Shown: one piece after another, positions 1 through 32,051 of the stretch
How positions within the stretch are numbered: the stretch's first letter is position 1
How the letters are laid out: the number at the start of each line of letters is the position of its first letter
Virus record (IMG/VR): IMGVR_UViG_3300003937_000140
Location: 1-32,051 of that record
Length of the DNA stretch: 32,051 nt
Strand: one strand, 5' to 3'
From: a virus
The notes under the pieces: generated by a model
Seen by the model: only the letters and a program-made list of their open reading frames with translations
What the model was told of the DNA's origin: nothing
Databases searched by the model: none
Program-made: the position numbers and the translations under genes

Positions 1-162
1 ACGTTGCTTTTTGTTGTTGACAAACGTAATGATTTGATTACGGCCGTACCAGTTTTCACGCACTACGAAGTTCTTACGTTCGATTGGAGGAAACACTTTT
101 GCTTTTTCAGCGTCAGACATTTTAGCGATTGCTTGACGTACAATTTCTTTTTGGTTTTTCAT
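1..162 (-). CDS. Hypothetical protein, partial (C-terminus off the left edge)
   Basis: This leftward reading frame starts at an ATG read from 162 down to 160 and stays open for 54 codons to the window edge, so its C-terminus is missing. It begins MKNQKEIVRQAIAKMSDAEK and continues with a segment rich in Lys, Arg and aromatic residues. I recognise no family. The start is supported by a copy of the conserved 44-bp upstream element at 177-220, 14 bases before the ATG, the same arrangement as three other leftward genes here. An early or accessory phage function is inferred from position and size only. Confidence 0.6.
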   Translation of the reverse strand, partial: MKNQKEIVRQAIAKMSDAEKAKVFPPIERKNFVVRENWYGRNQIITFVNNKKQR

Positions 163-176
163 GTTACTTTGTTTTA

Positions 177-220
177 GTTACGTTTATATTATCGTTTAGT
201 ACTCGTATTGGTTTTGTAAG
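177..220 (-). promoter_or_regulatory. Conserved 44-bp upstream element, copy 1 (putative phage promoter)
   Basis: Read on the minus strand it contains CTTACA, then CCAATACGA, then CGATAATATAAACGTAAC. It begins directly after the stop codon of the upstream leftward gene and ends 14 bases before the ATG at 162. The spacing of the blocks is identical in all four copies in this window. A promoter role is inferred from position and conservation. Confidence 0.65.
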
Positions 221-391
221 TTAACTGTTGTATAGTAGGTTGAATATTTTAATGAATTCAGTGCCGACTTCGTCGTCTATTTCGTTTTGTCCGTTGTGAG
301 ACAGATCGTTGTATAGCACTCGGAACATGTCATGTGCTACCTGGTCTTTTCTAAAGTTTAGATAGTCTTGGAAGTTGATTGGAGTTTTCAT
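221..391 (-). CDS. Hypothetical 56-residue protein
   Basis: A complete leftward frame of 57 codons including the stop. It starts MKTPINFQDYLNFRKDQVAH and ends NLLYNS. It is acidic in the middle (NEIDDEVGTEF) and has no membrane segment or recognised motif. The ATG is fixed by the upstream 44-bp element at 405-448, which ends 13 bases before it. The stop abuts the element that serves the next leftward gene, so each unit looks like a self-contained promoter-gene module. Function is unknown. Confidence 0.65.
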   Translation of the reverse strand: MKTPINFQDYLNFRKDQVAHDMFRVLYNDLSHNGQNEIDDEVGTEFIKIFNLLYNS

Positions 392-404
392 ATATTCTCT
401 TTTT

Positions 405-448
405 GTTACACTTATATTATCGAAACTTCATCGTGTCGGCCAGACCAA
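405..448 (-). promoter_or_regulatory. Conserved 44-bp upstream element, copy 2 (putative phage promoter)
   Basis: On the minus strand it carries GCCGACACGA and CGATAATATAAGTGTAAC in the same register as the other copies. Its outermost block is diverged (TTGGTC in place of CTTACA), probably because it overlaps the 3' end of the gene at 417-635. It lies 13 bases upstream of the ATG at 391. Confidence 0.6.
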
Positions 449-635
449 GCAGCAGGATCGGTAGACCTGACTGTGATATGTAAGCTGTCGCGTATGCTCC
501 TGTAGCTGTAAGACCTAGTCCTAGTATCAGTGCGATCATACGGTCGCGGTTCATGTGCTTTAAATGCTCCTGGTAGTAGTTTCTCTTCCTCATAATATTG
601 TATAGCAATTTTGTTAGTCCCTGTGGGGCGGTCAT
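417..635 (-). CDS. Small predicted membrane protein
   Basis: A leftward frame of 72 residues. Its ATG overlaps the TAA stop of the upstream gene as TAATG, which suggests translational coupling and decides the start. The first 30 residues are basic (MRKRNYYQEHLKHMNRDR). A hydrophobic stretch follows at about 32-52 (MIALILGLGLTATGAYATAYI), and a second apolar patch lies near 57-66. It may therefore cross the membrane once or twice. Re-initiation at an internal Met is possible. No family is recognised. A role at the host membrane, such as exclusion or lysis control, is only a guess. Confidence 0.55.
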   Translation of the reverse strand: MTAPQGLTKLLYNIMRKRNYYQEHLKHMNRDRMIALILGLGLTATGAYATAYISQSGLPILLLGLADTMKFR

Positions 636-871
636 TACCCGTTAAGGTAATTCCGCATGTTAAACTCAGGGTCGTGAAGGTCGTCAATGTCGAACGATGA
701 GTCTGTCCCGTGTACCTGTCTCAGGTCACCCTCACCTTCCCACACATCCTGTTCGATGTCCATCTGATCCTCCAGGAAGTTCAGGAGTTGGTCCATGTTC
801 TTAGGTCTGGTCGCAGACACACATAGGTAAAGGTCTTGTAGTAGGGCGAGGTTGTTGTCAGTAGTATTCAT
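635..871 (-). CDS. Hypothetical acidic 78-residue protein
   Basis: A leftward frame beginning MNTTDNNLALLQDLYLCVSA. It is strongly acidic, with clusters such as EDQMDIEQD and SFDIDDLHDPEF, and ends RNYLNG. The Met at 871 is preferred over an in-frame one further upstream because the 44-bp element (885-928) ends 13 bases before it, as for its neighbours. Its stop overlaps the ATG of the membrane protein at 417-635, so the two are probably co-translated. The acidic, small character would fit a DNA-mimic or inhibitor type of early phage protein, but nothing in the sequence proves that. Confidence 0.6.
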   Translation of the reverse strand: MNTTDNNLALLQDLYLCVSATRPKNMDQLLNFLEDQMDIEQDVWEGEGDLRQVHGTDSSFDIDDLHDPEFNMRNYLNG

Positions 872-884
872 ATAGTCTCTGTTG

Positions 885-928
885 GTTACACTTATATTAT
901 CGTCAGTCACTCGTGTTGGGTCTGTAAG
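885..928 (-). promoter_or_regulatory. Conserved 44-bp upstream element, copy 3 (putative phage promoter)
   Basis: On the minus strand it carries CTTACA, CCAACACGA and CGATAATATAAGTGTAAC with the same internal spacing as the other copies. It fills the gap between the stop codon of the gene at 929-1084 and the ATG at 871. Confidence 0.65.
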
Positions 929-1084
929 TTAGACCCGTTCCATCCTGTAGTCGATCCAGTCGATCCCCATCTCGTATTCGATCTGTTCCATCTGCTCGTC
1001 TGTTAGGTTCGCGAAGTTAGTCTTGTACTTGATGAATGAGTGGTGGTTCGCGTTTTCGTTGAAGAACTGTTTGAATGTTATCAT
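929..1084 (-). CDS. Hypothetical 51-residue protein
   Basis: A leftward frame starting MITFKQFFNENANHHSFIKY and ending WIDYRMERV. The second half is rich in Glu, Asp and aromatic residues. A longer in-frame extension reaches 1267 but would translate the tandem repeat region into repeated AKRACI units; I reject it because the 44-bp element at 1101-1144 lies just upstream of the Met at 1084. It is the first gene of the leftward set and its stop abuts the element of the next unit. Function is unknown. Confidence 0.6.
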   Translation of the reverse strand: MITFKQFFNENANHHSFIKYKTNFANLTDEQMEQIEYEMGIDWIDYRMERV

Positions 1085-1100
1085 GTGTATTACTCTTTTG

Positions 1101-1144
1101 GTTACATATATATTATCGATACCACGTCGTGTCGGTTTTGTAAG
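1101..1144 (-). promoter_or_regulatory. Conserved 44-bp upstream element, copy 4 (putative phage promoter)
   Basis: On the minus strand it carries CTTACAAAACC, GACACGA and CGATAATATATATGTAAC in the register shared with the other three copies. It lies 16 bases upstream of the ATG at 1084 and is followed by CAAAAGAG, a purine-rich stretch also seen with small changes in copies 2 and 3. Confidence 0.65.
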
Positions 1145-1148
1145 GAAT

Positions 1149-1208
1149 GCTATACGCTTCGCTATACACGCTCGCTTCGCTATACACGCTCGCTTCGCTC
1201 GCTCGTAC
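1149..1208. repeat. Tandem 18-bp repeat tract
   Basis: The unit GCTATACACGCTCGCTTC occurs twice without change at 1161-1178 and 1179-1196. A shortened unit precedes it (GCTATACGCTTC, 1149-1160) and a GCTCGCTCG remnant follows. The tract is G/C-richer than its surroundings and lies just upstream of the first leftward gene. It may be an iteron, protein-binding or structural element, or simple slippage; the sequence alone does not decide. Confidence 0.8.
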
Positions 1209-1460
1209 ACAGGACCAGACCAGAGCCCGGACCTGACCGGACCAGGGGAAAAGCCCGAACCGTGCACGGAAAACAGTTAGCCTGACCAGACCAGTAGCCG
1301 GGACCAGGACCAGAACCCGAGAACCGTGAACCCGAAACGGAAATCAACAGGGGGGCTGGCAAAAAGAAATCAGTTTCCCATATGGTGTATGTCAAAATAT
1401 TTATATATGTTACCCTTCAGTTCCCTATATCTAACAAAAATTTTTCGGAGGGGGGTATAA

Positions 1461-1510
1461 AGGCTATAACCTTACTTTTGTTTATTATTTGTCAGGCTAT
1501 AACCTTACTT
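1461..1510. repeat. 17-bp direct repeat pair
   Basis: AGGCTATAACCTTACTT occurs at 1461-1477 and again at 1494-1510, 33 bases start to start, about three helical turns. Paired sites with near-integral helical spacing upstream of the rightward operon could be operators or activator sites. That role is inferred from geometry alone. Confidence 0.7.
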
Positions 1511-1633
1511 ATAAAAAAAAAATTCCTTCGGAATGTGATTAACTAGTGGGGAGTGTGACGATAGGGTATATAATAATAAACATAAGTACCTAATGTCGCA
1601 TGTTAAGTGTTCGTGCGTGTGCGTAATCATACA

Positions 1634-1951
1634 ATGTATGATCGTAACGAGTTAATGATGTATAGAATGAAGGGTTCACCGCTGAAAAAGCAGAAATTAT
1701 CGCCTAAAGCCGCTAAGGATAAGGCAGAGCGTGACCTTCGGTATGCTAATTCTCCTGCTAGGAAGGCAAAACGGGCTGATTCGCAGGCACAAAGACGTGC
1801 TGCTAAGAAAAATGGCCGTGATGTAGCTGGTAAGGATTTCGATCATCGCACAAATAGCTTCGTAAGTGTCTCTACTAACCGTGGAAATCGTGGTGAGGGG
1901 ACAAAAAAGGAGGGAAGTGCCAATTATAAGGTAACACGTCGCAATGGCTAG
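1634..1951 (+). CDS. Small very basic protein with SPLKK motif, likely virion-associated
   Basis: The ATG at 1634 gives 105 residues starting MYDRNELMMYRMKGSPLKKQ; a GTG-initiated extension from 1607 is possible but less attractive. The protein is rich in Lys, Arg and Ala, with KAAKDKAERD and QAQRRAAKKNGRD segments, and ends in a Gly/Arg/Lys-rich tail. It carries SPLKK and SPARK, short motifs that recur in the cluster at 16628-18823. Its 3' end overlaps the next gene by 8 bases. Function is not established; a nucleic-acid-binding or packaged virion protein is inferred from charge and context. Confidence 0.6.
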   Translation: MYDRNELMMYRMKGSPLKKQKLSPKAAKDKAERDLRYANSPARKAKRADSQAQRRAAKKNGRDVAGKDFDHRTNSFVSVSTNRGNRGEGTKKEGSANYKVTRRNG

Positions 1952-2642
1952 AGTAAGTACATACAATACCGATGCCGATGTATCAGGAAATGACAAAGTA
2001 CTAGGCTCTGATATTAGCGGTGCAACTAAAAACTACCCACTTAAGAAGATTGGGGAGTACTTCGCTAATAAAAGTGTTATCACTGCTGAGGGGCAACTGT
2101 CTTTCAGACATATAATAGGCTTAGCCGACCGTGTAAAGGGAGATTTTTGGGTTGGTGACAGCAATTCTGTGGTGCAGCTGGCAGATATAAGCCGTTTTAC
2201 AATAAGTAAGCACATGTTGGAAGATAGCCTTGACGTGAGTCACATGTTAAGTACTATTGTAGCCACAAAATTTGTTATTGTAGAAGTGGGTAACCCTAAC
2301 GTACGTGGAGAATACTCCGTTACAAGCTCATACAACTACGAAGATGACAATAACTTTATAGTTGTAGACGTTACCGCTGTAAATACAAACGGAAGCCTTA
2401 CAGATGAAGCCTACTATGTGTTTAGTAATACCACAACTGGTGTAGCAGATAAGAAATTTACACATGAGCAATCATCGGCTGCAGCTACATGGACAATAAC
2501 ACACAATTTAGATAAGCAACCCGCTGTATCCGTAGTGGACAGCACTGACAATGTAATTATATGTGAGGTTGAGTATACCTCTTTAAATCAGGTAGAATTA
2601 AGGTTCTCCACTCCATACTCTGGAAAAGCCTATTTTAACTAA
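1944..2642 (+). CDS. Phage tail fibre or baseplate-type structural protein
   Basis: 232 residues. The N-terminal part (MARVSTYNTDADVSGNDKVL) resembles the opening of phage fibre and adaptor proteins. The C-terminal 50 residues read WTITHNLDKQPAVSVVDSTD, then EVEYTSLNQVELRF and SGKAYFN, a compact beta pattern often found at the ends of phage tail proteins. It overlaps the basic protein upstream by 8 bases and is followed by four further fibre-type genes, so a tail-tip role is likely. The exact position in the virion cannot be read from the sequence. Confidence 0.6.
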   Translation: MARVSTYNTDADVSGNDKVLGSDISGATKNYPLKKIGEYFANKSVITAEGQLSFRHIIGLADRVKGDFWVGDSNSVVQLADISRFTISKHMLEDSLDVSHMLSTIVATKFVIVEVGNPNVRGEYSVTSSYNYEDDNNFIVVDVTAVNTNGSLTDEAYYVFSNTTTGVADKKFTHEQSSAAATWTITHNLDKQPAVSVVDSTDNVIICEVEYTSLNQVELRFSTPYSGKAYFN

Positions 2643-2666
2643 ACAAGAAACAAAAACAAAAAAACA

Positions 2667-4262
2667 ATGGCATTAAAGATTGTATCGGGGTTAGACGCAA
2701 CGAGCTTAAGTCTCTCCTCATTTTTAGATTTACAGAAGAACGAGCTCCGGAACGCGCAAATTCACAACTTAACTACAACACAGATTGCGGGCGTTGGAAC
2801 TCCTGCTTCAGGTCAGTTTGCGTATGATACTACATTAAACAAGTTAAAAGTATACAATGGCACCGCATGGGAGCTAGTTGGTGCTTCTGCAGATGGCACA
2901 ACACTCGAACTATCTTCGAACACATTATCGATTAAAGCATTAGGTGTTGATACTACCCAGCTTGCTGCTGGAGCGGTAACTACTGCTAAAATTGATAATG
3001 CTCAGGTAACTGGTGCTAAAATAGCCGCCCTTACTATTGCCACTGGAAATATCGCAGCAACTGCCGTTACCTCAGCTAAACTAGCAGATGGTGCGGTTGG
3101 TACGGCAAAACTTGCAACTGATGCAGTAACTACTGCTAAAATTGCTGACGACCAAATTACCGCTGCTCTAATCGCAGATGATGCTGTAGGAGCTGCGGCA
3201 ATTGCAGATAACTCTATTGATGTTGCTCGATTAAACACATCTGATGGTAGTGCGGGTCAGTTCTTGAAAACAAACGGCTCCGGAACTTTATCATTCGCAA
3301 CACCGGTAGACGACAGTGTATCAGCAACAAACTTAACAGCTACTCTTGCGAATTTAGACACTACGCACGCTGTAAACGTACACGGCTCAGGTTCTACTAG
3401 CATAATCATCGGTAGCAGCACAAACACACCCAACGTACAAGTTACTGGTGATGTTATTGTAGATGGTAATTTAATGGTAAGTGGTACAACTACTACTGTT
3501 AGTTCTACTACAATTTCTGTTACTGACCCTATAATTACTCTTGGTGGTACTGCAGCATTAACAGCAGATGATAACAAAGACCGTGGTATTGAATTCCGTT
3601 ACTACGATAGTAGCGCATCGCGCCTTGGTTTCTTTGGTTATGACGATTCAGAGCGTGAGTTTACAGCACTCGTTGATGTTACCAATGAGCAAGAAGTTAT
3701 GTCGGGTACTCTTGCTGCAGTCAAATTTGGAGCAGCGGACTTAACAAGTTTAGTACTTCCCGATAGCGGCTTAAACTACGGTGGCACGGCGGTTACAGCT
3801 AGTGGTACAGAACTTAACTACGTTGACGGGGTTACCTCAGCTATACAGACTCAAATCAACGGTAAGCAAGCAACAATCACTGGTGCTGCTACTACAATTA
3901 CAGGTTCTGATTTAACAGCTAGTAGAGCATTAGTATCTAACTCTAGCGGTAAAGTTGCTGTTTCAGCGGTGACGTCTACAGAGTTAGGATATGTGGATGG
4001 GGTTACATCTTCAATTCAAACGCAGCTTGACTCTAAACCAGCAGCATACGCTGCATCGGTTACAACATCTTCGGGTACAGCTACTATTGCACATTCGGCG
4101 CATGGTTTAGCATTTCCTGCTAATATTCAGGTGTATGATGAAAACGGGCAGTTAGTGCTTGTTGACATACGTCAAGTAGTTGCTTCTAATGAAATGACAA
4201 TAACCATCAATGCTCCAGATGGAACATACGAGGTTATTGCGGTTGGTGCAAAGGCTTCGTAA
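2667..4262 (+). CDS. Tail fibre protein with decapeptide repeats
   Basis: 531 residues with strong Ala, Thr and Ser bias typical of trimeric phage fibres. Residues about 92-191 form ten consecutive 10-residue repeats of the type DAVTTAKIAD. Further on are STELGYVDGV and GTELNYVDGVTSAIQTQI segments, which recur in fibre shafts, and a beta-rich C-terminal domain of about 80 residues (from about YAASVTTSSGTATIAHSAHG). The start follows an A-rich leader with no Shine-Dalgarno sequence. A hairpin lies after the stop. Host recognition or linkage to a receptor-binding protein is inferred. Confidence 0.75.
   Translation: MALKIVSGLDATSLSLSSFLDLQKNELRNAQIHNLTTTQIAGVGTPASGQFAYDTTLNKLKVYNGTAWELVGASADGTTLELSSNTLSIKALGVDTTQLAAGAVTTAKIDNAQVTGAKIAALTIATGNIAATAVTSAKLADGAVGTAKLATDAVTTAKIADDQITAALIADDAVGAAAIADNSIDVARLNTSDGSAGQFLKTNGSGTLSFATPVDDSVSATNLTATLANLDTTHAVNVHGSGSTSIIIGSSTNTPNVQVTGDVIVDGNLMVSGTTTTVSSTTISVTDPIITLGGTAALTADDNKDRGIEFRYYDSSASRLGFFGYDDSEREFTALVDVTNEQEVMSGTLAAVKFGAADLTSLVLPDSGLNYGGTAVTASGTELNYVDGVTSAIQTQINGKQATITGAATTITGSDLTASRALVSNSSGKVAVSAVTSTELGYVDGVTSSIQTQLDSKPAAYAASVTTSSGTATIAHSAHGLAFPANIQVYDENGQLVLVDIRQVVASNEMTITINAPDGTYEVIAVGAKAS
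2940..3239 (+). repeat. Ten 30-bp (decapeptide) coding repeats in a fibre gene
   Basis: Ten in-frame units of ten residues follow one another with no gaps; the clearest are GAVTTAKIDN, TAVTSAKLAD, GAVGTAKLAT, DAVTTAKIAD and DAVGAAAIAD. Hydrophobic residues fall at fixed places in the unit, as expected for a repetitive trimeric shaft. At DNA level the units differ mostly at third positions, so this is a protein-level repeat under selection and not a fresh duplication. Confidence 0.85.
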
Positions 4263-4291
4263 GCTAATTATACTTAAATTAGTGTAATAAT

Positions 4292-4330
4292 AAAAAGGGG
4301 GAGGGAGTTTGGTCTTCCTTCCCCTTTATT
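4292..4330 (+). terminator. Hairpin terminator after the fibre gene
   Basis: Arms at 4294-4307 (AAAGGGGGAGGGAG) and 4314-4327 (CTTCCTTCCCCTTT) pair over 14 positions with two G-T wobbles and a six-base loop (TTTGGT). The A tract in front and T tract behind give it the symmetry of a bidirectional terminator. It sits between two fibre genes in the same direction, so it probably attenuates transcription between them. Confidence 0.7.
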
Positions 4331-4342
4331 AATTAATATAAT

Positions 4343-5008
4343 ATGGCAGTAAAATTATTAGGCGACTTATCAGCCTCCGGAAATGCTACTTTTAATAGTG
4401 AGGTTAATTTACCAAGCGGTGGGCAGATAGACTGGGCTAATGGTGATGCTCGCATTATAGAAGGTCAAGTAACTAATTACTCACTTTCGCTTCAAACATA
4501 TACAGGATCCGCATTAACCACTAAAATGTTTATTGCAAGTGGTGGCAACGTAGGTATCGGATCGACAGCCCCTTCTGAGAAGCTGCATGTTGTAGGAAAC
4601 GGTTTGTTTCATAGTGGTGCTAACTTAGGTAGAATAAAGGTAGGGCGAGGTAACAACCAAGAAATTGAAATTTATGTAGATGATACTAATAATATTATTA
4701 CTGCGTATCAAGATAGTGACAGCAATAACAGTCACGTATTTGCATTAGATAGAGAGTTTGACGGTTCTGGAGCTAACTACTTTGAAATCAGAAAAGGTGG
4801 TTCTGCTCAAATGCATATTGATACTAGCGGCAATGTAGGTATTGGGACTACGGCTCCTTTAGAAAAACTACACGTTGTAGGTAAAATAAACTCTTCCAAT
4901 AATATAGTCTCTAATTCTACCTATACAATGTTTACGGGTAGGAGTAGTAGAACTGTTGATGACTACGGTGGATTAAACAAACAATACTTTAAAGCCTGTC
5001 AGATATAA
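4343..5008 (+). CDS. Tail fibre protein, N-terminal fragment of a frameshifted gene
   Basis: 221 residues starting MAVKLLGDLSASGNATFNSE. It carries two GNVGIG(S/T)TAPxEKLHVVG motifs, a shaft-type repeat common in phage fibres. The last residues (QYFKACQI) look like out-of-frame read-through. If one A is added to the AAA run at 4991-4993, the frame continues as QYFKSLSDIMTLRSGGNVGI and joins the next fragment, which has two more copies of the motif. I therefore regard 4343-5995 as one gene interrupted by two single-base indels. Whether these are errors or real mutations is undecided. Confidence 0.65.
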   Translation: MAVKLLGDLSASGNATFNSEVNLPSGGQIDWANGDARIIEGQVTNYSLSLQTYTGSALTTKMFIASGGNVGIGSTAPSEKLHVVGNGLFHSGANLGRIKVGRGNNQEIEIYVDDTNNIITAYQDSDSNNSHVFALDREFDGSGANYFEIRKGGSAQMHIDTSGNVGIGTTAPLEKLHVVGKINSSNNIVSNSTYTMFTGRSSRTVDDYGGLNKQYFKACQI

Positions 5009-5580
5009 TGACATTAAGGTCTGGGGGCAACGTTGGTATTGGAACGACTGTCCCAAATGCTATTGCAAGCAGCGTATCTACACTTAGCTTAGGCGGTACG
5101 CACACTACAGTTTCTGGAGGTATATCATACCAAGTAAACGGGTCTGTTAAGTTCTACCAATATGTTGATAGTGACGGACTTTTTATTCATCAAGGCCAAT
5201 CTGGCGTAGGTCAGAAATTTAAGGTTAATGGCTCTGAAGCAATGCGCATCACCTCAGCCGGCAACGTTGGTATTGGACTTACAAATCCCTCAAATGCCTT
5301 ACAAGTTAATGGTGCGGCAGTATTCCAAGATTGGGCATATGCTGGTAATGGTCTCGCTCATTTTGGAGATGGTGACACAAATATTACGTTTGATACCAAT
5401 AGAGTAAGAATTTTAGCGGGCGGTACAACTAAGTTTGACTCTAACAACACATACGTTGTAGATTCTGCTCCCGCTGCTCCAACAAATTTATCTTTAAGTG
5501 TTGTTAATGATACTGTCAATGTAACATTTACAGCCTCTGCAACTTCTGGGATAGACTCATATTTTTGGAGGAGACTATAG
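5008..5580 (+). CDS. Tail fibre protein, middle fragment of a frameshifted gene
   Basis: 190 residues with two more shaft repeats (GGNVGIGTTVP and AGNVGIGLTNPSNALQVNG), continuing the pattern of the previous fragment. It ends inside what looks like a fibronectin type III domain that opens APAAPTNLSLSVVNDTVNVT. The last four residues (WRRL) are out of frame. Removing one T from the TTTTT run at 5562-5566 gives SGIDSYFGGDYSLISMIAPD and links it to the next fragment. An independent gene here is unlikely because the domain is cut in half. Confidence 0.6.
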   Translation: MTLRSGGNVGIGTTVPNAIASSVSTLSLGGTHTTVSGGISYQVNGSVKFYQYVDSDGLFIHQGQSGVGQKFKVNGSEAMRITSAGNVGIGLTNPSNALQVNGAAVFQDWAYAGNGLAHFGDGDTNITFDTNRVRILAGGTTKFDSNNTYVVDSAPAAPTNLSLSVVNDTVNVTFTASATSGIDSYFWRRL

Positions 5581-5590
5581 TCTTATATCC

Positions 5591-5995
5591 ATGATTGCAC
5601 CAGACGATTTTGGTGCTACAATGAGTATCATAGACAATGCTTTTGATGCTACAGGAACACAGGCTTACAGGGTGTATGCTGTTAAAAACGGTATTATATC
5701 TGCTGATTTAACAGGAAGTATATCTTACTCTGTAACCTCTCCTCTTGAGCCTACTAACATGAGCGTTGTAAATTTAAATACAGCTTTCTACGTTCAATGG
5801 GACGCGCCAAGTGCAAACGCAAGATTCGTAACCGCTTATAATGTTTACAAACACGAGCATGCTACAGAATCAAGCTTAGCTAGAAGCAGTGCTACTTTAA
5901 TATACTCAGGCAACAACTACAGCTACATGTATCAGATAAGTGGTAATGATAATAATAACTTCCATAAGTTTTGGGTTGAAACAACAGTCGTATAA
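5591..5995 (+). CDS. Tail fibre protein, C-terminal fragment with fibronectin III-like domains
   Basis: 134 residues from the first ATG; the frame is open from about 5552. It contains the second half of one FN3-like domain (QAYRVYAVKNGIISADLTGS) and most of another (LEPTNMSVVNLNTAFYVQWD, then TAYNVYKHEHATE). FN3-type domains are common in phage tail fibres, where they are thought to help weak binding to surface sugars. The stop overlaps the next ATG as TAATG. It is probably the tail of the gene beginning at 4343. Confidence 0.6.
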   Translation: MIAPDDFGATMSIIDNAFDATGTQAYRVYAVKNGIISADLTGSISYSVTSPLEPTNMSVVNLNTAFYVQWDAPSANARFVTAYNVYKHEHATESSLARSSATLIYSGNNYSYMYQISGNDNNNFHKFWVETTVV

Positions 5996-6156
5996 TGAAA
6001 GGCAACAATAGCACACACTGGAATTGGGTTATAAACCAAAGAAATAAAGATATTGAAGCTGAAGAGGCTATTGGCAGCCCTGACTCTTTTTTGATGAAAA
6101 TTTTAATAGACGGCAAAGAAGAGGCACAAAAAAAACTAGATGAATTAAATGGGTAA
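5995..6156 (+). CDS. Small hypothetical protein (53 residues)
   Basis: A short frame whose ATG overlaps the previous stop (TAATG) and whose stop lies 8 bases inside the next gene, so it is tightly embedded in the operon. The sequence opens MKGNNSTHWNWVINQRNKDI and is then Glu/Lys-rich (EAEEAIGS and KEEAQKKLDELNG), probably helical. It may be a small fibre-assembly helper or adaptor; only the gene context supports that. Overlapping junctions on both sides make a real gene likely. Confidence 0.5.
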   Translation: MKGNNSTHWNWVINQRNKDIEAEEAIGSPDSFLMKILIDGKEEAQKKLDELNG

Positions 6157-7945
6157 GTTTAAAAACGCAAAAATCGCAAGAAGTAATATTATCAGCATAA
6201 CCGGTGCGGGTATGTACGAGTATGATAATTATACTATTGGTCCTGTTCAAAAAGGAGGCTCGGGTAATACTATTGTGTCTTCTGGAAGTGGTGCTTATGA
6301 CGGTGGGGATAGAGTTATTGGCTTTCATAATGGGTATGATATAGATGGAGATATATTAATGACATGTGGCTGGGGTGATGGCGTTGCTTTCAGAAGACTT
6401 AATAATGATGGGTCTATGACAAAACTATATCATGACAACAATGCTTTATATAGAGATACAGGAAGTACATATAACCATATGCAATCCGTAGCGATGGCTA
6501 AGAGTGCGGGCAAGGCGGTCGTAATGAGTTACAACGTTTATGGCTATTCTATATTTGATTACAGAGGAGCTAAAGACGGCACTACTAATAGTGGTGAGGT
6601 AATTAGAGAAGCCAGACCTTCACATACAAACCCTACAGATTTTATTGATCCGTCAGGGACTAATTCTAGGTCAAATGGATACGTAAGAAGAGTTGGTTAT
6701 TGGTATGCAGGCGGATTAGTAGCCGCTGGAAATTGGGTATATGCTTCAGAGCATGATAGTAATAGACATTATAAAAAATTTCCTAGAAGAAATTTGTCTA
6801 CAGGTGCCCAAGAGTTTTTAGATGGTGCAGGGTCAGATAGATATAGTGGATCAGCGGCTAACGACAGAAATGGCTACAGAGCATTTTTATCATATGACGA
6901 AGTAAATGATAGAGTTTACTATTTAGATTACGAAGGCAATGGCGCTTTTACTGTAATACTTGACGCTTCTACAAGCACGCCAGAAACATTATACTGTGAT
7001 CTTGAAGATACAGTAGCAGGAAGTAATTCTGACTACACACAAAATGGTTACTGTAGAGAGTCCGGTTTATTTGTGCCAGATCCTGCTAGCGCACCAAACG
7101 TTGTAATAATTCCGGGATATGATTATATACTAAAGGTGGATTACACTAATTGTTTTAGTGGTAGTGCACCTTATGTTACAGATAGGGTTTACATAAGAAA
7201 TTATGAAAATGGCATTGATCTTAATAGTATTGCTAGGTTTGGAACAAAATTTCAAAAGACTTCAGGAACGCCTATGGATAAAATGCCAGGGTATACAGGA
7301 GAATGGATCCCTATGTCAGGTGACAGGGGTTATGGAAAAGTAGATGGAGGATTTTTAGATCTTAGCACATTTAAAATATATAATGTAAGAACGTTAAGTA
7401 ATTATCAAGAAGACACATCAAGCGTATACGGTGGTAGCGCAAGAGGAAGAAGTTGGCAATCAGATTATGGAGTAAACCCTGTTTTAATGTCGTCCGCAAA
7501 TGGCACTAAGTATTGGATTCGCATGGGGTATGGTGGCGATGGTCATAGTTTTAGAATATGGTCGGAGGCTACAAATCCAACGCAGCTATGTGGTAATTGG
7601 GAAGCTGTTTTTGGTACATTTACTTTAGACAATAGTGCTAAGGTGGACATGGTTTTTGTCGGCGGCTTAAGTGATTTTGTTATACCTTCTAATTGTGGAC
7701 TATCTGTTTATGTAAGTAATAATAACGGTACAAACTGGGAAACTTATGATAAAGACTCAGGAGAGGCGCATGTGTTTTCTACAACGGGAACACAGTTAAG
7801 GGTTAAGTTAACAGCGTCGGGTCATCCAAACAAAGCTCCGTTTTTGCAAAGTAAAATGGGCTTAGTTGTTGATTTTGGCTCAATGCACGATGCTGCAAAA
7901 GACACTAATATCAAGTATAAAGTAACAAGAAAAAAGTTAAGATAA
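6149..7945 (+). CDS. Large hypothetical protein, probable receptor-binding or tail-tip protein
   Basis: 598 residues, rich in Gly, Tyr, Asn, Asp and Ser. Repeating short strands (for example DGDILMTCGWGDGVAFRRLN, DRVYYLDYEGNGAFTVILD and NVVIIPGYDYILKVDYTN) suggest a beta-propeller or beta-sandwich fold, but I cannot name a family. It ends NIKYKVTRKKLR. The gene is flanked by fibre genes and starts inside the small gene before it. It uses AGA for nearly all arginines, unlike the capsid gene, which uses CGT and CGC, and is A/T-rich, so it may be a recently exchanged host-range module. That is inference. Confidence 0.5.
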   Translation: MGKFKNAKIARSNIISITGAGMYEYDNYTIGPVQKGGSGNTIVSSGSGAYDGGDRVIGFHNGYDIDGDILMTCGWGDGVAFRRLNNDGSMTKLYHDNNALYRDTGSTYNHMQSVAMAKSAGKAVVMSYNVYGYSIFDYRGAKDGTTNSGEVIREARPSHTNPTDFIDPSGTNSRSNGYVRRVGYWYAGGLVAAGNWVYASEHDSNRHYKKFPRRNLSTGAQEFLDGAGSDRYSGSAANDRNGYRAFLSYDEVNDRVYYLDYEGNGAFTVILDASTSTPETLYCDLEDTVAGSNSDYTQNGYCRESGLFVPDPASAPNVVIIPGYDYILKVDYTNCFSGSAPYVTDRVYIRNYENGIDLNSIARFGTKFQKTSGTPMDKMPGYTGEWIPMSGDRGYGKVDGGFLDLSTFKIYNVRTLSNYQEDTSSVYGGSARGRSWQSDYGVNPVLMSSANGTKYWIRMGYGGDGHSFRIWSEATNPTQLCGNWEAVFGTFTLDNSAKVDMVFVGGLSDFVIPSNCGLSVYVSNNNGTNWETYDKDSGEAHVFSTTGTQLRVKLTASGHPNKAPFLQSKMGLVVDFGSMHDAAKDTNIKYKVTRKKLR

Positions 7946-7946
7946 T

Positions 7947-10900
7947 ATGGCTACTGTAGGCTCTTCTAAAAGACATTTAAATATTACATCTGACTCATCG
8001 GCAGCTGCATCCACTATGACCCTTGGTGGTAACGGTGTTGCTACAGAGGCGTATGTAGGCACACAGATTACAAACCTTATCGATTCATCGCCATCGGCAT
8101 TAAACACGCTTAATGAACTTGCTGCTGCATTAGGGGATGACGCTAGCTTTTCTACTACTGTAACCAATAGTATTGCCACTAAGCTTTCTTTAGCTGGTGG
8201 TACGATGACTGGGGATATTGACATGTCCGCTGGCAAGGGTATTACCTTTTATGGGAACGGTTCTGGAGACCATGGGATATTTGGTAGAGATGCTGCTGGT
8301 AACGCAAGTGATGATATAAGAATAAACTCATATCATAACGTACATATAAATCTAGACTCAAATAGCAATAACAATTCTTCTTCCACTTTCTTTACAATAG
8401 GCGAGCATGGTGGTACGGGAACTTTAGGTTCTAATGTATTTACTGTTGATGGGTCGGGTAATGTCGTTGCTTCAGGAACTCTTCAAGCATCTGGATATAA
8501 TGATTCCAACTGGAACACTGCATACGGCTGGGGAAACCATGCAAGTGCTGGGTACTTAACCTCTATTAACAACGGTAACTGGTCTGGTACAGACTTAGCT
8601 ATCGTTAATGGTGGTACAGGAGCATCTACCGCTTCTGCTGCTCGTTCTAATCTTGGACTAGGTAGTGCTGCTTTATCCGCTTCTACAGCTTTTGCAGCGT
8701 CATCACATACACACGCAGCTGGAGATATTACAAGTGGAACTTTAAATACAGCTAGACTTCCAACACCCGTTTCTGGTGATTGGTGGAACGGAGGCGCGGC
8801 AGTAGTTGGCCCTGATGGTGTAATGGAAATCGGTAAATACATTGATTTTCATGCAACAGATGCAGGTACATCAGATTTTGATTACCGCATGTACGCTAAT
8901 TCTGGAACAATGACCTTTAGCGGGGACGGGTTGTTTCAAGGTGGAGACCTATATATTGTTAAACAAAACGACGCTCCTACACTTACACTGCTTCACGATG
9001 GTACAAACCCATCTACTAATGATTTATTGTTTGTCATGCAGTTTCAGTCTGATTATGAAGGAACGCATCAGAACTGGGGTAAGATTGAACTTGACACAAA
9101 CTCAAGCGCAGTAAGAACCAATATGGATTTTTATGTGAAGTCTGCAAGCGGGTCTGAACAATTAGGATTTAGAATTGAGGGTCAGTCCTCAGAAACCCCT
9201 AAAGCATATTTTTATAATCAGGTTGATGTTGCGGGTGCTTTGACATCTACAAACATTACGATTGCAGATGGCATTTATCACGAGGGCGATGGTAACACGT
9301 TCTTAAATTTTGGTACAGACACTATAAATCTTAATACTGGGGGAGGTTCAAGAATTAACATAACCAACTCCAATATAAAAGTAAACAATGATTTAATCGT
9401 TGCTGGTGGCGAAACATTCTCTTTAGGTGAACGTGGCGAAGGAGATGACAATGGTCGTACCGTTCTTATTGAAGGTGCTGCAAGCGGTTCTGCTGGTGAA
9501 GGTTCTGGTCGTATATTTTTTAGCGAACACAATAGTACAGAAGCTAGCGCTGATAAATACGGGTTGTCTTTGTATTACGAAGGTAATCCTAACGCACAGC
9601 TTCCTTCTGGATTTCAACCAAATACTGGTAATGGCACTTGGTCTTTACGTAGACACAACAATAGCACTAGTGGTGCTGCTATTATGTCTGGTGGGAGAAC
9701 CGATAGCAATGTTACTTTTGCGGGCACAATAGGAGCAACCAACTTTTCAGGTTCATCGTCGGGTACAAATACGGGTGACCAAGTGCTACCAACGCTTTCT
9801 TCATTAGGTGCATTGTCAACCAGCGGAGGCACTATGAGTGGAACTATGAAAGTTACGGGTAGTATCATTCATGAGCATAATTCTCATAGTGGCTACATAG
9901 CTTTTCCAAAAGGGGGCATGTACCACAGTACAGCTAATGCTCATACAGGAGCAATAAAAGTAAAACTACCTACTCACGGAGGTGATGACATGGTTAAGTT
10001 TACTATTGACATATTTGATTATGCAACAGATGAGTCTGTTACTATTTTAGTTTCTGGATATATATACCAAGCAAGTGGGGGTAATGAGTGGACAAACTGT
10101 ACGGCTATAAATCTTGCTCATGAATCTGCTAAAAATTACACAGTTCGTTTTGGCGCTGATGGGTCAAACAGTTGTGTTTGGGTTGGCGAAACGACTAGTA
10201 CTTGGAATCACCTTCAAGTTGCCGTAACTAATTTTTGGGGTGGATTTTACACTGATATAGACGCTTACAATGATGAGTGGGAAATAACTGTAGTAACAGC
10301 TTTTGGAGACCATGTAGATGAAACAAGAACAAATAACTTTCCAGCTGCTGATTACAATAAAATAATTAACACGCCTACGATACCAAGTGGCAATGCAATA
10401 ATAGATTGGACTACCGACCAAGGAAGTACTAATATAAATTCTGGTAATTACACTAATACTACATACAGCGCAGCAACCACCTCAGCAGCAGGGTTAATGT
10501 CTACTACAGATAAAACTAAGTTAGACGGCATTGCTGCAAGTGCAAATAACTACTCGCTGCCAGCGGGTACTGCATCCACTAGAGGTGGATTTAAGATAGG
10601 ATACTCTGAGAACGGAAAGAACTATCCTGTTGAAGTTTCTTCTGAGAAGATGTATGTTAACGTACCTTGGACAGATGCCAATACCGATACTATCACTTCA
10701 GTCGGTGTTAGCGGTAGTGAGACTACAGGTACTATAACACTAACTGCCGCGGGAGCAACTACGTTAACGCAGAGCGGGCAAACTGTTGAGATTAGGTCTA
10801 CAGATACTACTACCAATTACTATTTAAACGGTTTAACATACACGCCGTCTAGCTCAACACTTACCGCTTCTGTAAACGGAGCTACAAATCAAACTGTAGA

Positions 10901-12626
10901 TTTAACAAATTTAGGAGGTTTTGCCCATACATGGGGGAACGGAAGTAATAAAGATTTCAATAGTTCGGACTTAATGCCAGACAATTATGGTAGTTCGTGG
11001 TGGGAAGTACATAACATATCTACAAGTTGGGCAAACTCTCCTTTCACTAATACCTATCAAACAAATCTAAATACCCCTTACACATACGGAGCAGTACACG
11101 GTATAAGAACTGGTAGTATGAAAATTCAATATTACTATCCGCATACTGGTTCTCACGAAGACCATATTTGGTTTAGAACATCTTGGGAGGGTGATTTAAA
11201 CTCGTGGGATTATGCTTGGGAAAGAATATTCACGACTGCTGACAATATACATACTCAGCATTACGTAAGAGCAGACGGTGGTTTCTTTGTAGACGGAACA
11301 ACTAAGGGTATTAATGGTAGTGGTAACTTCATAGGCGGTACTATTACAGGAGCGAGTGATGCTAATGTAGCTAACTGGAATACAGCGTATGGATGGGGTA
11401 ATCATGCAAGTGGCGGATACTCTACTGCTTCTGGTGTAGAAGATAACGCTGACGTTACTGATACTGCTAACGTAGTAGCAGCTTTAACTGCTGGTACGAA
11501 TGTTCAGATTGCAGCCAACGGTACTATTTCCGCTACTGATACAGATACGGTTTATACTCACCCAACTTCAGCGGGTAACAAACACATTCCTACTGGCGGT
11601 GCAGCAGGGCAATTTCTTAAGTACAGTTCAAGTGGAACTGCAACATGGGCAACACCCAGTTATACTACGAATACAGATACTGTTTATACTCACCCTACTA
11701 CTGCTGGTAATAAGCACATACCTGCGGGTGGCGCAGCGGGGCAGTTCTTAAAGTATTCTTCTGACGGCACAGCAACTTGGGCAACACCAAGCTACACTAC
11801 AAACACAAACACTCAGCTGTCTAACGAGCAGGTGCAAGATATTGTAGGTGCAATGTTTAGTAATAATAGTGAATCAAACATTACTGTTACATATCAAGAT
11901 GGAGACGGTACTATTGATTTAGCTGTTGCGGCAAACTACGGAAGCTGGGACTTAATGGATGAGAATGACACTGTAAACAGAGTTGATTCTGGGGAGCATG
12001 TCAAGTTCTCAAACTCTAGCATTCAGGGTACAGGAACATCAACAGACCCGTTTGTGGTAAGTATGCCCAACACTACCTATACTGCTGACGGTAACTACGG
12101 AATGACTCTAAATGGCACAGCGTTCCGTTTGGAAAATGACCGCAGACGTAATAGCAGTACTCAAGATATCCATACGGGTAACACTCACGACTATACGTTC
12201 TACGATGCTTCTCACGGTATTCGCTGGTATACAGCGGGCAGTGAAGAAATGCGCTTGGAAGATGATGGTGACTTACACGTTGATGGTGATGTTATTGCAT
12301 TCTCTACTACTGTTTCTGATGAACGTCTTAAAGACAACGTAGAAACTATTGACAATGCTATACACAAAGTTAAACAACTTAGAGGTGTAGAATATACTTG
12401 GAACGAAGGAAGCCGGAAAGGTCAACGCGAAATTGGTGTGATCGCACAGGAAGTTGAAAAAGTAGTGCCAGAAATAGTGCATGAAAAGAAACTTCCTTTT
12501 GTTGGCGATGAAACTTACAAAACCGTTGATTACGAAAAGCTAGTGGCTTTATTAATTGAAAGCAATAAAGAACTTGCAGCAAGAGTTGAAACCTTAGAAG
12601 CAAAACTAGATGGCACTACAAAGTAG
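7947..12626 (+). CDS. Giant tail fibre with C-terminal S74 intramolecular chaperone
   Basis: 1559 residues. The C-terminal domain, from about residue 1450, has the hallmark of peptidase S74 chaperone domains: SDERLKDNVETIDNAIHKVK, then GVEYTWNE, EIGVIAQEVEKVVPEIV and a terminal helix (LLIESNKELAARVETLEAKL). In this family the domain trimerises the fibre and then cleaves itself off at the Ser-Asp; here that is Ser1457, which would release about 103 residues. The shaft contains two copies of NWNTAYGWGNHAS (near residues 190 and 1147) and a 44-residue tandem duplication near 1199-1286. It starts one base after the previous stop and overlaps the next gene by 17 bases. Confidence 0.85.
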   Translation: MATVGSSKRHLNITSDSSAAASTMTLGGNGVATEAYVGTQITNLIDSSPSALNTLNELAAALGDDASFSTTVTNSIATKLSLAGGTMTGDIDMSAGKGITFYGNGSGDHGIFGRDAAGNASDDIRINSYHNVHINLDSNSNNNSSSTFFTIGEHGGTGTLGSNVFTVDGSGNVVASGTLQASGYNDSNWNTAYGWGNHASAGYLTSINNGNWSGTDLAIVNGGTGASTASAARSNLGLGSAALSASTAFAASSHTHAAGDITSGTLNTARLPTPVSGDWWNGGAAVVGPDGVMEIGKYIDFHATDAGTSDFDYRMYANSGTMTFSGDGLFQGGDLYIVKQNDAPTLTLLHDGTNPSTNDLLFVMQFQSDYEGTHQNWGKIELDTNSSAVRTNMDFYVKSASGSEQLGFRIEGQSSETPKAYFYNQVDVAGALTSTNITIADGIYHEGDGNTFLNFGTDTINLNTGGGSRINITNSNIKVNNDLIVAGGETFSLGERGEGDDNGRTVLIEGAASGSAGEGSGRIFFSEHNSTEASADKYGLSLYYEGNPNAQLPSGFQPNTGNGTWSLRRHNNSTSGAAIMSGGRTDSNVTFAGTIGATNFSGSSSGTNTGDQVLPTLSSLGALSTSGGTMSGTMKVTGSIIHEHNSHSGYIAFPKGGMYHSTANAHTGAIKVKLPTHGGDDMVKFTIDIFDYATDESVTILVSGYIYQASGGNEWTNCTAINLAHESAKNYTVRFGADGSNSCVWVGETTSTWNHLQVAVTNFWGGFYTDIDAYNDEWEITVVTAFGDHVDETRTNNFPAADYNKIINTPTIPSGNAIIDWTTDQGSTNINSGNYTNTTYSAATTSAAGLMSTTDKTKLDGIAASANNYSLPAGTASTRGGFKIGYSENGKNYPVEVSSEKMYVNVPWTDANTDTITSVGVSGSETTGTITLTAAGATTLTQSGQTVEIRSTDTTTNYYLNGLTYTPSSSTLTASVNGATNQTVDLTNLGGFAHTWGNGSNKDFNSSDLMPDNYGSSWWEVHNISTSWANSPFTNTYQTNLNTPYTYGAVHGIRTGSMKIQYYYPHTGSHEDHIWFRTSWEGDLNSWDYAWERIFTTADNIHTQHYVRADGGFFVDGTTKGINGSGNFIGGTITGASDANVANWNTAYGWGNHASGGYSTASGVEDNADVTDTANVVAALTAGTNVQIAANGTISATDTDTVYTHPTSAGNKHIPTGGAAGQFLKYSSSGTATWATPSYTTNTDTVYTHPTTAGNKHIPAGGAAGQFLKYSSDGTATWATPSYTTNTNTQLSNEQVQDIVGAMFSNNSESNITVTYQDGDGTIDLAVAANYGSWDLMDENDTVNRVDSGEHVKFSNSSIQGTGTSTDPFVVSMPNTTYTADGNYGMTLNGTAFRLENDRRRNSSTQDIHTGNTHDYTFYDASHGIRWYTAGSEEMRLEDDGDLHVDGDVIAFSTTVSDERLKDNVETIDNAIHKVKQLRGVEYTWNEGSRKGQREIGVIAQEVEKVVPEIVHEKKLPFVGDETYKTVDYEKLVALLIESNKELAARVETLEAKLDGTTK
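11540..11803 (+). repeat. 132-bp tandem duplication inside the giant fibre gene
   Basis: Two in-frame units of 44 residues each contain DTVYTHPT(S/T)AGNKHIP(T/A)GG, then AAGQFLKYSS(S/D)GTATWA and TPSYTTNT. The protein copies differ at only a few positions, while the DNA copies differ at many third positions. The duplication is therefore old and held by selection on the protein. Confidence 0.85.
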
Positions 12627-13515
12627 CGGACAGATATCACTTAACGACATAAAGACGGAACTTGGCGCAGCATCTACGGATGTTTCGCTAAGGGCTATGT
12701 CTAGTACCGCTGGTAAAGCGTCACCCGATGCTATTAGTGAGTTCTATGGATATGCTAACTACTCTAACGTCAAGTTCTATGAGAATGATGGTACAGGAGA
12801 TTACATAAGCGGATCAACAGGTTCAGCACCCTTTACTATTAACTCTACTCAAGACCTTACCATAAGCATGTGGGTAAGACCGCAGAATACTTCTGACCAA
12901 AATCATTTGATGATTAACTTTAGCAACACTACAGCAAACGGAAATAACCGCTTGTTTATTAGTTATACTGCTAATGTAAATAGAATCATTACTAGGGTAA
13001 GGACTAACTCCTCTAACTTTGATAGACAGTTTGCTCTGCACGACAATAGCACACAAACAGGATTTAGTAGCTCAACAGCTTGGTCTAAAACAAATAGAGG
13101 TAATGCTAATGCTGCTGGTTGGATTAATCTAACAATAACGTATGATGCTTCTCAGTCTGCTGCAGAGTCAGCATTTAAATTGTACTGGAATGGTTCTGAG
13201 TGTACATCAACCGCCGCGTCCGCAAATGGCTCAAGAGGTTCTATAGCAGCTACTAACTACAAGATAGGTGAAAACATACACTCTACTAACTCTGGTGGTA
13301 ATGCGTTTATGGACTTTGATGAAATAAAGGTATACGATAGAATTATAAGCGGTTCTGCTATTACAAGTATATACAACTCAGGCGTTATAGCGGACAGCTC
13401 GCAGACATCAAGTACAAACCTTGTTACGGAATGGACATTTGAGAACAGTAATGCAGCAGATTCTAACAGCAGATACTCAAGCTCTATAACGGGCGGAACA
13501 ATAGGAACACACTAA
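12610..13515 (+). CDS. LamG-like (concanavalin A-type) tail protein, probable receptor binder
   Basis: 301 residues. The N-terminal 45 residues (SSGQISLNDIKTELGAASTD to SEFYGYA) resemble the short anchoring segments of phage tail proteins. Residues about 60-250 form a jellyroll-type domain: an early strand QDLTISMWVRPQ, a central WINLTITYD, and a late MDFDEIKVYDRIISGSAITS with IYNSG, the pattern of laminin-G type 3 domains. These domains bind carbohydrate or protein ligands. The gene overlaps the S74 fibre gene by 17 bases. A host-surface adhesin is inferred. Confidence 0.7.
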   Translation: MALQSSGQISLNDIKTELGAASTDVSLRAMSSTAGKASPDAISEFYGYANYSNVKFYENDGTGDYISGSTGSAPFTINSTQDLTISMWVRPQNTSDQNHLMINFSNTTANGNNRLFISYTANVNRIITRVRTNSSNFDRQFALHDNSTQTGFSSSTAWSKTNRGNANAAGWINLTITYDASQSAAESAFKLYWNGSECTSTAASANGSRGSIAATNYKIGENIHSTNSGGNAFMDFDEIKVYDRIISGSAITSIYNSGVIADSSQTSSTNLVTEWTFENSNAADSNSRYSSSITGGTIGTH

Positions 13516-13634
13516 TGGAATACTCAGTAGAAAAATACCACGATGACGGAAGTGTATGGGAAGTGTTAGAAGATGACATACCTGTATTCTGGGGGACACA
13601 AGAAGAATGTAACAATTACATAGCAACATTATGA
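13515..13634 (+). CDS. 39-residue hypothetical protein
   Basis: A small frame linked to both neighbours: its ATG overlaps the previous stop (TAATG) and its TGA overlaps the next ATG (ATGA). It opens MEYSVEKYHDDGSVWEVLED and ends with FWGTQEECNNYIATL, an acidic composition with a pattern of strands followed by a short helix. Similar tiny proteins are common in phage operons. No function can be assigned. The tight overlaps are the main evidence that it is translated. Confidence 0.55.
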   Translation: MEYSVEKYHDDGSVWEVLEDDIPVFWGTQEECNNYIATL

Positions 13635-14038
13635 GCAAATTATTAAAATTACTAGGTGGAAGCGCAGCGCCTCTACTAGACAAAGCAGCTGAGGTTGCAG
13701 ACAGATTTATTGATACACCTGCTGAGAAGAAAGCGTTTATTAAAGAAGCATATCAGCAAGAGGTATTAGATCGTAAAGAAGCTAGAGAACTTGGTAAGAA
13801 TAAAAGCACACCGGATATACTAACTTACGTTACTTTATTTATTGCTATTGGTTTAGCAACGGCTATATTTACTGACTTCCTTAACTGGGAAACATTGACA
13901 GAGGTACAAAAAGGATTAATAACTACGTTTAGTGGGTTTTTCTTGCGTACCTTAGGTGATGTATATGGGTATTGGTTTGGTTCTTCAATGGGTTCTGGAG
14001 ACAAGACGAAAGATTTAACTAAGCTGATGCGCAAGTAA
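13631..14038 (+). CDS. Putative holin-like membrane protein
   Basis: 135 residues with a soluble, charged N-terminal half and two hydrophobic segments at about 62-82 (DILTYVTLFIAIGLATAIF) and 94-116 (VQKGLITTFSGFFLRTLGD, then VYGYWFGS). The C-terminus is Lys-rich (KTKDLTKLMRK). This layout matches holin-type proteins that sit after tail-fibre genes in many phages and time lysis by permeabilising the inner membrane. No endolysin is visible nearby, so the lysis role is inferred; another membrane-anchored function is possible. Confidence 0.55.
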   Translation: MSKLLKLLGGSAAPLLDKAAEVADRFIDTPAEKKAFIKEAYQQEVLDRKEARELGKNKSTPDILTYVTLFIAIGLATAIFTDFLNWETLTEVQKGLITTFSGFFLRTLGDVYGYWFGSSMGSGDKTKDLTKLMRK

Positions 14039-14075
14039 TTATACCCTGTAAGTAATAACCTTAAATAAAAACCAA

Positions 14076-14360
14076 ATGACATTTTATTACCGCACGACCA
14101 CTGCAACAAGTGGTGACCAACAAGTATCCGAAAAAGCCAAAGCTTTCTGGGAACATGCTTCAGAAAAAAAGAACTGGAGAATTGTACAATTACCTAATGG
14201 CTACTATCAAACAGAGTTGTTATTAGAAGGTTCCTGGAAAGATGTAACTCGCAGGGAAACTTTAGATGGTGCTGAACAAGCTATTGATAAATCGATAGAG
14301 CACTACAAATCGCGTCTCGAATTCGCGCAAGGACCTAAAGTCGTTAAAACATTCGAATAA
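14076..14360 (+). CDS. Hypothetical 94-residue protein upstream of groEL
   Basis: It starts MTFYYRTTTATSGDQQVSEK after an A-rich leader. The middle has aromatic and strand-like segments (NWRIVQLPNGYYQTELLLEG) and the end a helix (LDGAEQAIDKSIEHYKSRLE). There is no signal peptide or membrane segment. It lies 24 bases before groEL in the same direction and so probably shares its transcript. I recognise no domain. A role linked to chaperonin use is a guess from proximity. Confidence 0.55.
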   Translation: MTFYYRTTTATSGDQQVSEKAKAFWEHASEKKNWRIVQLPNGYYQTELLLEGSWKDVTRRETLDGAEQAIDKSIEHYKSRLEFAQGPKVVKTFE

Positions 14361-14384
14361 ACCAAAACACTTTAATTTAATATA

Positions 14385-15953
14385 ATGGAATTTAATAACC
14401 CTAGCGAGATTGTAAAGGATCTCACATTTGGCAATGCTGCCAATGAAAAAATTATGGCCGGCGTCAGTAAGTTAGCGAACGCAGTGAAGTCCACTTTAGG
14501 AGCTTCAGGTAAATGCGTGATCTACGAAGACGCCTTGGGCCGACCGGTCATCACTAAAGATGGTGTAACCGTAGCAGAAAGCGTAGTCTTGATGGATCCG
14601 GTCGAAAACATCGGTGCAACACTTGTTAAAGAGGCTGCCCGAAATACAGTGCGTGAAGCGGGTGACGGTACGACAACCTCAACCGTCCTCGCTCACTCAT
14701 TATTAAAAGAACTAAGTGAATTTACAAGTGATGACAAAATTAGAGAAATTAAAAAAGGCGTTGAAGACTGTGCTAAGGAGATCTTGGAATATCTTGATAC
14801 TACCAGTATTCCGGTTGATGGTGAAATGCTTAGGCAAGTTGCATACATTAGCACAAACAACGACGAAGAGCTTGGAGGCTTCATTGGTGAAGCTTTCGGC
14901 AAAGTTGGCAAAGATGGAGTCGTATTGATGGAAGAATCCGAAACGAACGAAACTTATGTGGAGTTTGTAGAGGGTACTCAATTTGATTCAGGTTTAAAGT
15001 CACCGCATCTTATAACGGATAAAGATAAGGGCATAGCTGTTTTAGACAATCCTATGGTCCTTATTGTGTCTTCGCCTATACCTAATATAAGAAAGATACA
15101 AAGTGTCTTAGAACACGTTGTAAAGAAGAATAGAAGCCTGCTGATCGTCGCTGACGTTGAGCAACAACCTTACCAAACGTTATTAGCTAACAAGGTAAAA
15201 GGCAATATCAAGGTAAACATAGTGGATTTACCTGGGTTTGGGCCAACTAAGCAGGAAGCAATCGAAGACTTAGCAATATTAACTGGGGCTACAGTCATTA
15301 ATGAAGAGCTTGGCGATGATTTGGATCTGATCAATCCCGAAGTGTTAGGAGAAGCGGTAAAATCCGTTACCTCTTCAAAGAACACTGTGATGCAGGTAGA
15401 GGCCGACCATGAGCAGCTTCTTGACCGTATTGAAAATGTACGTGAAAGAATTGGTTCTGAAACAAACCCTTACTTTAGGGGTAAGCTCGAAGAGCGTTTA
15501 TCAATGTTAACCGGTAAGGTTGGACTGATTTATGTAGGAGCTGACTCACAGGTCGAACTTAAAGAAAAGAAAGATAGAGTAGAAGATGCCATTTATGCAA
15601 CGCAAGCCGCGTTAAAAGAAGGTATTGTAGCAGGGGGTGGCGCAGCATTATTGCATGCATCATTAAAGATTAAACATAAGAATGTTGGATACACTGCTCT
15701 TCTTAGAGCTCTTAGTTCTCCGTTTAATACCATTCTTGAAAACGCAAATATTGTGCTCGACGAGCCGGTTGCACGTAAAGGTTATGGGATTGATGCTACT
15801 TCGGGGAAGAAAGTAAATATGGTTAAGGCTGGTATTATTGATCCGGTACTCGTAACCAAAACCGCACTAAAGAATGCAGTTAGTGTAGCAACAACAATTA
15901 TTTCTGCAGATTGTGTAATCTCTAATATGAGAATGGATGAAAGCGGTAAATAA
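14385..15953 (+). CDS. groL: Phage-encoded chaperonin GroEL (Hsp60)
   Basis: 522 residues, slightly shorter than the usual 540-550 because the Gly-Gly-Met tail is absent. Family signatures are all present: [11 protein letters not shown] (Asp59, matching Asp52 of E. coli GroEL), [14 protein letters not shown] (Asp94, matching Asp87), [20 protein letters not shown] (Asp401, matching the ATP-hydrolysis Asp398) and a [20 protein letters not shown] segment near the end. The ATPase site therefore looks intact. The apical region is more diverged ([16 protein letters not shown]). The 3' end overlaps groES by 17 bases. It probably folds phage proteins in the cytoplasm, either as its own ring or with host subunits. 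Confidence 0.95.
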
Positions 15954-16194
15954 TTATATTATTATAAAGAAAATCAAGGAGGCAGTCAAAAAGGTTGCCG
16001 GCCTTGAATTAACTGAAAAGCAGAATAGTGACGTTAGGTATTTAAAAGCTGAAGTTATTAGCTGCGGACCATTAGTAATCGGTGTTGAAGTTGGTGATAC
16101 AATTAGATACGATAAGCACGCTGGACATGGTATAGAATGGAATGAAGATTTATTTCATGTAATTACCGTAGGCGACGTTGTTATTGTAGAATGA
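15937..16194 (+). CDS. groS: Phage-encoded co-chaperonin GroES-like protein
   Basis: 85 residues, a little shorter than typical GroES. It opens [20 protein letters not shown] as GroES proteins do. A mobile-loop-like segment follows (VAGLELTEKQN), then a barrel strand pattern (AEVISCG, EVGDTIRYDKHAG) and the usual closing strand (EDLFHVITVGDVVIVE). The loop has LEL where GroES has the hydrophobic IVL-type tripeptide that docks on GroEL. It starts within the last codons of groEL and overlaps the next gene by four bases, so all three are probably coupled. It should cap the phage or host GroEL ring. Confidence 0.85.
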   Translation: MKAVNNYIIIKKIKEAVKKVAGLELTEKQNSDVRYLKAEVISCGPLVIGVEVGDTIRYDKHAGHGIEWNEDLFHVITVGDVVIVE

Positions 16195-16631
16195 GACTAA
16201 CACCCGCGGATTTACGCGATATGAATTTGTTTAAGTATTACAGGCTCGTTAGGAAATGGGCCTGTAAGACTTACGATATATTAGATGCTGACCTAGAGCT
16301 GCTGATATATCTTGATTGCAAAGAGCGTTTTACGCGTAATGATTTTATAGAAGGGTCATACACCTATGCATGGGATAAAAACCGCTGGGAAAGACTTAGA
16401 AATGATGGCTGGATTGATGTCTGGCGTCATCGGAATAGGACTACAATCAAATACAGTGTTTTCACAACATCACCTAAAGCTAAACGCTTGATTACACGCA
16501 TGTATCGAGTTATGCTTGGGGAAGAAGATTTACCAATCGGTAGATCAAGCAAATTTTACAAGAACAAGAGTTATACTGATAAAGTCTATAATAAAGCTAT
16601 AGACGATATGATTAAAGACAAAGAACGATGA
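16191..16631 (+). CDS. Winged-helix DNA-binding protein (MarR-like fold), putative regulator
   Basis: 146 residues. The order of elements fits a winged helix: helices at NLFKYYRLVRKWACKTY and ADLELLIYLDCKERF, a possible recognition region at AWDKNRWERLRNDGWI, then a beta wing (DVWRHRNRTTIKYSVF) and a long helix (SPKAKRLITRMYRVML). The C-terminus is basic. ATGA overlaps tie it to groES in front and to the following gene. A role in switching phage transcription is inferred from fold and place. A structural or packaging role for a DNA-binding protein embedded in the virion operon is the alternative. Confidence 0.55.
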   Translation: MRLTPADLRDMNLFKYYRLVRKWACKTYDILDADLELLIYLDCKERFTRNDFIEGSYTYAWDKNRWERLRNDGWIDVWRHRNRTTIKYSVFTTSPKAKRLITRMYRVMLGEEDLPIGRSSKFYKNKSYTDKVYNKAIDDMIKDKER

Positions 16632-17014
16632 AGCCAATTACTCACCAAGTTCAGCGTGCAAATGACGCTTCTCCTGTTAAGCAGACAAGAATAAAAAATG
16701 TTTTACAGAAAGGTAAGAATCTTGTAAATAGAAACAGTGAGCCTCAGGGTCCTGACTTTGGTAAGGCAGAAACGTTTAATGACTACAAGTCTATGGCGTC
16801 TACTTTTACGGATTTTAATAACAATACAGATACTGCGTTTACTCATACTTCACTTGATCCAGGTGCTGCAGAGCGCGGTACAAATCATTTTGCTAGAGTA
16901 TCCGCAAGTAAAGGATCGTCTTCTGCTTTTCCGGCAGAACAAAAAATGTATAGAACAACAAACGAGTCCGGTCAAGATCTTTATACTAGTGTTAAAAAAT
17001 ATAAAAAGAAATAA
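16628..17014 (+). CDS. Hypothetical protein with N-terminal PIT..RA..SPVK motif
   Basis: 128 residues, rich in Asn, Thr, Ser and Lys, likely flexible. The N-terminus MKPITHQVQRANDASPVKQT shares the order PIT, RA, SP-hydrophobic-KQ with the protein at 17521-18504 (MYNKPITQRAKSPLKQTTK). The C-terminus is basic (TSVKKYKKK). It has ATGA and TAATG junctions with its neighbours. I know no function. The shared N-terminal tag suggests these proteins are handled by the same partner, for example taken into the capsid together, but that is inference. Confidence 0.55.
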   Translation: MKPITHQVQRANDASPVKQTRIKNVLQKGKNLVNRNSEPQGPDFGKAETFNDYKSMASTFTDFNNNTDTAFTHTSLDPGAAERGTNHFARVSASKGSSSAFPAEQKMYRTTNESGQDLYTSVKKYKKK

Positions 17015-17169
17015 TGAAAAGTCACCTAGAGCCTATTACAAAGCGCGCAGTTACTGATTACGGTAAAGCGCCTGCAAATCAAGAAGTTACATTAGATGCC
17101 GCAGGTAAAAAGCGCGCAAACTTTACAAATGCGGGCGACTGCGGTTGTTCAGGAAAGTGTGATTGCTAA
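17014..17169 (+). CDS. Small protein with cysteine-rich C-terminus
   Basis: 51 residues starting MKSHLEPITKRAVTDYGKAP and ending GDCGCSGKCDC. The N-terminus has a PITKRA block like its neighbours but no SPxK. Four cysteines lie within the last nine residues (C-G-C-S-G-K-C-D-C), close enough to chelate a metal ion or form two disulfides. Its start and stop both overlap neighbouring genes as TAATG. Metal binding is inferred from cysteine spacing only; I cannot name a family. Confidence 0.5.
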   Translation: MKSHLEPITKRAVTDYGKAPANQEVTLDAAGKKRANFTNAGDCGCSGKCDC

Positions 17170-17516
17170 TGCCTTTTAAGCTTAAAGATAAGAGTACCCT
17201 GTTCGGTTACGATAAGCAAACTTCAACATTTGACACACCTGTATTTGAAAAAGACTTAGGTGATCAAGTGATGGCAGAAGCTAATCGTGACGGAACTATT
17301 TTTATTAATAAGGGTCTATCGCCAAAGCAAAAAGAAGATGCTATTGAGCATGAAAAAGTGCATTTAAATCAAATGCATCAAAATCGGTTAGATTACAACG
17401 AAAATGAAGTAATCTGGAAACGAGATACAAAGTCACCCATGAAAGTTTATAAAAGACAAGAGCTAAGCGAAGGCAATGCTAATCTTGAATGGGAAAACGA
17501 AGCATATAAATCATAA
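17169..17516 (+). CDS. Small HExxH-motif protein, putative zinc metallopeptidase-like
   Basis: 115 residues from the ATG at 17169, which overlaps the previous stop; an upstream TTG at 17163 is rejected. His61-Glu62-Lys63-Val64-His65 (in DAIEHEKVHLNQM) is an HExxH zinc motif preceded by a helix. A later LEWENEAY segment (Glu109 or Glu111) could supply a third ligand, as in gluzincin-like minimal domains. Between them lies a KSPMK motif like those of its neighbours. Phages carry similar short HExxH proteins of unclear activity. Peptidase function is plausible but not proven. Confidence 0.55.
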   Translation: MPFKLKDKSTLFGYDKQTSTFDTPVFEKDLGDQVMAEANRDGTIFINKGLSPKQKEDAIEHEKVHLNQMHQNRLDYNENEVIWKRDTKSPMKVYKRQELSEGNANLEWENEAYKS

Positions 17517-17520
17517 CATT

Positions 17521-18504
17521 ATGTATAATAAACCTATTACACAAAGAGCTAAGTCGCCTTTAAAACAAACAACGAAAGCCGTCAAAACAGAAGATGGGGG
17601 AACCTCACAAGTAACTAAAGTAATTGAAGTTGACGGAGAAGAAAAAACAGTTGATCAAGCTAAAGGTGGTAAGCAAGCTACCTCAGCAGGCGATTATTTA
17701 ACTAACCTGTCTACCTCAGATAGATTTAAAAATGTATCGGGAGCTGAAATGGCTAAAAAAGGTTATATATCTAGTGGGTATGCCGATAAGTGGAATGAAA
17801 TGACTAATTACGTTTCTCCTTCATCAACTAAAACCGTAGTTGAAACAGTAGATAACCCTGATAAAGAAATGGGCTTCACTCCTAAGGTTGAGGAAACAAG
17901 TACAAGAGTAGGCACTGTAGGGGACTATAGAAACAACTTAATGGTTAATCGTTCGGTTAATAGAAATGAAAACTTTGAAAGAAAACAAAACAGAAAGTTA
18001 GCCAAAGAGTATGCTCGCCAATCAGATGAAAAATCTGGTTTATTTGGTAACTATAAAGAGCGTCGCGATTTTATGAAGGGCAATGTTTCTAAAGATAAAA
18101 TTGTAAGTACGTTTGATGCACTAAACGAAAAAACAGGTGGTGCTACAGGCAGCGGCGCAGAAAAATTTGCACAATACAGCCAAAATTACGCTGCAAGCCG
18201 TGGGCTTAGTAAAGCTCAACAAGAAGCCTCAAAAGCTGGTGGAGTAGATAGATCTTTAGCACAATATGAACAAGGTGGTAATGAAAATGTTCGTCAGTTT
18301 AAAACTCTTGACAATAAGTATTTAGGCACTGCACGTGGTGATGATGCAGCTGATTTGATTGAAAATAGAACAGGTTATGAGATTAAGCCTGAAAATGAGT
18401 TTGAACGCGAAGTACCAGGTAGTGGTCTTCAAATGCGCTACAATCAAAACGTAGGCATTAAGAACTCTTCACCAATGAAAAAAGGATACTTTAAAGGTAA
18501 ATAG
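17521..18504 (+). CDS. Hypothetical virion-associated protein with SPxK motifs at both ends
   Basis: 327 residues from the ATG at 17521; an in-frame ATG at 17476 would overlap the previous gene by 41 bases and is less likely. The N-terminus has PITQRAKSPLKQ and the C-terminus has NSSPMKKGYFKGK, so the same kind of motif lies at each end. The middle is polar and probably helical (ENFERKQNRKLAKEYARQSD, SKAQQEASKAGG). No catalytic motif is seen. It is probably a structural or packaged protein, because it lies between small basic proteins and the terminase genes. Confidence 0.55.
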   Translation: MYNKPITQRAKSPLKQTTKAVKTEDGGTSQVTKVIEVDGEEKTVDQAKGGKQATSAGDYLTNLSTSDRFKNVSGAEMAKKGYISSGYADKWNEMTNYVSPSSTKTVVETVDNPDKEMGFTPKVEETSTRVGTVGDYRNNLMVNRSVNRNENFERKQNRKLAKEYARQSDEKSGLFGNYKERRDFMKGNVSKDKIVSTFDALNEKTGGATGSGAEKFAQYSQNYAASRGLSKAQQEASKAGGVDRSLAQYEQGGNENVRQFKTLDNKYLGTARGDDAADLIENRTGYEIKPENEFEREVPGSGLQMRYNQNVGIKNSSPMKKGYFKGK

Positions 18505-18505
18505 C

Positions 18506-18823
18506 ATGGCATACGTACAAAACAACTCACCTTTTAAGAAAAAAGGCGACGCACCATCGCGTAAAAAATCAGAAGGAAACTATGCTGCAGTCAAGAAAGG
18601 CGGCGGTACTGGTGGAGATGCTGGGGGTGGAATGACAAAAAAAGGCGTCGAAAAGTATAAAAAAGACAATCCAGGTAGTAAATTGCAGACAGCGGTAACT
18701 ACTCCGCCTTCAAAGTTGAAGCCTGGAAGTAAAGCTGCAAAGCGTCGTAAATCATTTTGCGCACGCTCTAAAAGCTGGACAAGTGAACGTGGTAAAGCAG
18801 CACGCCGTAAGTGGAACTGCTAA
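18506..18823 (+). CDS. Small basic protein with FCARS and KWNC motifs (DUF6321-like)
   Basis: 105 residues, very rich in Lys and Gly. It begins MAYVQNNSPFKKKGDAPSRK, which includes the SPxK motif. The C-terminal half (NPGSKLQTAV, then PGSKAAKRRKSFCARSKSW and a final KWNC) resembles a widespread small phage protein whose family I recall as DUF6321. Cys85 and Cys105 are the typical conserved cysteines. The function of this family is unknown to me. It starts one base after the previous stop. The strong positive charge suggests contact with DNA or an acidic protein surface. Confidence 0.65.
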   Translation: MAYVQNNSPFKKKGDAPSRKKSEGNYAAVKKGGGTGGDAGGGMTKKGVEKYKKDNPGSKLQTAVTTPPSKLKPGSKAAKRRKSFCARSKSWTSERGKAARRKWNC

Positions 18824-18853
18824 TTTTAAAATAAAACAATTAAATTAAATCAA

Positions 18854-19120
18854 ATGGGAAAGAAGAAAGAAGCGGTTGCTAAAGCAATCACAGCAGACGA
18901 GCTAACTGAAGTACAAAAGTACGTTAACGCTCTACAGCAGATTCAAATGCAAATTGGTGCATCGGAAATGCAAAAGAACGAGCTTATGGATAATGTTAAA
19001 GCATTGCGCACTAAGCTAGCTGAAGTACAAGCTGATCTAGAAAAAACTTATGGAGACGTAAGTATCAACTTACAAGATGGGGCTATCACTCCTAATGATG
19101 CAGATAATAAGGAAGCTTAG
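18854..19120 (+). CDS. Small coiled-coil protein
   Basis: 88 residues, opening MGKKKEAVAKAITADELTEV. Residues about 15-70 keep a heptad-like spacing of hydrophobic residues (VQKYVNALQQIQMQIGASEM, then LRTKLAEVQADLEKTY), so it probably forms a coiled coil. The start follows an A/T-rich leader. It may be a small scaffold, tail-assembly or terminase-accessory protein; coiled coils of this size occur in all of these, and nothing here separates them. Confidence 0.6.
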   Translation: MGKKKEAVAKAITADELTEVQKYVNALQQIQMQIGASEMQKNELMDNVKALRTKLAEVQADLEKTYGDVSINLQDGAITPNDADNKEA

Positions 19121-19148
19121 TATCGGCAAGGACTATAAAAATGACGCC

Positions 19149-19316
19149 ATGCACTATTCTGTTGGACAGGAAGTGTATGGCGGTCATACCATAGTTAACA
19201 TATTAGAAGAGGAAGATAAGTACTCTGTCTATATTCAAAAAGGAGATCTAGTAATGCCATGGAAAGACTTTAACAAGAACATGGCTATCTCTATCGAATA
19301 TGATCTTAAGTGGTAA
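19149..19316 (+). CDS. Small hypothetical beta-rich protein (55 residues)
   Basis: I take the ATG at 19149, giving MHYSVGQEVYGGHTIVNILE. The same frame extends further upstream but would overlap the coiled-coil gene and read its DNA out of frame. The pattern of short strands and turns (KYSVYIQKGDLVMPWKDFNK) suggests a small barrel or SH3-like fold. Its stop overlaps the next ATG as TAATG, so it is coupled to the GroES-like protein. Function is unknown. Confidence 0.5.
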   Translation: MHYSVGQEVYGGHTIVNILEEEDKYSVYIQKGDLVMPWKDFNKNMAISIEYDLKW

Positions 19317-19906
19317 TGCAAAGCATATACAACTTTATGGTATCTCCGTATGCTAAGAGAACCACATCAGAAAAAGAAATAAATGGTGTAACGCTGTTGT
19401 TAAATACAGAATTACAAAACCATCTTTATACTAGCAGACACGGAGTAGTCAAAGCTATACCCAAAGTAAACGATTTAGGGTTACTTCCTGGTGATGAAGT
19501 TATTGTTCATCATAACGTCTTTAGAAGATTTAGAGATGTAAGAGGCGCTGAAAAGAACAGCCGCTCATATTACGAGGAGGATAAGTACTTCGTATACCCT
19601 GATCAGATATATGCGTTTAAACGTGATGGAGAATGGAAACCTGTAGCGGGTTTCATATTCGTTAAGCCTATGTTAGACGAGCGTATGTTTTCCGAACATA
19701 ACGAACTTCCTTTGATAGGAAAAGTTAAATACGCTTACGAAGGTTTTGAAAGTGGAGAGCTTATAGGGTTCACACCTGGTACAGAATACGAATTTAATAT
19801 TGAAGGGGAGAAGGTTTACCGTGTTCCCGCAAATCGAATTACAATCAAGTATGGACACCAAGCAAGCGAAAAAGAATATAATCCTAGCTGGTCGCAAAGC
19901 AGTTGA
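19316..19906 (+). CDS. Protein with two tandem GroES-like barrels (putative)
   Basis: 196 residues from the ATG that overlaps the previous stop; a GTG at 19310 is rejected. Residues 42-101 follow the GroES pattern: HGVVKAIPK, LLPGDEVIVHHNVFR and a closing KYFVYPDQIYAF. Residues 109-178 repeat it: PVAGFIFVKPM, IGKVKYAYEGF, FTPGTEYEFNIEGEKVYRVP and ANRITIKY. The order (strand, G-x-V, P-G-x-E-V, closing strand with an N/D-x-I turn) is the same in both halves. It may be a second co-chaperonin, or a barrel adapted to assembly or packaging, as it lies directly before the terminase genes. The fold call is inference. Confidence 0.5.
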   Translation: MQSIYNFMVSPYAKRTTSEKEINGVTLLLNTELQNHLYTSRHGVVKAIPKVNDLGLLPGDEVIVHHNVFRRFRDVRGAEKNSRSYYEEDKYFVYPDQIYAFKRDGEWKPVAGFIFVKPMLDERMFSEHNELPLIGKVKYAYEGFESGELIGFTPGTEYEFNIEGEKVYRVPANRITIKYGHQASEKEYNPSWSQSS

Positions 19907-20129
19907 GGAACTTATAAAGGTTGCGCAAGAAAAAATCATTACCAATACGGAAGATGATGTTTCTGCTGACCGCTTAAAAAATGCTGCTGCAACTAAAAAG
20001 TTAGCAATCTTTGACGCGTTTGAGATACTTACTCGCATCGAAGAGGAAGAACGCATACTTGAGAACAAACCGAAAGAAGAAAAAGAAAAGAAAACATTCT
20101 CAGGGTTTGCTGAAAAAAGATCTAGGTAA
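19851..20129 (+). CDS. Probable small terminase subunit
   Basis: 92 residues from the ATG at 19851; a TTG at 19800 is rejected. It overlaps the gene before it by 56 bases and the large terminase by one base. The sequence is mostly helical and charged (KKNIILAGRKAVEELIKVAQ, SADRLKNAAATKKLAIFDAF, and an EEEERILENKPKEEKEKK tail). Its place directly before the large subunit, its size and its helical nature fit a small terminase, which binds phage DNA and starts packaging. No diagnostic helix-turn-helix is obvious, so the call rests mainly on context. Confidence 0.55.
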   Translation: MDTKQAKKNIILAGRKAVEELIKVAQEKIITNTEDDVSADRLKNAAATKKLAIFDAFEILTRIEEEERILENKPKEEKEKKTFSGFAEKRSR

Positions 20130-22339
20130 TGTACGAGCAGAGTCTAGTAAAAGTTGTTGAGCCTGTAAAGCTTACAACAATCAGCAGATTAAATAGATCC
20201 AAGTCTTGGAAATATGGTTACAACAAGGAACACGATATAGTTGTTATCAGTAAGACTGGGCAGATAGGGCAAATACTAGAAGTGCAAAACTTGTGTATAG
20301 CATTGCCGCCAGCACCGAAAGGATTAACTAAAGGCTTAGATAAATGGGCTGTTCAAGAGTATCCTAAGGAGCTTAAAAGAATCAAGAGTATATTCGATTG
20401 GCAAACCTATCCAGATGAGTTTAAGAGCAATTGGGAGGGATACATTGATGAAGAATTCAACAGACGTGATGGTGGTTACTGGTTTTATAACAAGGGGACT
20501 CCTACTTATATCACTGGGACTCATTACATGTACTTGCAGTGGAGTAAGATTGATGTCGGTAATCCCGACTACCGTGAAGCAAACAGACTCTTCTTTATAT
20601 TTTGGGAAGCCTGTAAAGCCGATACAAGAAGCTACGGAATGTGCTATCTTAAGAACAGACGGAGTGGATTCTCATTTATGGCTTCAGGAGAAACAGTCAA
20701 CTTGGCGACCATCTCCAGTGACGCCAGATTTGGTATACTATCAAAGTCAGGTAGTGATGCCAAAAAAATGTTTACCGATAAAGTTGTACCGATATCCGTT
20801 AACTACCCGTTTTTCTTCAAACCTATACAAGATGGTATGGATAGACCGAAGACTGAACTGGCATATAGGGTTCCTGCTTCTAAGCTAACCCGTAAATCAA
20901 TTCAGGCAAAAGAAAAGCAAATAGAGCTTGAGGGTCTTGATACAACTATTGACTGGAAGAATACAGGAGACAACTCTTATGATGGTGAAAAGTTAAAGCT
21001 TTTAGTGCATGACGAGAGCGGTAAATGGGAAAGACCGGATAACATATTAAACAACTGGCGGGTTACAAAAACTACGTTACGTTTAGGAGCTAGAATTATA
21101 GGCAAATGTTTAATGGGTTCAACATCGAATTCATTAGATAAAGGGGGCGAGAACTTCAAGAAGTTATATAATGACTCTGACGTAAGTAAAAGAAACTCGA
21201 ATGGTCAAACAAAATCCGGGTTATATTCACTCTTTATACCGATGGAGTGGAACTACGAAGGGTTTATTGATCAGTATGGACAACCAGTATTTAATACCCC
21301 TGAAGAAAAAGTATTAGATCCTTTTGGTGATACTATTGAACAAGGAGTTATAGATTACTGGAACAATGAAGTTGAAGGTCTTAAGCAAGACCAAGACGGG
21401 TTAAACGAATATTACCGCCAGTTTCCGCGTACAGAAGAGCACGCATTTAGAGATGAAACAAAAAATAGTTTGTTTAATCTTGCAAAAATATACGAACAGG
21501 TTGATTATAATGAAGATCTGCGTAATACTAATGTTGTAACCACTGGCAATTTTCAGTGGGTTAACGGTGTGAAAGATACAAAAGTTGTGTTTATGCCAAC
21601 TCCTCAGGGAAGATTTAAAGTGTCCTGGATACCAGGAGCTGAACTTCAGAACAGGCAAATCACAAAAAATGGTGTTAAATACCCGGGCAATGAACACGTC
21701 GGCGCATTTGGTTGCGATAGTTACGACATATCAGGAACTACCGACGGCAAAGGTTCAAAAGGAGCTTTACACGGGCTCACTAAGTTTACTATGGAAGATG
21801 CACCGCCAAGTTCGTTCTTCCTTGAATATATAGCCAGACCACAAACCGCTGAAATATTTTTTGAAGATGTATTAATGGCATGTGTATTTTATGGTATGCC
21901 TATACTAGCAGAGAATAACAAACCTAGGTTGCTTTATCATTTTAAGCGCCGCGGTTACAGAGGATACTCTATGAACCGACCGGATAGACTTTGGAACAAG
22001 CTATCAGTAACGGAAAAAGAAATTGGTGGTGTTCCTAACTCGAGCGAGGATATGAAACAAGCACACGCTGCCGCAATTGAAATGTACGTAGATAAGTACG
22101 TAGGTTTAATGGAAGACGGGCAGTATGGCAACATGTACTTTAACGAAACACTGAATGACTGGTCTAAGTTTGATATAAACAAACGTACTAAATATGATGC
22201 CGCGATAAGTTCAGGCTTAGCAATAATGGCATGTAACAAAGAGCTGTATAGGCCAGTAGGTAAATTAGAAAGAACAAAGTTGAATATAAAGATTTCAAAA
22301 TTCCGTCAAGAGGGTTTGAGTTCAGAAATAATAAAATAA
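20129..22339 (+). CDS. terL: Terminase large subunit
   Basis: 736 residues; it packages DNA by ATP hydrolysis and cuts it at the portal. An atypical Walker A-like stretch is at residues 175-183 (KNRRSGFSF), a Walker B at 289-296 (LKLLVHDE, with Asp295 and Glu296), and a coupling-type motif at 329-340 (MGSTSNSLDKGG). The nuclease half begins near Asp530 in GAFGCDSYDISG. The N-terminal extension of about 170 residues, with GYWFYNKGTPTYITGTHYMY, resembles large terminases of crAss-like and uncultured marine phages. The start overlaps the previous stop as TAATG. Confidence 0.85.
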   Translation: MYEQSLVKVVEPVKLTTISRLNRSKSWKYGYNKEHDIVVISKTGQIGQILEVQNLCIALPPAPKGLTKGLDKWAVQEYPKELKRIKSIFDWQTYPDEFKSNWEGYIDEEFNRRDGGYWFYNKGTPTYITGTHYMYLQWSKIDVGNPDYREANRLFFIFWEACKADTRSYGMCYLKNRRSGFSFMASGETVNLATISSDARFGILSKSGSDAKKMFTDKVVPISVNYPFFFKPIQDGMDRPKTELAYRVPASKLTRKSIQAKEKQIELEGLDTTIDWKNTGDNSYDGEKLKLLVHDESGKWERPDNILNNWRVTKTTLRLGARIIGKCLMGSTSNSLDKGGENFKKLYNDSDVSKRNSNGQTKSGLYSLFIPMEWNYEGFIDQYGQPVFNTPEEKVLDPFGDTIEQGVIDYWNNEVEGLKQDQDGLNEYYRQFPRTEEHAFRDETKNSLFNLAKIYEQVDYNEDLRNTNVVTTGNFQWVNGVKDTKVVFMPTPQGRFKVSWIPGAELQNRQITKNGVKYPGNEHVGAFGCDSYDISGTTDGKGSKGALHGLTKFTMEDAPPSSFFLEYIARPQTAEIFFEDVLMACVFYGMPILAENNKPRLLYHFKRRGYRGYSMNRPDRLWNKLSVTEKEIGGVPNSSEDMKQAHAAAIEMYVDKYVGLMEDGQYGNMYFNETLNDWSKFDINKRTKYDAAISSGLAIMACNKELYRPVGKLERTKLNIKISKFRQEGLSSEIIK

Positions 22340-22342
22340 TTT

Positions 22343-24028
22343 ATGGTTAAGTCGGTTTCAAATAGCGCTTTCCCCAGCCAAATAGCTAGCGATGCTGAAA
22401 AGATGTCGCAGGAGTATGGGTTGCAAGTAGGTAGAGCTATTCAAAACGAATGGTTCTCGAGTAATTCGGGTACTACTCGTTTCAGAAGCAACCAAAATAC
22501 GTTTCATAACCTGAGATTGTATGCGCGTGGTGAGCAAAGCGTTCAGAAATATAAAGATGAGCTATCTGTTAATGGTGATTTGTCTTACTTAAACCTTGAC
22601 TGGAAGCCGGTACCTATCTTATCTAAATTTGTAGATATTGTAGTTAACGGCATTGCAGATCGTTCTTTTGATTTAAAAGCATATTCACAAGACCCATATG
22701 GCGTAAGCAAACGCACAAAGTATATGGAATCTATTATACGTGACTTGCAAACAAAAGAATTAAATGAGTTTGCACAGCAAGCCTTCGGAATGAATCTTTT
22801 TGAAAACAGCCCAGAGCAGTTACCAGATTCTAAAGAAGAGCTTGAATTGCACATGCAACTAAGCTATAAGCAAGGAGTTGAAATTGCCGAAGAAGTAGCT
22901 ATCAATACTTTACTTGATGGCAACCATTACGATCTAACTAAGAAGCGCCTTTATTACGATCTTACAACTTTAGGGGTTGCAGCAGTCAAAAATAGCTTTA
23001 GCCAATCAGAAGGGGTAACGGTAGACTATGTTGATCCAGCTTACCTGGTACACTCTTATAGTGAGTCTCCTTACTTCGAAGACATATATTATGTAGGTGA
23101 AGTAAAGTTTGTACCGCTAAACGAGCTTAAAAAGCAATTTCCTGATTTAGATGAAGCACAGCTAGATAAAATACAGAAGCAAGGAACAAAAAATCATAGT
23201 GCTGGATACGATCAGTCATTAGTAAATCATGACGTTCGCGACAACAATGTGGTGCAGGTATTATACTTTAACTATAAGACGTACATGAACGAAGTGTATA
23301 AGGTTAAAGAAACTGCTACTGGTGCTTCTAAAATTATAGTAAGAGACGATCAGTTTGATCCTCCTGTAGAATTGCTAGAAGCTGAGTTTGGTAAAATGGC
23401 CCGCTCGCTAGAAGTATTGTATGAGGGTGTACTTATATTAGGTACTGACATCATGCTTAAGTGGGAAATGGCTAAAAATATGATGCGCCCTAAGAGCGAT
23501 TACGCTAAGGTTAAGATGAACTACAGCATCGTGGCGCCACGTATGTATAAGGGTAAGATTGAATCTATTGTAAGCCGTTGTACTGGTTTTGCTGATATGA
23601 TACAGCTTACGCATTTAAAAATGCAGCAGGTATTACAAAGAATGATGCCCGATGGTGTATACATGGATGCTGATGGCTTGGCCGAAATAGATTTAGGTAA
23701 CGGTACAAATTACAACCCGCAAGAGGCACTTAACATGTTCTTCCAGACGGGTTCTGTTATTGGCCGTTCGTTTACTAGTGAAGGTGACATGAACCCTGGT
23801 AAGGTGCCAATTCAGCCATTACAAACCGGTGCGGGTGGTCAAAAGCTACAAACTCTTATACAAACATACAACTATTACCTGCAGATGATTCGTGATGTAA
23901 CGGGTCTTAATGAAGCTCGTGATGGTTCTTCACCTGATTCAAGAGCATTAGTAGGTGTGCAAAAAATGGCAGCTGCAAATTCTAATACAGCAACGCGCCA
24001 TATATTAGATGCTTTGGTATTTCTTTAG
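22343..24028 (+). CDS. Portal protein, N-terminal part of a broken gene
   Basis: 561 residues. It resembles long portal proteins of crAss-like or marine phages, with a late signature RDVTGLNEARDGSSPDSRAL followed by VGVQKMAAANSNTATRHI. In the family the portal forms the dodecameric channel at the capsid vertex through which DNA passes. The frame stops five codons after ATRHILDA, in the middle of what should be a helical region. The expected C-terminal part begins in another frame at about 24013, apparently after loss of some tens of codons. The gene starts three bases after the terminase stop. The product as read here would probably not form a working portal. Confidence 0.75.
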   Translation: MVKSVSNSAFPSQIASDAEKMSQEYGLQVGRAIQNEWFSSNSGTTRFRSNQNTFHNLRLYARGEQSVQKYKDELSVNGDLSYLNLDWKPVPILSKFVDIVVNGIADRSFDLKAYSQDPYGVSKRTKYMESIIRDLQTKELNEFAQQAFGMNLFENSPEQLPDSKEELELHMQLSYKQGVEIAEEVAINTLLDGNHYDLTKKRLYYDLTTLGVAAVKNSFSQSEGVTVDYVDPAYLVHSYSESPYFEDIYYVGEVKFVPLNELKKQFPDLDEAQLDKIQKQGTKNHSAGYDQSLVNHDVRDNNVVQVLYFNYKTYMNEVYKVKETATGASKIIVRDDQFDPPVELLEAEFGKMARSLEVLYEGVLILGTDIMLKWEMAKNMMRPKSDYAKVKMNYSIVAPRMYKGKIESIVSRCTGFADMIQLTHLKMQQVLQRMMPDGVYMDADGLAEIDLGNGTNYNPQEALNMFFQTGSVIGRSFTSEGDMNPGKVPIQPLQTGAGGQKLQTLIQTYNYYLQMIRDVTGLNEARDGSSPDSRALVGVQKMAAANSNTATRHILDALVFL

Positions 24029-24603
24029 AGCTATCCCCGGATGAAGAAGAAAAATCGCTTTTAGAAAACAACATTCAAACAGCTTTATCCGCTGGGCTTA
24101 TAGACTTAGACGATGCTATTGATATCCGCGAAGTTAAAAACTTAAAGCTAGCTAACCAATTATTGAAGCTACGCCGTAAGAAAAAGCAAGAGCGGGATCA
24201 AATGATGCAGCAGCAGAATATGCAAGCGCAAGCCCAGGCAAACGCACAAGCACAACAAGTTGCAGCTCAAGCAGAAATGCAAAAAGATCAAGCGGCTCTG
24301 CAAACAAAAACACAGCTAGAGCAAGTTAAAGCGCAATTAGAGCAAGCTAGAATTGATAAAGAGCAATTAATGGCACTTGAGTTTCAATATAACATGAAGT
24401 TGAAGGGGCTGGAAGTAGATGCAGCAAAAACCAAAATCTCTGAAACTGAAGACCGCAAAGACAAAAGAACCAAAATACAAGCTACGCAACAAAGCGAACT
24501 TATAGACCAAAGACAAAAAGGCGGAGCGCCTAAAGACTTCGAATCCTCTGGTAATGATATACTTGGCGGTGGATTTGGTTTAGGAAGCTTCGAACCTAGG
24601 TAA
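24013..24603 (+). CDS. Portal protein, C-terminal fragment (different frame)
   Basis: The frame is open from about 23986, and the part that looks like portal starts FGISLELSPDEEEKSLLENN and continues AGLIDLDDAIDIREVKNLKL and ANQLLKLRRKKKQERDQ. These are the closing helices I associate with long portals. A Gln/Ala-rich helical tail follows (QAQAQANAQAQQVAAQAEMQ), and the end is Gly-rich (GNDILGGGFGLGSFEPR). There is no good start codon near the beginning; the first in-frame ATG is at 24202. I therefore treat it as the rest of the portal gene and not as an independent gene. Confidence 0.65.
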   Translation, partial: FGISLELSPDEEEKSLLENNIQTALSAGLIDLDDAIDIREVKNLKLANQLLKLRRKKKQERDQMMQQQNMQAQAQANAQAQQVAAQAEMQKDQAALQTKTQLEQVKAQLEQARIDKEQLMALEFQYNMKLKGLEVDAAKTKISETEDRKDKRTKIQATQQSELIDQRQKGGAPKDFESSGNDILGGGFGLGSFEPR

Positions 24604-24635
24604 TAATAACCATAACAATTATATAATATTTTATC

Positions 24636-25766
24636 ATGAGTGAAGAAACTAAAGACACATCACCTGTTTCACAGGGTGATGATGGTACTATTAAAGTGGA
24701 TTTCTCAGCAACACCGCAAGAAGCACCAGCAGAAGAACCTGTTGAGCAACCTGTAGAAGAAGCTCCAGTAGAGGAGCCAGTTGTTGAGGAAGCACCGGTC
24801 GAGGCACCGGTAACAGAAGAAGCGCCTGAAGAGCCTGTCTTAATGGAAATTACAGACGAAGAGGTAGAAGAGGCTACAGAACAGCTGGAAGAAGAAGTTG
24901 CAGAAGCAATTCAAGAATCCGCGAAAGCTGGGGCTAGCTTACCTGAAAATATTCAAAAGGTTGTAGACTTTATGGATGAAACGGGTGGCTCTTTAGAAGA
25001 TTATGTACGTCTTAACACAGACTACTCTAGTTTAAACGAGGATCAATTACTTCGAGAATACTATGAAACTAAGTTTAGTGCTTACGACCGCGAGGACATT
25101 GACTTCTTATTAGCCGATAAGTTTTCTTACGACGAAGACGTTGATGATGAGCGTGAAATACGTTTAAAGAAACTAGAGCGTAAACAAGCATTATCAGAGG
25201 CTAAAAATCATTTAGACGGTTTAAAGTCTAAATACTACGACGAAATTAAAATGGGTTCAAGATTGAATCCAGAACAGCAAAAAGCGGTTGAATTTTTCAA
25301 TCGTTATAATAAGGAGAGTGAAGAGGCTGCTAAAGTAGCAGAACGACAAACCAGTAGGTTTAAACAAGAAAGCGAGAAAGTATTCAGCGACAAATTCGAG
25401 GGTTTCGATTACAGCGTTGGGGACAAGAAGTACCGCTTTAAGGTTAAAGATGCTGGCCAGGTTAAAGAAACTCAAGGCGACATTAACAACTTTATCAAGA
25501 AGTTCTTGGATGAAAAGGGGGAAATGAAAGACGCTAAGGGTTATCATAAATCGCTGTTCACCGCTATGAATGCCGATCAAGTTGCACAACACTTTTATGA
25601 GCAAGGCAAAGCCGATGCAGTAAAAGACAGTATGGCACGCACGAAGAATGTCGATATGAATCCGAGAGGGACTCATGAAAAAGTTACGACACAAAACGGG
25701 TGGACTATACGTGCTGTAAATGATGGGGAAAGCACTTCTAAACTCAAGGTCAAGTTTAAAAAATAA
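24636..25766 (+). CDS. Putative capsid scaffold-type protein
   Basis: 376 residues, strongly acidic at the N-terminus, where residues about 28-100 are repeats of the kind EEPVEQPVEEAPVEEPVVEE. Long charged helices follow (REIRLKKLERKQALSEAKNH), and the C-terminus is basic (STSKLKVKFKK). It lies between portal and major capsid genes, where scaffolding proteins usually sit. A scaffold guides capsid assembly and then leaves or is degraded. There is no sequence signature that proves it, and a capsid-associated structural protein is the alternative. Confidence 0.6.
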   Translation: MSEETKDTSPVSQGDDGTIKVDFSATPQEAPAEEPVEQPVEEAPVEEPVVEEAPVEAPVTEEAPEEPVLMEITDEEVEEATEQLEEEVAEAIQESAKAGASLPENIQKVVDFMDETGGSLEDYVRLNTDYSSLNEDQLLREYYETKFSAYDREDIDFLLADKFSYDEDVDDEREIRLKKLERKQALSEAKNHLDGLKSKYYDEIKMGSRLNPEQQKAVEFFNRYNKESEEAAKVAERQTSRFKQESEKVFSDKFEGFDYSVGDKKYRFKVKDAGQVKETQGDINNFIKKFLDEKGEMKDAKGYHKSLFTAMNADQVAQHFYEQGKADAVKDSMARTKNVDMNPRGTHEKVTTQNGWTIRAVNDGESTSKLKVKFKK

Positions 25767-25786
25767 TTCATTAAAACAAATAAGAA

Positions 25787-27214
25787 ATGAGTTTTGCAAC
25801 GTCGCCAGCTGGTCTGGCAAACTTAGCTCACCTTACTCCACGTCCTATCAAGGGCTTGTTTGGTGACAACTATTTGTCTGTGTCTGACATGGACTTTACA
25901 CAACAATTCCTTCCTGAGGTATACGAGAAAGAAGTAGAGCGCTACGGAAACCGTACAGTATCAGGATTCTTGCGCATGGTTGGTGCAGAAATGCCTATGG
26001 CTTCTGACCGCGTAGTATGGCAAGAGCAAGGACGTCTACACATCGCTTACGATGATCTTACAGTAAACGCTGCTGGTACTACCATTACATTCCCTGCTAA
26101 TCACTTGATTGGTGCTGGTATGACATTGGTTGTATCTAAAGGTTACAAGACTTTCAAAGCATATGTTGTTTCTGTAGCCGGTAACGTAGCTACTATCAAA
26201 GTTTACGATAGCGCTGACGGAACATTGCCTGCAGGTACTGGTACTTTGCGTGCTGCTACTGATGCTAAAGCATTCGTTTACGGTTCTGAGTACACTAAAG
26301 GTTCAGCAGGTGCTGGAAACTCAATGGACGCTTCTTTCACTACTTTTGACAACAAGCCTATCATCTTACGTGATAAGTACAATGTTAAAGGTTCTGATGT
26401 AGCTCAAATCGGTTGGGTTGAAGTAACTACTGAAGCTGGTACTTCTGGATACTTATGGTACTTGAAGTCTGAGCACGAGTCTCGTCTACGTTTTGAAGAC
26501 TACCTCGAAATGAGCATGGTTGAAGCTGAAAAAGCACAATCTAATATCGCTCAAGCTGCTGCTTTCGGTAACACTGCTAAAATCGAAGGTTCTGAAGGTT
26601 TATTCGCGGCTCTAGAGTCTCGCGGTTTGGTATTTAACGACCAAGACTTCAACAACGCTTCTGGTTTAACTGGTTTAGGTGACTTTGACGTAATTCTTCA
26701 GGAATTAGACAAGCAAGGTGCTATCGAAGAGAACATGATGTTCTTGGATCGTACAACTGCTTTGGATATCGACAACATGCTTGCTCGTGCTAATAGCTAC
26801 GGATCAGGTGGTACTTCTTACGGAGTATTCGATAACTCTGAAGATATGGCTTTGAACTTAGGTTTCTCTGGATTCCGTCGTGGTTCTTACGATTTCTACA
26901 AGACAGACTGGAAATACTTGAACGATTCTGCAACTCGCGGTAGCATTGCTGACGTAGAGGGTGTTATTGTTCCTGCTGGTACTTCTACTGTATACGACCA
27001 AAACTTGGGTCAGAACATTGCTCGTCCGTTCTTACACGTACGTTACCGTGCTTCTGAAGCTGAAGATCGTCGTATGAAGTCTTGGGTTACTGGCTCAGTT
27101 GGTGGAAACTACACTAGTGATGCTGATGAAATGAACGTACACTTCCTTTCTGAGCGTGCACTTTGTGTTCAAGCTGCTAACAACTTCGTAATGCTGAAGA
27201 AAACTACAGCATAA
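25787..27214 (+). CDS. Major capsid protein (probable)
   Basis: 475 residues, placed after the scaffold-type gene and followed by a terminator, as expected for the most expressed virion gene. An E-loop-like N-terminal part (DMDFTQQFLPEVYEKEVERY) is followed by RMVGAEMPMASDRVVWQEQG. A beta-rich insert occupies residues about 80-170, and the C-terminal half has the mixed helices and strands of an HK97-like core. Codon choice is strict: CGT and CGC for Arg, GGT for Gly, GCT for Ala, unlike the fibre genes, which suggests strong expression. The family call rests on context and length. Confidence 0.75.
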   Translation: MSFATSPAGLANLAHLTPRPIKGLFGDNYLSVSDMDFTQQFLPEVYEKEVERYGNRTVSGFLRMVGAEMPMASDRVVWQEQGRLHIAYDDLTVNAAGTTITFPANHLIGAGMTLVVSKGYKTFKAYVVSVAGNVATIKVYDSADGTLPAGTGTLRAATDAKAFVYGSEYTKGSAGAGNSMDASFTTFDNKPIILRDKYNVKGSDVAQIGWVEVTTEAGTSGYLWYLKSEHESRLRFEDYLEMSMVEAEKAQSNIAQAAAFGNTAKIEGSEGLFAALESRGLVFNDQDFNNASGLTGLGDFDVILQELDKQGAIEENMMFLDRTTALDIDNMLARANSYGSGGTSYGVFDNSEDMALNLGFSGFRRGSYDFYKTDWKYLNDSATRGSIADVEGVIVPAGTSTVYDQNLGQNIARPFLHVRYRASEAEDRRMKSWVTGSVGGNYTSDADEMNVHFLSERALCVQAANNFVMLKKTTA

Positions 27215-27230
27215 TTGAGTTAATACTTAT

Positions 27231-27268
27231 TCACCCTCGGCTTCGGTCGGGGGTGATTATTATCTTTT
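27231..27268 (+). terminator. Hairpin terminator after the major capsid gene
   Basis: TCACCCTCGGC pairs with GTCGGGGGTGA over 11 positions (two G-T wobbles) around a TTCG tetraloop closed by C-G, an unusually stable loop. A T-rich stretch (TTATTATCTTTTAT) follows. Its place directly after the capsid gene suggests partial termination or mRNA 3'-end protection. Confidence 0.8.
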
Positions 27269-27286
27269 ATTTAATTATATTATATC

Positions 27287-28135
27287 ATGGCACAAGCTAA
27301 AAAGCCTGCCGCTAAGAAACCAGCGGCAAAACCAGCACCTGCAGCAGCAGTTGTTGAACAAATAGTCGAAGCACCAGCTCCGGCAGCACCTGTAGACACA
27401 TGGGTATTTAAAGATAGATTGTACGAAATTACTTCAGGCCGTAAGCCATTAGCGTTTACATTACCTACAGTACATTCTGCGCGTACTCCTTTACTATATT
27501 TTGACGAAACAGTAGGTTACAACCGTGAGTTGCGTTATGCAACAAACCAACGTACTCCATTTGTTGATGAGCAAGAAGGTACAGCCACATTAGGGCGTAT
27601 CGTATTTAGAGACGGTATCTTGCGCGTACCAAAAGAAAACGTAGTTTTACAAAAGCTTCTTTCTTTGTACCACCCATATACACTACAAGGTCGCATTATG
27701 GAATACAAGCCAGAACAGATCGCAGAAAACGAAACTGACTGGATTGAATTAGAGTTAGAAGCAATGACCGTTGCAAAAGCGATGGACATTGACGAAGCAG
27801 AAGCAATTTTAAGAGCTCAATACGGCTCAGCACAGGTATCTAACGCGTCATCTAAGGAACTTAAACGCGATTTACTAATACTTGCGCGTAATCAACCTGG
27901 TTTGTTCTTAGATCTAGCTAACGATGATAACGTTATGCTGCGTAACATTGGCATTAAAGCTACTGAAACCGGTATTTTAACTTTATCACAAGATCAACGC
28001 ACATTCACATATGCAAGTAACGGTAGGAAACTATTGACGGTACCGTTTAATGAACATCCATATTCAGCTCTCGCTGCTTATTTTAAAACAGATGAGGGTA
28101 TGGAAGTATTACGAGCCGTAGAAAAACAGCTATAA
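27287..28135 (+). CDS. Putative head protein with Lys/Ala/Pro-rich N-terminus
   Basis: 282 residues. The first 45 residues are a basic, low-complexity tail (MAQAKKPAAKKPAAKPAPAA), histone H1-like, followed by a beta-rich body (RKPLAFTLPTVHSARTPLLY, ELRYATNQRTPFVDEQEGTA). Proteins of this kind next to capsid genes are often head-decoration or head-completion proteins, and the basic tail could touch packaged DNA. I do not know the exact family. It starts after a terminator and an A/T-rich leader and has its own hairpin downstream, so its level may be set separately. Confidence 0.5.
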   Translation: MAQAKKPAAKKPAAKPAPAAAVVEQIVEAPAPAAPVDTWVFKDRLYEITSGRKPLAFTLPTVHSARTPLLYFDETVGYNRELRYATNQRTPFVDEQEGTATLGRIVFRDGILRVPKENVVLQKLLSLYHPYTLQGRIMEYKPEQIAENETDWIELELEAMTVAKAMDIDEAEAILRAQYGSAQVSNASSKELKRDLLILARNQPGLFLDLANDDNVMLRNIGIKATETGILTLSQDQRTFTYASNGRKLLTVPFNEHPYSALAAYFKTDEGMEVLRAVEKQL

Positions 28136-28148
28136 TACATATCTTTTT

Positions 28149-28182
28149 GTAATTAGGCTGCTGTAAAAAGCGGCCTAATTAC
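28149..28182. terminator. Long hairpin between head genes
   Basis: GTAATTAGGCTGCT pairs with AGCGGCCTAATTAC over 14 positions (one G-T wobble) around a GTAAAA loop. It lacks a long T tract on the plus strand. It could end transcription, stabilise the upstream message, or mark a processing site. Confidence 0.65.
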
Positions 28183-28206
28183 TTAATACACATAAACAAA
28201 CACAAA

Positions 28207-28893
28207 ATGGCAGTAAGCGTAGATACAGTATACCAGAGAGTATTAGCTATCCTTAACAAAGAGCAAAGAGGGTACGTAACTCCTCAGGAATTTAACTTGT
28301 TTGCTAATCAAGCACAGTCTGATATTTTTGAGCAATACTTTTATGATATCAATCAGTTTGGCCGAATGCATGGTAATGACACCGAGTATTCAGACATGCT
28401 CAACTTATTAAATGAAAAGATTAATATTTTTGAGAAGACTGGTAATATGACTTACTCAGCACCTAATTGGACAGTTCCTAGCGACCTTTACCGGTTAGGT
28501 ACAATTATTTATAACAATATTGAAGCAGAGCGTATTAATGCAAATGAGTACTTATATATTAATGCTTCACCGCTTACTAAACCTACAAACGATCGACCAA
28601 TATTTGTAGCTAGTGCTACAGGGTACAAAGTGTACGGAGCTGCAGCATTAACTTCAGGAGTATCGTGTAATTATATTAAAGTACCTGCAACAGTAGAGTG
28701 GGCTTACAACACGGTAGCCGGAAGAGCTGTATATAACGCAACAAACGCTACTAATTTTGAGTTACACGCTTCTGAAGAAACAGAATTAGTATTTAAAATA
28801 CTACAATTAGCAGGGCTTTCTATCAAAGAACTTCAGGTTTACCAGATCGGTAATCAAATGGAAGGACAGAACACACAACAAGAAAAAGCTTAA
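28207..28893 (+). CDS. Putative head-tail connector or ring protein
   Basis: 228 residues beginning MAVSVDTVYQRVLAILNKEQ, with GYVTPQEFNLFANQAQSDIF after it, a mostly helical N-terminal half. A central beta part follows (YSAPNWTVPSDLYRLGTIIY), and the C-terminus is helical and Gln-rich. It is followed after three bases by another structural gene. Proteins opening with a QEFN-type helix next to the portal-capsid block occur in crAss-like and marine phages and are thought to form rings between portal and tail. The family call is from memory of such layouts. Confidence 0.5.
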   Translation: MAVSVDTVYQRVLAILNKEQRGYVTPQEFNLFANQAQSDIFEQYFYDINQFGRMHGNDTEYSDMLNLLNEKINIFEKTGNMTYSAPNWTVPSDLYRLGTIIYNNIEAERINANEYLYINASPLTKPTNDRPIFVASATGYKVYGAAALTSGVSCNYIKVPATVEWAYNTVAGRAVYNATNATNFELHASEETELVFKILQLAGLSIKELQVYQIGNQMEGQNTQQEKA

Positions 28894-28896
28894 TAA

Positions 28897-29802
28897 ATGG
28901 GATTAATTAGTCAAACACAAAAAGCCTATTACGAAGGTGCCGACGGCAATTGGAATAGTGGCGACGAAAATTACGGCGACTACCAGTTTATAAGCATTAA
29001 AGATATCATTAACAATTTCATCATTGCTTATGTTGGAGAAGATAAAGTTATTAGCAAAATTAAGCGCACGGATGTTGCATTTCATGCTCAGCGTGCTTTA
29101 CAAGAGCTTTCCTTCGATATACTACCCTCGGAAAAAGCTTTAGAAATAGAGTTAGGGCCAGCCCTTGAGATGATTCTACCCCAAGATTATGTTAACTATG
29201 TTAAGTTCACTTGGTCTGATGCTTCGGGTATTGAGCATGTGATCTATCCTACTCGCCATTCAAGCAACCCAAAAGCTATTGTTCAAGATAGTGACTACGA
29301 ATATACTTTTGATGGCAGCGGAGAAAAGCAATACGCAAATAAATCTGAAACATTAAAAGCATTTGAAGGTGCTAGTGCTGCGGATAACAACAAAGCAGAG
29401 CTTAGTACAAGCGAACTGTTCAACTTGTATCGCCATGGCCGCCGTTATGGCTTAAACCCTGAGTTTGCTCAAAGCAACGGGGTTTTTTACATTGACAAAC
29501 TAAAAGGTATCGCACACTTTAGCTCAGGCTTAGTGAACAAAGTCGTTACCCTTAAATACATAAGTGATAGCTTAGGAACTGACGAAGAAATGCGTGTGCA
29601 TAAATTCGCAGAAGAAGCTGTATACAAATATCTCGCTCACGCTATTCTGGCTACAAGAGCAAATACTCAAGAATATTTAGTCGCGCGCTTTAAGAAAGAA
29701 GCGTTTGCAGCAAAAAGAGTTGCAAAACTCCGTATGTCTAACCTTAAGATTAGCGAAATTGCTCAAATCATGCGCAACCAGGCTAAATGGATTAAACACT
29801 AA
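28897..29802 (+). CDS. Putative tail tube or connector structural protein
   Basis: 301 residues. The N-terminal part (MGLISQTQKAYYEGADGNWN and FISIKDIINNFIIAYVGEDK) leads into a helix and strand core with LPQDYVNYVKFTWSD, a segment found in structural proteins downstream of capsid genes in several marine and crAss-like phages. The C-terminal third is helical and basic (RFKKEAFAAKRVAKLRMSNL). It probably sits in the ring stack between portal and tail. Its stop is three bases before the next ATG, so the three virion genes from 28207 onward form one unit. Confidence 0.5.
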   Translation: MGLISQTQKAYYEGADGNWNSGDENYGDYQFISIKDIINNFIIAYVGEDKVISKIKRTDVAFHAQRALQELSFDILPSEKALEIELGPALEMILPQDYVNYVKFTWSDASGIEHVIYPTRHSSNPKAIVQDSDYEYTFDGSGEKQYANKSETLKAFEGASAADNNKAELSTSELFNLYRHGRRYGLNPEFAQSNGVFYIDKLKGIAHFSSGLVNKVVTLKYISDSLGTDEEMRVHKFAEEAVYKYLAHAILATRANTQEYLVARFKKEAFAAKRVAKLRMSNLKISEIAQIMRNQAKWIKH

Positions 29803-29805
29803 TAC

Positions 29806-32051
29806 ATGCCAAAATTAGCACACAACTTTGTCCAGGGCAAAATGAACAAGGATCTTGATGAAAGACTTGTGCCCCCAGGCCAATATCGTGACGCTTTAAA
29901 CATTCAGGTTTCAACATCTGAAGGTTCAGACGTCGGCGCTGTTGAGAATATATTAGGTAATACTAAGCTAAATAAAAAGTCGTCTTCTGTAAATTGGGCG
30001 GCTAATTTTGGTTTAACCTCTGCTCAGTGCATAGGTTCTATACGTGATACGCAAAATAATAAGCTTTATTGGTTTGTTACTTCCGCGTCTGTTGACACTA
30101 TATTAGAATATGACGAGGCTACGGGCTTTATAGCCCCCATACTTGTAGATACCGGCACTGTTTTAAATTTCAGCACTAATAACTTTATAACAGGTATTAA
30201 TATTTTTGAGGACAAGCTTGCTTGGACTGATAATTTAAATGAGCCTAGAAAAATTATAATTTCTACATATAAAGCGGGCAGCACTCAAAGCGGGACGAGT
30301 ATAAATACTCATACGCAAGTGTATAGCAGAGCGTTTATAGCTTCGGATATTACTGTTATTCGCAAATCTCCAAAAACCGCACCTTCGATAGATATAAACT
30401 CTACACTTGTAACTACATCTAACGGCAAAATGGGTGGGTTAAATGCTTTAACTTTAGAGCCAGTTAACTTTAACCAAGGCGGGCAGGGGTTATTCCCTAA
30501 ATCTGGTGACGTAGCAATAACTTGGAGTTCCGGATCAGGAGTTTCACCATTAAACGCAATAGAAAACAAAAAAGTGTTATTGTGGGGCTATTATGAAGAC
30601 GAATTTGGATTTAATAAAAAATATGAAATAACAGGTACCCTAAAAACAGGCAGCCTTGTTGCTTCGAGTGAGGTAGCAGGTGGTTATATTGGGGGTGTTT
30701 TAACTATAGAAACAATTCCACTAGATGTGCCTAACAGTCTTATTGCTTGGAAAATACAATTAATAGAAGACGATTACATATACAAAAGAGACTTCCCTAG
30801 ATTTTCTTATAGATGGAAATACTATAACGGGGAGTACTCTACTTTTGCACCCTTTTCTAGGCCTGCCTTTTTAGCAGGATTTTACAGGTTTGATCCGCAA
30901 ACCGGTATAAATGAAGGCATGATGAATCATTGCCGTAAAATTACGTTAACACTACCTACTAATGCAACCTTCGGTCCGGGTGACGACGTAGAGTACGTTG
31001 AAATACTTTACAAATCAGCAGATTCTAATAATGTTTATGTAATTAAGACACATGATAGAAAAGTATCTAATATTGTTACTTTTGAAATTACTTCAGAATT
31101 AACCGGCCCTGTTGTAGAAAGTAATCAAATGATTCGCCTTTATGACGACGTACCTCGTAAAGCACTAGCCCAAGAAATAATTGGGAATAGATTAGTTTAT
31201 GGTAATTACCTTAGAAACTATGATGTTGACCCTGATATTACAATCAGTGCTGAGTTAGATACCGCTGTCCAACCAATAACCAGCAATGGTAATACTTCTA
31301 TAAAGTCTAACAGAACGTATCAAGTAGGAGTTTCTTTTTTAGATGAATACAATAGAGAATCTCCAGTATTTACAGACGAGAATGCATCGTTGCTTATAGA
31401 CGCTACTAATTGCGATACTATAAACAAGCTTAAAGTTAATGTAACAAGCGCTGCACCTAGCTGGGCAACGTTTTATAAATATTATATAAAAGAAATATCT
31501 ACAGGCCATGAAAACTTGGTTTTAGACCGTGTTTACGATGCAGCTGATGGTTCTGTGTGGCTTAGCTTTCCTTCTTCCGAAAGAAATAAAGTTTCTATTG
31601 GCGACTTTTTATCGTTAAAAAAGAAGCATGATGCTGAAGAAGCCGTAAAGTCTTTGATAGAATATAAAGTTTTAGACATTCAAAACGAAGCTCCTTTTTA
31701 TATAGTTAACACTCCTGTACATAAAATAACAGCATTAGGTTCTACTTCAAGTACAAATGATTTTAGTATTCTTGAATCTGAGCAAAAGTTTTTTGGGCCT
31801 GTAAATTCTTCTACTAATCCTAATCCTGGTTTTGATGAGGCTATAAAAAGAGGGAACTTTATACAATTTAGATTAGGAGCACTAAGATCATCTCGTTACG
31901 AAATACTTAGCGGTGGCACTATTAGTGGCAATACAGAAACTTCTATATCAAACTTAGGCTTATTTTCACAATACTCTGTTATTTTAAAAAATGAAACAGG
32001 TCTGCTTCTTGATGATGATTGGCTAACTGATACTACTATAATGGGGTCTAG
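29806..32051 (+). CDS. Large tail protein, partial (muzzle or stabilisation type)
   Basis: The frame is open from the ATG at 29806 through the right edge, 748 residues so far. It begins MPKLAHNFVQGKMNKDLDER, then LVPPGQYRDALNIQVSTSEG, a strong opening signature of large tail or stabilisation proteins in marine phages and in relatives of crAss-like phages. The rest is beta-rich and consistent with a long tubular or nozzle protein. In crAss-like phages a protein in a similar place forms the tail muzzle. The C-terminus and true length lie outside the window. Confidence 0.65.
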   Translation, partial: MPKLAHNFVQGKMNKDLDERLVPPGQYRDALNIQVSTSEGSDVGAVENILGNTKLNKKSSSVNWAANFGLTSAQCIGSIRDTQNNKLYWFVTSASVDTILEYDEATGFIAPILVDTGTVLNFSTNNFITGINIFEDKLAWTDNLNEPRKIIISTYKAGSTQSGTSINTHTQVYSRAFIASDITVIRKSPKTAPSIDINSTLVTTSNGKMGGLNALTLEPVNFNQGGQGLFPKSGDVAITWSSGSGVSPLNAIENKKVLLWGYYEDEFGFNKKYEITGTLKTGSLVASSEVAGGYIGGVLTIETIPLDVPNSLIAWKIQLIEDDYIYKRDFPRFSYRWKYYNGEYSTFAPFSRPAFLAGFYRFDPQTGINEGMMNHCRKITLTLPTNATFGPGDDVEYVEILYKSADSNNVYVIKTHDRKVSNIVTFEITSELTGPVVESNQMIRLYDDVPRKALAQEIIGNRLVYGNYLRNYDVDPDITISAELDTAVQPITSNGNTSIKSNRTYQVGVSFLDEYNRESPVFTDENASLLIDATNCDTINKLKVNVTSAAPSWATFYKYYIKEISTGHENLVLDRVYDAADGSVWLSFPSSERNKVSIGDFLSLKKKHDAEEAVKSLIEYKVLDIQNEAPFYIVNTPVHKITALGSTSSTNDFSILESEQKFFGPVNSSTNPNPGFDEAIKRGNFIQFRLGALRSSRYEILSGGTISGNTETSISNLGLFSQYSVILKNETGLLLDDDWLTDTTIMGS

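Follow-up and report, generated by a model that had tools for sequence, protein, structure and literature searches.

Zincin-like domains are described as the commonest peptidases in phage polyvalent proteins, where they typically lie close to late genes; their proposed task is to process their own or packaged proteins (PMC5512222). In that account, these metallopeptidase (MPTase) domains share a core of a three-stranded sheet, a HExxH helix, and a C-terminal helix with a zinc-ligand glutamate, and have variable inserts between the two helices. Comparable cellular enzymes, the minigluzincins abylysin (4jiu) and selecase MJ1213 (4qhf–4qhj), have chains of 105–110 residues. As a system of tagged late proteins, the internal proteins of phage T4 are reported to be diverse and to have a conserved capsid-targeting sequence alone in common (PMC3012670).

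The window, that is, the whole virus record of 32,051 bases analysed here, encodes a 115-residue protein. Judging from sequence conservation and a predicted fold, this is very probably a zinc peptidase of a compact gluzincin type that falls in none of the named Pfam families. Comparison with the described systems revealed that (i) the protein is similar in size to the minigluzincins, which differ in being archaeal cellular proteins in which the tag described below is not known; (ii) its top structural matches are IrrE/PprI (peptidase M78), yet these are larger proteins, as are SprT/SPRTN/Wss1 (WLM), with which it has a link through the cyanophage match of a remote Melnitz relative annotated "WLM protease domain protein"; (iii) its gene lies near late genes like those of the phage MPTases, but it stands alone, whereas the MPTases of polyvalent proteins are fused to effector domains, and its insert, unlike theirs, is a short hairpin with a tag common to its neighbours (PMC5512222); and (iv) a conserved short tag on late proteins that otherwise differ, accompanied by a protease, recalls the T4 capsid-targeting sequence (PMC3012670). 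The SPxK tag differs from the T4 sequence in its sites, which include N-termini, C-termini, linkers, and the hairpin. The head protease of T4 belongs to the serine enzymes (PMC7824862), whereas the one here is a predicted metallopeptidase. The protein would work like the compact zincins, namely the minigluzincins and phage MPTases; the tag system beside it is possibly new. The reading we favour, with a probability of roughly 40%, is that this predicted enzyme is co-sorted with, and perhaps acts on, tagged late proteins; we infer both its activity and the function of the tag.

The putative peptidase gene and its genomic setting

An earlier note on this DNA had described a 115-residue ORF with HEKVH, WENEA, and SPMK, and the translation reads exactly so. 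The features of the gene are listed below.

17169..17516, + strand: putative gluzincin-type zinc metallopeptidase, a compact HExxH protein of 115 residues (ORF, 175 distinct relatives, dN/dS, predicted fold)
17349..17363, + strand: HEKVH, residues 61–65, with H61 and H65 as predicted zinc ligands and E62 as predicted general base (conservation, model helix 52–70)
17433..17444, + strand: SPMK, residues 89–92, at the tip of β-hairpin 80–83/92–95, a lineage-specific insert with the shared tag (DSSP of the model)
17490..17504, + strand: WENEA, residues 108–112, with E109 as predicted third zinc ligand (conservation, C-terminal model helix 107–114)

H61 begins at base 17349 and S89 at base 17433. 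By itself the HExxH motif is at about chance level, because a six-frame search of the window found another such string (minus strand, 29086, in a stop-broken frame); the weight of the motif rests on its conservation. Three further features define the setting of the gene.

14385..16194, + strand: GroEL and GroES, the usual upstream neighbours of the peptidase gene (translations)
17014..17169, + strand: 51-residue ORF with a cysteine-rich C-terminus (sequence, length)
20129..22339, + strand: terminase large subunit, the fixed downstream landmark (phrog_6681, E = 7.6e-166)

The relatives were divided into two groups by a loose label for the hairpin loop, under which 10 of the 115 "loop+" proteins have their SP/TP string elsewhere, and a strict recount was made (below). 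Under the loose label, the groups comprise 125 and 65 distinct loci; GroEL is upstream of the peptidase in 95 and 34 of them, and the terminase is downstream in 119 and 61. The stop codon of the 51-residue ORF overlaps the peptidase start (TAATG), and translational coupling of the two genes is therefore likely. This ORF begins with MKSHLEPIT, like the tagged neighbours, but without SPxK, and it ends in a cysteine-rich CxCxxxCxC tail; some relatives have small proteins in which SPxK precedes the cysteines (clusters 18 and 115).

The host of the virus is likely flavobacterial, because the terminase and portal of the window, with 87 matching records each among 50,697 phage records, match phages of Flavobacterium, Cellulophaga, Tenacibaculum, and Maribacter, and one uncultured record. 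The portal ORF (22343–24028) encodes 561 residues, and a downstream ORF (24163–24603) matches the C-terminal part of the portal PHROG (phrog_6547, 683–824); related phage records have one longer portal gene, and the two ORFs of the window reflect a genuine division of the gene or else a break in the sequence. A second GroES-like protein is encoded near the terminase (19310–19906, phrog_13932), besides the GroEL/GroES genes.

Conservation and predicted fold of the putative peptidase

An iterated profile gave 277 hits in 278 stretches, corresponding to 175 distinct proteins. The stretches came from viral-contig scans (57 loci; the best 80 of at least 530 matches; the best 80 of 92; and 74; some contigs were fetched twice) and contain repeats of the same contig, and our counts use distinct sequences. 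In this unfiltered set, H61 is kept in 171 of the 175 relatives, E62 and H65 in 173 each, Y76 in 174, and W108 and E109 in 173. HExxH is absent in four proteins: L140 and L286, which are pieces or frame-broken, and the full-length L131 and L139, which form one lineage with glutamate in place of the first histidine. Loss of the histidines in homologues, which the earlier note had named as a refutation, is confined among full-length proteins to this one lineage and there to the first histidine. That lineage retains the WE pair and a hairpin SPAR despite its substituted histidine. The gene is under purifying selection, because dN/dS is 0.08–0.14 against six length-matched relatives (dS is saturated in two). 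A second alignment (A2) holds 168 distinct proteins with HExxH and at least 98 residues, thinned to 83 at 90% identity; the invariance of HExxH in it is by construction.

The family is widespread in viral metagenomes, in which one scan found at least 530 stretches encoding a relative, and it is unnamed. With the window protein, Pfam gave no family at E ≤ 1, NCBIfam one chance-level match only, and a sequence search of the PDB three weak hits, all to one unrelated protein; the phage collection searched contained no close relative, and four Melnitz records alone were hit, remotely. A genome scan with profile A1 found 86 stretches fitting the pattern, none of which encodes a relative, and no host homologue was seen by this route. 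Among the 83 members of A2, weak Pfam matches are most often to metallopeptidase families (DUF6782 in 39, M91 in 18, and M78 in 12, the last with a best E of 0.0057); the window protein does not match peptidase M78 (IrrE/ImmA) even at E ≤ 1. At E ≤ 0.01, 69 of the 83 members match phrog_16532 and 66 match phrog_10499, both with no known function, and 27 match phrog_87, which is named metallo-protease and spans residues 35–81 only of the window protein. Searches of open-licence PMC papers found none on the peptidase or the tag.

An AlphaFold2 model built from the 83 sequences (pLDDT 81, pTM 0.68) has strands at residues 74–76, 80–83, and 92–95, a helix (52–70) that bears HExxH, and a later helix (107–114) that bears E109. 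Foldseek matches to solved structures were weak, with none at 0.001 and a best E of 0.18; the first five rows were PprI, IrrE, abylysin, an unrelated viral chain, and selecase. In VIA-align, the first four entries were IrrE/PprI (Z 6.0–4.8), matching residues 15–115, with 80 residues of 8sln aligned at 3.4 Å (Z 6.0). The fifth entry was the DNA–protein-crosslink repair protease 6mdx (Z 4.7), which we take to be SPRTN. Further down were M. tuberculosis regulator entries (Z 4.6), abylysin (4jiu, Z 4.0), Wss1 (Z 3.7), and the selecase entries (Z 3.4–3.1), with unrelated folds from Z of about 3.5 downward; Z below 8 is middling according to the tool's own note. Selecase MJ1213 also gave a profile match (E 0.06, profile positions 16–66), which is not significant. 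Among viral models, two matched below 0.001; both are uncharacterised proteins, one from an uncultured virus and the other from Tenacibaculum phage pT24. Other phage proteins came next, a part of them named SprT-like or IrrE-like.

We find the fold reading persuasive, because metallopeptidases top the VIA-align list, which agrees with what the motif and its conservation indicate. The minimal zinc-peptidase core that the earlier note saw in 115 residues is backed by this conservation and by the predicted fold, which has the HExxH helix and the later helix with E109 and for which metallopeptidases head the matches to solved structures. Motif, conservation, and predicted fold together make catalysis by the zincin mechanism highly probable; H61, H65, and E109 would hold zinc, and E62 would activate water for peptide-bond cleavage. 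That the protein binds zinc in a structural or regulatory role, catalysis having been lost, would suit its very small size and the missing first histidine of the L131/L139 lineage. The near-universal retention of E62, which is no zinc ligand in such sites, makes such a loss very improbable.

The prominence of IrrE/PprI among the structural matches also suits a host-directed peptidase (IrrE/ImmA-like or SprT-like), made in or injected into the host, that would cut a host or defence protein and have no link to the tag. An account of jumbo phages describes patchily distributed SprT-like and ArdC-like peptidases that are proposed to target host proteins (PMC7824862). Set against the steady synteny with the terminase, and against the SP tag that 105 of the 175 peptidases themselves carry like their late neighbours, a host-directed role is less probable than co-sorting, though a serious alternative to it.

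A short tag on the putative peptidase and on neighbouring late proteins

The other tagged proteins of the window are listed below.

1634..1951, + strand: 105-residue tagged protein outside the cluster, with SPLK and SPAR (cluster 36, 7 of 9 members tagged)
16628..17014, + strand: 128-residue tagged neighbour, with SPVK at residue 15 (sequence)
17521..18504, + strand: 327-residue tagged neighbour, with SPLK near the N-terminus and SPMK near the C-terminus (alignment A3, model)
18506..18823, + strand: 105-residue DUF6321 protein, extended at its N-terminus, where SPFK lies at residue 8 (Pfam)

The earlier note had remarked that the peptidase shares a tag with its neighbours, and such strings are enriched beyond chance both in the window and around relatives. 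The window contains 7 SP[LMFVIAY][KR] strings in 5 ORFs, the peptidase included, versus 0.73 by shuffling. In 1457 distinct ORFs from 131 stretches and the window, 420 tags were found versus 32 by shuffling, a count that includes the peptidases and counts homologues many times. When the peptidase was excluded, about 6 kb around the 115 loop-bearing loci (loose label) contained 388 tags versus 36.8 expected, an approximately tenfold excess, and the 60 other loci contained 62 versus 21.2. In the strict recount of well-flanked loci, a tagged neighbour was present at 67 of the 73 hairpin loci (mean 4.03 tags) and at 26 of the 40 loci without the hairpin tag (mean 1.15 tags). Seven related phage records that lack the peptidase, among them one uncultured record, contained 3 tags versus 6.5 expected in stretches of 26–34 kb, with no enrichment.

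The tag is a conserved short string that recurs on several late proteins which, apart from it, are divergent or unrelated. Fourteen of the 99 clusters with at least three members are majority-tagged, one of them being the peptidase itself, and the control strings PS, TP, SA, and NP gave 0, 1, 4, and 0 such clusters. A motif count free of presets, with one sequence per cluster, ranked PAKQ, SPAK, PKSP, TPIT, and SP.K among the first 25 motifs for loop-bearing loci, SP.K occurring in 17 of 96 clusters versus 4.0 expected; none of the five is in the top 25 of the other group (86 clusters). The tagged clusters are not all independent: hhalign of four pairs showed that two pairs share stretches and one shares 16 columns. 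Within the selected tags, the third position is alanine in 51%, followed by M, F, and L (partly by construction), the fourth is lysine in 95% of neighbours, and the residue after the lysine is glutamine in 32%, 8.8 times the background.

The tagged neighbours differ in how the tag is placed. The 128-residue protein has no family match. The 327-residue protein, for which the start at 17521 was chosen (the mechanical ORF starts at 17476), was aligned with its relatives in A3, which holds 10 of the 11 cluster members; L009, whose ORF begins later, was omitted. It shares 25–62% identity with nine relatives, with large length changes and a divergent middle between near-invariant ends. At the start, PITQ-x-AK and the S, P, and K of the tag are invariant (SPLK in 9 of 10, SPFK in L010); at the end, NVG and MKKGYFKG are invariant, and the C-terminal tag is SPMK in 5 of 10 and TPMK, APMK, or SAMK in the others. 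Both tails are predicted to be disordered, with pLDDT below 50 at residues 1–39 and 290–327 bar one residue, in a low-confidence model (mean pLDDT 53). The DUF6321 protein matches its Pfam family over residues 38–94 (E 2.9e-11) and has matches in 45 phage records, mostly of cyanophages and pelagiphages. Its tagged N-terminus looks like an add-on, because none of the matches in the 40 of 45 records listed begins before residue 48.

Directly upstream of the peptidase, several relatives, among them L047, L043, and L104, have a gene bearing 4–6 SPAK-type tags. The shared tag that runs through the late ORFs (1634–1951 and 16628–18823) is possibly more interesting than the peptidase itself.

The hairpin copy of the tag

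The SPMK that the earlier note had pointed out in the peptidase is real in the window, but it is not general among relatives. The tag on the hairpin is SPAR in 88 of the 105 proteins that have one, SPMK in 7, SPAK in 4, TPAR in 3, and a single form in each of three others, and 70 of the 175 proteins have none. In the deep relatives L055–L057, it is absent and the turn is shorter. On a FastTree tree built without the hairpin columns, presence of the hairpin tag changes once, and the joint occurrence of hairpin tag and tagged neighbours therefore carries no independent weight; SPMK versus other hairpin forms changes three times, to which recombination may contribute. An independent-pairs test of hairpin against neighbour tags had too few pairs, with 5 changes under the loose label and 1 under the strict label.

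The fourth position of the hairpin string is arginine in most peptidases where the neighbours have lysine, and the string may thus be a feature of the hairpin and not the same tag. The peptidase of L233 lacks the hairpin tag but has SPIK at residue 12. In the L196 peptidase, SPIK at residue 42 takes the place of the SPDK of its relatives, from which we conclude that chance SPxK strings occur in the family.

The tag could also be a cleavage site, the peptidase cutting its neighbours between SP and the hydrophobic residue, with the hairpin copy as an autoprocessing or pseudosubstrate site. The preference for A, M, F, and L at the third position, partly a product of how the tags were selected, resembles the P1' preference of thermolysin-like gluzincins. 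Against this reading, such enzymes seldom cut after a proline at P1. The gene upstream of the peptidase carries at least two and up to six tags in 15 of the 165 relatives whose upstream gene was found, as in a multi-site precursor. L139, in which the first histidine is lost, has no tagged neighbours (L131 is cut short downstream), but 6 of the 78 loop-bearing loci with good flanks (loose label) have no tagged neighbour and 5 of these have an intact HExxH; as a link between tag and protease, this dead-enzyme lineage is weak for that reason. Peptidases without the hairpin also keep HExxH though the tags near them are fewer. On balance, a cleavage site is less probable than a sorting tag, though a serious alternative to it.

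Head maturation and lysis as improbable roles

The earlier note had suggested that the peptidase processes the capsid or scaffold during maturation. The late position of the gene would suit a head-maturation protease, and HK97-type prohead proteases (PF04586, Peptidase_S78) were found in none of 27 records with or without the peptidase, a search that covered the HK97 type only and included many fragments, and in which four controls rang. Zincin-like metallopeptidases have been suggested in the maturation cleavage of some jumbo phages (PMC7824862). The comparison with related phages speaks against such processing here. The peptidase gene is missing, at E up to 1, from seven phage records whose terminase and portal are homologous to those of the window, and on repetition of this search the positive controls (four contigs and the remote Melnitz protein) rang. 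In five of the seven, the capsid protein begins within 5–9 residues of the start in the window. A match of the portal to the P22 type lies below cut-off, and heads of that type are not known to need a protease for maturation. A general role of the peptidase in head maturation is unlikely, because those seven records lack it, and we give cleavage of the capsid or scaffold as such little credence.

Three related records have M15-type or amidase endolysins upstream of the terminase, a position that would allow the peptidase to be a replacement endolysin cutting peptidoglycan. Among 25 peptidase-bearing contigs picked by length, however, 22 encode a separate endolysin (M15_3 in 19, one with an internal stop, and Amidase_2 in 3 others). 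We rejected the endolysin identity on this ground and regard it as hardly tenable.

A proposed sorting of tagged late proteins

A sorting tag with a co-sorted processor or cargo fits the locus, because unrelated or fast-changing late proteins have conserved tagged ends beside a tagged peptidase. According to this favoured explanation, the peptidase would belong to a set of late-region proteins with a short SP-hydrophobic-K tag, often placed on terminal tails or extensions, and would display its own copy on the hairpin tip. The tag would most likely be a sorting or docking signal that gathers unrelated proteins at one place, and our best guess for this place is the prohead interior, by comparison with the capsid-targeting sequence of the T4 internal proteins. 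Once gathered, the peptidase may trim or release the tagged proteins, or may enter the host as an internal protein.

Co-sorting is favoured by (i) the conservation of the catalytic residues and the predicted fold; (ii) the tag enrichment; (iii) the near-invariant, predicted disordered tails of the 327-residue neighbour; (iv) the tagged DUF6321 extension outside the matches to other phages; and (v) the SPIK at residue 12 of the L233 peptidase. Against it stand the weak Foldseek E-values and middling Z; the arginine of the hairpin versus the lysine of the neighbours; the 70 of 175 relatives without a hairpin tag; the six well-flanked loop-bearing loci without a tagged neighbour, together with some tags at hairpin-less loci; the single hairpin change on the tree; the dependence among tag clusters; and the C-terminal SPMK in only 5 of 10 relatives. 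Described phage MPTases bear on it in both directions: P1 DdrB is likely autoprocessed before packaging, which counts for co-sorting, whereas the N4 virion RNA polymerase undergoes packaging without being processed despite its MPTase domain, which counts against it (PMC5512222).

More tentatively, SP-hydrophobic-K might be the sorting code of a large group of marine phages, uncultured and probably flavobacterial, whose late proteins, varying from phage to phage, would be processed or accompanied by a dedicated, tagged zinc peptidase of 115 residues. Such a code would mark N-termini, C-termini, linkers, and repeats for the same compartment. If so, the tag and the peptidase would form a system for capsid cargo or co-recruitment whose evolution was separate from that of the T4 capsid-targeting sequence and in which a metallopeptidase replaces the serine protease. 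Should the tag signal packaging or processing, it would provide a sequence handle for predicting which unknown proteins these marine phages bring into the virion or process there, and the locus would offer a small tag-plus-protease pair.

The start of the peptidase itself, M[AP]FKLK, is resembled by the starts of the small tagged proteins of cluster 96 (L233 and L239), which read MAFKM or MAYKM. MAFK occurs in 6 of 96 clusters versus 0.15 expected, a count that may include the peptidase cluster itself.
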